Below, one piece after another: positions 1 to 64,000 of a stretch of 64,000 nt of DNA. The position numbers and the translations under genes are program-made. Source of the DNA: Leptolyngbya sp. BL0902 (GTDB lineage Bacteria; Cyanobacteriota; Cyanobacteriia; Phormidesmidales; Phormidesmidaceae); assembly GCF_016403105.1 (NCBI RefSeq), contig NZ_CP046155.1, positions 1,550,001 through 1,614,000 of the forward strand, written 5' to 3'. Under the pieces are notes generated by a model, which did not search any database, was not told the DNA's origin, and saw only the letters and a program-made list of their open reading frames with translations. The stretch's first letter is position 1. Every line of letters begins with the position of its first letter.

Positions 1-241
1 AGGCGGGAATGCGCGATTGGGGCGGCAGGTAGGAGCGAATAATTTGATCCATCAGCAGGGCATCGGCCTCTTGCTGGGTGATGCGGTCGCCTAACTTAAA
101 GGGGCGGCCCTGGCGGTCTCGGGTAGAACCCCAGCCAATGGTGATAGGCTCGCCCCCGGTTTTAGGGTCAGGATAGGCTTCGAGGCGAGATCCCTCAAAG
201 ATTTTGATTAAATCGACCCCCGGCATCGGTATCCCAACCAT
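1..241 (-). CDS. GH24 lysozyme/endolysin-like protein, 3' part missing
   Basis: The N-terminal 80 residues of a reverse-strand gene run off the left edge of the window. Reading from ATG at 241, it shows LIKIFEGSRLEAYPD followed by PITIGWGST. This is the catalytic-Glu and beta-hairpin signature of glycoside hydrolase family 24 (T4-lysozyme/endolysin type), which cleaves the glycan strand of peptidoglycan. ITQQEADALL matches the next helix of the family. An in-frame TAA at 266-268 lies upstream, so translation starts at 241 or at the ATG at 226. No signal peptide is seen in this part. Cyanobacteria carry chromosomal GH24 genes, and no other phage gene is visible, so a prophage origin is not implied. 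The family call is firm; the role (autolysin or lysis protein) is open because the C-terminus is outside the window. Confidence 0.8.
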   Translation of the reverse strand, partial: MVGIPMPGVDLIKIFEGSRLEAYPDPKTGGEPITIGWGSTRDRQGRPFKLGDRITQQEADALLMDQIIRSYLPPQSRIPA

Positions 242-637
242 GGCCCCATATCCCCAGCAACCCGTTTACCCTCGCCAGTGTAGCCTGCTTCCCCCAGGCT
301 GAATCATCGCCGTGATATCCTCCCAGCACCAGTGGACGCAATTCTCAACGCTCCCAGCGATAACACTCCCTGAGAACCTTATGTTTTGGTTTTATGAACT
401 TTTCGCAACCGTTGAATTGCGGATTTGAGTAGCCCCTATAGTGAAAGTAGAGTACCTCGCTACCTCCGCACCCTGGCTGGAATCAATCCTGATATTTCGC
501 ATCCAGGCACGGCCAGAGCAGCATCTTCAGGCGCAGCATCTACTGAGGGACGTCATCGCTATCCTACGGTACCCCTAAGCAGGCTTTGAGGCCCCAGGGC
601 GGGGGGATGGCGACCATAGCTTTATTATTACTGTTCC
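242..637. other. Intergenic region, 396 bp
   Basis: This separates the divergent lysozyme-like gene and the pentapeptide-repeat gene. I see no convincing ORF, RNA or repeat. TTGAAT at 412-417 and TATAGT at 437-442 resemble a sigma-70 promoter for the rightward gene, but the 19-bp spacer is long and the match is weak. Confidence 0.4.
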
Positions 638-1204
638 ATGCCTATGTTGCGGTTCCATCGATTGTCCTTAACCGATCTCACCCAGCGCTACAACCAGGGC
701 CAAATCCGATTTGAGCGTCAGGATCTGACCCATCTGTCCCTAAAGGATGTCCGGTTTCCCTTCCTGGAACTGGTGGAATGCAATCTGCAAGGGGTCAATC
801 TGTCGCGGGCTTTTCTGCCGGGGGCAGTATTTGACCAAACTAGGCTGCATCGGGCCAATTTAAACCGGATCAACCTGATTGGGGCCGACCTCGTCCGGGT
901 AGACTGCTCGGCAGCTAGCCTGCACCACGCCATGCTGTCGGGGGCCTGCCTCACCGGGGCCAATTTTAGCGAGGCTAACCTGATGGAAGCCTCCCTCAGC
1001 GGCTGCGATTTACGCGGAGCCAACCTCAAACGGGCCAACCTGCGCGGAGCCACCCTTTGCCATGCCAATTTGCAGGGGGCCGATCTGCGGCGGGCCGACC
1101 TAACGGGCACCGACCTCACTGGAGCCAACCTCCTAGGCACCCTGATGCCCGATTCGACCTACATCGACTACCGCCAGGAACTCCTGGTGGCGGGTTCTGA
1201 CTAG
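638..1204 (+). CDS. Pentapeptide-repeat protein
   Basis: This 188-residue protein is built largely of consecutive A(D/N)LxX five-residue repeats, for example LSGANLMEA-like and LRGANLKRANLRGA runs from about residue 45 to 170. They fold as a right-handed quadrilateral beta-helix. Cyanobacterial genomes encode many such proteins. Most have no known biochemical role; a few mimic DNA to inhibit gyrase or act in membranes. No signal peptide or added domain is visible, so it is probably cytosolic. The start at 638 has no clear Shine-Dalgarno sequence, and an ATG two codons later is possible. It converges on the L,D-transpeptidase gene with a 3-bp gap. Family certain, function unknown. Confidence 0.85.
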   Translation: MPMLRFHRLSLTDLTQRYNQGQIRFERQDLTHLSLKDVRFPFLELVECNLQGVNLSRAFLPGAVFDQTRLHRANLNRINLIGADLVRVDCSAASLHHAMLSGACLTGANFSEANLMEASLSGCDLRGANLKRANLRGATLCHANLQGADLRRADLTGTDLTGANLLGTLMPDSTYIDYRQELLVAGSD

Positions 1205-1207
1205 GGG

Positions 1208-1843
1208 TTAGGGCTCTACAAGGACGGGCGTACCCACCTGCACACGGTCGAAAAATTCGGCAATATCGGCATTACGCATCCGCACACAGCCGTGGGACAC
1301 CGCCTGCCCGATCAGATCCTCCTGGGGCGTACCGTGGAAGCCAATGACGTTGTTGCCATCGCTCCAAAAGCCTACCCAGTGGCGACCGAGGGGGTTCTCT
1401 GGGCCGGGGGGCACCAGTTCCCCCGTAAAGGGGTGCCGCCAGGTGGGATCCGCCTGTTTTCGCTGCACCACAAACTGCCCGGTGGGGGTGGCCCAGCCCT
1501 GCCGACCCACCGCCACCGGATAGCTGGCCCAGGCCCAGTCTCCGTCGTATAGATATACCCGCCGCTCTGAGATCCGCAGCACCACATGGGTGGCCTGGAT
1601 CGGCGCGATCCTCGGCGGTAGATGATCCGCCGCTTCCCCCAGGGGCAGCAGGGGCCAGGGATCGATGTCTACGGCTGTCACTGCCTGCGCGTCTGGGGCT
1701 AGGGGCAGGGGGCGGTTGGGAGAATACCCCCAACTCGGCCCGCTGATCATCATTCCTGTGCTCCAGAGGGCTAGACCACCACCCCAAGCCAGTCCCATCC
1801 GCCTAGCCCATCCTCTGGGTGTCCTCCGGGTGTTTTTCACCAT
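1208..1843 (-). CDS. L,D-transpeptidase (YkuD/ErfK family)
   Basis: The C-terminal half is a YkuD domain. It has HGTPQEDLIG and then the catalytic SHGCVRM motif, whose Cys is the nucleophile. Such enzymes form 3-3 peptidoglycan crosslinks or attach proteins to the cell wall. An Arg-rich N-terminus followed by a hydrophobic stretch (GLAWGGGLALWSTGMMISG) is a signal peptide or anchor, placing the enzyme in the periplasm. A longer reading frame opens at 1927, but the ATG at 1843 is preceded by AAAGGAAC on the coding strand, a good ribosome binding site. This start also removes the overlap with the upstream gene. The result is 211 residues, a normal size for a single-domain enzyme of the family. 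Confidence 0.88.
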   Translation of the reverse strand: MVKNTRRTPRGWARRMGLAWGGGLALWSTGMMISGPSWGYSPNRPLPLAPDAQAVTAVDIDPWPLLPLGEAADHLPPRIAPIQATHVVLRISERRVYLYDGDWAWASYPVAVGRQGWATPTGQFVVQRKQADPTWRHPFTGELVPPGPENPLGRHWVGFWSDGNNVIGFHGTPQEDLIGQAVSHGCVRMRNADIAEFFDRVQVGTPVLVEP

Positions 1844-1901
1844 GTTCCTTTCCCGTGGGTTTGCGATTTCGGCCCCTGCGGTCTTGATCTTAGACCACAG
1901 A

Positions 1902-3155
1902 CTAAAACTGGTAGCCCACCTCTGCAAAATTGGCGATTAGGGCAAGATTGGCGTGCTCTAAGCTGGTGACAAGCCAGGGCACCTCTCCGCACAACCGCCG
2001 TTCATGCAGGTTAAACAGGATGGAAAAGCGCCGCTCTAGCCAGGGCTTAGCCTTAGAGCAGAATAGAACAATTCGCAGCAGCAGCCCCATAGTGAGGGGA
2101 TAGCCGATGTCTTCGATCAGGTGGCAATAGCGCCGGAACACGGGCCGCCGAGGATTGTCAACCACCAGAAAGTTGAGCACTTGGCGGCAGGTTTCGACCA
2201 AAATGAAGTCGTTCAGGGGCTGGTTGTCAAACTGGGGCAGAATGTCTTGCAGGTGTTGGCGCAGGGTGCGGGTAAAGTGGTTGTGGCCATACTTGGGCTC
2301 AACGGCGGCGATTGGCCCCATCAGGTAATCCACAAACTCATCCTTGAAACGGTCGAAGGATCGGGCGGTTTTGCTGTAGGTGGAAAACCAGCGGGCCAAG
2401 TCCTTCTGACTGCGGTGGCCGTCTACCTTGCCCGTGTAGTGGCCCATGGCCTGCTGAAAGTCGGCGGGGGCGAGGAGGGTAGGATTGGGGAGGGACAAAC
2501 TCTCTTGGCGGGTTTGGAGGCCACCGTGGTAGCGGGCAAGGCGAATGGCCAAGGTGGTTTCGGCTTTGCGCCGCAGATGACCCACATTTTGCGCCTGCTC
2601 TTGGTCGCTGTCCTTGGTCAGCAGGCTGCCATCGTACAAAAAGGGATAGTGGGAGAGACGGTTGCCTAGGGGTTGCTCCTCCAGCCGCGCCTCTGCCTCT
2701 GCCCTAGAGTCGCTCAAAATGCAGCGCAACCGTTCTAGGGCAGCATACTGATCGCTGGTGACAAAGCCGTTGACCAAGGCCCGAACTCGCCGCACCGCCG
2801 GGTCGGTGGCAGGGGGAAACTGGCCATCAAACAACCCAATCAGTTCAGGAATGGCCCACTGCTCGCGGGGCTGACTGTACCAAAAGTTAATCAAGGTATA
2901 GCAACAGCGATTGAGGACGTACTTAAATTCCCGCTCGGCGTTGGGATCCTTTGCAAGGCTAAACAGGGCTTTGGCCACCGTTGTGTCGGGGTAGCTGTCG
3001 CCCTGCAACAACAAATGGCGAAACCGCGCCAGCAACTCACGGGAGGATTCCTGCTGTCGCCAGTGCTGAAGATGCTGATAAATGACCTCCTCTAGCTTGG
3101 CCGGGGGGCGGTTGGAGTAATCAGACCAAGAATCAAGGGAATCCCAGGGGCTCAT
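1902..3155 (-). CDS. Conserved-looking protein of unknown function, 417 aa
   Basis: I do not recognise this protein. It is soluble, mostly helical by composition, and has no signal peptide or membrane segment. Notable stretches are the N-terminal YSNRPPAKLEEVIYQHL, a middle segment with many charged residues (YHGGLQTRQESLSLP) and a C-terminus rich in Leu and aromatic residues (LLLRIVLFCSKAKPWLERR). No nucleotide-binding or catalytic motif stands out. The frame could begin at a TTG at 3197, but the first ATG, at 3155, gives a more natural MSPWDSLDSW start. It lies 58 bp upstream of the L,D-transpeptidase on the same strand and could be co-transcribed with it. It is long and uninterrupted, so a real gene, but its job cannot be inferred. 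Confidence 0.7.
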   Translation of the reverse strand: MSPWDSLDSWSDYSNRPPAKLEEVIYQHLQHWRQQESSRELLARFRHLLLQGDSYPDTTVAKALFSLAKDPNAEREFKYVLNRCCYTLINFWYSQPREQWAIPELIGLFDGQFPPATDPAVRRVRALVNGFVTSDQYAALERLRCILSDSRAEAEARLEEQPLGNRLSHYPFLYDGSLLTKDSDQEQAQNVGHLRRKAETTLAIRLARYHGGLQTRQESLSLPNPTLLAPADFQQAMGHYTGKVDGHRSQKDLARWFSTYSKTARSFDRFKDEFVDYLMGPIAAVEPKYGHNHFTRTLRQHLQDILPQFDNQPLNDFILVETCRQVLNFLVVDNPRRPVFRRYCHLIEDIGYPLTMGLLLRIVLFCSKAKPWLERRFSILFNLHERRLCGEVPWLVTSLEHANLALIANFAEVGYQF

Positions 3156-3633
3156 GGCAAAGATCGCAGAATGGGCGAAATCAGACGTGACGGCCAATCG
3201 GAGGTAGCGACGTCACTGCAAGGACGTGACAGTGCCGAGCCATCGCTCGCCCTATGGAGGCAGGCTAGCGAGAATTCAGGAAACGTTACTAGTGTTTTTA
3301 CCATTAATTCGTAGTTTTTTCATGTATTTGTCTAGTGTTTCCACTAGGTCTAGACATTAACTTCATAGAATTATCGGGATTTACCCCGAATTAAGGGTGG
3401 CCCAAGGGTAGGGCGGCTTTGCCATCGGATCCTCCGTTCCTAGCGCGTTGAGGCCTTGATCGGCTGAGTTTAGGGCCGCTCCCAGGCTGTACTACACTGG
3501 CCATAGAGATGGCCTGCATCGCGGCAGGTGGGAGAGGGGAGGTTGAAACTGTCCTAGAGCCGTCCCCAAGTCCCTCTGGAGCCGCATTGAAGCCCTCCTA
3601 AAGCTGTGTTGAAACGTATGGAGTAGGTACACC
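3156..3633. other. Divergent intergenic region with a direct repeat and hairpin
   Basis: This 478-bp region lies between the unknown protein (left) and the flavin reductase-tilS unit (right). It contains the 9-mer CTAGTGTTT twice (3289-3297 and 3332-3340). The second copy begins a 6-bp inverted repeat CTAGTG-TTTC-CACTAG (3332-3347). The arrangement suits a regulator site but could be chance. No ORF is supported. Confidence 0.35.
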
Positions 3634-4116
3634 GTGCTAGATGAACAGGCTAAAAAGACGCTGCTGCGGAAAATTCCCCACGGGCTCTACATTTGTGGGG
3701 TCAAAGATGGCGACGAGGTGAACGGCTTTACCGCCAGTTGGGTGATGCAAGCCTCCTTTACCCCGCCCCTGGTGGTGAACTGCGTCAAAAACGACTCCAC
3801 CTCCCACGCCATGGTGAAGGCTAGCGGGGTGTTTGCCCTCAGCGTTTTGGAGGCTGGCCAAAAGGACTTGGCCCAAAACTTCTTCAAGCCCCTGCGCCGG
3901 GTGGGCAACAAGTTTGAAGACATTGAGTTCTACCCCGGCCCCGAAACCGGGTGCCCCATCATCCAAGACACCCTCGGCTATGTGGAATGCCGGGTGGTGG
4001 GCAGCGTCGAGCATGGCGACCACACCGTTTTTGTGGGCGAAGTGGTGGGGGCAGGGCTGCACCGCGATGGTGAACCGCTGCTGCTGGAAAGCACCGGATG
4101 GAACTACGGCGGCTAG
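3634..4116 (+). CDS. Flavin reductase-like domain protein (FMN-binding)
   Basis: This 160-residue protein matches the flavin reductase-like split-barrel family. The conserved core is visible as IPHGLYICGVKDG, NGFTASWVMQASFTPP and FALSVL, then a C-terminal VGEVVGAG strand. Members bind FMN and reduce it with NAD(P)H, or act as electron-transfer modules; cyanobacterial flavodiiron proteins carry the same domain fused at the C-terminus, while here it stands alone. Translation begins at GTG 3634, with GGAG about 10 bases upstream. The next gene, tilS, starts 25 bp downstream on the same strand, so the two are likely co-transcribed, although their functions are not obviously linked. The physiological partner is unknown. 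Confidence 0.82.
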   Translation: MLDEQAKKTLLRKIPHGLYICGVKDGDEVNGFTASWVMQASFTPPLVVNCVKNDSTSHAMVKASGVFALSVLEAGQKDLAQNFFKPLRRVGNKFEDIEFYPGPETGCPIIQDTLGYVECRVVGSVEHGDHTVFVGEVVGAGLHRDGEPLLLESTGWNYGG

Positions 4117-4141
4117 GCGCGAGTTCGGGGGAATGCCCGTT

Positions 4142-5377
4142 ATGGAACGCCCGCCCTGGAGCGATCTCCACGCCCGCCTGCACCGAGAACTGCGGCAGCG
4201 GGCGCTGTTGCCCCAGGGCGCTGGGGTGGTGGTGGCCGTGTCGGGGGGGCAAGACTCCATCGCGCTGCTGCGGCTGCTCCTAGACTTACAGCCCAAGTGG
4301 CAGTGGCGGCTGTGGGCCATGCACGGCAACCACGGCTGGCGACCCGACGCCGCTGAGAATGCCGCCTTTGTGGCCGACCTGTGCCAAGCCTGGGGCGTTC
4401 CGTGCCAGGTGGTGCAGGCCGATCCACCCCCCACCAGCGAAGCCGAGGCCCGTGCTTGGCGCTACAACCGTCTGGGGGCCATGGCCCAATCCCTGGGGGC
4501 CACCCACATCGCCACGGGCCACACCGCCACCGACCGGGCCGAAACCCTGCTCTACAACCTCCTGCGCGGCAGCGGCACCGACGGTTTGCAAGCCCTCGCC
4601 TGGAAGCGTCCCTTGGGGGATAGTCCTGCCGATGCGAAGCTCACCGTGGTGCGTCCGTTGCTGGCCTTCAGTCGCCAAACCACGGGAACCTTCTGCCGTC
4701 GGAGGGGGCTACCGCTTTGGGTAGACAGCACCAATGCCGACCTCTCCTATACCCGCAATCGGCTGCGGCTGGAGGTGTTTCCCTACCTAAAAGCCCACAT
4801 TCACCCCAGGGTGGAGCACACCCTGGCCCAAACCGCCGAAATCCTCACGGCGGAGGTGGCGCTGTTAGATCAGATGACCGACGACCTCTATCGGGCGGTG
4901 GTGAAACCCTGGGCGGCGCAACCGTCGGATAAACCGTCACTGGACGCGCAGGTACCGAATCCGTCGAATACGCAGCCGTCGGATAAACTGTTGCTGGATG
5001 CGCAGTTACCGAATCCGTCGAATACACAGCCGCCACTGGATGCGGATTCCTTGGATCTGACGGATCCGGATCCGCAGCTATCGGCCCTGCCCCTGCCGTT
5101 GCTAGGCGTGGTGCCTCCAGAGACCTATGCTTGGCGGATTCAGCGTTCTCCCCTGCGGGATGCACCCCTCGCCCTTCAGCGGCGGGTGTTGCGACGCGCC
5201 CTTCAGCACACCCTGACGGCCCCAATCACCTTTGATCAGGTGGAGAAATTAGTGACCCTGGTGACGGCCCCAAACCGCTCTCAAACCGACCCTTTTCCGG
5301 GTGGGTGGGTGGCTAGGGTGGAGGGGGATTATATCCAGATCCAGCGGGCCGATGGAATCATCACAATCCTCACATAA
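4142..5377 (+). CDS. tilS: tRNA(Ile)-lysidine synthetase
   Basis: TilS converts C34 of the CAU-anticodon tRNA-Ile to lysidine with ATP, which lets that tRNA read AUA. The PP-loop signature SGGQDS sits near residue 40, followed by conserved HGNHGWRPDA, ATGHTATDRAET and YTRNRLRLEVFPYL blocks. The frame is open from 3833, but that part is the shadow of the upstream gene. ATG 4142 has GGGGGA about nine bases upstream, and ATG 4133 is too close to it. At about 411 residues the protein is long for a cyanobacterial TilS. The excess is a Pro/Ser/Asp-rich linker made of tandem 18-residue repeats between the catalytic core and the C-terminal helical part. The linker should be flexible and is unlikely to be catalytic. 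Confidence 0.9.
   Translation: MERPPWSDLHARLHRELRQRALLPQGAGVVVAVSGGQDSIALLRLLLDLQPKWQWRLWAMHGNHGWRPDAAENAAFVADLCQAWGVPCQVVQADPPPTSEAEARAWRYNRLGAMAQSLGATHIATGHTATDRAETLLYNLLRGSGTDGLQALAWKRPLGDSPADAKLTVVRPLLAFSRQTTGTFCRRRGLPLWVDSTNADLSYTRNRLRLEVFPYLKAHIHPRVEHTLAQTAEILTAEVALLDQMTDDLYRAVVKPWAAQPSDKPSLDAQVPNPSNTQPSDKLLLDAQLPNPSNTQPPLDADSLDLTDPDPQLSALPLPLLGVVPPETYAWRIQRSPLRDAPLALQRRVLRRALQHTLTAPITFDQVEKLVTLVTAPNRSQTDPFPGGWVARVEGDYIQIQRADGIITILT
4922..5044 (+). repeat. In-frame 54-bp tandem repeat inside tilS
   Basis: Two 54-bp units (4922-4975 and 4976-5029) are followed by a shortened third copy to about 5044. Each full unit encodes 18 residues, beginning QPSDK and ending NPSNT. Because the unit length is a multiple of three, copy-number change would keep the reading frame. 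Confidence 0.85.
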
Positions 5378-5430
5378 TCGCAACGAAAGCCACCCTGCCC
5401 AGACTAGGATGAACATGGAGGGGAACCACT

Positions 5431-5838
5431 ATGCGCCTATCAAATTACGAAGCTGACTTTTTTAATCGACTGAAAAATGTTCGCCTTTCAGCCCGAGATC
5501 ATTCCGAAATTCGGCTGCGGTCTCCAGGGCTGGCCGATGCCCTGGCGGAATATCAACAAAAGCATATTCCTGCTCGTCCGATGATCTCTGATCTTAAAAA
5601 TATCTTGCCGGAACTGCACCCCAATCAAATCCGGCAGCAGCAGCGGCTTGAGTCTCTACACCGCCTCGGTTATGCGATGGACTTGGAGGGACTAAAAATG
5701 AACAACCCCTGGGTCAGTCAGAATACACCAGCGATGCTGATCATTGAGCAAATGCGCCCCGACTGGGCCATTGTTCTACGAGATTTGGCCAAAAAGCGCC
5801 TTCATCGGGAGAGTCCGTCTCCCGATTCTCTAGCCTAG
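5431..5838 (+). CDS. Hypothetical protein, 135 aa
   Basis: I do not recognise this protein. It is soluble, charged and probably helical, with no signal peptide or membrane segment. A central QIRQQQRLESLHRLGYAMDLEG stretch looks like a helix pair, and the C-terminus is RRLH/SPSP-type low complexity. A strong Shine-Dalgarno (GGAGG, about 5417-5421) stands before ATG 5431, which supports expression. Base composition is slightly less GC-rich than the flanking tilS and comEC. The last codons lie in a 7-bp hairpin (5806-5824) without a T-tract. It is 53 bp downstream of tilS on the same strand and could be read from that transcript. Confidence 0.65.
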   Translation: MRLSNYEADFFNRLKNVRLSARDHSEIRLRSPGLADALAEYQQKHIPARPMISDLKNILPELHPNQIRQQQRLESLHRLGYAMDLEGLKMNNPWVSQNTPAMLIIEQMRPDWAIVLRDLAKKRLHRESPSPDSLA

Positions 5839-5870
5839 GATAGGGCGTTTTATATAGGGTGTCCCTTATT

Positions 5871-5912
5871 CGGATTTAGCACATCGGATTTAGTACATAG
5901 GACTTAGTACAA
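5871..5912. repeat. Three tandem 14-bp repeats
   Basis: CGGATTTAGCACAT, CGGATTTAGTACAT and AGGACTTAGTACAA follow one another without gaps in the 179-bp spacer between the 135-residue hypothetical gene and comEC. The third copy is the most degenerate. This resembles the short tandem repeats scattered between cyanobacterial genes, or an array of protein-binding sites. Confidence 0.75.
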
Positions 5913-6017
5913 CAGCCCATCCTAGGGCCGATCCTCCTCTCCGCCAAAAGACTGGCCCCCTGGTGACGCCTGCGTCGGAACGGGCTTTCTAAGCCTAGTT
6001 ATGGTGCAGGAAGACGA

Positions 6018-8354
6018 ATGGGCATGGTTGCAGGACGGCTGGGGTGCGGTGCGTACGTGGCTGGGTTGTTTGTGGTGAGTTTGTGGGTACGCCATGGTGG
6101 CCTCGGGTGTTGGGTAGGGGCGGGCCTAACGGGCTTGATTCTGCTGGGGCTGGGGGGGCTGGCGGCGTTGATTTTGCCCCGCCGTTGGCCGCTGGGGCCG
6201 AGGGCTGAGGTGTGGCTTGGGTTGGGCGGGCTAGGACTGGTGGCCGCCCTCAACTATGGCTGGCAATATCCTGCGCCATCCATCCTCGACATTAGCCGCG
6301 TGCTGCAACAGGAGGCCCCCACCGGAACCCAGCAGGAGGTGTGGGGACGGCTGCAAGAAATGCCTCGTGAGAGCCGCAGCGGCAAGGGACAGCTTTGGTT
6401 GCAGGTTCAGCAAACTAGGCGCTTAGACCAGGCAGGCCAGCCCCTAGGAGAACTCCTTCCTGTGGAGGGCAAGCTGTATGTGACGGTGCCCTGGGCGGCT
6501 ACGGCAGACCTTCACCCTGGCCAGCAGCTTCAAATTCGGGGCCAACTGTATGCGCCCTCGCAGGCCAAAAATCCTAACGCCTTTGACTTTCAGCAACATT
6601 TGGCTAGCCGAGGGGTGTATGCGGGACTGAATGGCCAGTCCGTCGTCATTCAGGGCGAGGGCGGCTGGGGGCTGTGGCGGCTGCGGCAGCGCATTGTGCA
6701 GGCTCAGGCCCAAGGGTTGGGGCCAGAGCAGGGGGCTCTGGTTAGCGCCATGGCGTTGGGCCGACGGGCGGTGCAGGTGCCCTATCCCATCCAAGATGCC
6801 TTCATCCAGGCGGGGTTGGCCCATACCCTGGCGGCCTCTGGGTTCCATGTGTCGCTGCTGTTGGGGCTGGTGATGGGGATTTTGCGATGGCCTGCCCTTC
6901 AGGGGCGGATCTCCCAGCCCGGTGTGGCCCAACTGGGGATTGGCACCGCTGTGCTGGCGGGCTATGTGCTGATGACGGGAGCCCAACCCAGCGTGATGCG
7001 GGCGGCATTGATGGGGATAGGGGTGCTGGTGGGGCTGGCCCTAGAACGCCGCACCCAACCCCTGGGCTGTTTGCTGGTGGCGGTGACACTGCTGCTGGTG
7101 TGGAATCCCACCTGGATTGACGACGTGGGGTTTCGCCTCAGCGTGATGGCCACCCTGGGACTGATGGTGAGTGTGCCGCCGCTGATGGATCACCTCCGCT
7201 GGTTGCCGCCCACCTTCGCCACGGTGCTGGCGGTGCCCCTCGCCGCCTACTTTTGGACGATTCCCCTCTCGCTCTACTACTTCAATACCCTCACCACCTA
7301 TAGCGTGCTGCTTAACATGGTGGCTACGCCCCTCGTGACGGTGATTAGCCTGGGGGGCATGGTGAGTGGGGTGGTGTCCCTGGTCATTCCTGCCCTGGGG
7401 GCGGCTTTGGCCGCGCTGCTGTGGTTGCCCACCACGGTCTTGATGGCCCTAGTGAACTGGCAGATCAGCCTGCCGGGAAGCACGTTGGCCATGGGCCACA
7501 TCGCCCTCTGGCAAATGCTGGGGTTGTACGGCCTCTATGGCCTGGGGGGATGGACAGCCCTGGGACGGCGGCGGCGCTGGCTAGTGGCGTTAGCGGTACT
7601 GCTGCTGGCTCTGGGGCCACTGTGGTATCGGGGGGCCACCCTCACCCAGGCCACGGTTTTGGCGGCGGGCAACGATGCCGTGATGGTGGTGCAAGATCGC
7701 CAGTCTACGCTGCTGATCAACAGTGGCACCCAATCGACCGCCTTCTACACCGTGGGGCCATTTCTGCGGCAGGCGGGCATCAATCGCCTCGCCCACGCCA
7801 TCGCCGGACAGAGCAGTGACGCCGAAAACTGGCAAACCCTAAGGGCCCAGGCTCCCATCCAGCACCTCTACCACACCCACCGCCTCAGCACCTTTTCCCA
7901 GGATTTACCCACCGCTACCAAACTGGGGCCACACCAGCCGCTGAGCCTGGGGCCACACCGCGTTGAATCCCTGACCGACGAGGCGACGGCTCTCAAGATG
8001 ACCCTGTTTGGCGCTGGGGTGCGCCCAAGGACGACCCAGCCAGAAACCTGGATTTTGCTGACTCACCTGAATCAATCCCTTCAGCGATCCTTGCTTCAGT
8101 CCACTACCCCCCTAGCCAGTGATGTGCTGTGGTGGGATGGTCAACCGCTTTTGCCGGAGTTAATTGCGGCCATTCATCCCCAGGTGGCCATTGCCTCCAG
8201 CCGCCGCCTAGAGGACACCGTTGAAGCGGCCCTTCAGGCGATGGGTGTTCAAGTGTGGTGTACGGAACGGGATGGGGCGGTTGTGTGGCAACCCCGGCGG
8301 GGCCACCAGGCTTACCTCGCCACTGCTGCTCCGGCCTCAACGGCGCTGGAATAG
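6018..8354 (+). CDS. comEC: ComEC/Rec2 family DNA-uptake channel protein
   Basis: ComEC forms the inner-membrane channel through which single-stranded DNA enters during natural transformation. The 778-residue length is typical. The N-terminus has membrane segments (about residues 10-80) and a soluble DUF4131-type OB region containing PGQQLQIRGQLYAP. The Competence domain follows, with AHTLAASGFHVSLLLG and many hydrophobic helices to about residue 540. The C-terminal third aligns by position with the metallo-beta-lactamase domain but lacks its ligands: LAAGNDA replaces the usual DVGQGD, INSG replaces IDTG, and AGQSSDAE stands where THxxxDH is expected. The domain is therefore probably not a metal-dependent nuclease here. 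AGGAAG upstream supports ATG 6018. It stands alone, with a ferredoxin gene following. Confidence 0.88.
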   Translation: MGMVAGRLGCGAYVAGLFVVSLWVRHGGLGCWVGAGLTGLILLGLGGLAALILPRRWPLGPRAEVWLGLGGLGLVAALNYGWQYPAPSILDISRVLQQEAPTGTQQEVWGRLQEMPRESRSGKGQLWLQVQQTRRLDQAGQPLGELLPVEGKLYVTVPWAATADLHPGQQLQIRGQLYAPSQAKNPNAFDFQQHLASRGVYAGLNGQSVVIQGEGGWGLWRLRQRIVQAQAQGLGPEQGALVSAMALGRRAVQVPYPIQDAFIQAGLAHTLAASGFHVSLLLGLVMGILRWPALQGRISQPGVAQLGIGTAVLAGYVLMTGAQPSVMRAALMGIGVLVGLALERRTQPLGCLLVAVTLLLVWNPTWIDDVGFRLSVMATLGLMVSVPPLMDHLRWLPPTFATVLAVPLAAYFWTIPLSLYYFNTLTTYSVLLNMVATPLVTVISLGGMVSGVVSLVIPALGAALAALLWLPTTVLMALVNWQISLPGSTLAMGHIALWQMLGLYGLYGLGGWTALGRRRRWLVALAVLLLALGPLWYRGATLTQATVLAAGNDAVMVVQDRQSTLLINSGTQSTAFYTVGPFLRQAGINRLAHAIAGQSSDAENWQTLRAQAPIQHLYHTHRLSTFSQDLPTATKLGPHQPLSLGPHRVESLTDEATALKMTLFGAGVRPRTTQPETWILLTHLNQSLQRSLLQSTTPLASDVLWWDGQPLLPELIAAIHPQVAIASSRRLEDTVEAALQAMGVQVWCTERDGAVVWQPRRGHQAYLATAAPASTALE

Positions 8355-8438
8355 CGCCTTCCCCACGGCCTAAGGTCAATCATCATGGCTTAAGGTAGGT
8401 CATAGGGACAAAACGCGATTCCATAGGAAGACGGAACC

Positions 8439-8765
8439 ATGCCAACGGTATCTGCCCAGGGCAAAACCTTTGAATGCGAAGCTGGAGCCAACCTGCGAAA
8501 GGTGCTGCTGGCCCACGGTGTAGACCTTTACAACGGCCAGTCTACGGTGATTAACTGCCGCAGCCTGGGCACCTGTGGCACCTGTGCGGTGCAGATTGAA
8601 GGCGAGGTTTCGGCCCCCAACTGGAAGGACAAAACCCGCCGCTCCTTGCCGCCCCACCAGGCCGACCGCAACCTTCGCCTCGCCTGCCAAACCCAGGTGT
8701 TAGGGGATGTCAAAGTCACCAAATATGACGGCTTTTGGGGCCAGGGCGAAACCGTAGTGTGGTAG
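8439..8765 (+). CDS. [2Fe-2S] ferredoxin-like protein
   Basis: The 108-residue protein has the cluster-binding cysteines C40, C46, C49 and C83. The C-x5-C-x2-C spacing (INCRSLGTCGTCAV) resembles the adrenodoxin or Isc type more than the photosynthetic PetF, which uses C-x4-C-x2-C. The fold elements after it (LACQTQVLGDVKV) fit the 2Fe-2S beta-grasp family. It should carry single electrons in the cytosol; the partner is not indicated by the neighbours. The long loop between the third and fourth cysteines is basic and polar (NWKDKTRRSLPPHQADR), which could be a docking surface. The gene lies 84 bp after comEC and 113 bp before a kinase gene on the same strand. Confidence 0.88.
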   Translation: MPTVSAQGKTFECEAGANLRKVLLAHGVDLYNGQSTVINCRSLGTCGTCAVQIEGEVSAPNWKDKTRRSLPPHQADRNLRLACQTQVLGDVKVTKYDGFWGQGETVVW

Positions 8766-8878
8766 AGGGGCCAAGGGTAACACCGAGATCGTGGTCGCCT
8801 TGGTTGGGAGGGATTCGCCCCCAGGGCAAGGTAGGGCCTTTATACTTTGTGATCTGTTGTTGATCTGCGGGCTGAGCC

Positions 8879-10633
8879 ATGACCCCTTCTCCCCCCTTAC
8901 CGCGAGAATCTAATCCCCTTGGGGGGCGCTACCAAATCGTTCAGCCTTTAGCGCAGGGCGGCTTTGGGCGCACCTTCAAGGCCCAGGATCTCCATATGCC
9001 GGGGCATCCCTTCTGTGTGGTCAAGCAGCTCAAGCCCCAGGTCTCCAGTGTGGAAGAACTGCAAGTGGCGCGGCGACTGTTTGACACCGAAGCCCAGGTT
9101 CTCTACCAGTTGGGGTCCCATCCTCAAATTCCGGCGCTTTTGGCCCACTTTGAAGAAAATCAAGAGTTTTACCTGGCCCAAGAACTGATCCAAGGCCATG
9201 CGCTGACCGAGGAACTGGTCGGGCAACCCTGGACGGAGGCCCAGGTGGTAGCCTTTTTGGGCGATTTGTTGGGCGTGCTGGCCTTTGTCCACGCTAAAGG
9301 GGTGATCCACCGCGATCTGAAGCCCTCGAACCTCATCCGCCGCCGCGAGGATCACCGCATTGTGCTGATCGACTTTGGGGCCGTGAAGCAGGTCAGCACC
9401 CAACTGCACAGCCAGCGCTCTGGCCTCAGCCACACCATTTCCATCGGCACCCAGGGCTATATGCCCAGCGAGCAACTGGCCGGACGGCCTCAGTTTAGCA
9501 GCGACCTCTATGCGGTGGGCATCCTGGGCATTCAAGCGCTCACGGGCTATGCCCCCACCGACCTGCATCCCCATCCCCAAAGCGGCGAACTTGACTGGCG
9601 CGGCTATGCGCCCCAGCGTTCCCCAGCGCTATTAGATTTCCTAGACCGTCTTGTGCGATACGACTTTCGATCTCGCTATCGCCATGGCATGGAGGCCCTA
9701 GCCGCTCTGCGCCAGTTGCCTCCAGCTCTCAGTGCCCAGATTCCCACCGAGGCTATCCCTGTGGGTGCCCATCGCTCGTCGCCCAGCCCTGTGGCCCCAG
9801 GACAGGCCACGGCAATAGACCCGACGACGCTAGATCCAGCCGCGATGAATCCAGCCGCGATGGTTCCAACGGTGGCTGTGGCTCCCCATCGCCCAGATTT
9901 TCCCACCGCCGCTGTTCCCCTCACCCATGCGGCAACGCCTCGATCCGCAGCATCCCCCAGGCCAACCTGGGTGCCCATCCTCGCCCTGATGGTATTAGCG
10001 GCCTTGGGCGGAGGGCTAGGGGCGGTCGGCTGGCGAGCGGTGATGATGCCCTCCAACCCAGAGATCGATGGAGGGGCTCCGGCAGCTAATCGCCCTACCC
10101 CAGACGATCCTTCTCCTCCCGTGCCCCCCCGCTCCCCGGCAGAGAGACCGTCGAATCCTGCTCCGCCCGCTCCCACAGACACCAGCACCCCTGCGCCCGT
10201 TCCGCCCACGCCCCCAGCAACGGCTTCAGAGACCACCCCTCCTGAAGTTGTCTCGGAGGGTCGCCCAACGCGGTCGGAGGTAGCGGGTTCTACCCCGGCC
10301 CCGCCCCTAGATGTGGCCTCCGCCCAGGCCACGGTTGCCAACCTGTACGTTTACATCAGTAGCGGCGACTGGGAGAACGCTCAGGCTCAGTTTAGTCCGG
10401 CCTTAGCTCAGCAGTTCGATCCGGGCTTCTTTCGGCAGTTTGACCGAGTAACCGTCGAAAATCTGCGCGTCCTTGAGCAAAGCGATGATCAGATAGCGCT
10501 CTTGGGCGAAAACACCTACTTTTACCCCGATGGCACCACTCAGCGGGAGGAACGCACCTTTACGGTACAAATGATGAACGATGAACCCCGCGTTGTCAGC
10601 TCTGCGTTTAGGCGGGTGATTAAGTTTCGCTAG
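8879..10633 (+). CDS. Ser/Thr protein kinase, membrane-anchored
   Basis: A Hanks-type kinase domain covers about residues 16-275. It has a glycine-rich loop LAQGGFGRTFKA, ATP-binding Lys at 49, catalytic HRDLKPSN at 144-151 and DFG at 165-167, so it should be active. A Pro/Ala/Thr-rich linker follows, with small repeats around LDPAAMNPAAM. A single membrane helix spans about 363-385, then comes a second proline-rich stretch. The C-terminal domain of about 110 residues (DVASAQATVANLYVYISSGD onwards) probably lies on the far side of the membrane and looks like an NTF2/ARC6-like sensing fold of the kind seen in other cyanobacterial kinases. Substrate and signal are unknown. The 3' end converges on the IMPase gene with 13 bp between. 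Confidence 0.9.
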   Translation: MTPSPPLPRESNPLGGRYQIVQPLAQGGFGRTFKAQDLHMPGHPFCVVKQLKPQVSSVEELQVARRLFDTEAQVLYQLGSHPQIPALLAHFEENQEFYLAQELIQGHALTEELVGQPWTEAQVVAFLGDLLGVLAFVHAKGVIHRDLKPSNLIRRREDHRIVLIDFGAVKQVSTQLHSQRSGLSHTISIGTQGYMPSEQLAGRPQFSSDLYAVGILGIQALTGYAPTDLHPHPQSGELDWRGYAPQRSPALLDFLDRLVRYDFRSRYRHGMEALAALRQLPPALSAQIPTEAIPVGAHRSSPSPVAPGQATAIDPTTLDPAAMNPAAMVPTVAVAPHRPDFPTAAVPLTHAATPRSAASPRPTWVPILALMVLAALGGGLGAVGWRAVMMPSNPEIDGGAPAANRPTPDDPSPPVPPRSPAERPSNPAPPAPTDTSTPAPVPPTPPATASETTPPEVVSEGRPTRSEVAGSTPAPPLDVASAQATVANLYVYISSGDWENAQAQFSPALAQQFDPGFFRQFDRVTVENLRVLEQSDDQIALLGENTYFYPDGTTQREERTFTVQMMNDEPRVVSSAFRRVIKFR

Positions 10634-10646
10634 GCATGGGGTAGCC

Positions 10647-11462
10647 TCAAGGGCGCTGCCCCACCTGGCCAACCAGGGGCACGAAGGTCTCTACCCAATT
10701 CCGCTGAGCCGTCACCAGCGTTGGATAGGGCTGGCGGCTATAGTCTTGGCCCACGGTGAGAGGGAAGAGTGCCGCGCCATCGAGGGCCACCCAGGTGGCT
10801 CCGGCGGCTTGCACAATGGCCCACACAGCGGCGATGTCCCAAATTTTGGGTGTCGCTTCCACAGCCCCGATGGCCCAACCTGCCCCCACCAGCAGCAGGT
10901 TATAGGTGGCCGATCCCAGCATCCGAATTTTGCAGGGGAAGGGCTGGCTCATCACCGAGGTACTGCGGGCGCAGAGGCTAAAGAATTCCTGGGGGCCAGG
11001 TTCCGCTGGGCTGGGCTGCATGGGCCGACCGTTAAAAAATGCACCGCTGGGCATAGTTAGTCCGCTTTCACCGGGCCAATAACCATGGAACGCTTGCCCC
11101 AGGGGCGGCATCGCTACATAGCCAAAGACGGGCACCCCTCGGTAGAGCAGCGCCAGGGAAATGCCCCAGATGGGAATACCCCGCGCAAAGTTGGTGGTGC
11201 CGTCGATGGGGTCGATAATCCAGCACCAGTCGGTGTTGGGGAAAATATGCTCGGTTTCTTCGCTGAGGACGCCGTGGTCAGGGAAGGTTTTGAGGATGGC
11301 GGTGCGAAGGGCTTCGTCGGCCCAGCGGTCGGAAGCCGTCACCAAGCTACCATCGGCCTTGAGGTCGGCCTGGGCGTGGCCAAAGTCCTCTAGCAATGTT
11401 TGCCCCACGCGCTGGGTGGTGGTTTGGGCAAAATCCAGCACCGTCTGCCAAAACATGTCCAT
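10647..11462 (-). CDS. Inositol monophosphatase family phosphatase
   Basis: The 271-residue protein carries the metal-binding signatures of the IMPase/FIG family: SEE (68-69), WIIDPIDGTTNFARG (from about 81) and IWDIAA near residue 208. These Mg-dependent enzymes remove phosphate from small molecules. In bacteria the substrate may be inositol phosphate, 3'-phosphoadenosine phosphate, histidinol phosphate or fructose bisphosphate, and sequence alone does not choose. No signal peptide is present. The start ATG at 11462 could equally be the one two codons later. The gene upstream on this strand is the BCD-family carrier, separated by a spacer filled by palindromic repeats, so the two are probably separate units. 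Confidence 0.88.
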   Translation of the reverse strand: MDMFWQTVLDFAQTTTQRVGQTLLEDFGHAQADLKADGSLVTASDRWADEALRTAILKTFPDHGVLSEETEHIFPNTDWCWIIDPIDGTTNFARGIPIWGISLALLYRGVPVFGYVAMPPLGQAFHGYWPGESGLTMPSGAFFNGRPMQPSPAEPGPQEFFSLCARSTSVMSQPFPCKIRMLGSATYNLLLVGAGWAIGAVEATPKIWDIAAVWAIVQAAGATWVALDGAALFPLTVGQDYSRQPYPTLVTAQRNWVETFVPLVGQVGQRP

Positions 11463-11530
11463 GGAAAACCTGTTGAGAATGTTGATTGTGGGAGCGATTT
11501 GAGGAGTGAAATCCTGCCTAGCCCGGAGTT

Positions 11531-11631
11531 GCCCTCACCCTAAATCCCTCTCCCAAGCTGGGAGAGGGACTTTGAAAGAAGCCATTTCCGGCCCCCCTCT
11601 CCTCCCTGGGAGAGGGGCTGGGGGTGAGGGC
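11531..11631. repeat. Interspersed palindromic repeat (REP-like), composite copy
   Basis: The element is bounded by a 10-bp inverted repeat, GCCCTCACCC (11531-11540) and GGGTGAGGGC (11622-11631). It contains two internal hairpins: CCCTCTCCC-AAGCT-GGGAGAGGG (11546-11568) and CCCCTCTCC/GGAGAGGGG (11594-11617). Single-hairpin copies of the same family lie at 50914-50953 and 60142-60182. Confidence 0.85.
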
Positions 11632-11657
11632 GACTCTTGCTGCAAGGACGGTTTGGG

Positions 11658-13121
11658 CTAATCCATATCACTTTCCAAGGCAGCGGTGATGGCGGCTTTG
11701 GCGTTGGATTGAAACTCCAGAATATCCACCCGACTCAGCAGCCCAATGGCCACGATCATCCCCACGGCCTGGAGGCCGAACACGAGGCCGTAGGCCAGCA
11801 GGGCATTGGGTTCGCCTACCGCAGCCGTCCCTTGTCCGCCGCCGAAAATCAGCCGACCCAGATCCAGCAAGCCGCCCCCCAGCACCGTGGCGCTGCCCCT
11901 GGCGATGGCCTGGGCCAACCCCCACGCGCCGATGAAGGTACCCGCCGTTTCCGCCACGGTGAGATCCAGCATCAGCACGATGGCCCCTAGGGTGAGGACG
12001 CCGGACGCTGTGCCAAACAAAAACACCGCCGACAGCAACACCTGGGGCGAGGCCGTCAGCCCCGACAAAATCAGGCCCACCAGGCACAGGGCTGCCCAGC
12101 TACAGCCCAGCTTCACCGTGCGCTGCTTGCCGATGCGGGGCACCACCAGCCAGCCCGTGAAGATAATCCCCAACAGCGTGCCCATGCCAAAGGCGGCATT
12201 GAGCTGGGTGGTTTCGGCGATGGTCATACCAAAGACTTCGCCACCGTAGGGTTCGAGGATGGCGTCTTGCATAAACAGGCTGAGGCTGAGCACCAGCAAA
12301 AAGCTGAAAAACAACCCCGTTTGGCGACTAGCGGTGAGAATCCGCAAGGCTTTGCCCAGGGTGAGGCCGTCTTCACGATCCTGGAGGGACGACCGATCCC
12401 GCAGGCGCGAGTATTTGCGCTCGATGCCGTAGGTGCTGAAGATAGACAGGGCACAAACCACCGCCGGAGCAATGACAAACAGCCGATTCACCGCACTCCG
12501 CACCTGCTCGAAGGGGGCGTTTAGCTCGATGGGTTTGAGCACGATGGAGGTGATGATTACCCCGGTAATGATGCCCACCATCAGCATGGCCCAGCCGATG
12601 CTCACCAGGCGGGAGCGACTGTCCTCATCGGACACATCCACCAGTAGGGCGGTGAAGGGGGTTGACGTAGCACTGAGGGCCAAGCCATAGGCGGCAAAGA
12701 GGACTCCTAGCAGCCCCACCCAGGGGTATACCGCTGGCCCCCAGCCGCTTTCTAGGGTGCGGCTTCCAATTTGCCACACCACTTGCAGGGCCAAAAAGGA
12801 AATCACTGCCACCGAGAGAATCCCCAGCCAAATATAGCCGCTGCGGTGGTAGCCCAGCAGGGGCCGAGCATCGGACATTTGGCCAAACCACACCCGCGCC
12901 GGAGCCATGAACTGATGTACCGCAATGGTGCCCGCCGCAATCAGGGCCGGAACCCGCAGTTCCTCAATCATCACCCGGTTCAGCACCCCCAGGGTGAGCA
13001 GGGACATAATGCCCAAGCCCATGTTGAACACCCCCAGGCGCAGCATTGTCAGCAGTCCTAGGTTAGGCCGGGTCGCTTGGGTCGGTTGGGGACTGGGCAA
13101 GGAAACGTCGGGGCTAGACAT
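11658..13121 (-). CDS. BCD/PucC-family major facilitator (chlorophyll-associated carrier)
   Basis: About 12 hydrophobic helices, with RLGVFNMGLGIMSLLTLG-type helix 1 and the helix 2-3 block MIEELRVPALIAAG...HQFMAPARVWFGQMSD, identify the BCD/PucC branch of the major facilitator superfamily. Relatives accompany bacteriochlorophyll and light-harvesting complex assembly in purple bacteria. In cyanobacteria they are thought to handle chlorophyll or its precursors, but the substrate is unproven. The protein lies in the cytoplasmic or thylakoid membrane. The frame opens at ATG 13175; I prefer ATG 13121 (MSSPDVSLPS), which leaves a short cytosolic tail before helix 1. Neither start has a good ribosome binding site. 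The FIST gene lies upstream on the same strand. Confidence 0.82.
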   Translation of the reverse strand: MSSPDVSLPSPQPTQATRPNLGLLTMLRLGVFNMGLGIMSLLTLGVLNRVMIEELRVPALIAAGTIAVHQFMAPARVWFGQMSDARPLLGYHRSGYIWLGILSVAVISFLALQVVWQIGSRTLESGWGPAVYPWVGLLGVLFAAYGLALSATSTPFTALLVDVSDEDSRSRLVSIGWAMLMVGIITGVIITSIVLKPIELNAPFEQVRSAVNRLFVIAPAVVCALSIFSTYGIERKYSRLRDRSSLQDREDGLTLGKALRILTASRQTGLFFSFLLVLSLSLFMQDAILEPYGGEVFGMTIAETTQLNAAFGMGTLLGIIFTGWLVVPRIGKQRTVKLGCSWAALCLVGLILSGLTASPQVLLSAVFLFGTASGVLTLGAIVLMLDLTVAETAGTFIGAWGLAQAIARGSATVLGGGLLDLGRLIFGGGQGTAAVGEPNALLAYGLVFGLQAVGMIVAIGLLSRVDILEFQSNAKAAITAALESDMD

Positions 13122-13250
13122 TGCGGCAATCCAGGGATGAACGGCAGAAATTAACAATCGAGTAGGTTTCCCCATTTTGCCACGGGGACGGGATGACCAG
13201 ATGTCAGGGTTGTCTGGTGGAGGCCAAGGCGGAAAGGGCGACGGTTTCGG

Positions 13251-14483
13251 CTAGGGCTGGCGGCAAATACCAAAGACCGAGGTGAACCCATGCAAAAAGG
13301 TGGTGTTGCCCACGGGGCCAATTTCGCCACCGCAGAAAAAGCCGCCTAGGGGCACCGGGCCAAGGTATTGCTGAAACAGGTCAGAGTCAAAGTTGGCGGA
13401 TTGGTAGAGCCCTTCCCCTCGGCCCATGCAGGAAAACATCAGAGCTCCGGCGGGGGCGGTGGGTTGCTGGCGGCGGTAGTTGCCCAGCCAGTGATCGAGG
13501 TCTTCGGCGGAAGTACGGGCATCGCGCAGGTGAAACTGAATTCGCTGGCCGGGGCGCACCCGATCTCCCACGGCAATGGCCCCCGTTTTCGGATCCACGC
13601 CCAGCAGGGTGCGAATGAGAAAATCCCCTGGGCTGAGGGTGAGCTTAAACTCGTCCTGGGCAATGCCCACAAATAGGGAATTCTGCGCCAGTTTGCGATC
13701 CGCCTCGCTGAGGGTTTGGATCAGCCCTTGCAGTACCTCCAGGGGCGGACGTTCATCGTGGTCGTGCTCTGGATCGTTGAGGCTGAGGATAATGTTGCGC
13801 TCCGTTTCTCCCACTTGGTACGCAGGGCCAATGGGCCGACACCCCTGGGCCACAATCGCCTCCAGCACAATGGGGCCAGACAGGGCCACCCCCACCACCC
13901 CCTCGGTATGAAGGGTGTGATTGCAGAACAGGCCGCTCTGGCGGTTGAAGCCATCCACACTGGCCAACCCGCCCACCTTCACCGCCTGGGGATAGGCGAA
14001 ATCGAGCCCCTGAAGCAGATCGTTAATGCCAGAGGAGAAGGGATCCGCCAGCAGAATAAATTGCGGATTCGTGGCCGGATCAACGCCAATAAAGTCTGTC
14101 CACGTAGCGGGCGGGCTGTCTAAATCAGGCAGATCATCCCCAGACCGATGAAAGGGCTGCACCGTCACCCCCGGCAACCGGGCCACCGTCAAACTCAGGG
14201 CCGGGGCCGATTCCACCTCCACAGCGGCTTCAGCACTAGCCATCCCCACCACGCCGCCGCCGCTACAGCCCACCACCACAGGCAGGGGCCACTGTTCTTG
14301 CAGCAGGGGCAACAGACGCGGAAATTCGCTGGTAAAGGCGGAGGAAATAAACACCAGGGCCAAATCTGGCGGTGTGTCAAAGTGGGGCTTGAGGGTATCC
14401 ACCACTTCCTGCACTGCCGCCTCTAGGGACGCCCGCTGGGACAGGGCATTGGCCCACTGCATGGTCTGGGAAGCACCTGTCAT
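13251..14483 (-). CDS. FIST domain protein (small-ligand sensor)
   Basis: The FIST N-terminal domain is recognisable by LALVFISSAF and then VVVGCSGGGVVG, followed by the FIST_C domain (GEGLYQSANFDSDLFQQYLG and PLGGFFCGGEIGP near the end). FIST domains sit in signalling proteins and are thought to bind amino-acid-like ligands; this one stands alone without a kinase or receptor domain. The frame is open from 14594, but ATG 14483 is preceded by GAAGGAGACAACGAACC, a strong Shine-Dalgarno with nine-base spacing, giving 410 residues. No signal peptide or membrane segment is seen. The neighbours (BCD carrier downstream, CP12 divergent upstream) do not define a pathway. Confidence 0.85.
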   Translation of the reverse strand: MTGASQTMQWANALSQRASLEAAVQEVVDTLKPHFDTPPDLALVFISSAFTSEFPRLLPLLQEQWPLPVVVGCSGGGVVGMASAEAAVEVESAPALSLTVARLPGVTVQPFHRSGDDLPDLDSPPATWTDFIGVDPATNPQFILLADPFSSGINDLLQGLDFAYPQAVKVGGLASVDGFNRQSGLFCNHTLHTEGVVGVALSGPIVLEAIVAQGCRPIGPAYQVGETERNIILSLNDPEHDHDERPPLEVLQGLIQTLSEADRKLAQNSLFVGIAQDEFKLTLSPGDFLIRTLLGVDPKTGAIAVGDRVRPGQRIQFHLRDARTSAEDLDHWLGNYRRQQPTAPAGALMFSCMGRGEGLYQSANFDSDLFQQYLGPVPLGGFFCGGEIGPVGNTTFLHGFTSVFGICRQP

Positions 14484-14737
14484 GGTTCGTTGTCTCCTTC
14501 GCCAGTGGCGTTGTGCAGGGTTGTAAGGTGTAGAGGTCTCCTGAGGGGATAGGAATCGCCAGGGCGGATGGCCTCCCAGGGTAGGGTAGATCACCGAAAT
14601 TAGCCGATTCCAGAGGTAAACTATACTGGATTTTAGGGTTTGACCTCAAAGGATCGCGCTAGTCTAGGGCGATCTCGTCCTGTCCTCAGGAAGGAATTTT
14701 GTCTTTCCCAAAATCATCCATAGCAACAAGGAATATC

Positions 14738-14959
14738 ATGAGCGATAATCTCCAAACCCGCATCCAAAGCGAAATTGAAAGCGCTCGGGCCGCCTGCGAC
14801 ACCGGAAATGCCCAAGACTGCGCCGCCGCCTGGGATGCCGTGGAAGAACTTCAGGCCGAAGCCTCCCACCAGCGCGAGCAAGGCACCGACAAAACCTCCC
14901 TCGAAACCTACTGCGACAACAACCCAGACGCCGACGAATGCCGCGTCTACGACAATTAG
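14738..14959 (+). CDS. cp12: CP12, Calvin-cycle regulatory protein
   Basis: CP12 is a small, largely disordered protein that links glyceraldehyde-3-phosphate dehydrogenase and phosphoribulokinase into an inactive complex in the dark. The 73-residue sequence has both redox cysteine pairs, C20/C28 and C59/C68. It also has the AAWDAVEELQAEASH core that contacts phosphoribulokinase, and the C-terminal NPDADECRVYDN tail that inserts into the dehydrogenase. Thioredoxin reduction of the disulfides releases the enzymes in the light. ATG 14738 has AAGGA just upstream; an in-frame TTG at 14699 is unlikely to be the start. It converges on accC, with a large hairpin between them. Confidence 0.96.
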   Translation: MSDNLQTRIQSEIESARAACDTGNAQDCAAAWDAVEELQAEASHQREQGTDKTSLETYCDNNPDADECRVYDN

Positions 14960-15008
14960 CCATCAAGGTTTCACCTAAAACGGCTCCATAATGGATGCTG
15001 ACCGCTAG

Positions 15009-15048
15009 GGCCGATGGGATAGCTCCACCGAGTAACGTCCCATCGGCC
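15009..15048. terminator. Long inverted repeat between convergent genes
   Basis: GGCCGATGGGA (15009-15019) pairs perfectly with TCCCATCGGCC (15038-15048) across an 18-base loop. It sits between the 3' ends of cp12 and accC. There is no T-tract, so it is at best an atypical bidirectional terminator or an RNA-stabilising hairpin. Confidence 0.5.
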
Positions 15049-15114
15049 AGCGATAGGTTCAGGGGACAAACTACCTTGGAACCCGCTCGTCAACCTCTCC
15101 CTCGGCCATCAAGG

Positions 15115-16464
<1,350 letters not shown>

Positions 16465-16653
16465 TCTATAGGGCGATAGTCTCTCAACCAGAATCATACG
16501 ACGGTTGCTGATCCTATCACGGGGTAAGGGACAGAAAATTTCCGATCCGAGGGGGCTAACATTGCCGCCATTATGGTTTATTCTGATATAGCTGAGCTGA
16601 TGTTCCGGGCTAAATTCCCTCATGGGCCTGGGTAAAGTCGCTTAGTCCAACCT

Positions 16654-16735
16654 GCGGATGTGGTGGAATTGGTAGACACGCACGCTTGAGGGGCGTGTGG
16701 CTCACGCTGTGCGAGTTCGAGTCTCGCCATCCGCA
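16654..16735 (+). tRNA. tRNA-Leu (GAG anticodon)
   Basis: The acceptor stem GCGGATG pairs with CATCCGC and A follows as discriminator base. The D arm contains AATTGGTAGAC. The anticodon stem CACGC/GCGTG encloses the loop TTGAGGG, giving anticodon GAG. A class II long variable arm follows, and the T arm is GCGAG-TTCGAGT-CTCGC. The 82-base gene encodes no 3' CCA, consistent with the CCA-adding enzyme gene at 38.7 kb. It lies on the plus strand between two minus-strand genes and so has its own promoter. Confidence 0.95.
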
Positions 16736-16751
16736 TAAGTTCTTTCCCCGT

Positions 16752-18128
16752 CTAGCGATCTCCCGCTGATAATTGATCGGGCAGGGGTGGCAACCAGTCA
16801 TCCCCTAGCTGGGCGATGGCCCACTCAGCAACCCGGAGTAGCCGTCCATCTTGGCCACGTTGGCCCACGAGCTGAAGCCCCAGCGGTAGTCCCTGTTCTC
16901 CTCGCCCCAGCGGCAGGCTGAGCGCGGGCACGCCACAGATTGACCAGAGGGCGCAGAACTTAAAGGAACCAGTATTGTCTAAGCCTGCCGGAGCTATACC
17001 CGTGGTCACTGGCGTAATCAGGGCATCATAGCGGTCAAACAGCGGTGCAAGGGCAACGCTGTAGTTGACTACGGCCTGTCGGGCGGTGGCATAGGCCAAC
17101 CCGCTGTAGGCGCGGCCTCGCTCGATGGTTTGGCGCAGGGTGGGGGACAGGGCATCGCGATGGCGGTCGTAGTCTGCGCCGTGGTGAGCTGCCATGCCGC
17201 AGGCCAGCAGCACGTCCAGGGTATCGAGGTAATCGTTGAAGATATTAGGCAGGGAGATTTCAGTCACACTGGCCCCCGCTGCGGCCCAGGATTCTAGACT
17301 TTGGGCGAGGGCGGTCTGAGCCTGGGGTTCCACCTCGTGCCAAAACGGAGTGGGTACAAAGGCGAAGTGGGGCAGCGGGGCGGCATTCCAGGACAAGTCT
17401 AAACCCGGTGCGCCGAGGCTGTCTGGGTCGCGTCCGTCGGGGCCAATCAGAACACGGCAGAGTAGCGTGATATCCTCCAGGGATCGCCCGAACACGCCGA
17501 CATGGTCTAGATCGCGACTGACGGGCAGGGTGCCGTGGCGAGAAATCAGCCCAAAGCTGGGCTTAAACCCCAAAATGCCGCAGTAGGCCGCTGGACGCAA
17601 AATCGATCCTGCTGTCTGGCTACCCAGGGCCAGAGGCACCATGCGATCAGCCACGGCTGCCGCCGACCCGCTGGAGCTGCCCCCTGGGGTGTGACCGGGG
17701 TGGTAGGGGTTGCGGGTTTTGCCTGCGCTGGCGTGGGCATACTCGGTGGTAACGGTTTTGCCGAGAATGACCGCCCCAGCGGCGCGTAACCGCTCGACCA
17801 CCGCTGCATCGTAGGGGAGGCGCTGTCCAGCGTAGATTGGGGTGCCCCAGCCCGTGGGCATATCCGTCGTGGCAAAAATATCTTTCACCGCCACGGGAAT
17901 ACCGTGCAGCGGGCCGAGGGGATGACCCTCGCCACGGCGCTGATCGCAAAGCCGACTTTGGTGACGAACGTATTCTGGATCCAAATACTCCCAGGCATCG
18001 ACAACAGGTTCGCGCTGGACGATGCGATCTAGGCAGGCTTGGGCCAGGGCTTGGGCCGACACCTCCCCAGCGTGCAGGAGGGGGGCTAATTCACTGGCGG
18101 TCAAGGTATGGAGGGGCAAAACACCCAT
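16752..18128 (-). CDS. Amidase signature family hydrolase
   Basis: The protein has the amidase-signature catalytic core: IPVAVKDIF with the triad Lys, then TPGGSSSGSAAAVA with the cis-Ser and nucleophilic Ser region, and ALGSQTAGSILRPAAYCG. Members hydrolyse amide bonds of diverse small substrates. At about 458 residues it is close in length to GatA, but the C-terminal half does not read as the usual GatA, so a general amidase is the safer call. ATG 18128 is preferred to the GTG at 18137; neither has a visible Shine-Dalgarno. It is divergent from the DMT carrier gene (84 bp), and the two might share control. Substrate unknown. Confidence 0.87.
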   Translation of the reverse strand: MGVLPLHTLTASELAPLLHAGEVSAQALAQACLDRIVQREPVVDAWEYLDPEYVRHQSRLCDQRRGEGHPLGPLHGIPVAVKDIFATTDMPTGWGTPIYAGQRLPYDAAVVERLRAAGAVILGKTVTTEYAHASAGKTRNPYHPGHTPGGSSSGSAAAVADRMVPLALGSQTAGSILRPAAYCGILGFKPSFGLISRHGTLPVSRDLDHVGVFGRSLEDITLLCRVLIGPDGRDPDSLGAPGLDLSWNAAPLPHFAFVPTPFWHEVEPQAQTALAQSLESWAAAGASVTEISLPNIFNDYLDTLDVLLACGMAAHHGADYDRHRDALSPTLRQTIERGRAYSGLAYATARQAVVNYSVALAPLFDRYDALITPVTTGIAPAGLDNTGSFKFCALWSICGVPALSLPLGRGEQGLPLGLQLVGQRGQDGRLLRVAEWAIAQLGDDWLPPLPDQLSAGDR

Positions 18129-18211
18129 GGAAAGCACCCAAATTTGAGGGATGTCGTTGAATGGTATACAGGATACAAATGTATACGAAACCCAAATGGA
18201 AGGACGACTGA

Positions 18212-19162
18212 ATGATTTCTGTGGTGCTGTTGGGGCTGGCGGCTTTGTTGGGGGCAGGCAGTAGCTTTTCGGGAGCCATCAATAGTTTTATTGGGCGAGA
18301 GATTGGGTTTATCCGGGCCACGTTTCTCTTTCTGAGTTTGGGATCGGGGCTGGCTTGGCTGCTGATGTTGCTGTTTGATGAGGCGCTTTCCCCCGCCGGG
18401 CTGGTAACGCTCTTTTCCAAGCAGCCTTACCTGGCGATCCCAGGCTTGGTCAATGGTCTGCTGATTTTGGTGATTATTCAGGCAACTGCCGCCGTGGGGA
18501 CAACCATCACCACCGCCTGTCTCTTTAGTGGCCAGATGTCGATCAGTCTGTGGCTCGACCATATCGGCTTTGCGGGGTTGCGCACCATTCCCATCAATCC
18601 AGGGCGGCTGGTGGCTCTGGTGGCTCTGCTGGTGGGGGTGGTGCTCCTCAGTGGCTCCCGTCAGCGGGCCGAATCCCCAACCACAGATGTCCTAGGACTG
18701 GGGGCTACCGGATCTAAACGGCCCAATCCCTTGGCGATGGGAGGCGTGCTGGTGGTGGGTGGTTTGCTGAGTGGTGCCAACTCGCTCAATGCGGCCCTAG
18801 GGCAGGCAGCGGGGGTGTTTACGGCCACGCTGTTTTTCCTGGGGCCAGGGGTAGTCCTGTTACCGCTGTTGTCGGCGGCGTTTGTGCCCCCCACGGGGTC
18901 GGGCCTGCTCAAATCCTGGCAGCCCCTGTACCTCATGCCGGGAATTCTGAACGTCCTCTATATTGCAGGATCCGTATTTTTGGTGCCCATTCTGGGCGTG
19001 CAGACGATGACAAGCACGGTGTTCACCGCCAAAGTGTTTACGGGGCTGCTGATCGACCGCTACGGCTGGTTTGGGGTGCCCCAGTCTCCCCTGACTAGCC
19101 TGCGATTGGCGGCGGCTTTTTTGCTCAGCTTAGGGGTATTTTTGTCCTCGGTCTTCTCGTGA
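18212..19162 (+). CDS. YdcZ/DUF606-type DMT membrane protein, double length
   Basis: The 316-residue protein is almost entirely hydrophobic, with about ten predicted helices arranged as two halves joined by a short polar linker (GSRQRAESPTTDVLG, about residues 148-165). Each half resembles the roughly 150-residue YdcZ (DUF606) family of the drug/metabolite transporter superfamily. The first begins LLGLAALLGAGSSFSGAINSFIG and the second GGVLVVGGLLSGANSLNAALG. Single-domain YdcZ proteins usually work in pairs, so this looks like an in-tandem fusion of both subunits. AAGGACG before ATG 18212 supports the start. Substrate unknown. It ends 8 bp before the 3' end of the GH57 gene, which is convergent. 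Confidence 0.78.
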   Translation: MISVVLLGLAALLGAGSSFSGAINSFIGREIGFIRATFLFLSLGSGLAWLLMLLFDEALSPAGLVTLFSKQPYLAIPGLVNGLLILVIIQATAAVGTTITTACLFSGQMSISLWLDHIGFAGLRTIPINPGRLVALVALLVGVVLLSGSRQRAESPTTDVLGLGATGSKRPNPLAMGGVLVVGGLLSGANSLNAALGQAAGVFTATLFFLGPGVVLLPLLSAAFVPPTGSGLLKSWQPLYLMPGILNVLYIAGSVFLVPILGVQTMTSTVFTAKVFTGLLIDRYGWFGVPQSPLTSLRLAAAFLLSLGVFLSSVFS

Positions 19163-19170
19163 TCGACTTC

Positions 19171-20760
19171 CTACAGAGGCCGATAGACCCGGTAGTTGAT
19201 GTTGGGGAAGATGTTGTCGATGGCTTCCATTTTCTCCAGCCAGCCGGAGTCAATCTTGCCGCGCAGGATGTCGTCCCACAGCTTTTGGAAGCGCATCAGG
19301 TGGGTGCGGGTGCGGCGCACGGCGTAGGGCACCATCGTCCCCGTCCGCATGATGAAGGCCCAGTCGGAGGATTGCGCCAGCAGCAGTTCCCGCGCCGCCT
19401 GGTTGAGGGCACGCCATTCTAGTTCGTCTTCGGGTTCGCGCTTGGCCAGGTCAATCATGCGCTCGGCAGCTTTGTGCAGGTGGGGATAGATCCAGGCGTT
19501 GGTTTCGTTCAGCCAGTATTCGTGGAAACCCTTGAAGCCCCAGCTCGATTGGGACGGACGACAGACCTGCTGGGTGGGGTTGGCCTTGAGGTAGTCGGCC
19601 AGGTGGGTCATTTCGTAGGTGTTTTGGTCGAACCAGCTCTTGCGGAACAGGTAATCCAGGAACCAGGGGCCTTCGTACCACCAGTGGCCAAACAGTTCGG
19701 CATCGTAGGGCGACACGATAATCGGCGGGCGCTGCATCAGGCCGTGGAGGTGGCTAATCTGCTGCTCCCGGTTGTACATGAAGTTAGCGGCGTGTTCGGC
19801 AGCTTTTTCCTTGGCCCAGTAGGGGTCGTATAAGGCTTTGTCGGAAAGGCCCAGCCCCTTGCCCGTAATTTTGTGGTACTTGATGCCCACATTTTTGCGC
19901 TGGCCGTTGGGCATGATGTAGGGCTTGATGTATTCGTACTCGGCATCCCAGCCTAGGTCGCGGTAGAACTCGCGGTACTCCGGTGCGCCGGGGTAGCCCA
20001 CCTGGGACGACCACACCTGCTGGGAGGATTCGTGATCCCGTCCGAAAGCCGCCACCCCGGTTTCGGTGAAGATCGGCGCATAGCTGCCAAAGCGGGGGCG
20101 AGGGCGGGCGTAGAGAATGCCGTGGCCATCGGTGAGGAAGTAACGCATTCCGGCATCGGCCACCAGGCGCTCTAGGCCTTCATAGTAGGCGCATTCCGGT
20201 AGCCAAATGCCGTTGGGGGCGCGGCCAAAGTTTTCTTCGTAGTGTTCCGCCGCCACCTGAATTTGCGCCCACACCGCTTCGGGGTACATCTTCATCAGGG
20301 GCAGATAGCCGTGGGTGGCTCCGCAGGTGATGATTTCTAGGTTGTTGGAATCTTGGTACTGCTTGAAGGCGGTGACGAGATCGCCGCTGTAGTTCTCCCA
20401 AGTGTTGCGAACGTGGTTGAACTCTTGGGCGTAGGTTTCCGCCAAATAGCGCAGGTGGCCGTTGTGGGCATGGCGCTCGACTTCCAGTTCCGCCAGTTCT
20501 TCGAGCTGGGCCAGATGGGCATCAAAGCGCTCTTGCAAGAGGGGATCCCGCAGCATCGACACCAGGGGCGGCGTCATACTCATGGTGAGCTTAAAATCCA
20601 CCCCGTCCCGCTTCAGCCCATCAAACATGGTGAGCAGCGGCACATAGGTCTCGATGATGGCCTCATAGAGCCACTCTTCCTCTAGCACATAGTCACTTTC
20701 AGGGTGTCGGACGTAGGGCAGGTGGGCATGGAGAACCAGGGCGAGATATCCGATAGCCAT
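19171..20760 (-). CDS. GH57 1,4-alpha-glucan branching enzyme-like protein
   Basis: The 529-residue protein reads as a glycoside hydrolase family 57 protein with the C-terminal DUF1957 helical domain. It begins MAIGYLALVLHAHLPYVRHPE, has the GIWLPECAYY motif whose Glu is the family nucleophile, and SPYDAELFGHWWYEGP with the acid/base Asp. This subgroup contains 1,4-alpha-glucan branching enzymes, so a role in glycogen structure is likely; some members only hydrolyse. The frame extends to 20826, but the family start is ATG 20760. The protein is complete with no broken motif. It is divergent from the TPR lipoprotein gene. Confidence 0.9.
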   Translation of the reverse strand: MAIGYLALVLHAHLPYVRHPESDYVLEEEWLYEAIIETYVPLLTMFDGLKRDGVDFKLTMSMTPPLVSMLRDPLLQERFDAHLAQLEELAELEVERHAHNGHLRYLAETYAQEFNHVRNTWENYSGDLVTAFKQYQDSNNLEIITCGATHGYLPLMKMYPEAVWAQIQVAAEHYEENFGRAPNGIWLPECAYYEGLERLVADAGMRYFLTDGHGILYARPRPRFGSYAPIFTETGVAAFGRDHESSQQVWSSQVGYPGAPEYREFYRDLGWDAEYEYIKPYIMPNGQRKNVGIKYHKITGKGLGLSDKALYDPYWAKEKAAEHAANFMYNREQQISHLHGLMQRPPIIVSPYDAELFGHWWYEGPWFLDYLFRKSWFDQNTYEMTHLADYLKANPTQQVCRPSQSSWGFKGFHEYWLNETNAWIYPHLHKAAERMIDLAKREPEDELEWRALNQAARELLLAQSSDWAFIMRTGTMVPYAVRRTRTHLMRFQKLWDDILRGKIDSGWLEKMEAIDNIFPNINYRVYRPL

Positions 20761-21242
20761 AGGTGATTGCCGTTGCGGAGTGGACTGTGAATGCCGATGT
20801 TGTGGGCCGGGATAAACCGTTGACAAGATTCTAAAGCAAAAGTTAAGCGGTTACGGTTAGCCAGACAGCATCCTGTCGGGCATCTCGTCCAAAGCATCGC
20901 ATTGCAAAGTTTTATAACGTTTTTAATGGCCCAGTTTTCCCACAGAAGCAGGACTCCAGAAAGTTCAGAGAGAACGCTCTAGGGGCAAGTTAATACACGT
21001 TCAATTTGAGTAGAGACTTGGATAGAGGGTTTGGATAGAGATGTATTTATGACTTCTATTATGCCCCGCGTTCGCCGTCAAATCCCATCAACCTTCCATA
21101 TCGTCCCTTGCCTCCCAACCGCTCCACCTCCCTGGTTTGATCGGGGCTTGTCCTGGGGTGCATCATCCCTAACACTAGGGCATGGCAAGCATAGCGTTTC
21201 AGCAGAGGCCGACTTATTAACGTCACAGGATCATCGACAGTA
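20761..21242. other. Divergent intergenic region, 482 bp
   Basis: This must contain the promoters of the GH57 gene (leftward) and the TPR lipoprotein gene (rightward). It is more AT-rich than the genes. A near-perfect direct repeat, TTGGATAGAG at 21018 and 21031, is the only structure I see. No confident -10/-35 pair and no RNA gene are visible. Confidence 0.35.
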
Positions 21243-22016
21243 ATGCAGTCAAAACCTATGGGACGGATGCGGTTGACTTGGCTGGGGCTGCTGCTCACGG
21301 GGCTGGGGGGCTGTCAAACATTACCCACCACCGCCCTGCAAGGATCGGTCTGGACGGAGGACACTCTCACCGCCCTAGCCTATCCCGCTTTTTTGGTGGA
21401 TACGGGCACCGCCGAACGCTACCGTCAGCAGGGGTTGACCTATCGATCTGGGGGCGATCTGGAGCGATCCGTAGCCACCCTTAAAATTGCCGCCGCCCTC
21501 GATCCCTACAACCCCAATAGCCACATCATCCTGGGCTGGACGCAGCACCTCTCCGGCGACCGTCCCAACGCCATCAAAACCCTGAACACCGCTTTACGGC
21601 AGGATCCTGACCAAGTGCAAGCCCTGAATGCCCTGGGGATTGTCTATTTAGTGGAAGGCCAGCTTGACCAAGCCACCGCCACCCATCACCGCGCCCTAGA
21701 GCTAAAGCCCGACAACAAAATTGCCCACTACAACCTCAGTTTGGCCTACCAGCGCCTCGGCCAGTGGGAACCCGCCATCCACCATGCCCAAAAAGCCACA
21801 GAACTGGAGCCCCAAAATCCTCACCCCTGGGTGGCCCTGGCCCTAGCCCTAGCTTCGAGGGGCGATACCGCTGCCGCCCAAGCCACCTATCGACGCACTC
21901 TTCAAATGGATGGCCGATATCGCCAACCATCCCACCTCAGATCCCTAGAGCGAGCTGGGTTTAGCCCCGATCAAATTCAGTCCGTGGCCAATTTGCAGGA
22001 GGCCGTTTTGCCCTAG
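21243..22016 (+). CDS. TPR-repeat lipoprotein
   Basis: The N-terminus is a lipoprotein signal peptide: MRLTWLGLLLTGLGGC, with the lipidated Cys at residue 24 if ATG 21243 is used (ATG 21258 or 21267 would also work). The rest carries about four tetratricopeptide repeats with consensus residues, such as LGWTQHLSGDRPNAIKTLN, LGIVYLVEGQLDQATATH and YNLSLAYQRLGQWEPAIH. The mature protein should be membrane-tethered outside the cytoplasm and act as a scaffold for protein contacts. The partner cannot be inferred; the gene has no co-directional close neighbour, as sigA lies over 500 bp downstream. Confidence 0.85.
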   Translation: MQSKPMGRMRLTWLGLLLTGLGGCQTLPTTALQGSVWTEDTLTALAYPAFLVDTGTAERYRQQGLTYRSGGDLERSVATLKIAAALDPYNPNSHIILGWTQHLSGDRPNAIKTLNTALRQDPDQVQALNALGIVYLVEGQLDQATATHHRALELKPDNKIAHYNLSLAYQRLGQWEPAIHHAQKATELEPQNPHPWVALALALASRGDTAAAQATYRRTLQMDGRYRQPSHLRSLERAGFSPDQIQSVANLQEAVLP

Positions 22017-22576
22017 CCCCTACCTTCTATCCCCCCTAGCGGAGTCTGGCTAGACGCTTGACCACGAATCCCCACCGCATCGAGAACACCAGGAGCACCC
22101 AAGGCATTTGATAAAGGCTGATGCCGTACAGGCCAGTTTGCGATTTTCCCGCTGGCCCATATATAGCCCATGGAAACCGGACTGGATACCTCCAAGGGAA
22201 GTTGTTTTGTAGTTCTAATGAACCATATTAAATTGTTTTGAAGCAATGGGAGATTTGCTAAAAAAATGAGATTTTTCAACGGTTTGGACGATTAGCCAGA
22301 GCTAGATTACCCCCGATCTGTGCAGCCCCGAAGCTTTACGGTTAAAATTAGTAAGCCGTTAACCCCTTGTTTCAATACCTTCGATAGACAAGAAGGCAGA
22401 ATTGAGGCAAGGCCAGAGCCAATGGGCCTTGGTTGGCGGTCGTCTATGGAAGTTCGTCTGCCGCTAGAGTGGCTCAAGGTACGCAAGTTTTCTTCGGAGA
22501 CTGGGCACCTCAGGGATAGAACTGCTAGTCTGAAAAAAACCTTTGTTTTGAATTGAAGGAGCACGAGGATCGCGGT
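22017..22576. other. Long leader region upstream of sigA
   Basis: These 560 bp precede the principal sigma factor gene. An AT-rich stretch at about 22195-22280 contains TTGTTT (22202-22207) and TATTAA (22226-22231) with an 18-bp spacer, a weak promoter candidate. A 78-codon open frame at 22320-22556 has no coding character that I trust. Long untranslated leaders are plausible for sigA but cannot be proved from sequence. Confidence 0.35.
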
Positions 22577-23749
22577 ATGACCCAAGCAAATCATCTGCTC
22601 GAAACCATCGAACCCGATAGTGATATCGAGCTATTAATCGACGATAGCGATGGTGACGAGAACTATATTGCTCAAGATGACGAGGCCGATTCTACCGCTA
22701 AGGGGGCTAAAGGTAAAACCGCCCGCCGTCGGGCTCCAGCCAAAAAACGCCACTACACCGAAGATTCTATCCGCCTCTATCTCCAGGAAATTGGCAGAAT
22801 TCGCCTGCTACGAGCCGAAGAAGAAATTGAGCTTGCTCGTAAGATTGCCGATCTGCTCAAGCTAGAGCGCATCTTCGATGAACTTAATGACAACTTGGAC
22901 GAGGAAGAGTTCCAGAACCTCAGCCAAGAATTGACCGCCGAAGAGTGGGAACAGTGGGCCGCCGCTGTGATGCAAGAGGAAGGGGAAACCTTTACCGTTG
23001 GAGCTTTTCGTCACCGCGTTCATGTGGGGCGTCGGGCCAAGGACAAAATGGTTCAGTCCAATCTACGGCTTGTGGTGTCCATTGCCAAAAAGTATATGAA
23101 CCGTGGGCTTTCCTTCCAGGATTTAATTCAGGAAGGTAGTCTAGGTCTGATTCGTGCCGCCGAAAAATTTGACCACGAAAAGGGCTACAAGTTCTCCACC
23201 TACGCCACCTGGTGGATTCGTCAGGCTATTACCCGAGCCATTGCTGATCAATCGCGCACCATTCGCCTTCCGGTGCACCTCTACGAAACCATTTCTCGCA
23301 TCAAGAAAACCACCAAGCTGCTCTCCCAAGAACTGGGCCGTAAGCCCACTGAAGAAGAGATTGCCACCCGCATGGAAATGACCATTGAAAAGCTGCGGTT
23401 TATTGCCAAATCGGCCCAGCTTCCCATTTCCCTAGAAACGCCCATTGGTAAAGAGGAAGACTCTCGCCTGGGAGACTTCATTGAATCCGATGGTGAAACC
23501 CCCGAAGACCAAGTATCCAAAAGCTTGCTGCGGGAAGACCTCGAAAGCGTACTCAGCACCCTCAGCCCCCGTGAGCGGGATGTATTGCGCCTGCGCTACG
23601 GCCTTGACGATGGCCGCATGAAAACCCTAGAGGAAATTGGCCAGATCTTTAACGTTACCCGTGAGCGCATTCGCCAAATTGAAGCTAAAGCTCTCCGCAA
23701 GTTGCGTCATCCCAACCGCAACAGCATTTTGAAGGAGTACATCCGCTAG
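22577..23749 (+). CDS. sigA: RNA polymerase principal sigma factor SigA (group 1)
   Basis: The 390-residue protein is the housekeeping sigma-70 factor. It has an acidic N-terminal tail followed by a basic stretch ([15 protein letters not shown]), region 1.2 ([15 protein letters not shown]) and regions 2.1-2.4 ([56 protein letters not shown]). Region 3 and region 4.2 follow, with the helix-turn-helix [20 protein letters not shown]. Every core residue for -10 recognition appears intact, as expected of an essential gene. ATG 22577 has GAGGA seven bases upstream; an in-frame TTG at 22553 is less likely. A clear intrinsic terminator follows. A group 2 factor cannot be formally excluded. Confidence 0.95.
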
Positions 23750-23817
23750 TCTCTGGTACGTCTGGGCCTTCATGGGGTCTAGGCGCAACGAAGGTGTTGA
23801 CTTTGGCTGTGATCAGG

Positions 23818-23843
23818 GCCGCTCCGCTTGGGGCGGCTTTTTT
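23818..23843 (+). terminator. Rho-independent terminator after sigA
   Basis: GCCGCTCC (23818-23825) pairs with GGGGCGGC (23830-23837), with one G-T wobble and loop GCTT, followed directly by six T residues (23838-23843). This is a textbook intrinsic terminator 69 bp after the sigA stop codon. Confidence 0.88.
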
Positions 23844-23869
23844 GCGGGGGTATGCTATCCGCATCCGAT

Positions 23870-23901
23870 TAACGCGAACGGCGGCTAACGCGAACGGCGG
23901 T
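23870..23901. repeat. Tandem 16-bp duplication
   Basis: TAACGCGAACGGCGGC (23870-23885) is repeated at once as TAACGCGAACGGCGGT (23886-23901) in the spacer between the sigA terminator and lexA. It ends about 75 bp before the probable lexA promoter and could be a binding site pair or simple slippage. Confidence 0.75.
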
Positions 23902-23952
23902 TAAACCCAGTCAACGCTCGTTCATGGATGGCCCTAAGAGATGGCCGCAACT

Positions 23953-23981
23953 TTTATTTTTTAATACAGTTGGACTATAGT
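23953..23981 (+). promoter_or_regulatory. Candidate lexA promoter
   Basis: TATAGT at 23976-23981 is a good -10 match, with TTTATT at 23953-23958 as a poor -35 and a 17-bp spacer. It lies 34 bp before the lexA ATG in an AT-rich stretch. No copy of the cyanobacterial LexA box pattern (GTAC/GTTC half-sites) is clear here. Confidence 0.35.
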
Positions 23982-24015
23982 AAATATGGCCCAACAACAG
24001 AATTTGTGATCCCCT

Positions 24016-24633
24016 ATGGAAACGTTAACCTCCGCCCAACAAGAACTGTATGACTGGTTGGTCAACTACATTCAGGAAAATCAGCACTCTCCCTCCATTC
24101 GGCAAATGATGAGAGCGATGAACCTGAAGTCTCCAGCACCCATTCAAAGTCGCCTAGAACACCTTAGACGGAAGGGCTACATTGAGTGGAGTGAGGGCAA
24201 GGCACGAACCATTCGCGTGCGTGAAGATGTGCGAGGTGTTCCCATTTTGGGGAGTATTGCCGCGGGCTTGGTCAGCGAGGCATTTACCGATACCGTCGAG
24301 CGGTTGAATTTGAACGGACTTCCCATCCGCCACGGCGACTACGCCCTCAGGGTAACTGGGGACAGCATGATTGATGCCATGATCCAAGATGGTGACATTG
24401 CGATCATGCGGCCTGTCACCGATCCGCAGGCCGTGCGGGACGGCACCATTGTCGCCGCCATAGTTGACAATGGCAAAACAACGCTGAAGACGTTCTACCG
24501 CCATGGCAATCAAGTGCAGCTCAAGCCTGCCAACCCCAACTATCCCGTCATGGAGTTTCCCGCCGACGGCGTGGGCATTCAGGGGCGTCTGATTGCTGTG
24601 TGGCGCGGGATTGATCCAGACTTCACCATTTAA
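24016..24633 (+). CDS. lexA: LexA-type transcriptional repressor
   Basis: The 205-residue protein has the winged-helix N-terminus (LTSAQQELYDWLVNYI, then SPSIRQMMRAMNLKSPAPIQSRLEHLRRKGYI). It also has the S24 autoprotease domain with the Ala-Gly cleavage site in GSIAAGLV, the catalytic Ser in GDSMIDAMI and the Lys in TTLKTFYR. All self-cleavage residues are present, so a DNA-damage-responsive repressor is possible. Cyanobacterial LexA proteins also regulate redox, carbon and fatty-acid genes, and their SOS role varies between species. The gene stands between the sigA terminator and the DUF3352 gene, and no recognisable LexA box precedes it. Confidence 0.92.
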   Translation: METLTSAQQELYDWLVNYIQENQHSPSIRQMMRAMNLKSPAPIQSRLEHLRRKGYIEWSEGKARTIRVREDVRGVPILGSIAAGLVSEAFTDTVERLNLNGLPIRHGDYALRVTGDSMIDAMIQDGDIAIMRPVTDPQAVRDGTIVAAIVDNGKTTLKTFYRHGNQVQLKPANPNYPVMEFPADGVGIQGRLIAVWRGIDPDFTI

Positions 24634-24825
24634 CGACCGTTCACAATGGGCTCCATCGACGGAGGGTGGTGGGCCATGTTCGCCCACGTCCTGTGATTGT
24701 TGCATTTCAACACGCTCTGGCCCGCCTAGGTGCGCAAGGATGCAGGGGCACCCTACACTGGGAATGTTGTCTTTGGCCGCGTTCCCAGTCTGGGCTTGGC
24801 CTTGTCGGTGTTGTCGGTTGCGCCC

Positions 24826-26541
24826 ATGAAGTTTCGCCCCATCACGTTTCGGACATTTATTATTCCCTTGGCCGTCGCGGCGGGGCTGGTGTTGGTGTTA
24901 GGGGTTGGCCTGCTGGGTGGGCTAGCTCTACGTACCCCTCTATATCTCCTGGATCGGGGGGGGCAGGCGGTGCCCCAGGCCGTACAGTTTGTGCCCAAGC
25001 AGTCCCCTTGGATGGCATCGGTGCTCACTCGACCTGACCGCTTAGCCCAACTGTGGGACTACTTGGCAACTCCCAAGCAACGGCCCAGCCTGCGGGCCGA
25101 CCGAGATCGCCTAGAGCGGGCGGTTCTAGCGCAAACGGGGTTGACCTATGAGCGGGATCTGCGGCCCTGGCTGGGGGAGGAGATCACCGTTGCCTTGGTT
25201 TCCCCTGATCTGGATTTAGATCCCGCCAATGGGCGTAGGCCAGGGTATTTGGCGGTGTTGTCCTGTCGTGATGTGGACAAAGCCCGCGCCACCCTAGAGT
25301 TATTCTGGCAAAATCGCGCCCTAGCGGGAGAGCCCCTAACCTTTGAAGACTTGGGCGGCACCCGACTGATCTACGGTCGGTCTGCCGCCCGTTCTGGGCA
25401 TGGGTTTTCGACCTTTGCCACGGCCATGGTGGCCAACCGTTTTTTGCTTGTGGCCAATGACCCGATGGTGCTGCGCCAAGCCATCGCCGCTGCCCAGTCG
25501 GTCGGGGATAATGTGGCCACCGATTGGCGATATAAGCTCGCCCTCAAGACCCTGTCTGGGCCTAGGGTGGGTCTGTTGGCGGTCAATCTACCTCAAATTC
25601 AGCAGTGGCTGCACCCTACCCCAACCACGACCCTGGCAACCTTAGAAGCCACAGAGCATCTGCCCCTGACGTGGGGCCTGATCTCCTTGGGGCTTCAGCG
25701 CCAGGGTGTGTTGGCAGAGGCTGCTTGGGTGGCGGCTTCTGGGCAACCGCTCGAACCCCATCGCGAGGCTATAGAGGATTGGTATGCCCTCGCCCGCTAT
25801 TTACCTGGATCTCTGGGTCTAGAAGCGATGGGTCATGATTTAGATCGCCTGGGCGATCACCTTCTACCCTGGCTGGCCCCCTGGGTAGAGCAGGGAGTCA
25901 ACGGGATCGCCCTATTGGACACGGTGGACGAGCAACTGGGGAATGGAGTGACCCACCAACTTCTGGAGACCGTTGATCAGCCCTATGCCCTGGGTTTGGG
26001 CCTCAGCCCGACGAATGGTTTACCCGACTGGCTGTTGGTGAGCCCCACCCATCCTTCGACTCAGCAGATGATCGAAACCCTCGGTAGGATGGCCCCAGAC
26101 CGGGGCTTCAGCCTCGGCCAGCTTGAGATTTTAGGATTTCCCACAACGGTGTGGACGCGGCTATCCCTAAGCCAGAGCCGACCAGGGGCTTTGCAGGTGC
26201 AGACGGAGGTCGCTGGATTGACGGCCCAAGTGGGCCACCATCAAGTGTTGACGACCTCGCCAGTGCTGATGGAGCAAGCTCTAAGGGTAGAACAGCAGCA
26301 GGGCCAGCCGCCGATTTGGACCGATCAGCTGGGCCGCTTCCCTCGGTTGGGAGAAAGCTATGTTCACCTAGACTGGCCGACCGCTGCGGCCTATGTGCGC
26401 CAACAGTCGCCCCAGTTTCGGCTGTGGGAAACCGTGGCTAAGCCCGCCCTCAAGCACCTGAAAGGGGTAATTCTCACCAGCTATGGTCAAACGGATCGAG
26501 TGCGCCACGAAGGGCTTCTGATCCAATTACAGAACTCGTAG
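24826..26541 (+). CDS. DUF3352 domain protein with N-terminal membrane anchor
   Basis: After a short basic start (MKFRPITFRTF) comes a membrane helix (FIIPLAVAAGLVLVLGVGLLGGLAL). About 530 residues follow that I assign to the cyanobacterial DUF3352 family on the basis of the PKQSPWMASVLTRPDRL start, repeated domain architecture and length. The bulk should lie outside the cytoplasm or in the thylakoid lumen. Function is not known. The frame is open from a GTG at 24730, but ATG 24826 directly precedes the anchor and gives a normal N-terminus; neither has a strong ribosome binding site. The downstream glycerate kinase gene lies 101 bp away on the same strand. Confidence 0.75.
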   Translation: MKFRPITFRTFIIPLAVAAGLVLVLGVGLLGGLALRTPLYLLDRGGQAVPQAVQFVPKQSPWMASVLTRPDRLAQLWDYLATPKQRPSLRADRDRLERAVLAQTGLTYERDLRPWLGEEITVALVSPDLDLDPANGRRPGYLAVLSCRDVDKARATLELFWQNRALAGEPLTFEDLGGTRLIYGRSAARSGHGFSTFATAMVANRFLLVANDPMVLRQAIAAAQSVGDNVATDWRYKLALKTLSGPRVGLLAVNLPQIQQWLHPTPTTTLATLEATEHLPLTWGLISLGLQRQGVLAEAAWVAASGQPLEPHREAIEDWYALARYLPGSLGLEAMGHDLDRLGDHLLPWLAPWVEQGVNGIALLDTVDEQLGNGVTHQLLETVDQPYALGLGLSPTNGLPDWLLVSPTHPSTQQMIETLGRMAPDRGFSLGQLEILGFPTTVWTRLSLSQSRPGALQVQTEVAGLTAQVGHHQVLTTSPVLMEQALRVEQQQGQPPIWTDQLGRFPRLGESYVHLDWPTAAAYVRQQSPQFRLWETVAKPALKHLKGVILTSYGQTDRVRHEGLLIQLQNS

Positions 26542-26642
26542 CGATGCCTACGGCTGTGGCCGCGATGACTATCCTACACTCAGGCTAGGAGCCGCTTTGA
26601 TGGGGCTCCTCCAAGTAACCCCTTGTCCATCCCGTCGCTGCT

Positions 26643-27716
26643 ATGGCCTCCTCTGACCTCATCGCTGCCCTTCTCGCTGAGGTGTTGGCGGATCCAGCGC
26701 TGTCTTCAACCCAGGCGGCGGCGCTGCGACAGTGGGAATTGGCGGATGCAGATCGGGCTCAGGCTTGGGGCATCGACCCAGACACCGTAGACGAAGCGCT
26801 GGCCGAGCGTCTGCACTGGTTGAGAACCCTGGTGCCCCACCACGCCTTGTTGGGGCTACCCCCTGCCCCTCAAGCCGTCACCCTCACCCTATATTGGCAG
26901 CTCTGGTTGCCCCTAGCGATCACGCTGAAGCAAGCCCGCGAGAGTCTACCAAGACCGCTGATTCAGGGCATCCTAGGGGGACAGGGGACGGGGAAAACAA
27001 CCCTCTCCCTCATTCTCCGGCACATTTTAGAAGCCATGGGCTACCCTACCCTGGGCTTCTCCATTGATGATTTGTACAAGACCTACTCAGAACGACAGCA
27101 GATCCGTCAGGCTGATCCTCGGCTGCGATGGCGGGGGCCACCGGGCACCCATGATGTGGATCTGGGTATTCGTGTCCTCGACCATTTGCGGCAGGCCCCA
27201 TCGGAGGAAGCGGTAGCCATCCCTCGCTTCGATAAGTCGCTCCACGGCGGTGAGGGGGATCGGGTGGCCCCAGACCTCGTATGCGGCGTCGAGATTGTTT
27301 TATTTGAGGGATGGTTTTTGGGCACAAGGCCCCTGGCAACGGCGGCGCTAGAAGCCCAGTTGGCCCAGCCCCCCGACCCCATTCGCACCGAAGCAGATCG
27401 CCAGTTTGCCCGTGATATGAATCGCCAACTGGCCACCTACCTACCCCTCTGGGATCGCCTGGATCGCCTGATGATCCTCTACCCCCAGGACTACCGCATC
27501 AGCAAGGTGTGGCGGCAACAGGCTGAGCAACAGATGAAAGCCCAGGGCAAATCGGGGATGGACAATGATCAGATTGACGCCTTTGTGGAGTACTTTTGGC
27601 AGGCTCTCCACCCAGACCTCTTTGTAGCCCCCCTCAAGCAAGATCGGCAGCACGCCCAGCTTGTGGTAGAAATTAACCAAGATCGCACGCCGAGGGCGAT
27701 ATACACCCCGCCATAA
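26643..27716 (+). CDS. glyK: D-glycerate 3-kinase, plant/cyanobacterial type
   Basis: This enzyme phosphorylates D-glycerate to 3-phosphoglycerate, the last step of the photorespiratory pathway, returning carbon to the Calvin cycle. The P-loop GGQGTGKT lies at residues 112-119. Other conserved blocks are GFSIDDLYKTYSERQQI, RGPPGTHDVDLG and EIVLFEGWFLGTRP, with a C-terminal FVEYFWQALHPDLF segment. The 357-residue length fits the GLYK family, which is unrelated to the bacterial GarK/GlxK kinases. The N-terminal 100 residues are the helical extension usual in cyanobacterial members. It should be cytosolic and active; no odd feature is seen. Confidence 0.88.
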   Translation: MASSDLIAALLAEVLADPALSSTQAAALRQWELADADRAQAWGIDPDTVDEALAERLHWLRTLVPHHALLGLPPAPQAVTLTLYWQLWLPLAITLKQARESLPRPLIQGILGGQGTGKTTLSLILRHILEAMGYPTLGFSIDDLYKTYSERQQIRQADPRLRWRGPPGTHDVDLGIRVLDHLRQAPSEEAVAIPRFDKSLHGGEGDRVAPDLVCGVEIVLFEGWFLGTRPLATAALEAQLAQPPDPIRTEADRQFARDMNRQLATYLPLWDRLDRLMILYPQDYRISKVWRQQAEQQMKAQGKSGMDNDQIDAFVEYFWQALHPDLFVAPLKQDRQHAQLVVEINQDRTPRAIYTPP

Positions 27717-27735
27717 GTCGGTATTATCGAGACGT

Positions 27736-27758
27736 TAGGCCACAGAATCCCTGGCCTA
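27736..27758. terminator. Possible hairpin after the glycerate kinase gene
   Basis: TAGGCCA (27736-27742) pairs with TGGCCTA (27752-27758) around a nine-base loop in the 91-bp spacer before the STAS gene. Only a short T-rich stretch follows, so it is a weak terminator or attenuator candidate. Confidence 0.35.
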
Positions 27759-27807
27759 GCTTTCGGTTGAGCGAACGTTTTATCAATTGCTATAAGGAAC
27801 CCGACGG

Positions 27808-28131
27808 ATGAGCGTGAAGCTGGAAGTGATTACCCCTGAGGGCATTTTAGATGGCACCAAGGCAGAAGAGTTTCGGCAGACGGTTGATGAGATGCTGGTG
27901 GCCGGAGCCGAAGTTATTCTAATTGACCTCAAGGAGATTACTTTCATTGACAGTTCTGGGTTGGGTACCCTCGTCGTCATTTTGAAAAAGGTGCGGGGCA
28001 TGAGTCGCAAACTCTGCATTTGCTCGATTAATGATCAGGTGCGAATGCTGTTTGAGTTGACCAGCATGGATCGTGTGTTCGATGTCTACGAAAACCGAGC
28101 GGCCTTTGAAAGTGCCATGGCTAACGCTTAG
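27808..28131 (+). CDS. STAS-domain anti-sigma factor antagonist-like protein
   Basis: The 107-residue protein is a single STAS domain: LEVITPEGILDG, then ILIDLKEITFIDSSGLGTLVVILKK. The DSSG motif (S49/S50) holds the serine phosphorylated in SpoIIAA/RsbV proteins. In Bacillus such proteins bind an anti-sigma kinase and free a stress sigma factor. Cyanobacterial relatives take part in partner-switching cascades with PP2C phosphatases and kinases. No anti-sigma kinase or phosphatase lies nearby, so its partner must be elsewhere. AAGGAACCCGACGG before ATG 27808 supports the start. Confidence 0.88.
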   Translation: MSVKLEVITPEGILDGTKAEEFRQTVDEMLVAGAEVILIDLKEITFIDSSGLGTLVVILKKVRGMSRKLCICSINDQVRMLFELTSMDRVFDVYENRAAFESAMANA

Positions 28132-28230
28132 GCAAGGGCCGCAGGTACTCCCGCGAAAACCAATAATCGCGTATGATCACCCATATGATCCAAGCTCTCC
28201 TGTCATTGTCTTATCGCAATCCCTAGCTCC

Positions 28231-28845
28231 ATGGATGTAATGGATTTCTTCCGCCTCAGCGCGGGCCAGTGGAACTCTCAACGCACCACCCACCACCTGC
28301 CCTTTCGACGGGCCGAACTGGGGGGATCGGTAATTTCTGTTCAGGCTCTTGAGGCCACCGATTCCGGCGTGGTAGACATTTGCCAGCTCCACAACGTCGA
28401 TCCGTCGTTGGCGGTTGGCGGGGCGCTCGTCACCTGGCAAGGCTCCATGGCCTGGGATAAAGAAGACGAAAACCACGAAGGGCGCACCGTCTTTGCCCTG
28501 GTACCCGATGCGGATAATCCCCAGGTAGGGCAACTCCTGCGCGAGCGGGGCTACGCCGAAATTGTGCCCGTCATTGGTCGCTACGAAATTGACGCGGAGG
28601 GGGGGCTGTTACTCACCACCGAATACGAAACCATGAGCTCCGTCGAGCGGTTTTGGTTTGCCAACCCCAACCTACGCCTGCGCACCAGCGTAGTAAAACG
28701 GTTTGGCGGCTTCAGCACTGCCTCCTTTTGTGCAGAATCGCGCCTGCTGAATGGATCCGAAGCCACCGCTGTCGAGGCTTCTGCTCCTTCGCTAGATCCG
28801 GATCTGATATCCTCCAGTGCGGCTTTCTCGGCCTTTGGTTGGTAG
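28231..28845 (+). CDS. cpcS: CpcS/CpeS-type phycobiliprotein lyase
   Basis: The protein is a chromophore lyase of the CpcS/CpeS (T) family, a ten-stranded lipocalin-like fold that attaches phycocyanobilin to Cys84-type sites of phycobiliproteins. The signature blocks MDFFRLSAGQWNSQRTTHH, VTWQGSMAWDKE, TEYETMSSVERFWFANPNL and VKRFGGFSTASFCAESR are all present. Exact substrate (allophycocyanin, phycocyanin beta or phycoerythrin) cannot be read from sequence. A poorly conserved tail of about 30 residues follows the last strand. The protein is cytosolic. The gene stands alone, 99 bp after the STAS gene, and no phycobiliprotein gene lies in the window. Confidence 0.9.
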   Translation: MDVMDFFRLSAGQWNSQRTTHHLPFRRAELGGSVISVQALEATDSGVVDICQLHNVDPSLAVGGALVTWQGSMAWDKEDENHEGRTVFALVPDADNPQVGQLLRERGYAEIVPVIGRYEIDAEGGLLLTTEYETMSSVERFWFANPNLRLRTSVVKRFGGFSTASFCAESRLLNGSEATAVEASAPSLDPDLISSSAAFSAFGW

Positions 28846-29092
28846 TTTTGGGCCTAGTTGAGGAGCGTGGGGAACGGCTCCCAGGTGGTCTGGGTCTGGC
28901 CAGAACAAAGGACAAGCTTGGGGGCAGCGGCTTGACGTAGGGTTGCTTGAATAAATTCAAGGGTATACCATGCTTACTAAGCGGTACTCATCGGTTCAAT
29001 GGGCTTCCCCGTCACTAATTGCGGCTACGATGTTTGTCCCCAGGCGCAGCCGAAAGCGCCCTGGGGTCTGAACTACTGCCCTCGCCGCCCCT

Positions 29093-30742
29093 TTGGTTGG
29101 GCCACACTCCAGCCAATGCTGTCCTGTCATCCTAGCTCCATCTCGAACCTTGTCTGCTAGTGCCCCTCTGCCGCCGCGTACCCATGCTGGGGGGTGTTCC
29201 GAAAGCCCCCTGAGGTTTCCGCTGGAGGCAGATTCTTCCCCGTCCTACATTCGCTGGTTTACAGACGATCTCCTCTTTCATTACCAGCGCTGCCATCGGC
29301 GGGCTTTTTTAGACATCTACGGAGATCCGAACTGGCAGGATCCGCCCTCCGATTATTTTCTCAAGCTGCGTCAGGACAGTGCTGATCATCGCTCGGCGGT
29401 GCTGCAAACCTTCGAGCCCCTACACCGACCCCAGTTTGCATCGGGGGATTGGGCAGCGGGGGCCAAAGCCACCCTTGCTCTGATGGCCCAGGGAGTAGAG
29501 GCCATTCACCAGGGGGTGCTGGTAATGCCTGCTCCGGTGGAGGGGGTGCAGTTGGTGAGCCAGCCGGATCTCCTGGTGAAGCAGCCCGGTTGGTCTTGCT
29601 GGGGCGACTGGGTCTATGCCCCCATTGACATCAAGCTGGGTAAAAAGCCAAAGCTGGACTACCAGGTGGTCGCCGCCTACCACGCCTACGTGCTATCGCG
29701 GGTGCAGGGGGTGTGGCCCGCCCAAAGCTATTTGGCCCTGCGCGGGGGCCAGCTTTACCCCATCGAGTTAGGGCGGCTGGTGGTCAAGCTCCAGGATACC
29801 CTCAACCATAGCCTGCAAGACCTGCGGGCTCCCCAGCCGCCGGAGTTATTCATTTCCCACAGCCGCTGCGACCTCTGCCAATGGTTTAGCCACTGCTATG
29901 GCGAAGCCAAGGCCCAGCGCCATCTCTCCCTGCTGCCGGGGGTAACGCCTGCTCGCTACGATTTCTTGCGCCAGCACCACATCACCACTGTGGCGGCCCT
30001 GGCCCAAACCTCGCCCCAGCACCTTGCCCCTCTCCCGGGCTTTGGGGATACGGTGGCCGAAAAGCTGGTGCACCAAGCCCAGGCCATGATGGACAACCGC
30101 GCCATCCCCCGCACCAGCCCCCAGGCTCCCCACGGCTTTCCCCTGTGGCCAGAGGATTTGCCAGAGGGTGAATTTGAGCTGTTTTTTGACATCGAGGCGG
30201 CCCCCGACCAAAACTTGATTTACCTCCACGGGGTGCTGGTGGTGAACCGCATCACCGGAGAAGAAACCTTCCATGCCCTGCTGGCCGAAAGCCACACCCA
30301 AGAGCGGCAGGCTTGGCGAGATTTCCTTGATTTGGTTCATGCCTACCCCGATGCCCCGGTCTACCACTTCTGCCCCTACGAAGCCCAGACCGTTCGTAAA
30401 TTAGGGCAAGCCTATGGCACTCCCTATCGCCACATTGAGACTTTGCTCAGTCGCTTTTTTGACGTTCACAAGTGTGTGACGGATGGGGTGACGCTGCCCA
30501 TCGAAAGCTATGCTCTAAAGCACATTGCCCGCTGGATGGGCTTTGACTGGCGCGATGAAGGGGCGAACGGAGCCCAGTCGATCTGCTGGTATAACTCCTG
30601 GGCAGAAACCGGGGATCCGACCTACCTTGAAGCCATCCTGCGCTACAACGAAGACGACTGCCGCGCCACTTACCATGTTAAGGACTGGCTTGTAAAGTTT
30701 GCAGAGCCCTACTGGGAACGCCTCTACGCTACCCACAGATAG
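29093..30742 (+). CDS. TM0106-type RecB-like nuclease with RNase H-like domain
   Basis: The N-terminal half is a Cas4/RecB-like nuclease: SRQ-type DDLLFHYQRCHRRAFLD, a PD-(D/E)xK-like APIDIKLGKK and a cysteine trio C-x2-C-x5-C in HSRCDLCQWFSHCYGE. Together with the early Cys this may hold an Fe-S cluster. A helix-hairpin-helix stretch (LAPLPGFGDTVAEKLV) follows, then a C-terminal RNase H-like exonuclease domain (FFDIEAAPDQNLIYLHG, YHFCPYEAQTVRKL, YNEDDCRATYHV). The family is annotated as a putative nuclease of unknown pathway. Start is uncertain: there is no ATG or GTG near the family N-terminus, only TTG at 29093 or 29150, and the first 45 residues look non-conserved. Confidence 0.78.
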   Translation: MVGPHSSQCCPVILAPSRTLSASAPLPPRTHAGGCSESPLRFPLEADSSPSYIRWFTDDLLFHYQRCHRRAFLDIYGDPNWQDPPSDYFLKLRQDSADHRSAVLQTFEPLHRPQFASGDWAAGAKATLALMAQGVEAIHQGVLVMPAPVEGVQLVSQPDLLVKQPGWSCWGDWVYAPIDIKLGKKPKLDYQVVAAYHAYVLSRVQGVWPAQSYLALRGGQLYPIELGRLVVKLQDTLNHSLQDLRAPQPPELFISHSRCDLCQWFSHCYGEAKAQRHLSLLPGVTPARYDFLRQHHITTVAALAQTSPQHLAPLPGFGDTVAEKLVHQAQAMMDNRAIPRTSPQAPHGFPLWPEDLPEGEFELFFDIEAAPDQNLIYLHGVLVVNRITGEETFHALLAESHTQERQAWRDFLDLVHAYPDAPVYHFCPYEAQTVRKLGQAYGTPYRHIETLLSRFFDVHKCVTDGVTLPIESYALKHIARWMGFDWRDEGANGAQSICWYNSWAETGDPTYLEAILRYNEDDCRATYHVKDWLVKFAEPYWERLYATHR

Positions 30743-30896
30743 CGCTGGGCCTATTGCGCTTCTGGGCTGATGTTGCCCTAGCTTGGCCCACAAGCCAAGG
30801 TGGTCTGGCCCTATCCCAGGCTCATCCTCAGTCCGATGGGCCGTCATACCTAAAATCTGACGTCCTAAGCTTAAGGTTTTCTTTCGTCCTCACCGC

Positions 30897-30926
30897 TTGG
30901 ATTGGATCCAGGCAGCTTTTTATAAT
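30897..30926 (+). promoter_or_regulatory. Promoter of the sqr-like gene
   Basis: TTGGAT (30897-30902) and a perfect TATAAT (30921-30926) are separated by 18 bp. Transcription would begin at about 30933, inside the palindromic operator described next. Confidence 0.6.
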
Positions 30927-30931
30927 TAACT

Positions 30932-30961
30932 CTAATCTTGCAGATTAGTCATACTAATCTG
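30932..30961 (+). promoter_or_regulatory. Overlapping palindromic operator upstream of sqr
   Basis: Three half-sites alternate: CTAATCT (30932-30938), AGATTAG(T) (30942-30949) and ACTAATCTG (30953-30961). Neighbouring pairs form perfect inverted repeats with three-base centres: CTAATCT-TGC-AGATTAG and CAGATTAGT-CAT-ACTAATCTG. The site covers the predicted transcription start, a classic repressor position. The half-site style fits ArsR/SmtB-type sensors, which include sulfide-responsive regulators, but no regulator gene is adjacent. Confidence 0.7.
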
Positions 30962-30987
30962 TTTATTTTCCTATCTTGCAGGTTTCC

Positions 30988-32310
30988 ATGACAACCTCCT
31001 CCAACCTGGTTTCCAGTCTCGCAGCGAACCTAGACTCCGACGGCCCACGTCAAACCCTACGCCACCACATTGTGGTCATCGGCGGTGGAGCGGCGGGGAT
31101 TACGGTGACGGCCCAACTGCTCCAACATAACCCCGACCTAGACATTGCCATTATCGAACCCTCGGCGCAGCACCACTATCAACCGGGCTGGACGCTGGTG
31201 GGCGGCGGGGTCTTTCGCCTGGAGGACACCACCCGCGATGAGCAGACTCTCATTCCTAAGGGCAGCACCTGGATTCAGGATGCGGTGGTCAAGCTCGACC
31301 CAGATCACAACACGGTGCTGACCCAGGATGGCCAACACATTCAGTATGAGTTTCTGGTAGTCTGTCCCGGCATTCAGATCGACTGGCACAAGGTCAAGGG
31401 GCTCCCAGAAGCCCTGGGCAAGAATGGCGTTACCAGCAACTACCGTCGCGATCTCACCCTTTATACTCGCCAATTGATTCAGGAGGAGTTCACCGGGGGG
31501 ACGGCTGTTTTTACCTATCCCAACACGCCGATTAAATGCGGCGGGGCACCCCAAAAGATTATGTACATGGCCGATGATGCCTTCAAACAACGCAGCGGCG
31601 TTGGGGTGAATAGCCGGGTGCTGTTTTGTACAGCGGGGGGATCTATGTTTGGGGTTAAGGCTTACTCCGATTCCTTAGATAAAGTGGTGGCCCGACGCGG
31701 TATCGAGCCCCACTTTCACCATAATTTGGTAGAAATTCGGGCCGACGCCAAGGAAGCGGTCTTTGAGGTCACGCAGGGGGGCGAAACGGTGCAGCGGGTG
31801 ATTCCCTACGCCATGATCCATGTGGTGCCGCCCATGAGCGCCCCCGACTTCATCAAAAATAGCCCCCTGGCGGTGCCCAACAATCCGGGCGGATGGGTGG
31901 ATGTGGACAAAGACACCCTGCGCCACCATCGCTACCCCAACGTCTTCTCCCTGGGCGATGCCTCGTCTCTGCCCACCTCCAAAACGGCGGCGGCGGTTCG
32001 AGGTGAGGCCCCTGTCCTCGTGGCTAACCTGTTGGCGGCTATCCAGCAGCAACCGCCTCAACAAACCTACGACGGCTATACCTGCTGCCCGCTGATTACG
32101 GGATATAACAGCACTATCATGGCCGAGTTTGACTACCAAAACCGTCCCCGGTCTAGTTTTTTGATCAACCCCACCAAGGAACGCTGGAGTATGTGGCTGG
32201 TGAAAAAACACCTGCTGCCCCGGCTGTATTGGGAACGGATGCTGAAGGGGAAACCCTTTGAAGGAGAACGGCTGAAGCCTCTCCAGGGCGTGATCGGCTA
32301 CAAGGGTTAA
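30988..32310 (+). CDS. sqr: Sulfide:quinone oxidoreductase-like flavoprotein
   Basis: The protein is a two-dinucleotide-binding flavoprotein of the SQR family. It has FAD-binding VVIGGGAAGITVTAQLL, the YQPGWTLVGGG segment and TYPNTPIKCGGAPQKIMYMADD with the family's catalytic Cys near residue 170. The C-terminal FAD contact is in NVFSLGDASSLPTSKTAAA. SQR oxidises sulfide to polysulfide and passes electrons to the quinone pool; the enzyme sits on the membrane face through its amphipathic C-terminal helices (KHLLPRLYWERMLKG). The sequence fits type II SQR, which in cyanobacteria may serve sulfide or persulfide detoxification. ATG 30988 is preferred to TTG 30976. A strong promoter and palindromic operator precede it, implying tight induction. 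Confidence 0.85.
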   Translation: MTTSSNLVSSLAANLDSDGPRQTLRHHIVVIGGGAAGITVTAQLLQHNPDLDIAIIEPSAQHHYQPGWTLVGGGVFRLEDTTRDEQTLIPKGSTWIQDAVVKLDPDHNTVLTQDGQHIQYEFLVVCPGIQIDWHKVKGLPEALGKNGVTSNYRRDLTLYTRQLIQEEFTGGTAVFTYPNTPIKCGGAPQKIMYMADDAFKQRSGVGVNSRVLFCTAGGSMFGVKAYSDSLDKVVARRGIEPHFHHNLVEIRADAKEAVFEVTQGGETVQRVIPYAMIHVVPPMSAPDFIKNSPLAVPNNPGGWVDVDKDTLRHHRYPNVFSLGDASSLPTSKTAAAVRGEAPVLVANLLAAIQQQPPQQTYDGYTCCPLITGYNSTIMAEFDYQNRPRSSFLINPTKERWSMWLVKKHLLPRLYWERMLKGKPFEGERLKPLQGVIGYKG

Positions 32311-32385
32311 TCGGTGGTACAATCCCACTGCCTTTGCCCTAGATCTGGGGTGAAGGCTGACTCTGATTAGTCGCCCGCACAGGGG

Positions 32386-33081
32386 CTAGAGGAGGGCGGG
32401 GGCGGCGCGGAGGGCGTCTAAATCGAGGGCCTGGAGTTGGGCGTAGGCGTTGTCGATGGTGCGCTGGCCACGCAAAAATCCGGTGTTGGCGGCGGGGCAG
32501 AGGTGGGCCAGGGTCTCTGGGCTGAAGCGGGTGCGGAGGGCCTCGACTTGGCAGAGATGGCGGGGCCAGTGGAAGGTTTTGGAAAAGCGCAGGGGTTCAG
32601 GGTGGCCTTGGCGGTTGGGCAGCAGGTGGCGGCCACTAAACAGCACGCCGCCGTAGCACCCATAGTAAACACAGGCAGAACCGGGGGAATAGCCGGGGGT
32701 CCAAAGGACTTCTAGGTGAGGGGTCAGACTCAGGCTACGGTGAAACGTGGTTTTGGGCGTATCGGGCAACAGATAGGCTTCCTGTTCTTGAATCACCACC
32801 TCGCAGCCCAGGTGCTTTTGCAGGGCGGCAGCCTTGCCCAGGGCGGTACGATGGGTGATCGCCAGCCACCGCACTCCTCCCTGCTCCGCCAGAAATTGCC
32901 GGGTGGTTTCATCCCAGGGGGGTGTATCCACCAGCAGATTTTGTGCCCGCCCCTGGGAGTCCTTCTCTACAATGAAGTAAGCGGTTCCCCCCAGGGTGTC
33001 CCGATTGGGTGCAAAGGCGTAGATGCTTTCAAACACGGAACGCGGCGGCTTGGAGACTGGGGACGAGGGGGAGAAAACCAT
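32386..33081 (-). CDS. Metallo-beta-lactamase-fold protein with degenerate metal site
   Basis: The protein has MBL-fold landmarks: GGTAYFIVE, LLVDTPPW, WLAITHR, a later WTPGYSPGSACVYY and GVLFSGRHLLP. The HxHxDH zinc motif is replaced by ITHRTALGKAAAL, so catalysis through two zinc ions is unlikely; it may bind one metal, or be a non-enzymatic relative. The frame is open from 33315, but the MVFSPSSPVS methionine at 33081 is the first start with protein-like sequence, giving 231 residues. No signal peptide is present. It converges on sqr with 75 bp between, which is suggestive because many persulfide dioxygenases are MBL proteins, but the missing ligands argue against that activity. Confidence 0.7.
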   Translation of the reverse strand: MVFSPSSPVSKPPRSVFESIYAFAPNRDTLGGTAYFIVEKDSQGRAQNLLVDTPPWDETTRQFLAEQGGVRWLAITHRTALGKAAALQKHLGCEVVIQEQEAYLLPDTPKTTFHRSLSLTPHLEVLWTPGYSPGSACVYYGCYGGVLFSGRHLLPNRQGHPEPLRFSKTFHWPRHLCQVEALRTRFSPETLAHLCPAANTGFLRGQRTIDNAYAQLQALDLDALRAAPALL

Positions 33082-33412
33082 AGGACGCGATAGGATTTGA
33101 CTCGGCGGCAAACGTTGGGGACGGCGCAGACGGTGGGTTGTTGGGTAGGATGCTGATCTTAGCGGTTGGTGTACCCCTTTCCCCAATCCTACCTTGGTCT
33201 CGACCGCTACCGATCCGTTATTGATGCTGTCCCTGTCCTCCTTGGCCTGAATCGCTGCCGCTGCGGGTACCGGATCAGTCATGCCCCCATGCCCCATCCC
33301 AAAAACGCCCGTCACCGGAGGTCTTGATACCAGATCGTCACTCGATTGTGGGTGTCCTCAGCCCCCCTGGGCGGTATAGATTGTCCCCCTGCCTCGGTTG
33401 CCCCTGCTGTTC
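33082..33412. other. Divergent intergenic region, 331 bp
   Basis: This lies between the MBL-like gene and the site-2 protease gene. It holds an 8-bp inverted repeat, GGTAGGAT near 33145 and ATCCTACC near 33187, too widely spaced to interpret. No promoter pair or RNA is clear. Confidence 0.3.
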
Positions 33413-34897
33413 ATGGTTTGGTTGTCCATGCTTGTGTTTTGGATTCTGTTGCTACTGCTTGGTCTGTTTACCTTCTCCTCGGTTCAGCAAAGCGTGGGGA
33501 CGATCACCCGCACCCCCGTGTGGCTGCTGTGGCTGGTGATGATGATGCCAGCGCTGGTGTTGGCGGGCTGGGCCATTACCCAAGGGCCAGAGAAGCCGCT
33601 GCCGATAGGTATCCTGCTGGGCCTGTTTGTGCTGTGCCCGTTGCTCTATTGGGGGCTGGTGCAGTGGGGTCGTAAGCCAACAATGGATCCCTCTGCCCCC
33701 GCTGAGGCGGCCCTGCCCAAGGTTGCTCCGCCTTCTGCCAAGCCCCCCCTGCGCCCCATCGACAAGGAGGAAGAAACCGCCCTACAGGGCTGCTTCCCTT
33801 GGTCGGTTTACTACTTGCAAACCATTGAATACCTGCCCCAGGCCATGATCTGCCGGGGGCAACTCCGCACATCGCCCACCGAAGCCTACGACACCGTGCG
33901 GGAGAACGTGCGGCGGCAGTTTGGCGACCGCTTCCTGGTGATTTTTCAGGAGGGAATGCAGGGTAAGCCTGTTTTTGCCCTGGTGCCCAATCCCCAGGCT
34001 CAGACCCAGGCACGCGCTAAGGCCCTGACCCGCCCAGGATTGGCCCTGGGGCTGCTGGGGGTGACGCTGATGACCACCACCATGGCTGGAGCCCGGTTGA
34101 TGGGCCTTACGGAGGCCCAACGGCAAGCGGATCCTAGTTTGCTCTGGCAGGGATTGCCCTACGCCTTGGCCCTCCTGGCGATTTTGGGTTGCCACGAGAT
34201 GGGCCACTACCTAACCGCCCGCCGCTACCGCATGGAGGCCACCCTGCCCTACTTCATCCCCATCCCCTTCTTTCTGGGCACCTTTGGAGCGTTTATCCAG
34301 CTCCGATCTCCGGTGCCCCATCGGCGAGCCCTGTTTGATGTGGGCATTGCTGGCCCCCTGGCTGGGCTGGTGGTTACGGTGCCGCTGCTGCTGTGGGGCT
34401 TGGCCCAGTCTACTGTGGTGCCCATGCCCGACAGTGGATCCAGTCTGCTCAGCTTTGAGGCCATCAACCCCACGGCCTCGGTGCTGCTAGCCCTGATGAT
34501 TAAGCTGACCCTGGGGGGGCAGGTGGGCTTAGAACAGGCGGTGCACCTCCATCCTGTCGCCATAGCGGGCTGCTTGGGCCTGGTGGTCACGGCCCTCAAC
34601 CTCATGCCCGTGGGGCAGCTCGACGGAGGGCACATCGTCCATGCCATGTATGGTCAGCGCACCGGAGCCCTGATTGGCCAAGTGGCGCGGTTCCTGGTGT
34701 TGGCCCTGGCCTTTGTCCACCCAGAATTGCTGGTGTGGGCCATTCTGCTGTTTCTCATTCCCGCCGTGGATCAGCCCGCCCTCAACGACATCAGCGAACT
34801 TGACAGCCGCCGCGACCTGCTGGGGTTGGTGGCCCTCGCCCTGCTGGTGCTGATTGTGCTGCCCCTGCCTGGCCCCTTGGCCCGCCTGTTGTTCTAG
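33413..34897 (+). CDS. EGY-like site-2 membrane metalloprotease
   Basis: This integral-membrane zinc protease has the M50 motif HEMGHYLTARR and the second-site motif LMPVGQLDGGHIVHAM. About eight hydrophobic helices surround them, two at the N-terminus before a Pro/Ala-rich linker and a soluble segment (residues about 90-210). The central FIPIPFFLGTFGAFIQLRSP block is characteristic of the plant chloroplast EGY1 and its cyanobacterial relatives. Such proteases cut transmembrane segments of regulators or membrane proteins in the thylakoid or plasma membrane. Substrate unknown. ATG 33413 is preferred to TTG 33398. It converges on glpK with 87 bp between. Confidence 0.88.
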   Translation: MVWLSMLVFWILLLLLGLFTFSSVQQSVGTITRTPVWLLWLVMMMPALVLAGWAITQGPEKPLPIGILLGLFVLCPLLYWGLVQWGRKPTMDPSAPAEAALPKVAPPSAKPPLRPIDKEEETALQGCFPWSVYYLQTIEYLPQAMICRGQLRTSPTEAYDTVRENVRRQFGDRFLVIFQEGMQGKPVFALVPNPQAQTQARAKALTRPGLALGLLGVTLMTTTMAGARLMGLTEAQRQADPSLLWQGLPYALALLAILGCHEMGHYLTARRYRMEATLPYFIPIPFFLGTFGAFIQLRSPVPHRRALFDVGIAGPLAGLVVTVPLLLWGLAQSTVVPMPDSGSSLLSFEAINPTASVLLALMIKLTLGGQVGLEQAVHLHPVAIAGCLGLVVTALNLMPVGQLDGGHIVHAMYGQRTGALIGQVARFLVLALAFVHPELLVWAILLFLIPAVDQPALNDISELDSRRDLLGLVALALLVLIVLPLPGPLARLLF

Positions 34898-34984
34898 CGT
34901 GACGGGGCCAAGGGGAGCGTTCTTCCTGGGGGCGTTCTCCTCGGCGGAGGCCCTCCCGGGGCAGGGGCTCAGGGAGCGTCGGGG

Positions 34985-36523
34985 CTACGCTTCGGCCCAA
35001 CCCTTGGCCCGATCTACGGCGCGTTGCCATTGGTGGAAGGCGTCTTGGGCCTGGTCTTGGTGAGGGCCTGGTTCAAAGATGCGGTCGATGGGGCGGCGGC
35101 GGACGAGGGTGTGGTAGTCGTCCCAAAAGCCGACGGCAAGGCCAGCGGCAAAGGCGGCTCCTTGGGCGGTCACATCGAGCACCTGGGGCCGCTCGACGGG
35201 GATGCCTAGCACATCGGCCTGGAGCTGCATCAAAAAGTCATTGTTGCAGGCTCCACCATCCACCTTGAGCTGGTGAATGGGCGTGCCCGAATCCTGGTTG
35301 ACGGCATCCACCACTTCCTTCACCTCGTAGGCAATGGCCTCCAGCACAGCCCGCACCAAATGTTCTCGCTTGACCCCGCCCGTGAGGCCTAGGAACGCGC
35401 CGCGAGCACTCATGTCCCAATGGGGGGCACCAAGGCCGCTGAGGGCCGGGACAAAGTAGACGCCGCCATTGTCGGACACCCCCTGGGCCAAAATCTCCGT
35501 TTCCGCTGCGCTAGAAATCACCTGAATGCCGTCTCGTAGCCACTGGATGCAGGCTCCGGCGGTGAACATACTGCCTTCGATGGCATAGCCAAGCTGGGGC
35601 GCGGGGGCGCGGGTGGCCCCTGGAGCCTGGGGACTGGCCGCCTGGGACCAAGCAACGGTGGACAACAGTTGATGCTGGGATCGCACGACGTCATCTCCGG
35701 TGTGGGCGACGAGGAAAGCCCCGGTGCCGTAGGTGCATTTCAGCAGGCCCGGTCGGTCGCAGCCATGGCCGTAGAGGGCCGCCTGTTGATCGCCAAACAC
35801 CGCCGCGATGGGGATCTCCACCCCCAGCAGGGCCGGATCGGTGTAGCCAAACAGGCCAACGCTAGGGCCAAGGCGTGGCATTAGATGGGGGGGAATGCCA
35901 AAGAGATCCAGCAGGGTATCATCCCATTGGCCCGTGGTGATGTTGAGCAGCATCGTCCGGCTGGCGTTGCTGTGGTCGGTGGCGTGGACTTTCCGCCCCG
36001 TCAGGTTCCACAGCACCCAACTGTCTACGGTGCCCGCCAACACCTGGTCAAAATCCACCGGAGGATCGGTTTCCTTCTGGGTCTGATCGAGCAGCCAAGC
36101 CAATTTGGTGGCCGAAAAGTAGGCATCTAGCACCAAGCCCGTGCGTTCGTAGATCTCCGCCGCTTTCCCCGCCGCCCGTAGAGCATTGCACTGGGGTGCG
36201 GTGCGGCGATCTTGCCACACAATGGCGTTCGATAGGGGCCGTCCGGTGGCGCTATCCCATAGCAGGCAGGTTTCTCGCTGCACCGTCAGACCAATGGCGG
36301 CGATGTCCTTGGGGGTCAGCTCGGCTTTAGAAATGGCCGATCCCATGGCCCAGTCAATTTGATCCCAAATTTCCCGAGCATTGTGCTCCACCCAGCCCGG
36401 TTGAGGATAGTACTGGGTCAATTCTCGATAGGCTTGCCCCACAATGGTGCCCTCCCGGTCGAAAATAATCGCCCGGTTGCCTGTGGTGCCCAAATCTAGG
36501 GCCATGATGTAGTTCGCGGTCAT
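34985..36523 (-). CDS. glpK: Glycerol kinase
   Basis: GlpK phosphorylates glycerol to sn-glycerol 3-phosphate, feeding lipid synthesis or glycolysis. The 512-residue protein has the FGGY-family ATPase core: LDLGTTGNRAIIFDREG, FGDQQAALYGHGC, KCTYGTGAFLVAHTGD, the substrate-site QDRRTAPQC and the C-terminal KVDGGACNNDFLMQLQADVL signature. All are intact. The start ATG 36523 has no strong Shine-Dalgarno. No glycerol facilitator or dehydrogenase gene is adjacent, so the gene works alone here; the gene upstream is an OFA-type carrier on the opposite strand with a 418-bp divergent region that may carry shared control. Confidence 0.93.
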   Translation of the reverse strand: MTANYIMALDLGTTGNRAIIFDREGTIVGQAYRELTQYYPQPGWVEHNAREIWDQIDWAMGSAISKAELTPKDIAAIGLTVQRETCLLWDSATGRPLSNAIVWQDRRTAPQCNALRAAGKAAEIYERTGLVLDAYFSATKLAWLLDQTQKETDPPVDFDQVLAGTVDSWVLWNLTGRKVHATDHSNASRTMLLNITTGQWDDTLLDLFGIPPHLMPRLGPSVGLFGYTDPALLGVEIPIAAVFGDQQAALYGHGCDRPGLLKCTYGTGAFLVAHTGDDVVRSQHQLLSTVAWSQAASPQAPGATRAPAPQLGYAIEGSMFTAGACIQWLRDGIQVISSAAETEILAQGVSDNGGVYFVPALSGLGAPHWDMSARGAFLGLTGGVKREHLVRAVLEAIAYEVKEVVDAVNQDSGTPIHQLKVDGGACNNDFLMQLQADVLGIPVERPQVLDVTAQGAAFAAGLAVGFWDDYHTLVRRRPIDRIFEPGPHQDQAQDAFHQWQRAVDRAKGWAEA

Positions 36524-36941
36524 GGTTTCAGTATGCTTTAGCGGTTTTTAGGGGATATGGTGAGGCCACTGTAACAAACCGCCTCTCCTTGCACCCCTGC
36601 CCTAGGTGAGAACCGCCCGGTTCCCTAGCTTGTTCCGGCAGTGCCGACCATCCCAGCGACGATGCCCTCTCCTTAATCTGGGCCGTGCCAACTGTGGATG
36701 CATCACCATTTCCTTACATCCCCACCGAAGTTTAAGGTCTCCCTAAGTATTTATTCCCGCCTGCCGGGGCACAATAAAGATGACCTGACAGCCCCCAGGC
36801 AGGTTGTGCCGCCAGCCAAACCATTCCCATAGCTCAGTCCATCCCCCCAAGAGTTGCCCCCTAACTCCCGACTGCTGCCCCCCAACCCCCAATTCCTGCC
36901 CCCTCAAATCCTAACCTTGCCATTGCCGAGGACATTTCACT
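36524..36941. other. Divergent intergenic region with C-rich repeats
   Basis: This 418-bp region lies between glpK and the OFA-family carrier. The last 100 bp before the carrier gene are strikingly C-rich and contain three degenerate copies of TGCCCCC followed by A/T (about 36855-36905), similar to the short heptamer repeats of cyanobacteria. GAGGA before ATG 36942 is its ribosome binding site. No confident promoter. Confidence 0.4.
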
Positions 36942-38198
36942 ATGGACATCACCTACCCCCCTGCGGAGCCAACAGTGTTTGGCCTGCCTGCCCAGCAAGG
37001 CCGCTGGTTGCTGATTCCCCTTGGCATTGCCGTGCTGCTGTGCCTGGGGACAGTCTATTCCTGGAGCGTCTTTCGTCGGCCCCTGGAGGCGGAAATGGGG
37101 ATTAGCGCCACCGCCAGCCTGCTGCCCTTTACCCTGGTGCTGGTGTGCAATGCCGTGATGATGCCGATTACCGGGTTTTATATGTGCCGCTTGGGAACCC
37201 GGCGGGTGGCGGCGGTGGGCGGGGCCATTGTGGGTCTGGGCTATCTGCTGGCCAGCTTGGCCACCCACATCGAAACCCTCACCCTGGCCTATGGGGTGGT
37301 GGTGGGCATTGGGGTCGGCATCACCTACGGCGTACCAATGGCGGTGGTGGCCCGCTGGTTCCCAGACCGCAAGGGCTTGGCGGTGGGGCTGACGATTATT
37401 GGCTTTGGCCTGTCGCCCCTGGTGACAGCTCCCCTGGCCAATACCCTAATTGCCGACCTGGGTGTGCGGCCCACCCTGCGGATTATGGGCATCACCTTTG
37501 GCCTGATCATCCTGGCCATCTCCCTCACCCTCAAACTGCCCCCCCAAGACTGGCACCCCTACGACGGCACCATTCCCCATTCCAACGAAGCCGCCCACCA
37601 CGGCTACCCGCCCCACATGATGAAAAGCCGTTCCTTCTACGGCCTGTGGATTTGCTACACCATCGGCACCCTGGTGGGCCTCACCGCCATTGGTATCTCC
37701 AGTCCGGTGGGGCAGGAAATCATCAACATTAACCCCAGTTTGGCGGCGAGTAGTGTGGCCCTGTTTGCCCTATTTAACGGCATCAGTCGGCCCCTGTTTG
37801 GCTGGCTCAGCGACCGCTTCCGTCCCCACCAGGTCGCCATCGCCTCCTATGGCCTGATTTTGCTGGCCTGTGTGCTGATGGTGAACGCCCAATCGGGACA
37901 GGTGGCCCTGTATTTGGTGGCCTTTTGCCTGTTTTGGTTCTGCCTGGGCGGCTGGCTGGCCATTGCCCCCACCACCACCCTGCGCCTGTTCAACCCCGAC
38001 CACTACGCCCAAAACTACGGCATCGTCTTCACCGCCTACGGGGTGGGTGCCCTGGTCGGCACCCTCAGCGCCGGACAAATTCGCGACTGGTTCGGCAGCT
38101 ATACCTACGCCTTTTACCCCATGGCGGTGCTGGCCATCATCGGCATTGTCGTCGCCGCCACTCTGCTAAAGCCCGATCATCCCCACCCCCACGCTTAG
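36942..38198 (+). CDS. OFA-family major facilitator (oxalate/formate antiporter-like)
   Basis: The 418-residue protein has twelve predicted membrane helices. The OFA signature is visible as LCLGTVYSWSVFRRPLE in helix 1 and GVGITYGVPMAVVARWFPDRKGLAVGLTIIGFG in the helix 4-5 loop. Family members exchange carboxylates such as oxalate, formate or pyruvate, but most bacterial members have no tested substrate. A charged central loop (PPQDWHPYDGTIPHSN) joins the halves. The start ATG 36942 follows GAGGACATTTCACT, a plausible ribosome binding site. It is divergent from glpK; whether the two are co-regulated cannot be said. Confidence 0.85.
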   Translation: MDITYPPAEPTVFGLPAQQGRWLLIPLGIAVLLCLGTVYSWSVFRRPLEAEMGISATASLLPFTLVLVCNAVMMPITGFYMCRLGTRRVAAVGGAIVGLGYLLASLATHIETLTLAYGVVVGIGVGITYGVPMAVVARWFPDRKGLAVGLTIIGFGLSPLVTAPLANTLIADLGVRPTLRIMGITFGLIILAISLTLKLPPQDWHPYDGTIPHSNEAAHHGYPPHMMKSRSFYGLWICYTIGTLVGLTAIGISSPVGQEIININPSLAASSVALFALFNGISRPLFGWLSDRFRPHQVAIASYGLILLACVLMVNAQSGQVALYLVAFCLFWFCLGGWLAIAPTTTLRLFNPDHYAQNYGIVFTAYGVGALVGTLSAGQIRDWFGSYTYAFYPMAVLAIIGIVVAATLLKPDHPHPHA

Positions 38199-38264
38199 CT
38201 CATGGACGAAGCCAAGGCTGCACTGCTGCTGAACCGGGAGGGGGCTGGCTCTAAAGTTCCTCAT

Positions 38265-38513
38265 CTAAGTCGGCACCAGTTCTCCAGGGCGTAGCTTAGC
38301 CCATTTGCCCGTCTCTTCCTGGAAGCTTTCGCAACCGACCACGTCCCATTCCATTTCAATGTCTTCGCCCCGTTGGCGAATGTTGACATTGATGCTGGGT
38401 TCCACGGGTTCAAAGCTGGGAACCTCTGTGAGGTGAGGCTGTTGATGTTGGCCTTCCACTGCGTGGTAGGTGGTGCAGCGGTCAACATAGTGGCAGTTTA
38501 CGCAAATGCACAT
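38265..38513 (-). CDS. ycf34: Ycf34 family protein
   Basis: The 82-residue protein starts MCICVNCHYVDRCTTYHAVE, the cysteine-rich signature of Ycf34, a protein found in cyanobacteria and algal plastids. The four N-terminal cysteines (C2, C4, C7, C13) are thought to hold an Fe-S cluster. In Synechocystis, loss of Ycf34 affects photosynthetic electron transport under light stress. The acidic tail (NVNIRQRGEDIEMEWDVVG) is also typical. A longer frame opens at 38711, but ATG 38513 gives the family start. It is divergent from the CCA-adding enzyme gene and convergent with the OFA carrier. Confidence 0.88.
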   Translation of the reverse strand: MCICVNCHYVDRCTTYHAVEGQHQQPHLTEVPSFEPVEPSINVNIRQRGEDIEMEWDVVGCESFQEETGKWAKLRPGELVPT

Positions 38514-38718
38514 ATCGCTAAGCCCATCCACCGAAGGGGGTCTGTTTTTTGATATTCTACTCAAGCTTTGGGAAAGCCCTGGGCAAGGCGGGTTAATATT
38601 GCAAAATGTAAACATCGCGGCTACGGTTCTCATCCCGCTGCGGTTCACTCCTTTTTCCAGGCATTTTCCCCAGGCATTGATCCGGCGGTGATCCGGGTGG
38701 AGAGGGGGCACGGTTAAG

Positions 38719-40086
38719 ATGGCCCGTGGTGGGCGGTCAGGAACCCCAAAAAATTGTTGTCATGAAAGAATAGAGGCTTCCTTGAGTCTGACGCTAACTT
38801 CGCTATCCCTGGCCGTGGCTACCCAGCAATCCGCCCTTTCTCCCCAAACCTGGCCCTTTAGCGTGGCGCTGTTGCCCCCCCAGGCTTACTTGGTGGGGGG
38901 TAGCGTGCGTGATGCGCTGCTGGGTCGTCAGGCAGATTACCTGGATTTAGACTTTGTGCTGCCGGAACGAGCCATCCAAACAGCGGCAGACATTGCCCAC
39001 CACTACAAGGCGGGCTTTGTGGTGCTCGATGCGGAGCACCAAATTGCGCGGGTGGTGTTTCCCAATGCCACGGTAGATTTTGCCCAGCAGATTGGCCCCA
39101 GCATCACCGTAGATTTGCAGCGGCGCGACTTTACCATCAACGCCATCGCCTACAACCCCCATAGCGAAACCCTGGTGGATCCCCTCGATGGCTATGCCGA
39201 TCTGCAACGAAAAGTGCTCTGCATGGTCTCCGCCGAGAACCTGGCAGAGGATCCCCTGCGGCTGCTGCGGGCCTATCGCCAAGCGGCCCAACTGGGTTTT
39301 AGCCTCGATCCTGACACCCAAGCTACCCTGCGCCAACTGGCTCCCCTGCTGAAGGCCATGGCCGCTGAACGGGTGCGGGGAGAGTTGGATTGCTTGCTCA
39401 GCTTGCCCCAGGGGTCTGCGCTTTTGCGGGAGGCATGGCAGGACGGCATCTTGCAAACCTGGTTGCCCACGGTGGGCGACGAGGATCTACGGCAACTGGC
39501 GGTACTCGACCGGACGGCGGCGCAAATCCATGAGCGCTGGCCCACCTTCTCCGACCTGCTCCAAAGCTGGGTGAAGGAAGCTACCGCCCCCGGCCTCCAT
39601 CGCAGTTGGCTCAAGGCCGCTAAGCTCAGCCAACTGCTGATGTCTGCTGCCGCCCAGGCCGAAACCCTCCTCATGGGGCTGAAGTATAGCCGCGTAGAGC
39701 AGCAGGCCGTGTTGAGCATTCTCAAGGGTTGGGCCATCCTCAGCCCCTTGGCTCAGCAGCCTGCCATCTCCATTCCCCAGCAGTATCACCTATTCAAGGC
39801 CACGGGGGCGGGGTTGGGCGGTTTGGCCCTGCTGGCCCTGGCCCATGGGATGGCGGAGACCGTCGTGATAGCCCTGGTAGAACGCTACCTCAATCCCCAG
39901 GATCCGGTGGCCCATCCCCGTCCGCTCATTTCCGGGCGAGACCTAATTCAGGGGCTTGGCCTTCCCCCTGGCCCCCAAATTGGCGAACTGCTAGAGGCCA
40001 TCCAACTGGCCCAGGCGGAGGGCTTTGTTACCCAGCGCCCGGAGGCCCTAGCCTGGGTCAAGCAACGTCTAGATACAGGCTTGTAG
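38719..40086 (+). CDS. cca: CCA tRNA nucleotidyltransferase / poly(A) polymerase family
   Basis: The protein has the class II nucleotidyltransferase head: AYLVGGSVRDALLGRQADYLDLDF with the catalytic DLD aspartates, then RRDFTINAIAYNP and ENLAEDPLRLLRAYR. Members add CCA, or A residues, to RNA 3' ends. The tRNA-Leu gene in this window lacks an encoded CCA, so such activity is required in the cell, and cyanobacteria may split it between CC- and A-adding enzymes. At 455 residues it is longer than the head-neck-body minimum and has a divergent C-terminal half. The start is uncertain: ATG 38719 is the only Met, but the first 30 residues are not conserved-looking and could be excess. Confidence 0.85.
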   Translation: MARGGRSGTPKNCCHERIEASLSLTLTSLSLAVATQQSALSPQTWPFSVALLPPQAYLVGGSVRDALLGRQADYLDLDFVLPERAIQTAADIAHHYKAGFVVLDAEHQIARVVFPNATVDFAQQIGPSITVDLQRRDFTINAIAYNPHSETLVDPLDGYADLQRKVLCMVSAENLAEDPLRLLRAYRQAAQLGFSLDPDTQATLRQLAPLLKAMAAERVRGELDCLLSLPQGSALLREAWQDGILQTWLPTVGDEDLRQLAVLDRTAAQIHERWPTFSDLLQSWVKEATAPGLHRSWLKAAKLSQLLMSAAAQAETLLMGLKYSRVEQQAVLSILKGWAILSPLAQQPAISIPQQYHLFKATGAGLGGLALLALAHGMAETVVIALVERYLNPQDPVAHPRPLISGRDLIQGLGLPPGPQIGELLEAIQLAQAEGFVTQRPEALAWVKQRLDTGL

Positions 40087-40430
40087 GCACCGTGCTCCCC
40101 AGGGAAGGGCTACCCCCTAGTGCTGGCCCTCCTCCCCTAGGTCACGCGGCCTAGCTCTTGGGCGCAGGCTAGCCGCGCCGCCCCTGGGCAGACCGAGAGA
40201 TTTCTGGGGGCTTGCCTAGATGTGCTAAAGTAAACCTCTGGTCATGTGATGATTGATTCACTGGTTTCTACTCGGGCAGATCGTCCAGACGCTGTTCTTG
40301 CAGCAAACATTGCGACAAAGTGCCACCCCCCTAACCTTTTCGGCATTTTGCAGTCTGGCCACCACCTTCCTTCCTTGAGTGCCTTGCCCTTGATTCTGAT
40401 CACGGCTGCTCTGTTGTCTGAGGTTATCTA
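40087..40430. other. Intergenic region, 344 bp
   Basis: This lies between the CCA enzyme and the small basic protein. A 61-codon frame at 40246-40431 lacks coding character and runs into the next gene's start. GAGG at about 40419 is the ribosome binding site of that gene. No repeat, RNA or confident promoter is seen. Confidence 0.35.
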
Positions 40431-40613
40431 ATGTCGAAGCGTCGCAATCCCAAGAAAGAAAAAGCACTGCGTAACCAAGCCTACGCCCGCAAGTTTCGCA
40501 AAAAGCGCTCTGGGGGGCAGCGTTTCTTCAAGCGCAACAACCGTGGGGCCGATGAAGAAAATACGAACGAGAACGCCAATAAAGAGGGCAACGACTACTC
40601 AGCCGCCATGTAG
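40431..40613 (+). CDS. Small Lys/Arg-rich protein, 60 aa
   Basis: The first 40 residues are extremely basic (MSKRRNPKKEKALRNQAYARK and FRKKRSGGQRFFKR), and the tail is acidic and Asn-rich (ADEENTNENANKEG). It has no cysteines or membrane segment. Such composition is typical of RNA- or ribosome-binding small proteins, and similar short basic proteins occur in cyanobacteria, but I cannot name a family. GAGG eight bases before ATG 40431 supports translation. Its last 19 bp overlap the 3' end of the oppositely oriented oxidoreductase gene. Function unknown. Confidence 0.65.
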   Translation: MSKRRNPKKEKALRNQAYARKFRKKRSGGQRFFKRNNRGADEENTNENANKEGNDYSAAM

Positions 40614-41740
40614 GTTGAGCCTGTCTTTAGGCTTTCAAGAATGCGCTGGGCAGCGGCCTCTCCCGAAATCACAGCTTCGTTTAGGCCCACCCCCCCACAC
40701 CAATCTCCACACCCTGCCAAGGTCGGCACCGCTTCGGTGTACAGCACGTTGGCAGGGTGTGCTTGTTTAACCAGACCGTAGCGCCAGCGGTGTACCTGCA
40801 TCCAGGTGGGCTGGGCTAGCCAATGGCCTAGGGAGGCAGCAGCGGCAGCTAGGATCTCTTGCCCCACAGAGGGAAGATCCGCCGCGTCAAAATGGGCCTC
40901 GGCAAAGGCGGCAGTGCTGTGAGCCACCACCACGGGGTAGGGCGGATGGGGGCGTTTGCTGCTATCTAGCACCACCCAGCGCAACACCGGATGCCCGTCT
41001 CCCCACACCATCCATCCCGCTGCGGTGGATTCGTTAGCAGGCACCCCACTTAGATCGGCGCGGATTGCTGAGTCATAGCCCGCCATCACGGTAATTACCG
41101 GGTCGAAGGTGACGGCTGCCGCCGCCGCCCAAAACGAAGTTAACTCCGCGTTTCGAGCCGTGGCCGCCCGCAGAATGGGAATAACCTGGGCCGCTGGCAG
41201 GGCCAACACCAGCGCCCGTGCCTCCAGGGGAGTGGTTGCTTCAGGGTCAGAGCCTGCCGCTACCCCTGCCGCATCATTCACCCAATCCACCCGCCATCCC
41301 GCCGCCGTGAGCCACACCTGGGTCACTCGGCTTTGCCGCTGGATAGAAAGCCCCGTCGCCATCGCCTTGGCCAGGGCACTCATCCCTTGGGAAACGCTGT
41401 AATACGGCGCTGCGACACCTTCCTGGACAGCACGGAGAGCGACCGACCCATCTGCGCCTAGGGTGAATTCCGTGGGCGTCCAGGGTTGCAAAAGGCCCTG
41501 ATCGATCCAAGGCATTAGCCAGGATTCCTCTGGGGGAGAAGGCCATGGAATCAACCGACAGCCGTGATCCACCGCCACCGTTGGGCCATCTCCCTGGGGC
41601 TCCGTTACCCGCCGCGTGGCCATGCGCCCTCCCAGCCCCCGCGATTTATCGAGCACCCGCACCCGACATCCAGCCTGGGCGAGGCGCTGAGCTGCGGTAA
41701 TGCCGCTAATTCCGGCCCCAACTACGATGACATCCCACAT
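40595..41740 (-). CDS. FAD-dependent amine-oxidase/renalase-like oxidoreductase
   Basis: The N-terminus has the ADP-binding Rossmann motif VVGAGISGITAAQRLAQAG followed by VLDKSRGLGGRMATRR, the pattern of renalase-like FAD oxidoreductases. The C-terminal FAD contact is in LAGCGDWCGGVGLNEAVISG. These proteins oxidise NAD(P)H isomers or small amines in characterised cases; the cyanobacterial members are unassigned. It is 381 residues, slightly longer than renalase, and probably soluble. The tail overlaps the small basic protein gene by 19 bp in the convergent orientation. The TonB-like gene lies 12 bp upstream on the same strand, suggesting co-transcription. Confidence 0.82.
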   Translation of the reverse strand: MWDVIVVGAGISGITAAQRLAQAGCRVRVLDKSRGLGGRMATRRVTEPQGDGPTVAVDHGCRLIPWPSPPEESWLMPWIDQGLLQPWTPTEFTLGADGSVALRAVQEGVAAPYYSVSQGMSALAKAMATGLSIQRQSRVTQVWLTAAGWRVDWVNDAAGVAAGSDPEATTPLEARALVLALPAAQVIPILRAATARNAELTSFWAAAAAVTFDPVITVMAGYDSAIRADLSGVPANESTAAGWMVWGDGHPVLRWVVLDSSKRPHPPYPVVVAHSTAAFAEAHFDAADLPSVGQEILAAAAASLGHWLAQPTWMQVHRWRYGLVKQAHPANVLYTEAVPTLAGCGDWCGGVGLNEAVISGEAAAQRILESLKTGSTYMAAE

Positions 41741-41752
41741 CTGAGCCTTCTC

Positions 41753-42784
41753 CTAAAACCGCACCTGAAAATCCACCTGATAGGCATCGGTAACTTGGGG
41801 TTGTCCATCCACCAAGGCCGGGGCTAGGCGCAACTGTCGCTGTCCTATGCAGCTTACCAGGTTGTCCAGAGCCGGGTTGCCGCTGCTGTAATCGACGTAG
41901 GTTGCGGAGACCGTGCCATCGGCTTCCACCTGCACCCGCAGCGCCACCGCCAAGACCGTGCCTGGGCTAGCCATAGATCCTAGATGGGTGTTCCCGCACC
42001 CCCAGGCTCCAGGCGGGATGGCCATGGCCGCTGTGCTCAACAACTGGGGCGGCGTATCGGGCCAATCCCTGCCGTAGGGCGTCGGGCGCAGGCCCAGGGG
42101 GATGAGATATCCGGTGGTCTGTTCGGTGGCCTGTCCTGGGCTGGGGGGTAGCGAGACAGGGGGGATCGCGGCGGCTGGCGGCGTTGCGGCTGGCGGCAAA
42201 ACCCTTGAGGGGGAATCTGGGGGGAATGGCGGGGTGGGGGCTGGGGAAGGCGGTAGGGAAGGGGGTGGTGGCGCTGGGGAAGATGGCGGGACAGTGGGGG
42301 ATGGAGAGGCCGTCGGTGGTAGTGACGGTGAGGGGGATGGCGGTGAGGGGCTTGCGGTCGCTGGGGGAGATATAACCGGGGGCATCTGCGGGGATGGGGC
42401 AGCCGCAGGCGGACGGGACGTTGCAGTAGGGGGTAGGGCAGGGGGAGGGAGAACACCAGGCCCAGGAACCCCAGAAGACAGAGCAACCGGGGGGGCCGGA
42501 GACGGTGGTGCAGCGGCTGGGGCAACGGAAGCCGCCTGATCGACTGCTGGATGACTTGCCTCTGGGGTCTGGGGAGAATCTAGCGCCTCATGGGGGGCCG
42601 GGGTTGGAGCAAGCACAAGCAGTTGAACAGGAATCGTATCGGGTGCCGTTGGCCTGGGCTCTATCCACGTCGGCAGATGCAGCAGTAGCACGCCGTGGGC
42701 CACCACCGATAGCCCTGCGGCCAGGGGCCAAAGCGCCTGGGGATCGCGGTAGGATTCGAGGCGGGTTAAAAAGGGTGCAGCCAT
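41753..42784 (-). CDS. TonB-like protein with long proline-rich spacer
   Basis: The 343-residue protein has one N-terminal membrane helix (LWPLAAGLSVVAHGVLLLHL, about residues 18-37) and a proline/serine/alanine-rich stretch of about 170 residues that would span the periplasm. The C-terminal domain (VALRVQVEADGTVSATYVDYSSGNPALDNLV) resembles the TonB C-terminal fold. TonB links the ExbB/ExbD motor to outer-membrane receptors, but no exb or receptor gene is nearby, and the C-terminal match is only moderate, so energy coupling is inferred. The GC-rich repetitive DNA gives many shadow frames here. It is divergent from the GNAT gene (100 bp). Confidence 0.75.
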   Translation of the reverse strand: MAAPFLTRLESYRDPQALWPLAAGLSVVAHGVLLLHLPTWIEPRPTAPDTIPVQLLVLAPTPAPHEALDSPQTPEASHPAVDQAASVAPAAAPPSPAPPVALSSGVPGPGVLPPPALPPTATSRPPAAAPSPQMPPVISPPATASPSPPSPSPSLPPTASPSPTVPPSSPAPPPPSLPPSPAPTPPFPPDSPSRVLPPAATPPAAAIPPVSLPPSPGQATEQTTGYLIPLGLRPTPYGRDWPDTPPQLLSTAAMAIPPGAWGCGNTHLGSMASPGTVLAVALRVQVEADGTVSATYVDYSSGNPALDNLVSCIGQRQLRLAPALVDGQPQVTDAYQVDFQVRF

Positions 42785-42884
42785 AGCAGAATGCTAACAG
42801 GGTCAAGATGCTAACGTAGTCAGGGGAAAGACAGGCGATTGGGTTTGGATCGCGTCTCCGGTCGTACGGCGTACATGGGGTGCC

Positions 42885-43595
42885 ATGGCTGAATCAATCT
42901 TCAATACCTCGAATACCTCTCAATGGACACAGGCCCCCACCGATGACAGCCAGCCAGTGGATTGGGCCTCCCCAGACGCTTGGCCCACGCCGCACATCCG
43001 ACCTGCGAGCCTAGAGGATTTGAGCCAACTAACCGAGGCGCTGGCTAGTAGTTTCTATGATCGCACGGGCTGGCTGGCGTGGCTGTACCCCCTCCTGCGG
43101 CTGGGCATTCAGGAGGATCTAAAGCAGCGGCTCAAAACCGAGCGTCACCACTATGCTTGCCTTGCGGCGGTGGTGCCAGCCGCTACTCCAGCCTCCCCTG
43201 GCGATCTCCGCCCAGAAACTATTGTGGGAACGGTGGAGGTGTCTCAGCGGCAATCTTGGCCTTGGCAACCAACCCGCGCTACCCATGTGTACATCTCCAA
43301 CCTGGCGGTAGTGCAGCCCTGGCGGCGGCGGGGGGTAGCGGCTCAACTCTTAGCCGCCTGCGAAGCCCTCGCTGTGACCTGGCACGTTGATCACCTCTAC
43401 CTCCATGTCATGGAAGATAACCCAGGGGCGCGACGGCTCTATCGTCGGTTTGGGTTTGAGGTGCTGCAAGTGGAGGAGGGGCTAGGGGCATGGCTGGGGC
43501 TCCAACCTCGCCGTCTACTGCTGCAAAAAGATCTCGTGCCATCCCCAAACCCAGCGCCCAGTCGCCCTCAACCGGGGTCTATTCCCACCCATTAA
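42885..43595 (+). CDS. GNAT family N-acetyltransferase
   Basis: The acetyl-CoA-binding GNAT motif A is clear: HVYISNLAVVQPWRRRGVAAQLL, with the Q/RxxGxG/A signature as RRRGVA. Motif B follows in HLYLHVMEDNPGARRLYRRFGFEV. The protein is 236 residues, with a roughly 40-residue low-complexity head before the domain (RPASLEDLSQL). The acceptor substrate is unknown; some cyanobacterial and plastid relatives acetylate proteins. It is probably soluble. It sits 13 bp before the DUF3122 gene on the same strand and is probably co-transcribed with it. Confidence 0.87.
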   Translation: MAESIFNTSNTSQWTQAPTDDSQPVDWASPDAWPTPHIRPASLEDLSQLTEALASSFYDRTGWLAWLYPLLRLGIQEDLKQRLKTERHHYACLAAVVPAATPASPGDLRPETIVGTVEVSQRQSWPWQPTRATHVYISNLAVVQPWRRRGVAAQLLAACEALAVTWHVDHLYLHVMEDNPGARRLYRRFGFEVLQVEEGLGAWLGLQPRRLLLQKDLVPSPNPAPSRPQPGSIPTH

Positions 43596-43608
43596 CCTTC
43601 TCCTTGGC

Positions 43609-44160
43609 ATGATTTTCAGCGATTTGATCACCCCAGATACCCTGTGGAACTGGATACGTCGTCTAGTTCTGGCGCTGGCGCTGGGAGTATTGCTGCTGCT
43701 GGTCACGGCTGCTCCGGCCTGGGCCTCCATCCACACCTACCACGAGCAACCGGGTCAAACCACCGTCCGATCTCGCCAAAGCCTGCGCGATCAGCGGGAT
43801 ATGGCCTGGCAAGCGACGGTGTTCAAGCGCTACCAAGGCTCAGAGATTCAGGGTATCTACCTGCGCCTAGTGGGGTTTCCGGGGCAGGTAACGGTGGATC
43901 GTCAGCAGGCCCTCGCCATCGACACCGGAACCACCGCCCACTGGAGCGCCCCCTACGCCCTCGATCCCCAAACCCCAGCCTCCGTGCTGCCTGACAACAT
44001 CAGCCAATACGACCTGGGCACGGTGTTAACCGAGATGCCCCGCCCCATTCCCCTCACCCTGGCGGTGCCCCTGGTGGGCCAAGCCCCCGCCCAACTCGTC
44101 GCCGCCCCCTACGTCGTCCAAGAATGGCTCACCATCGCCCAAACCACCCCCGAACCGTAA
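43609..44160 (+). CDS. DUF3122 domain protein, exported
   Basis: An N-terminal hydrophobic helix ending in a signal-peptidase-like AWA-S site (LVLALALGVLLLLVTAAPAWASI) precedes a cyanobacterial DUF3122 domain, recognisable by TYHEQPGQTTVRSRQSLRDQRD and IYLRLVGFPGQVTVD. The mature protein of about 140 residues should lie in the periplasm or thylakoid lumen. No function is known for the family. It directly follows the GNAT gene (13-bp gap), so the two are likely one transcription unit, but this does not explain its job. No Shine-Dalgarno is visible at ATG 43609. Confidence 0.8.
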   Translation: MIFSDLITPDTLWNWIRRLVLALALGVLLLLVTAAPAWASIHTYHEQPGQTTVRSRQSLRDQRDMAWQATVFKRYQGSEIQGIYLRLVGFPGQVTVDRQQALAIDTGTTAHWSAPYALDPQTPASVLPDNISQYDLGTVLTEMPRPIPLTLAVPLVGQAPAQLVAAPYVVQEWLTIAQTTPEP

Positions 44161-44368
44161 CTACCCCAGACTCGCAGGGTGCATTCGCGGCAAACCGCTT
44201 TGGCAATACCGACCATCAACCACCAGAGCCGCAATGCACCTACCGGAAGACAACGACCGAGGAGAGACACCAGGGGGGAACAGATTGGCTTAGGATTGAA
44301 GGGTTCTATCTGTCCCGATTGGCCCTAGGGGTTTGGGAAGGTTCCTCGGTTAGGTTATTACAGTCGCC

Positions 44369-46126
44369 ATGAAGTCTACCGTCGCACAGCTTAAAACCCA
44401 GATTCAGCGGGCCATGGTGGCCGCCTTTGGGGAGGATTTGACCGATACCGACCCGATGCTGGTGCCCACCAGCAATCCCAAGTTTGGCGACTTTCAGGCC
44501 AATGTGGCCATGTCCCTCGCCAAGCCGCTGAAGCAAAACCCTAGGGAAATTGCCCGCCAAATCGTCAAAAATCTGGACTTGGGCGACCTCTGCGACACCC
44601 CAGAAATTGCTGGCCCCGGTTTCATTAACCTGCGGCTGAAGACGGCCTATCTGGAGGCCCAACTCAAGGCGATGCAGGCGGATCCGCGTTTGGGCGTGGC
44701 CCCGGTAGAGCAGCCCAAAACCGTTATTGTGGACTTTTCCAGCCCCAACATCGCCAAGGAAATGCACGTCGGCCACCTGCGCTCGACCATCATTGGCGAC
44801 TCCATTGCGCGGGTGCAGGAATTCATGGGCCATAACGTCCTGCGGCTGAACCATGTGGGCGACTGGGGCACCCAGTTTGGCATGTTGATCACTCATTTGA
44901 AAGAAGCCTGTCCCGAAGCCCTGGAAGCAGGTTCCACGGTAGACATTGGCGACCTGGTGGCCTTCTACAAACAGGCCAAACTGCGCTTTGATACCGATGA
45001 GGACTTCAAAACCCGTTCCCGTGAAGCGGTAGTGGAGTTGCAGGCGGGTGAAGAAACGGCCACCAAAGCCTGGAAGGTGCTCTGTTCCCAGTCTCGCCAG
45101 GAATTTCAAAAGCTCTACGACCGTCTGGATATCCAGATTCAGGAACGGGGCGAATCTTTCTACAACCCTTTCCTCGCCGATGTAGTGCAGGACTTAGAAA
45201 CCCAAGGGCTGCTGGTGGAAGACCAGGGTGCAAAGGTGGTTTTTGTCGATGGCTTCACCAACAAGGACGGCAACCCCCTGCCGCTGATCATCCAAAAAAC
45301 CGACGGCGGCTACAACTACGCCACCACCGACCTCGCCGCCATCCGCTACCGCACCGGAACCGATGGGGCCGAACGGGTGCTCTATGTGGTGGATGCGGGC
45401 CAGGGCAACCACTTCGCCCAGGTGTTCCAAGTGGCGGGGAAGGCGGGCTGGATTCCCGACGGGGTGGATCTGACCCACGTTCCCTTTGGGGTGGTGCAGG
45501 GGGAGGATGGCAAAAAGTTCAAAACCCGCTCCGGCGACACGGTGCGGTTGAAGGACTTGCTCGATGAAGCCGTCAGCCGCGCCCGTGCGGATCTCGAAAC
45601 CCGCATCCAGGCCGAAGAACGCCAGGAGACCGAAGACTTCATCCAAAACGTGGCCGAAGCCGTAGGGATTGGGGCGGTGAAATACGCCGACCTCAGCCAA
45701 AACCGCACCAGCAACTACATCTTCAGCTTCGACAAAATGCTGGCCCTGCAAGGCAACACCGCCCCCTACATGCTCTACGCCTACGTGCGGGTGCAGGGCA
45801 TTGCCCGCAAGGGCGGCATCGACTTTGACCACCTCCCCGCCGAGGCCAGCCTTCACCTAGAGGACGACAGCGAATTTGCCCTCAGCCGCTACCTGCTGCA
45901 ACTGGATACCGTCCTAGAGGAAGTGGCCCAAGACCTCTACCCTAACCGCCTCTGCCAATACCTGTTTGAACTCAGCCAAACCTTCAACCAGTTCTACGAC
46001 CGCTGTTCTGTCCTTCAGGCCGAGGAACCCCAGCGTACCTCGCGGCTGATTCTCTGCGACCTCACCGCCAAAACCCTCAAACTGGGCCTTTCCCTGCTGG
46101 GCATTCGCGTCCTAGAGCGGATGTAG
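44369..46126 (+). CDS. argS: Arginyl-tRNA synthetase
   Basis: ArgS charges tRNA-Arg with arginine and ATP. The 585-residue class I enzyme shows the Add-1 N-terminal domain ([16 protein letters not shown]), the HIGH motif as [13 protein letters not shown], and the [13 protein letters not shown] lead-in. It also has the [14 protein letters not shown] and [15 protein letters not shown] blocks and the KMSKS-like region degenerate as KKFKTRSGD, normal for this family. The C-terminal anticodon-binding helices ([16 protein letters not shown]) are intact. No oddities in length. The gene ends 26 bp from the 3' end of the convergent adenine deaminase gene. Confidence 0.96.
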
Positions 46127-46152
46127 TCCTTTCGATAGGCGATCTTCCCCAC

Positions 46153-47496
<1,344 letters not shown>

Positions 47497-47727
47497 ATGT
47501 CGTTCTTCCGGTCTTACATTGCGCCCCTGTTGATTGTGCTGATCTTTGCTGTGGCTATGCTGGCGGTCAGTGCCCGCATCTTTTTGCCCAGCGACATGAT
47601 GGCCCCGGCCCCCATCGAAGAAACCGTATCCACCCTGCCCCCGGCTCCCTTGGCCTCTAGCGATGGGCTTACCCTGGATCTCTCTGAGTTCATCCACGGC
47701 CCCGCCGCCTACCAAGTTGAGGGCTAG
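47497..47727 (+). CDS. Small single-helix membrane protein, 76 aa
   Basis: The sequence has a short Arg-containing head, one membrane helix (IAPLLIVLIFAVAMLAVSARI) and a Pro/Ala/Ser-rich tail of about 45 residues (MMAPAPIEETVSTLPP, then LASSDGLTLDLSEFIHG). No domain is recognised. The compact layout and moderate sequence complexity suggest a real protein anchored in the plasma or thylakoid membrane, but function is unknown. No Shine-Dalgarno is visible before ATG 47497, which follows a pyrimidine-rich stretch. It converges on the YdcF-like gene with a 41-bp gap. Confidence 0.6.
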   Translation: MSFFRSYIAPLLIVLIFAVAMLAVSARIFLPSDMMAPAPIEETVSTLPPAPLASSDGLTLDLSEFIHGPAAYQVEG

Positions 47728-47768
47728 GCTTGCTTGCGTCGGGGGGGGGTAGACCCAGCCAGCCTGGA

Positions 47769-48896
47769 TTAGTCGAGGGTTTCTACTACCTCATCCCAGC
47801 GCATACTGAAGGGGGGCAACCAGCCCCGCATATAGTAGTACATCGAGGCTAGGAGTTCTTCCCAGTAGCGGGTGGTAATCCGCAGGGCTCCCACATTGGG
47901 CACCAGATCGGAAAATCGGGCGAGGGTGCCATCGGCGCGGCTGCGGGGGGCTCCATAGAGTTCTGTGGGCCAAGCCACGACTTGCAGACCATCATTTTCA
48001 AAGGCGAGGGCTGCTCGACGCATGGCCAGGGCAGGGGTGACTAAAATCACTCGGTTCGTAGTCCGGTTGTCCCGTTCGGTGCGGCGCTCTCCACGGGCGA
48101 GGGGGGTAAAGAGCTGACGGTCGGTGAGGAAGCTTTTCTGGTTCTCCACCGTGCCGCGAATGTCCATTCCGGTGTTGATGATGTTGATGTTGTCCGTGGG
48201 GATGCCGCGATTGACTAGCCGCTGGCGGATGGATTGATCGAGCTGCTGGCCAATGTCGCTGTTGCTGTCTCTGGCCCCCGCCGTCACCGTTACCAAAGGA
48301 GCCGCCGCCGCCACCCGACCATAGACATCGGCGGCACTGTTGAGCCGCGACACCAAGATAGGATCCAACGGCACATCCGAATCGCTTTGGCTGGGCAGGT
48401 GATTGGAGACTCGGTAGGCATCGGCGTTATCGCCAATCACCACCATCGCCCTGGCCAACTGAAGGGGCACCGCATCGGCGGCATCGCAGAAATTGGTGCT
48501 GCACAGGGTGCGTTGATTTTCGTAGGCCCGCTGCACCGACTCCTCTGCCTGCACCGACAGCCCCCGTGCTATCAGCGGCATACTGCTGACCCAAATCACC
48601 GCTAGGGCCGCCACCACCAGCTTGCGCTCCACCTTTTTGGGATCCTTTGTCAGGGCCAAAAATAGCATGGTAATTGCGGCACCCAGGGGGGTAAGCGGCA
48701 GGGAAATGAGCTGCCAAAAGGTGCCCACCGTGCGGTCGTTGGGGTCAATAAACGCCCCCAACACCACCAGCAAAATCAGCCCGCCCCCCAGCCAGGTGAG
48801 CCACTTTTCTGGAATCAGCTTTTTCACAGCCCACCACAGACCATAGCCAATGGCTAGCCACAGCAATAATCGGGTGAGCAGATTGAGAATGTCCAT
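47769..48896 (-). CDS. YdcF/ElyC-like DUF218 membrane protein
   Basis: Four hydrophobic helices occupy about residues 5-115. They are followed by a soluble DUF218 domain: AMVVIGDNADAYRV, VTVTAGARDSNSDI, a central IINTGMDIRGTVENQK and RVILVTPALAMRRAALAFENDGLQ. E. coli ElyC, of this family, influences peptidoglycan precursor and lipid carrier metabolism at the inner membrane; other members are uncharacterised. The sequence differs from the usual short YdcF by its longer membrane region and a roughly 60-residue insertion between the first strand and the second. It is 375 residues, with ATG 48896 as start. The gene downstream is convergent, and the gene upstream is the molybdopterin-domain protein, 72 bp away on the same strand. 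Confidence 0.78.
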   Translation of the reverse strand: MDILNLLTRLLLWLAIGYGLWWAVKKLIPEKWLTWLGGGLILLVVLGAFIDPNDRTVGTFWQLISLPLTPLGAAITMLFLALTKDPKKVERKLVVAALAVIWVSSMPLIARGLSVQAEESVQRAYENQRTLCSTNFCDAADAVPLQLARAMVVIGDNADAYRVSNHLPSQSDSDVPLDPILVSRLNSAADVYGRVAAAAPLVTVTAGARDSNSDIGQQLDQSIRQRLVNRGIPTDNINIINTGMDIRGTVENQKSFLTDRQLFTPLARGERRTERDNRTTNRVILVTPALAMRRAALAFENDGLQVVAWPTELYGAPRSRADGTLARFSDLVPNVGALRITTRYWEELLASMYYYMRGWLPPFSMRWDEVVETLD

Positions 48897-48968
48897 GCTT
48901 GGGCGCTGAGGGACGGGAATTGGCCTTCCTGATGATACTGAGGATTCCAGATTTTGCAGCGCCTTAGC

Positions 48969-49571
48969 CTAGCGACTGTAGCGCTCTCTAGCCCAAGGGT
49001 TTCCCCGCATGTGGTAGCCGTTGCGCTCCCAAAAGCCCGGTTCTGGCTGGGCCAAAAACTCTAGGCCGCTGATCCACTTGGCGCTTTTCCAGGCGTAGAG
49101 ATGGGGCACCACCACCCGCACCGGGCCACCCCGTTCGGCAGGGAGGGGCTCTCCATTCAGGGTATGGGCCAGGAAATTGTCGGGTCGTAAAAAGTCCGCC
49201 AAATCCAAATTTGTGGTGTAGCCGCCGGAGCAGTGCAGCATAACGTGAACCGCCTGGGGATCGACCTCCACCGTGGCCATCAGGTCGGTGATGGCGACCC
49301 CCGTCCACGACACATCCAGCTTGCTCCAGGTGGTAACGCAGTGGAAGTCGGCGGTGAAGTCGCGTTGGGGCAGGGCCATCAGGTCGTCCCAGGTGAAGGT
49401 TTGGGGCTGGGCAAGGCCAGAGATGGTTAACCGCCAATCGGCCCCGCTCACCTCCGGCGTTTCGCCATAGGTAAGCACCGGAAACCCCTTGGCCAAGTTT
49501 TGTCCCGGCGGCACCCGATCCGCCAATTCTGGGCCAGGTTTCTCAAAAAACTTGCCTGCCATCGCCATCAT
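48969..49571 (-). CDS. Molybdopterin-binding (sulfite oxidase fold) oxidoreductase
   Basis: The 200-residue protein is an oxidoreductase molybdopterin-binding domain of the sulfite oxidase/YedY type. It has the core TADFHCVTTWSKLDVSWTGV, in which the Cys would ligate molybdenum, and the HCSGGYTTNLDLADFL, GGPVRVVVPHLYAWKSAKWI and C-terminal GYHMRGNPWARERYS blocks. Unlike YedY it has no visible twin-arginine signal, so it may work in the cytosol, with unknown substrate. The frame extends to 49670, but that would overlap the divergent toxin gene. ATG 49571 (or 49562) is preferred and leaves a 90-bp divergent promoter region. Confidence 0.85.
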   Translation of the reverse strand: MMAMAGKFFEKPGPELADRVPPGQNLAKGFPVLTYGETPEVSGADWRLTISGLAQPQTFTWDDLMALPQRDFTADFHCVTTWSKLDVSWTGVAITDLMATVEVDPQAVHVMLHCSGGYTTNLDLADFLRPDNFLAHTLNGEPLPAERGGPVRVVVPHLYAWKSAKWISGLEFLAQPEPGFWERNGYHMRGNPWARERYSR

Positions 49572-49661
49572 CCCCAAGGTAGGAGTCCTTTTCGATTTTC
49601 CCTCAACTTTTCCCAAAGAAGATTCCCTTGCTATGCTGAGACTAGAGATTAAGACCGCCAG

Positions 49662-49955
49662 ATGATTCATTCATTCCGCAATCAGGGAACGGAGGATATC
49701 TTCAACGGCAAGGCTTCCAAAACGGCAAGAGCCACCTGTCCACAAACGCTTTGGAAGCGTGCTGTCCGAAAGCTTGACCAGATAGATTCCGCTACTTCTG
49801 TGGATGACTTGAAAGTGCCCCCTGGCAATGGGTTAGAGCTTCTTAAGGGTGATCGCACAGGGCAGTACAGCATTCGTATTAACGACCAGTACCGCATCTG
49901 TTTTGGCTGGGTGGAGCAGGGGGCAACCGAGGTTGAGATTGTCGATTATCACTAA
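49662..49955 (+). CDS. higB: HigB-family toxin (RelE/ParE superfamily)
   Basis: The 97-residue protein is a RelE/HigB-type toxin. The signature region is visible as LKVPPGNGLELLKGDRTGQYSIRINDQYRICFGWVEQGATEVEIVDYH, where the central SIRIN...YRI(C/V)F strand carries the catalytic Arg and Tyr positions of ribosome-dependent mRNA interferases. HigB toxins cleave mRNA during translation when free of antitoxin. The gene order is toxin first, then antitoxin, which is specific to the hig arrangement. higA starts 8 bp downstream. No strong ribosome binding site precedes ATG 49662. It is divergent from the molybdopterin-domain gene. Confidence 0.9.
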   Translation: MIHSFRNQGTEDIFNGKASKTARATCPQTLWKRAVRKLDQIDSATSVDDLKVPPGNGLELLKGDRTGQYSIRINDQYRICFGWVEQGATEVEIVDYH

Positions 49956-49963
49956 ACCAAGTC

Positions 49964-50269
49964 ATGAGAATACCGACCCACCGATCACCAACCCACCCAG
50001 GCGAAATGCTGTTGGAAGAGTTTTTAGTTCCCATGGGGCTATCTGCTGAAGATCTGGCGATCTCCATTAACGTGCCTATGGCCAAGATTGAAGCCGTGAT
50101 CAGCGAACAGCAGGGGGTAACGCCAGAATTAGCCCTACGGCTCGCTAAGTTCTTCGCTATGTCTGCCGACTTTTGGCTCACGCTACAACTACGGTGGGAT
50201 CTCTACCGTGCCCAACAGTCAGAAGCGGAAGCCTTAGCCCAAATTCATCCTTACCAAACGGCATCTTAA
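49964..50269 (+). CDS. higA: HigA-family antitoxin (XRE-type DNA-binding protein)
   Basis: The 101-residue protein has the HigA signature HPGEMLLEEFLVPMGLS followed by an XRE helix-turn-helix (LAISINVPMAKIEAVIS) and TPELALRLAKFFAMSADFWLTLQLRWDLYRA. HigA binds and neutralises HigB and represses the hig promoter, so the pair should be autoregulated. It is 8 bp behind higB. The CHAT protease gene starts 57 bp further downstream on the same strand, so it may be part of the same transcript. Confidence 0.92.
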   Translation: MRIPTHRSPTHPGEMLLEEFLVPMGLSAEDLAISINVPMAKIEAVISEQQGVTPELALRLAKFFAMSADFWLTLQLRWDLYRAQQSEAEALAQIHPYQTAS

Positions 50270-50326
50270 CGGCTATCTACTGGTATACCAGGAGTCGGAG
50301 ATACCCTATTCCCGTCCATAGCCACC

Positions 50327-51208
50327 ATGCCGAAAATTCTTTTTCTCGCCGCCAACCCCAAAAACACTACCCGCCTGCGCTTAGACGAAGAACTGCGGGA
50401 CATTAAAGAAGGACTGCGCCGCGCCCAACAGCGGGATCAGTTTACGCTGATTTCCCACGAAGCCGTCCGTTCCCGCGATATTCAGCGGGCCATGCTGGAC
50501 GAAATGCCTCAGATCGTCCACTTTTCCGGCCATGGCGATGGCGAAGCCGGACTGGCCTTTGAGGACGAAACGGGCAACGCCAACCTGATCGACGGCAACG
50601 CCCTCGCCGACCTCTTTGCCCTGTTCGCCGACCCCGCCGAATTCCCCGAACCGCTCACCTGCGTCGTCCTCAACGGCTGCTATAGCGAAGTGCAGGCGAA
50701 TGCCATCGCCACCTATGTGCCCTACGTCATCGGCATGACCCAAGCCATCCCCGACCGCGCCGCCATCGAATTTGCCGTCGGTTTCTACGATGCCCTCGGC
50801 GCAGGTCGCAGCGTTCCCTTTGCCTTCAAATTAGCCCGCACCGCTATCCCCGACCGCGCCGCCGCCGAAATCCCCATCCTCCTCAACAAAATCCAGCCCC
50901 CTGCCACATCTAACTCCCCTCTCCCCATGGGAGAGGGGCCGGGGGTGAGGGCCAACTCTGCCCCAGGGCAATCCCCTACCAACGCCATCCCCCAAGGGCG
51001 CACCCAGCTCTACCAATTTCTGCTCCGCATTCCACCTGCTCAATTTGAAATGGTGATCTTCGACCTCAACCCACCCAAGGGCAACATTTCCCCCAGTTCT
51101 GCCCCCCAAGGCCAACGGGTACCGGAACTGCTGGACTGGCTAGAAAGCCCCATCGGCCCAGGATTGGAAGCCCTACGAATCTCCCTTGGTAACGTCCTCT
51201 ACCCCTGA
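50327..51208 (+). CDS. CHAT-domain protease with effector-associated-like C-terminal domain
   Basis: The CHAT caspase-like peptidase domain covers about residues 1-190, starting ILFLAANPKNTTRLRLDEEL. The catalytic dyad is intact: His69 in VHFSGHG and Cys118 in LNGCYSE. Residues about 226-290 (QLYQFLLRIPPAQFEMVIF...GQRVPELLDWLESPIGPGL) resemble the small effector-associated adaptor domains found with proteases and TIR proteins in bacterial conflict systems. The two are joined by a linker whose residues 196-209 (SPLPMGEGPGVRA) are encoded by an interspersed palindromic repeat. An autonomous protease activated through the adaptor is likely. It follows higBA on the same strand. Confidence 0.85.
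   Translation: MPKILFLAANPKNTTRLRLDEELRDIKEGLRRAQQRDQFTLISHEAVRSRDIQRAMLDEMPQIVHFSGHGDGEAGLAFEDETGNANLIDGNALADLFALFADPAEFPEPLTCVVLNGCYSEVQANAIATYVPYVIGMTQAIPDRAAIEFAVGFYDALGAGRSVPFAFKLARTAIPDRAAAEIPILLNKIQPPATSNSPLPMGEGPGVRANSAPGQSPTNAIPQGRTQLYQFLLRIPPAQFEMVIFDLNPPKGNISPSSAPQGQRVPELLDWLESPIGPGLEALRISLGNVLYP
50914..50953 (+). repeat. Interspersed palindromic repeat inside the CHAT gene
   Basis: CCCCTCTCC (50916-50924) pairs with GGAGAGGGG (50930-50938) and is followed by GGGGGTGAGGG. It is the same family as 11531-11631 and 60142-60182. It is in frame and encodes the linker SPLPMGEGPGVRA between two domains. Confidence 0.85.
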
Positions 51209-51303
51209 TTGCCTGACACATCTCTAACGTAGACTGGGTGCAGCACAGCGTTCGCAAAGCGTCTCCTCAGGCGAAAACTGAACATCAACCGAGGGTTTAG
51301 GGC

Positions 51304-51340
51304 TTGTTGGGCTTTGCTATCGCGCCACCCAACCTACCAG
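51304..51340. repeat. Second REP-like palindrome
   Basis: GTTGGG (51306-51311) and CCCAAC (51328-51333) flank TTTGCTATCGCGCC in the 236-bp spacer before the acyltransferase gene. From memory, this GTTGGGCTTTGC...CCCAACCTAC pattern recurs between cyanobacterial genes, often near transferred segments; I see one copy in this window. Confidence 0.5.
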
Positions 51341-51444
51341 ATATCAAGGCTTCTTTGCGTTGTGTCAGTCAGGCTAGAGGCCATCCCTTAGACCTAGCCA
51401 TATAGATAGTGCCATCTCAGATTCAGATCAATAGGGGATCATCT

Positions 51445-53513
51445 ATGAATAAGCCATCTTCTCAAGCTCAGTACTGGACTGAAATCGACGGACTTCGTGC
51501 TCTTGCTGTTGTTGCTGTTATTGTCAATCACTTAAATAAAGATTTCTTGCCAAGTGGCTATTTAGGGGTAGATATTTTTTCGTTGTCTCTGGCCTTCTCA
51601 TGACTTCATCACTTCTATCAAAGTCAGAATTGAATCCTGTAATATTCTTTTCAAACTTTCTAGCCAAGCGAATCAGGCGTATACTGCCAGCCCTAATTGT
51701 TTGTGTCGTTGTAACGAGTTTAATAATATGCTTGGTTAATCCTGATCCAGAACAAGAAATCACAACAGGTATTGCGTCACTATTTGGCTTCTCAAATATT
51801 TATTTAACTCAACAAGCTACTGATTATTTCGCGACATCATCTGAGCTCAATCCTTTTACACAGACTTGGTTCCTAGGAGCGTTGATCCAATCTGAATTAT
51901 TCTTATGTCTGATTGCATGGATTTCCCTATGGATCACAACAAGAATAAGGCATACGTACTGGGATAAAAGGCGTATCTTCACATGGATAATATCTATAGT
52001 CATACTCATCTCTTTTCTGAGATTTATCTATTTATATCCGATTGACAGATCGTCCACTTATTTTTCTGCTGCTACCAGGTTTTGGGAAATAGGGTTGGGT
52101 TCCCTCGCGTATTTGCTCATTAGTCATGTCACTACAACAGGCGGAATTTATCAATATTCACGAGATTTTCTATACAAATACATAATTTCTCAGGCGACAT
52201 GCCTAGTGCTACTGATAGCAATCACATCCTTTTTCTTTTTACCTCTGGCTTTTGCTGTACAAGGGACAGTCTTAACTGCACTTGCAACATCCGCCGTGCT
52301 GGTTCATATCACTCAAACGAGAACCAAAAAAACTAGTCTATTATCTCGAAAAGAAATTATATTCCTGGGATCAATATCCTATTCACTCTATTTGTGGCAC
52401 TGGAGCGTTTTATCAATTAGCAGATGGACAACTGGTATCTACTGGTGGCTTATCCCAGTACAACTTGGAATAATACTCTTCTTTGCGTGGCTCTCTTTTC
52501 AATATATTGAGCTTCCGTCAAGGCAACTAAAGTGGCCTGGGCATGATTGGAAAGTCGCATTTTATGGAATTTTGACCTCAGTCATCATTGCTGGCTTCCT
52601 ATTTTCTCTGACCAAAGTACCTGCTCTTAGTTTGTATTCCGGTCGTCATCCCGAATTAATTGCCAAAGGAGTTCAGTCATTAACTGAACCTTATTCTATT
52701 GATGGAGCTGAGGGAGAATGGAGGGGAATAGACTGCGTCATATCAGGTGAGATAGATATAGATAAAAAAATTGATGTCGAAAAATGCACCTTAGGATCTT
52801 TAGAAGATTCAAAGGCAAGAGTGCTAGTGGCAGGAAATTCCTTTTCGGCATCCTTTACTCATGCTTTTGATGAATTGATACGCGAAGATGAATATTCTGT
52901 TATTATTACTTCTTCATGGGGATCGTCGGTATTGCCAAGTCGTTTCCAAGGAAGCAGTCGAAAAAATACTGACGATTACTCTGATCACTATTGGTCGCTT
53001 ATTATTTTTGATATAATTCCTATTCTTAAGCCTAATGACTGGGTGTTTTTAGTTAACGATATGGCGGGATTATCACCTCCAGTTAGAACATCTGACAATG
53101 ATGTTTATTTCCAGGAATTTCGGAATAATTTAATAGAGTTCTCCAGGTTGATTGAATCCAAAGATCTGAATCTAGCTATTCTACACGGTAATCCCTTCGC
53201 GCGAGAGGCAAACTGTAAACCTAATGTTGCTATAAGGCAGTGGTTTCATCCGTTTGGAACGCCTTGTAAATTACCAGGAAAAACAGCTTCATTGCAAAGG
53301 AGGCAAGAATTAGATGATTTTCTCCGCTCCCTTGAACAGGAGGGAAAGATATCAGTCGTAGACTTGTTTGATATCTTTTGTCCTGGCCGAATATGTACTT
53401 ATAATGCAGCAAATGGCGATTTATTGTATCGAGATGAGTACTCCCATCCATCCGTTGAGGCCGCTCGCTTATCTGCTCCTATTATTCGTCAAGCGTTGAC
53501 CTCTGGAGAATAA
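51445..53513 (+). pseudogene. OafA-type acyltransferase-SGNH protein, frameshifted
   Basis: An acyltransferase 3 membrane domain (first part YWTEIDGLRALAVVAVIVNHL, then many helices to about position 52600) is followed by an SGNH hydrolase-like domain (VLVAGNSFSASF, and DEYSHPS near the end). Such proteins add acetyl or acyl groups to O-antigen, exopolysaccharide or peptidoglycan. The frame is broken at the T6 run 51575-51580. The expected GVDIFFVVSGLLMTSS is read only if a seventh T is present or a -1 shift occurs, otherwise translation stops at 51603. The second frame, 51600-53513, is fully open. Sequencing error, decay, phase variation and programmed slippage are all possible. The gene is far more AT-rich than its neighbours, indicating horizontal transfer. 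Confidence 0.85.
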
Positions 53514-53670
53514 TATTAAGGGCACCTCGATTAATACCGAAAAGTCCGTAGATACTGTGTTGGCCGATGGCCGTCAAGGGTTGGCCGTTGCCGCTTTAGG
53601 GGGCTTTAGGTTGTAGGGTGCATAACGCCAAGGCGAGGCTAGTGCCGACGCACAGCCATGCACCAAGGCC

Positions 53671-55581
53671 CTAGTTTTCCTTGGCTACCCAGCGATTGCG
53701 GCCTTGGCGTTTGGCGGTGTAGAGGGCTTGGTCTGCGGCCAAGATCAGGGTCTGGGAAAATTCGCCCCGTTGGGGAACGTGGGTGGCAAGGCCAAGGCTG
53801 AGGGTGACGTGGTGGCTCACCGCCGAGTCTGTATGAACGATGGCTAAATCATGAAGGTGGGCCTGAAGGGTAGTCGCTATGTGCTGCGCTGTTTCTTGGG
53901 GCGTATTGGGCAGCAGCAGCGCAAATTCTTCGCCCCCATAGCGGGCAGCCAAATCTCCGGGGCGGCGGGCACTTTGCTGAATCACCTGGGCCACCTGCAC
54001 CAGGCATTGATCCCCCATGGGATGGCCGTAGCGATCATTGTAGGCTTTGAAGTAATCCACATCGCACAGAATTAAGCTGAGGGGCTGTTGGAACTGCAAA
54101 CACTGGCCCCACACCCGTTGCAGGTGGCGATCAAAGGCGCGGCGATTGGCCAGTTGGGTGAGCGCATCCAGGTCGGCTTGCTGTTGGAGGGAGGCTTCGA
54201 GGCGCTTGCGGTCGCTAATTTCTAGCAGCACTACCCCCACTTGGGTCGTGACGGGATCGAGCCCTTGGATGGGAAAGCAGGAGAGTAGCCAGGTGCGCTG
54301 AATCTCAACTTCGGCGGTGGTGGTGGTTTCCACTTCTTGGTCAATGAGGGCGGTTTGGGTGCGAACCACCTGCTGATAGGCGGATTGGATAGCCTGGGCG
54401 AGATCGGGCATTAAAATGCTCCCCTCCCCCAGGGGAAGGCTGCTGGAAAAGCCCAAATTAGCCAGCACTGGGTTCATTCGCACCAAGCGCAGGGATTCGT
54501 CTAAAATGCCGAGGCCAACGGGGGAGGCGGCAAACAGTCCGGCTAGGATATTCTCGCTTTGGCGCAGTTCCTCGGCCCGTTTTTCCACCTGAAGTTCTAG
54601 GGAAGCGAGGGTTTCCTCTAGGCGCTGTTGGGAGACCTGGCGTTCGGTAATCACCGCCGAGAGGATCAAAATGGTGAACGACAGCACCGCCAGGAAGGAC
54701 TGGAGGTACAGGAACGACTCGTGGGGAGCCTCGCGCACAAAGGCCCCCAGGCCCAGATTGGTGGCGTAGATAGCCACGACGGTGATGATGGCCAAACACA
54801 GGCTGGCCGAGAGCAGCCCCAGCCGAAACACCACCAGCATCAGCAGCGGCAGGAAGATGTAGTCAATCGGGTAGCCCTGGCCAAAGGTGAGGTAGAGCAG
54901 TAGCATAAAAGCCCCAAAGAGCCCGATGGAGGCTTGGGCCAAGGTACTCCCTCGTCCCCAGGGGGGTTGGGGGTGGTGCATTCGCAGTAAGGGCGGCACA
55001 AAGATGAGATGGGCCATGGCGGCGGGTAGCCACCAAGTGAGCCAGGTGAGGGGCACATCGGCGGGTTCAATCAGTCCCACGGCTTGCCAGGTCAAACTAC
55101 CAGCCAGGGCGGGGAGGATGGGCGACACCACCGATGCCCCAATGAACCGCAACACCCTGGGCACCGACTGAAACCAGTCTGGGCTTAGGGCTTGGGTGGG
55201 GCGGGCGCGATGGATCCTAGTCAACCAACCTGGCCGGAAGCCTTGCAGACCCCAGACTGCCAGCAGCGGTTGCAGGGTTTCGCAGCCGGAAAACACCAGG
55301 CTGGCCCAAAGCAGCGACGGCCAGGACAAGCCCGTATCCCACAGGCCCACGATTACAATGGCAAAGGCTCCCACAAACACACCGGGCAAGATGGTGGGGC
55401 CATAGCGCAACAGGGCCGCTAAGGTGAAGGCGGCAGGGAACCAAATGGCGGTAATCTTTCCCGGCAGCGAGGCCAGGTTCACACTCGCCATAAACAGCAG
55501 GGCAAAGCCCACCGCCACCCCAACCCCTAGGGCCAGCCGATACCCAGGCCAAGATCGCCAAGCAAATGGCAAAAACGTCAT
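53671..55581 (-). CDS. MASE1-PAS-GGDEF diguanylate cyclase
   Basis: The N-terminal 310 residues form an integral-membrane MASE1 sensor domain (about eight helices). A coiled-coil signalling segment (ITERQVSQQRLEETLASLE) leads into a PAS-like domain (about 340-450) and then a GGDEF domain with intact GGEEF at 549-553. The RxxD inhibitory site (R540, D543) is present, so the enzyme should make cyclic di-GMP and be feedback-inhibited. The start ATG 55581 gives 636 residues. It follows cheB by 112 bp on the same strand, so second-messenger output could be tied to the chemosensory cluster, but co-transcription is unproved. The product usually controls surface attachment versus motility. Confidence 0.92.
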   Translation of the reverse strand: MTFLPFAWRSWPGYRLALGVGVAVGFALLFMASVNLASLPGKITAIWFPAAFTLAALLRYGPTILPGVFVGAFAIVIVGLWDTGLSWPSLLWASLVFSGCETLQPLLAVWGLQGFRPGWLTRIHRARPTQALSPDWFQSVPRVLRFIGASVVSPILPALAGSLTWQAVGLIEPADVPLTWLTWWLPAAMAHLIFVPPLLRMHHPQPPWGRGSTLAQASIGLFGAFMLLLYLTFGQGYPIDYIFLPLLMLVVFRLGLLSASLCLAIITVVAIYATNLGLGAFVREAPHESFLYLQSFLAVLSFTILILSAVITERQVSQQRLEETLASLELQVEKRAEELRQSENILAGLFAASPVGLGILDESLRLVRMNPVLANLGFSSSLPLGEGSILMPDLAQAIQSAYQQVVRTQTALIDQEVETTTTAEVEIQRTWLLSCFPIQGLDPVTTQVGVVLLEISDRKRLEASLQQQADLDALTQLANRRAFDRHLQRVWGQCLQFQQPLSLILCDVDYFKAYNDRYGHPMGDQCLVQVAQVIQQSARRPGDLAARYGGEEFALLLPNTPQETAQHIATTLQAHLHDLAIVHTDSAVSHHVTLSLGLATHVPQRGEFSQTLILAADQALYTAKRQGRNRWVAKEN

Positions 55582-55693
55582 CTCCTCACGCGAAACGGCA
55601 CATCAAAGCTACATTCTGCCCTATTGGATCGGGATTCCGCCCTCAGACGCACCGCCACCCCTCCGATTGACCGATTTGACCCATCGTGTAGGG

Positions 55694-56773
55694 CTACAGG
55701 CGAGAGGTTTGGGCAGTAAACACCTGGTTCATCAAAAAGGGCGCGATGGATTGTAGGGGCAACACCTGCTGAGCGGCCCCCAGGGCAATGGCTTCCTTGG
55801 GCATGCCAAACACCACTGAGGAGGCTTCGTCTTGGGCGATGGTGAGGCTTCCGGCCTGGGCCATGGCCTGGAGGCCGTCGGCTCCATCGCGGCCCATCCC
55901 CGTCAGCAACACCCCCACGGCGGAGCGGCGATAGTAGCTGGCCACGGATTTGAACATCACCGTGACGGAAGGACAGTGACCGGATACCGTCGGCCCCTGG
56001 GTGACGGAGATCTGCCCACGGGGGCTAATTTCTAGGTGGTGCCGTTCGGGGGGGAAGTAGACGATTCCGGGCTGGGGACTTTCCCCTGGACTGGCAATTT
56101 TGACCTGGAGGCTGCAACTGCTGTTGAGCCAGTCGATCAGCCCCTGCAAGAAGCCCTCGCTGATGTGCTGCACGCAGAGGATGGGCACGGGGAAGGTTTT
56201 GGGTAACTGCTGAAAAATCGCCAGCAATGCCTGGGGGCCACCTGTGGATGCGCCGATGGCCAGGATTCTGGGGGCACGGATATCCATCGGTGTCGAGGCA
56301 ATGGGGGGCCGCTGGATCAGGGGTTGGCGCACGGGGGGCGCACCCTGGCGGCGTTGGGTGAAGACGGAAACCCCAGACAACACGCGAATTTTGGCCAGCA
56401 GTTCGTTTTTGGATTTTTCGTACTCCGAGGCCAGCCCGGTGCGGGGTTTGGGGAAAATATCCAGGGCTCCGGCTTCCAAAATGCGGAACACGTTTTGGGT
56501 GTCTTCTTCTTGCACCGAGGCGCTGACCACCAAAATCGGGCAGGGGTGGCGGGCCATCACCTCCTGGGTGAGTTCCAGGCCGTTCATTTTGGGCATATGG
56601 AGATCGGTGCAGATCATGGTGGGGTTCACCATGGGAAACATCGCCAGGGCTTCTTGGCCGTTGCGGGCCACACCCACCACTTCAATGTCCGAAGCTTCAC
56701 GAAAAATCCGCTGCAAAATGGCCAAGGCAACGGGAGAATCCTCCACAATCAACAGTCGAATACGACCAGGCAT
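55694..56773 (-). CDS. cheB: CheB-type receptor methylesterase/deamidase
   Basis: The receiver domain has the phospho-accepting D57 in MICTDLHMPKMNGLE. A Pro/Gln-rich linker (residues 140-165) follows, then the CheB catalytic domain with the triad S176 (GASTGG), H203 (QHISEGF) and D296 (TGMGRDGADG), all intact. CheB removes methyl groups from chemoreceptor glutamates, or deamidates them, when phosphorylated by CheA. No CheR methyltransferase is in the window, although one may lie beyond the right edge. Length 359 is normal. It lies 141 bp after cheA on the same strand. Confidence 0.93.
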   Translation of the reverse strand: MPGRIRLLIVEDSPVALAILQRIFREASDIEVVGVARNGQEALAMFPMVNPTMICTDLHMPKMNGLELTQEVMARHPCPILVVSASVQEEDTQNVFRILEAGALDIFPKPRTGLASEYEKSKNELLAKIRVLSGVSVFTQRRQGAPPVRQPLIQRPPIASTPMDIRAPRILAIGASTGGPQALLAIFQQLPKTFPVPILCVQHISEGFLQGLIDWLNSSCSLQVKIASPGESPQPGIVYFPPERHHLEISPRGQISVTQGPTVSGHCPSVTVMFKSVASYYRRSAVGVLLTGMGRDGADGLQAMAQAGSLTIAQDEASSVVFGMPKEAIALGAAQQVLPLQSIAPFLMNQVFTAQTSRL

Positions 56774-56914
56774 CTAGCGTCTCACTTCGGTTAGGAATCA
56801 GGCCCCAGGGTGACGCGCCACCGACCAGGATCAACCCGTAGGGCGGTCTGGCCCCCAGCGCCAAACGGCGGGGCGAGGGGCAGGCGGCGGGGGAATGGCA
56901 AAACCTGGATGGGG

Positions 56915-59900
56915 CTATATCAATCTTTCCAAGGTTTCGAGAAGCACTTCCTGATTAAAGCTACCCTTTGTAATGTAGGCATTGGCTCCGGCTTCGGCCC
57001 CCCGCTGGCGATCCGCATCGCTGGCGAGGGTTGTCACCAACACCACTGGTAACTCATTGTATTCTCGATGCTGCCGGATGCGCTCGGTGAGTTGCAGGCC
57101 GTCTAGGTTGGGCATTTGGATATCGGAGATGACGGCATCAAAGGCGCGGGATTGCAGTTTGTTGAAGCCGTCCACCCCGTCCACCGCTGTCACCACCTCG
57201 TAGCCCGCCGATTCTAGGATGCGTTTTTCCTGGGTGCGGGTGGCGATGGAGTCTTCCACCAGCAGGATGCACCGAGGCCGCTGTTCCGTTAGCCCTATTT
57301 CAACGGATCCGCCACTGTTGCCCAGGGCAGCCTGGGTGATGCGGTGGCGCACGGCGGCGATCAAATCCGGCGGATTCAGCACCATACACACTTCTCCGGT
57401 GCCCAGGATAGTCGCTCCGGAAATATAGCGCACCCGTTTGAGCAGTTGGCTTTGGGGTTTCAGCACCACGTCCTGTTCGTCCACCAGGGCATCGACAAAA
57501 ATGCCGAGCTTGTCGTGTCCGGTCTGCAAAATAATGCAGGAGAGCCGCTGATCCGGAGATTTTACCCGACCATTCCCCGGCAGGTTGAGCAAATCCGCCA
57601 GCCAAGCCACGGAAACGGGCTGGTTGTCGTAAACAATGGTGCTGTGGCCTTCCAGGGTGAAGATGTCGCTGGCCTGAACCAGGCAGGCGGTTTGGACAAA
57701 TTCCACGGGCAGGGCGTAGGTGTGGCCCTGGGCCGTGACCAGCAGCACATGGGCGGTGGCCAGGGTGGTGCCCAGTTGAATCCGAATGGTGCAGCCTTGG
57801 CCGGGGGTGGAATGCACCTCCACATTGCCCTTCAGCCGCTCCACGTTGGTACGCAGTACATCCAGGCCCACGCCCCGGCCCGAAATCTCCGTCACCATGG
57901 TGCGGGTGGAGAAGCCGGGGCTGAGGATCAGCGCCTGAATTTGCCCAGGGGTGAGCATTTCTAGCTCTTCGGGCCGATACAGCCCCCGCCGCACCGCCGT
58001 TTGCTTAATCCCTTCCACGTCCAGCCCCCGGCCATCGTCGCAGATTTCCAGCACGATGCTGGTGGGGGTTTGGTAGCCGCGCAGGATGATGGTGGCGGTT
58101 TCGGGCTTGCCCTTGCGCTTGCGTTCGGCGGGGGATTCAATGCCGTGATCGATGGCGTTGCGGATCATGTGCAGCAGCGGATCCTTCATTTCCTCCAGGA
58201 TGCGCTTGTCGGCACGGGTTTCGCCCCCTTCAATCACCAGTTCCACCTGTTTATTCTCCTGGCGGGCCAGGTCGCGCACCAGGCGCGGGAACAGGTTAAA
58301 GATGGTGGACAGGGGCAACAGCCGTAGGGTGCGAATGCCCTCCTCCAGCCCGTCGGTGATCATCTCCAGGCGGGTGGTGTCTTCGTAGAGGGCGCTGCTG
58401 AGCTGCCCCACCATGCGGCCCAAGGCATCTAAATGCTGCTCGGTGCGGCCATGGAAGTTCTCCAACTGCCGCCACACCTGCTTGCCCTGCTGGGCCTCGT
58501 GGAACAGGAAGCGATTCATGAATAAATCGCGGCTCCATTCCTCCCAGAGGTTGGTGATGGCGTCGATTTCCGCAAGGCGATGGGCGACGCGAATCTTCGT
58601 CACCGTCAGTTCGCCGCTCTGGGTCATCAGCGAATCGAGGCTGGTGGTGGGCACCCGAATGGTCTCGATTTTGTACTTCGAGGCTTGGTCGAGGGCGTTG
58701 ATGGAGTCGTCCACAACGGGGCCAGCGGGAGCGAGCGGGGACGCTGGGGATGGGCTGCTGGGAGATGGCGGGGCCGGGGGCGTATCCGAGGACGCACCCA
58801 TCAGTTCCGCCAAAACGTAGAACACGTTGACCCCGGTGGGTTCGCCCGTGCTGGCTTCGTGGACGAGTTGTTTCATCGCCACCATGCCGTGGGCCAAACG
58901 GTCGCAAACGTCCGAGGTCAGGGGCGTTTCTCCGCGCTTCACCGCACCGAGGATATTTTCGACCTGGTGGGCCACCTTGCCCAAATCCGCCACCCCCAGC
59001 ATATTGCTGTCGCCCTTGAGGGAATGGGCCTCCCGCATGATGTTTTCCACCACCGACAGATCCTGGGGATTTTTCTCCAGGTGCAAAATGCCCTCATCCA
59101 GGGCTTGCAGACGTTCTTCGCTGGAGGTTTTGAACAGCGCCCGCATTTCGTCATCGGCAATGTACAGCGGGCTGCGTTCGCCGGGAAGTCGGGGTTCTGG
59201 GGGGGCGCTGGTGCCGTTGGTGGGCGCAGGGCTAGGGGCCGCAGTGGGACTGGGGGCGGCGGAACTGGGAGCCGGATCAGGACTCGGCCCTAGGCCAAAC
59301 AAATCCTCGTCTTCTAGAACAGGTGTTGGATCGACATCAGGATTCACTGCCGTTAGATCCGCCGCGTCCTCCGCTGGCATATCCAAAGAACTGTCAAAAA
59401 TCGCGCCAGGAGGGATGTCATCGTCGGGTGCAGGTTGTGAGGTCGCCGAGGACGCAACGGGTTCGACCTCCGAGAACAAATCCAGGGACGATTCCGGTTC
59501 CTGGGTCGCCTGGGGCACCTCTACTGAGGGCGACGAAAACAGAAATTCCGCCAGGTCATCGTCCCCAGCCTCGCCCTGAGCCGTCGGAGCCGTAACGGTT
59601 GCCGTGGTTAGCGGATCCTGGGGTGCGGGGGCTTCTTCTTCGGCCATTTCCGCCGCCATCAGATCCGCCAGCACGTAGAACACCTTCACCTGGGCGGGTT
59701 CCCCGGTTACGGCTTCCGCCGCCATCTGGCGCATGGCGTCCATCGCCCGCCCCAAGCGGTCAAACAGGGTGGGGGTGAGTTTGCGCTCGCCACGCTTAAT
59801 CGCCCCAAAGATATGCTCGACTTGGTGGGCCACCTTACCCAGGTCGTCCACCCCCAGCATATTGCCGTCCCCCTTCAGGGAGTGGGCCTCCCGCATCAGG

Positions 59901-60022
59901 ACGGTGATGGTCTCCAGGTCTTCCGGGTGCTTTTCTAAATGCAGCAAACCTTCATCGAGCACCTGAAAGCGCTCTTCGCTGGAGGTCTTAAAAATCTCTC
60001 TGAGTTCACTATCTTCAATCAT
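56915..60022 (-). CDS. cheA: Hybrid CheA histidine kinase with two HPt domains
   Basis: The 1035-residue protein has an HPt domain at about 5-125 with phospho-His 47 (REAHSLKGD). A Pro-rich linker follows, then a second HPt at about 290-410 with His 333 in the same motif, so the two look like an internal duplication. Next come the dimerisation helices, the HATPase (N-box HMIRNAIDHG at 618-627, G1 DDGRG at 662, G2 GRGVGLD at 715), a CheW-like regulatory domain (about 755-895) and a receiver domain with D967. The kinase should take signals from the two receptors upstream and pass them to its own receiver and to CheB. No separate P2 domain is obvious. The layout is that of the Pil/Tax-type hybrid CheA of cyanobacteria. 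Confidence 0.95.
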   Translation of the reverse strand: MIEDSELREIFKTSSEERFQVLDEGLLHLEKHPEDLETITVLMREAHSLKGDGNMLGVDDLGKVAHQVEHIFGAIKRGERKLTPTLFDRLGRAMDAMRQMAAEAVTGEPAQVKVFYVLADLMAAEMAEEEAPAPQDPLTTATVTAPTAQGEAGDDDLAEFLFSSPSVEVPQATQEPESSLDLFSEVEPVASSATSQPAPDDDIPPGAIFDSSLDMPAEDAADLTAVNPDVDPTPVLEDEDLFGLGPSPDPAPSSAAPSPTAAPSPAPTNGTSAPPEPRLPGERSPLYIADDEMRALFKTSSEERLQALDEGILHLEKNPQDLSVVENIMREAHSLKGDSNMLGVADLGKVAHQVENILGAVKRGETPLTSDVCDRLAHGMVAMKQLVHEASTGEPTGVNVFYVLAELMGASSDTPPAPPSPSSPSPASPLAPAGPVVDDSINALDQASKYKIETIRVPTTSLDSLMTQSGELTVTKIRVAHRLAEIDAITNLWEEWSRDLFMNRFLFHEAQQGKQVWRQLENFHGRTEQHLDALGRMVGQLSSALYEDTTRLEMITDGLEEGIRTLRLLPLSTIFNLFPRLVRDLARQENKQVELVIEGGETRADKRILEEMKDPLLHMIRNAIDHGIESPAERKRKGKPETATIILRGYQTPTSIVLEICDDGRGLDVEGIKQTAVRRGLYRPEELEMLTPGQIQALILSPGFSTRTMVTEISGRGVGLDVLRTNVERLKGNVEVHSTPGQGCTIRIQLGTTLATAHVLLVTAQGHTYALPVEFVQTACLVQASDIFTLEGHSTIVYDNQPVSVAWLADLLNLPGNGRVKSPDQRLSCIILQTGHDKLGIFVDALVDEQDVVLKPQSQLLKRVRYISGATILGTGEVCMVLNPPDLIAAVRHRITQAALGNSGGSVEIGLTEQRPRCILLVEDSIATRTQEKRILESAGYEVVTAVDGVDGFNKLQSRAFDAVISDIQMPNLDGLQLTERIRQHREYNELPVVLVTTLASDADRQRGAEAGANAYITKGSFNQEVLLETLERLI

Positions 60023-60110
60023 TTCGGTAGGGTGCTCCCCTCCAACGTCTGCATCAATTCCCGAACTGGGCCTAGCTGTCCTGGATTCCCTGTCCCCTGG
60101 TCTATCAGAT

Positions 60111-60127
60111 GGTGGGCAGTGCCCACC
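60111..60127. repeat. Near-perfect palindrome GGTGGGCA-G-TGCCCACC
   Basis: An 8-bp inverted repeat with a one-base centre lies between cheA and mcp1, next to the REP copy at 60142. The longer GTGGGCAGTGCCCACCCTACGG string is, from memory, common between cyanobacterial genes. Confidence 0.6.
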
Positions 60128-60141
60128 CTACGGCTGTTCCG

Positions 60142-60182
60142 GCTCCCCTCTCCTCCCTGGGAGAGGGGTTGGGGGTGAGGGT
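60142..60182. repeat. Interspersed palindromic repeat between mcp1 and cheA
   Basis: CTCCCCTCTCC-TCCCTG-GGAGAGGGG followed by GGGGGTGAGGG matches the copies at 11.6 and 50.9 kb. It abuts the stop codon of mcp1 (60183) and could act as a stabilising 3' hairpin. Confidence 0.85.
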
Positions 60183-61640
60183 CTAGATCGCGTTTTTCAA
60201 CAGCAGGGCGCTTTCATTCAGTTGATGGGTTCCAATCTTAATTTGGCTGACCCCATTGGCGTTTTCTTGGGCACCTGTATTCAGGCTATTCATGGCGCTA
60301 ACCACCTGTTGAATGGCCACCGCCTGCTGTTTCACATTGAGGGAAATTTGTTGACTATTCAGCACCACATTGTTAACAGCATCGGCCACTCCGGCGAAGG
60401 CATCGGAGGTTTCTTCGGCAATTTTCACCCCTTCTTCTACGGTTTTGGTGCCCTCATCTGTGACCATTACTGTGGAATTAATGGCGGTTTGAATATCGGC
60501 CACCAGGGCATTAATTTTCTCGGCGGATTTCTTGCTTTGATCAGCCAGTTTGCGAATTTCCCCCGACACCACCGCAAAGCCCTTGCCGTGTTCCCCAGCT
60601 CGGACGGCTTCTACGGCTGCGTTGAGGGCCAACATATTGGTTTGGTTGGCCAAATCACTCACCAGGCCAGAAATACCCCCAATTTGGCTGGTTTGTTCAC
60701 TCAATCGCAGAATTTGGTCGGCAATGGCTTCCACTTTTTCCCGCAGGGTGGTCATGCCATCCAGGCTGCGTTCCACCGCACGGGTGCCGCCCTCCGCCAG
60801 TTTAAGCGCCTGTTGTGCCCCCGATGCCGCTGCTTCAGCCTGTTCCGAGGACTGCCGCGAGGAGGCTCCCAGTTCATCCATCGTCGTGGTGGTTTCGCTG
60901 ACGCTGGCGGCTTGCTGGCTGCTGGTGCGTTCCTGCTGTTCCACGCTGGCGGCGATTTCGCTGGCAGAACTGGCAATGTCTCCCGCCGCTTCGTTCATCA
61001 TTCGGGCGGTTTTGGTAATGATCCAGGTGCCAATCATGATGGATAGGGCTAAGGACGAAATCACCGCCACCATCAAGGTAAACTGTAAGCGGTCTAGCGC
61101 ATCAGACTGAATCGATTGATTTTCCTCCACGACCTGATTTTGCAAGGCTACAATATCGGTCAGTGCTTGTTTTAAGCCGTTAGAAATGGTTCGTGCATCA
61201 TCTACTTTCCACATCTCAACGGCTTCTTCCCTTCGCCCCGAACTAATCATGCTGGCGAGGGTGTCATTAATTTCGACAAACTTGTCTAGATTCGTTTTAA
61301 CCTCTGCAAATACCTCAATCACCTCTGGAATCGCTAGGGACTGATCTAGATCCTCTACCGTAGAAAGAGCAGAGCTTCTTGCCCTCGTCAACGCATCCCT
61401 AGAGGCTGTTTCTCCATCGATTAAGTAAGCCCGAATCTCTCGTGACATATCATGGAGATCAATGGACAGGCTCATAATCTTGTTTTGGTTTTGCCACGTT
61501 CGGTCTAGGATGCCGTCTAACTCCCTTAAGTTGCGTACATTGATTACAGTAACCCCAGCAGAAATCACCAGAGCCACAATTGGCACTGAGTAGCCCAAGA
61601 TGATCCAATGACGTAGTTTCCACCCTCTGCGGCCTTCCAT
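60183..61640 (-). CDS. Methyl-accepting chemotaxis protein, copy 1
   Basis: The 485-residue receptor has a first membrane helix (about 12-35) and an exported sensor region (about 36-185) that resembles a four-helix bundle. A second helix (about 186-208) leads to a cytoplasmic methyl-accepting signalling domain with the hairpin tip [37 protein letters not shown]. No clear HAMP domain is seen between the helix and the signalling part. It is the downstream partner of the paralogue at 61652-63109. From about residue 213 on, the two are nearly identical, while the sensor halves differ. AAGGAGA before ATG 61640 is the ribosome binding site. The transcript probably continues to cheA. Confidence 0.95.
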
Positions 61641-61651
61641 GATGGTTCTCC

Positions 61652-63109
61652 TTAAATAGCGGTCTTGAGTAGTAGGGCACTTTCATTCAGTTGATGGGTG
61701 CCAATCTTAATTTGGCTGATGCCGTTTGCGGTTTCCTGGGCACCCGTATTCAGGCTGTTCATGGCGCTAACCACCTGTTGAATGGCCACCGCCTGCTGTT
61801 TCACGTTGAGGGAAATTTGCTGACTATTCAGCACCACATTGTTCACGGCATCGGCCACTCCAGCGAAGGCATCGGAGGTTTCTTCGGCGATTTTCACCCC
61901 TTCTTCTACAGTCTTAGTCCCTTCGTCCGTCACCATCACCGTAGAGTTAATGGCGGTTTGAATATCGGCGACGAGGGCATTGATTTTCTCGGCGGATTTC
62001 TTGCTTTGATCGGCCAGTTTGCGAATTTCGCCGGACACCACCGCAAAGCCCTTGCCGTGTTCCCCCGCCCGAACGGCTTCCACCGCTGCATTCAGGGCTA
62101 GCATATTGGTTTGGTTAGCTAGGTCACTCACTAGGCCAGAAATGCCGCCAATTTGGCTGGTTTGTTCGCTCAACCGCAGAATTTGGTCGGCAATGGCGTC
62201 TACCTTTTCCCGCAGGGTGTTCATACCGTCTAGGCTGCGTTCCACAGCGCGGGTGCCGCCCTCCGCCAGTTTGAGCGCCTGCTGTGCCCCCGATGCCGCC
62301 GCTTCGGCCTGTTCCGATGACTGCCGGGAGGAGGCTCCCAGTTCATCCATGGTGGTGGTGGTTTCACTAACGCTGGCGGCCTGCTGGCTGCTGGTGCGTT
62401 CTTGCTGCTCCACACTGGCGGCGATTTCGCTGGCAGAACTGGCAATTTCCCCCGCCGCCTGATCCATCATCCGCGAAGCTTTCATGATGATCCAGGTGCC
62501 AATCATAATCGACAGAATGACGGAAGACAGGGCCGCGACCACCAGAGTAAACCGAAGCCGCTGAAGCGCTTCCTGCTGGGCTAGTTGATCTGCCGCTACA
62601 ATTTCATCTTCCAAAGCTTCCATGCTTGTTAAGAGAGTGATGGCATCGTTCGATAGCGTTCGGCCATTATCAGTTTTCCAAGTTTCAATGGCACGGGCTG
62701 TATCCCCAGAATCAACAATTCGGATCAAATTGTCTGTGGTTTGGAAATACTGCTGAATGAACGCATCGGTATTCGTTAGGTTTTGAATTTGCTGCTGGTT
62801 GACAATGAGATCTCGGATTAGCTCAACGGTGGTTTTATACTTTTCTATGGCGGCTCGATAGTTTTGCAGCGAGGTTTCATTCCTTTCTAGGAGATAGCCA
62901 CGGGTCGTTCTCGATACGGTTTGAATGGCCAGTTGAAGGTCAGAAACCTTATCCTTGACGAGGGAAGATCGTTCCAGTTCCTTGGAAATCCGCGTGAGTT
63001 CATTAATGTTGACAACCGTAACGGTTGCAGAAATGATTAGGGCAGCCACCGGAATGGAATAGCCCAAAATAATCCAATGACGAAGTCTCCAAGTTTTGCG
63101 GCCTTCCAT
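61652..63109 (-). CDS. Methyl-accepting chemotaxis protein, copy 2
   Basis: The paralogue of the following receptor has the same 485-residue length and layout: basic head [17 protein letters not shown], an exported sensor (about 36-185) that differs from copy 1, a second membrane helix and the shared signalling half. Its stop codon overlaps the Shine-Dalgarno of mcp1 (11-bp gap), so they are translated from one transcript. The frame opens at ATG 63181, but ATG 63109, with CTAAGGAGAATCGTC upstream, matches the start of mcp1 exactly. Sensor ligand unknown. Confidence 0.95.
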
Positions 63110-63229
63110 GACGATTCTCCTTAGAGAAAAATAACTGTGAATAATTGCGTGAAAAGGAGGCAGGGTAATCTGAGGGATCATGCCAAGGGATGCTATCTCT
63201 TCGGCTGAGCCATCATAGCCATCGCCTCT

Positions 63230-64000
63230 TTAACCCGACTGATTGACAACAAGCTCGCCCTGGGTCAGCAATTTGGGCAAGTCCAAAAGGCTCATCATTG
63301 AGTCTTGATACCGAGCAATGCCCTTCAGGTATTCGTTATCACTGGAATGGATAGCGGCAGGTATCGAGGCAATTTCCGTGGGCTGCACATAGACCACGTC
63401 ATAGACCTCATCCACCACCACCCCCGCCACTAGGGACCCTAGGCGCATCACCACCGCCTTATCGGGCTTGCGTTCGGCACTAGGGGCCAAGTTCAAAAAG
63501 CGACGAATATCCACCAGGGTTAAAATTTCGCCCCGCAGGTTCATATTGCCGACGATGTGGGACGGGCAGCAGGGGATCGGCGTAATCTGGGGCACCTCGG
63601 TAAATTCATGCACCGACTCCAGCCCCAGGGCAAACTGTTCCCCCTCCAAACTCACCACCGCTAGGGCCGAAAGCCCAGAGAAATTCTCATCCTCCGCCAC
63701 CTGGGCTAGCCCCGCCGCCCGATCCTGCAACACCATCTGGGCCTCTGGGCTAAACTGCGCCATAAAGGTGTTATCTAGGCTGTTGACCTCAGCGGGGTTC
63801 ACCTCCTCATGGATTGCTGCGTAGCCGTGTACCAGGGTTTCTGGATTCAGCAGAATGATGATCTGGCTACCAAGCTTCGCTAACCCCGTGGTCATCGACC
63901 GCTCGGCTTTGCCGATGTAGGGCGTATCCAGGCCGCTGGAAATGTTAGCCGTGTCGATTTCTTCCACGTTTTGAATGTCATCGACGACCAACCCCAGGCG
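63230..64000 (-). CDS. cheW: Double CheW-domain coupling protein, 5' part missing
   Basis: The open frame continues past the right edge (RLG before the LVVDDIQNVEEID segment), so the true start lies outside. The visible part has the end of one CheW domain (about 64000-63750, DDIQNVEEI and IIILLNPETLVHGY) and then a complete second CheW domain (LSALAVVSLEGEQFALGLESVHEFTEVPQIT, NMNLRGEILTLVDIRRFL, VAGVVVDEVYDVVYVQP). CheW links receptors to CheA. Tandem CheW domains may allow binding to two different partners. It is the first visible gene of the minus-strand chemosensory cluster; its stop lies 120 bp upstream of mcp2. Confidence 0.9.
   Translation of the reverse strand, partial: RLGLVVDDIQNVEEIDTANISSGLDTPYIGKAERSMTTGLAKLGSQIIILLNPETLVHGYAAIHEEVNPAEVNSLDNTFMAQFSPEAQMVLQDRAAGLAQVAEDENFSGLSALAVVSLEGEQFALGLESVHEFTEVPQITPIPCCPSHIVGNMNLRGEILTLVDIRRFLNLAPSAERKPDKAVVMRLGSLVAGVVVDEVYDVVYVQPTEIASIPAAIHSSDNEYLKGIARYQDSMMSLLDLPKLLTQGELVVNQSG

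Follow-up and report, generated by a model that had tools for sequence, protein, structure and literature searches.

A candidate three-half-site operator over the sqr promoter of Leptolyngbya sp. BL0902

Three short arms of alternating orientation stand in front of a sulfide oxidase gene in Leptolyngbya sp. BL0902, and they raise the question of what they are for: are they bound by a regulator and, if so, by one of the ArsR type, or do they act as RNA, or have no dedicated function? We addressed this in a 64 kb stretch of the genome (contig positions 1550001-1614000), which is called the window here and whose own numbering is used for the promoter. The gene, sqr (30988-32310, plus strand), was identified by similarity as encoding a type II sulfide:quinone oxidoreductase of 440 amino acids. 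Its residues 26-421 match chains of human mitochondrial SQOR, the best solved relatives, at an E value of about 1e-120, and other sulfide-quinone reductase chains match at 3.7e-17 (3hyv) and about 1e-10 (3szw and its kin). The similarity to type II enzymes is full-length, while comparison with NCBIfam gave below-cut-off matches alone. Cyanobacterial SQRs are of types I and II, according to passages of an earlier study (PMC7042703). Of the 63 genomes of the order, 7 have an sqr match, which in one genome is split into two fragments. Phormidium sp. FACHB-1136 (L010, 86-87% identical) and Leptolyngbyaceae M65_K2018_010 (L011, 77%) carry the sqr genes nearest to that of the window, with L003/L010 and L004/L011 counted as duplicates. 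A minus-strand frame at 32386-33315, convergent with sqr, weakly matches metallo-beta-lactamase at a score that falls short of the Pfam cut-off.

We found that the arms and spacers are just as the initial annotation had described them. Half-site 1 is CTAATCT (30932-30938), half-site 2 is the inverted AGATTAGT (30942-30949) and half-site 3 is ACTAATCTG (30953-30961), all read from the plus strand. The first two form an inverted repeat, IR1 (CTAATCT-tgc-AGATTAG), with 7 of 7 pairs and its centre at 30940, and the last two form another, IR2 (CAGATTAGT-cat-ACTAATCTG), with 9 of 9 pairs and its centre at 30951; both spacers are three bases long. The middle arm is common to the two repeats, whose centres lie 11 bp apart and hence in helical phase, and the whole can be rewritten as CTAATC-N5-GATTAG-N5-CTAATC with an 11-base period. 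The array starts six bases past a TATAAT, and the sequence upstream of sqr reads ...TTTTTATAATTAACTCTAATCTTGCAGATTAGTCATACTAATCTGTTTATTTTCCTATCTTGCAGGTTTCCATG. An extent of 30897-30961 had been proposed; the array itself accounts for 30932-30961, and starting at 30897 adds 24 bases that precede the TATAAT and lie outside the array. Further along the leader a direct repeat, ATCTTGCAGGTT (30973-30984, plus strand), matches ATCTTGCAGATT (30935-30946) at 11 of 12 positions and overlaps the probable ribosome-binding region.

The array is genuine and above chance. It is the only three-armed array in the 64-kb window, where it is counted in two registers. An alternating triple, defined by exact 6-base arms and spacers of 3-8, arose in 1 of 20,000 shuffles of the region; when the entire window was shuffled 20 times, three of the results had one somewhere. 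Dinucleotide shuffling of 30861-30987 produced an exact repeat with arms of at least nine bases in 4 of 2000 trials. When one mismatch or none was allowed, the array was present in one of the 63 genomes of the order, namely this one, and the motif search returned no second copy elsewhere in its own genome. This rarity is consistent with an explanation without dedicated function, according to which a templated (quasi-palindrome) mutation perfected an imperfect palindrome, so that the perfection is an accident of one strain. The imperfect versions that occur at equal offsets in the two relatives would agree with it, but the half-site positions are conserved above the rest of the leader and the array is placed exactly on the promoter, and we consider such an accident improbable.

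The perfect TATAAT at 30921-30926 (plus strand) that the initial annotation had named is there, without a recognisable -35, and a consensus scan of 30700-31100 listed no plus-strand sigma-70 promoter. For want of a good -35, the transcription start placed near 30933 had to be guessed from the -10 hexamer. The -10 region, TATAATTA, is identical in the aligned FACHB-1136 sequence and has TATGAT in that of M65_K2018_010. Upstream of it, conservation points to a possible activator site, the box AAGCTTAAGGTTTTCTTTCG (30867-30886, plus strand), in which CTTAAG-N5-CTTTCG, with a period of 11, occupies 30870-30886. Between the window and FACHB-1136 no part of the promoter is better conserved: the box is identical at 20 of 20 positions and equally distant from the -10. 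M65_K2018_010 has a similar word, with an indel of one base, and box-like 11-base direct repeats also occur in the sqr promoters of four distant cyanobacterial loci (L013, L018, L020 and L021). When the box was scored across 48 cyanobacterial upstream regions with a consensus written after inspection of the window, FACHB-1136 and some distant loci, 0 of 200 shuffles did as well as the window, FACHB-1136, L018 or L021, 4 of 200 matched L013 and L020, 26 of 200 matched M65_K2018_010, and the score was unremarkable in the remaining 41 regions. This set omitted the duplicates L003 and L004, the incomplete L007, L008 and L044, and the loci from L052 on, which are mostly from other phyla, except L062, L065 and L077. 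A search for the box CTTAAGGTTTTCTTTCG in the three genomes gave one weak place each in the window genome and M65_K2018_010; FACHB-1136 has two additional places, of which one precedes an SBF-type transporter frame and the other is intergenic. An 11-base direct repeat upstream of a -10 that lacks a -35 recalls the sites of OmpR/PhoB-type activators, and this analogy suggests that an activator of that type might act at the box. The candidate box may carry more weight for the control of sqr than the palindrome does.

We wanted to see what the two nearest relatives have preserved of this arrangement. The surroundings of sqr in FACHB-1136 are unrelated to those in the window, compared over about 17 and 21 kb on the two sides; among the frames of at least 100 aa in 40 kb, sqr alone matches a window frame at the corresponding place, and one other frame matches a distant window frame with 44% identity over 193 aa. 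The sqr gene of M65_K2018_010 sits on a 4.6 kb contig between glgC-like and methyltransferase-like frames (named by eye). Since the alignment of the window with FACHB-1136 is gapless from the CTTAAG box to the ATG despite three different neighbourhoods, sqr seems to form a shared unit with about 120 bp of control DNA. Within this unit the half-site cores (positions 11-16, 22-27 and 33-38, counted from the first T of TATAAT as 0) recur ungapped at an equal distance from the -10, with 13 of 18 bases kept in FACHB-1136 and 13 of 18 in M65_K2018_010, against 9 of 28 other leader positions that agree with the window in each. Permutation of the relatives' leader letters reached the observed agreement in 0 (FACHB-1136) and 3 (M65_K2018_010) of 20,000 trials. 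Fisher tests on the cores gave 0.03 and 0.006 against a wider background, in which 27 of 62 and 22 of 62 positions agree, respectively; on the full arms they gave 0.26 and 0.05. Between FACHB-1136 and M65_K2018_010, 11 of the 24 arm bases agree, as do 19 of the 62 remaining positions. The conservation test lends support rather than proof, because the core positions were picked after viewing the alignment. The earlier proposal of a DNA operator over the start region is nevertheless supported, as the half-site positions are kept in both relatives.

The symmetry of the array has fared differently from its positions. The relatives retain 3 of 7 (FACHB-1136) and 5 of 7 (M65_K2018_010) pairs of IR1, and 5 of 9 and 4 of 9 pairs of IR2, respectively; both lack the perfect palindromes. 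This pattern fits a regulator whose half-sites are loosely kept, with an unusually perfect version in the window strain. It also bears on whether the arms work as RNA, with arms 1-2 and 2-3 as mutually exclusive hairpins and arm 3 able to pair with the ribosome-binding region, in the manner of an attenuator, a translational switch or a stabilising 5′ hairpin. The window leader does fold well: from 30933 it reaches -11.2 kcal/mol (z -3.3 and -2.9), and from 30925 arm 1 is predicted to pair with arm 2, and arm 3 with the GCAGGUU before the ATG (z -2.7). A terminator-like call covers 30940-30962, but its stem has 3 G-C pairs, and arm 1 would be only partly transcribed from a start near 30933. The FACHB-1136 leader (L010 2947-2965) has a different palindrome, AATGCTAgtgatTAGCATT, whose 7-pair hairpin is centred three bases off IR1 and is equalled by 34 of 3000 shuffles. 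Yet the relatives' leaders fold no better than shuffles (z -0.14 in FACHB-1136 and +0.95 in M65_K2018_010), and conserved mutually exclusive stems, as expected of an attenuator, were not found in either. No Rfam family was recognised in the region, the sole match (E 0.77, far under the gathering score) being on the other strand and upstream. An RNA element is therefore decidedly doubtful; the predicted fold would be a possible switch in this one strain. Because the half-sites recur ungapped without the perfect palindromes and the RNA folding is not conserved, a DNA operator is favoured over a hairpin.

A DNA operator could serve several kinds of protein. One is a LysR-type regulator (CmpR/NdhR-like) or another tetramer, which might use the array to activate or to repress. 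IR2 includes TTA-N7-TAA, which resembles the LysR consensus, and in the alignment the window, FACHB-1136 and M65_K2018_010 share the looser TNA-N7-TNA at one and the same position; among related sequences, however, a match of four to six fixed bases is weak evidence. By eye, we recognised no regulator among the neighbouring frames. A site over the transcription start is also atypical for activation. We regard a LysR-type or other tetrameric regulator as distinctly unlikely.

The initial annotation had expected release by an ArsR/SmtB-type or persulfide-sensing regulator encoded elsewhere. The genome has five HTH_5 hits, none of them within the window (1550001-1614000). Four are ArsR/SmtB genes (L090, L091, L092 and L093); the fifth, L094, in which several winged-helix profiles outscore HTH_5, is presumably SufR. 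The nearest HTH_5 gene is about 38.5 kb from sqr, beside an arsenite exporter-like gene (by eye). L091 precedes a putative arsenite exporter frame and L092 is divergent from a metallothionein-like gene with an SmtB-like palindrome between the two (both by eye), neighbours that suggest arsenite and metallothionein control and so speak against a role at sqr, as do the L090 promoters of ten genomes, in which we saw no array-like motif by eye. The foremost candidate is L093, an orphan ArsR protein with four cysteines (C1:2244311-2244655; hereafter P0002). When the four ArsR/SmtB proteins were compared by tblastn with 89 sqr-match loci, duplicates included, nine loci had matches and P0002 was best in seven. 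These copies lie within about 1.5 kb of sqr, with 60-72% identity in six cyanobacterial loci and 53% in the seventh, and their number is an underestimate, given the trimming of loci to about 3 kb and the shortness of some contigs.

We then have to consider whether the sqr promoter of the window carries the kind of site that goes with these genes. All seven sqr-near ArsR genes have an upstream word within six mismatches of ATATTACTATATAGTAATAT, and so do the seven sqr promoters. Across the 48 cyanobacterial sqr upstream regions such a word was found in 22, against 2.4 expected from letter shuffles, and a word within three mismatches in 11, against 0.02 expected; examples are L013, L017-L022, L027, L030, L032 and L033. 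As judged from these counts, the ATATTACTATATAGTAATAT-type ArsR palindrome is a candidate for a widespread cyanobacterial sqr operator. It is, however, absent from the sqr promoters of the window, FACHB-1136 and M65_K2018_010, whose best words have 8, 10 and 8 mismatches of 20, respectively. P0002 carries ATACTACTTCAAGGTTATAT in its own promoter, at C1:2244766-2244785, a site that is likely autoregulatory. The corresponding pattern, ATAnTAC-N6-GTAnTAT, scores 10-11 of 12 at -114 to -139 in all 14 P0002 loci of at least 82% identity (its own included) and 7 to 12 in the other 16 of the 30 fetched loci, against a best of 8 of 12 in the sqr promoter of the window (30700-30990). In its strict form the pattern was found in the genome at the P0002 site, which is exact by construction, and at one place inside a frame, and fell below the control (1 versus 5, plus strand). 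Furthermore, the 14 close P0002 copies belong to 14 of the 63 genomes, 4 of which have an sqr match, indicating that P0002 is not tied to sqr in the order, and M65_K2018_010 has no close P0002 (best 42%) although it keeps the half-sites. IR2 does loosely resemble the P0002 site type (AGATTAGT-N3-ACTAATCT versus ATATTACT-N4-AGTAATAT), and this, together with the four cysteines and the relatives that lie near sqr in seven cyanobacterial loci, is what could be said for binding by an ArsR/SmtB-type persulfide or arsenite sensor, above all P0002, which we hold to be very improbable. Given the missing P0002 site type at the window sqr, the lack of a close P0002 in M65_K2018_010, the loose association of P0002 with sqr and the absence of an L090 motif, an ArsR reading of the array is unlikely, though its site could have drifted.

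A regulon could point to the regulator, and a genome-wide search for the same motif had been proposed together with a search for ArsR/SmtB genes that carry it in their own promoters. Neither led to a regulon. AGATTAGT-N3-ACTAATCT with up to three mismatches occurs at 5 places in the genome, the same number as for the control, and the four places other than the array are all inside stop-to-stop reading frames. GATTAG-N5-CTAATC with one mismatch has three further places, and CTAATC-N5-GATTAG has six. We read none of these 13 other near-matches (4 + 3 + 6) as directly upstream of a regulator gene, ArsR/SmtB genes included. Three of them do have regulator-like frames in the vicinity, as named by eye: an XRE-like HTH frame is about 0.8 kb away from C1:750650, which itself falls within another frame; C1:3833046 falls in the frame downstream of a response regulator; and a cyclic-nucleotide-binding (Crp-like) frame has C4:75694 at its 3′ end. 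The three-arm pattern with three mismatches gave two more places, of which one falls within a frame and the other precedes a polysaccharide-synthesis-like frame, besides an overlapping self-match at the array; it gave one place each in FACHB-1136 and M65_K2018_010, away from sqr. The motif searches thus returned no further strong copy of the array in the genome. Backwards controls, which amount to the same pattern in the three-arm searches or to the other repeat orientation in the two-arm N5 searches, are uninformative because CTAATC reversed is again CTAATC. Other known sensors were considered as well. Each of the three genomes has one CsoR-type regulator gene, and no array precedes that of this genome; by eye, the array did not fit the consensus of Fur/PerR or NtcA sites.

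Taken together, the most likely function of the array is that of an operator. More specifically, we see about an even chance that it is a promoter-overlapping DNA operator for a dimeric regulator encoded elsewhere that is not of the ArsR type, as the position and the conserved half-sites suggest. The three half-sites (CTAATC, GATTAG and CTAATC), one helical turn apart, would lie over the transcription start of sqr, where a dimeric regulator, encoded elsewhere and distinct from the sqr-associated ArsR type, would most likely bind them. Once bound it would block RNA polymerase and so repress sqr. Two dimers could share the middle arm or compete for it, and the -10-only promoter may need an activator bound at the conserved CTTAAG box. 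A parallel is seen in L013 and L021, where a similar box is followed downstream by an ArsR-type palindrome; it holds in two of the four loci, because in L018 and L020 the ArsR-type site is upstream of the box. A dedicated regulator with one perfect site and a global one with loose sites are equally possible.

A broader scenario would be that this lineage swapped the usual ArsR control of sqr for a non-ArsR regulator on a three-half-site operator, where two dimers compete for the shared arm to give a graded or a two-state switch, and that box, -10, array and gene move between neighbourhoods as a unit with the regulator encoded in trans. We put this forward as speculation that is probably wrong in its full form. 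An sqr promoter without the ArsR site that is common elsewhere offers a defined and testable case of regulatory rewiring, whether of sulfide detoxification or of anoxygenic photosynthesis. Should the array be no more than a strain-specific palindrome, it is of little consequence. In the open-access literature we found, among the matches listed, no study of cyanobacterial sqr promoters beyond the ArsR-type genes near sqr, and the array string, in two spellings, was in no paper of the literature search.

Among the closest known systems is the ArsR-type control of other cyanobacterial sqr genes, by a regulator named SuoR. As in these, the window has a palindrome in the promoter region of a sulfide oxidase gene, and as in L013 and L021 a box-like word stands upstream of it; unlike these, its sqr has no adjoining ArsR gene, its half-site is CTAATC in place of ATAnTAC-N6-GTAnTAT, and its arms number three rather than two. 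According to passages of PMC5061849, arsR genes accompany both sqr1 and sqr2 of Geitlerinema PCC 9228 as well as the plasmid-borne sqr operon of Synechocystis, and 27 cyanobacterial sqr genes lie near arsR-like regulators. Another cyanobacterial protein, the ArsR-SmtB redox sensor RexT of Nostoc PCC 7120, likewise has a palindromic site, given as ATTCG-N15-CGAAT in an excerpt of PMC8960804; this sequence was not seen by eye at the array. Among sensors of sulfane sulfur, PerR acts on prxI, as stated in part of PMC9952342. Two further systems resemble the array in their geometry. The TetR-family protein DarR binds overlapping palindromes as a dimer of dimers, in the portion of PMC10636190 that describes it; the palindromes of the window also overlap, whereas the DarR sites comprise four half-sites of other sequence and the targets are unrelated. 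For CodY, the relevant passages of PMC10415144 report 15-nt sites with a 6-nt overlap (24 nt in all) to which two dimers bind cooperatively. The sequence of the window array differs from those sites, but as far as those passages describe them, the two arrangements are alike in having two candidate dimer sites that overlap in one half-site.
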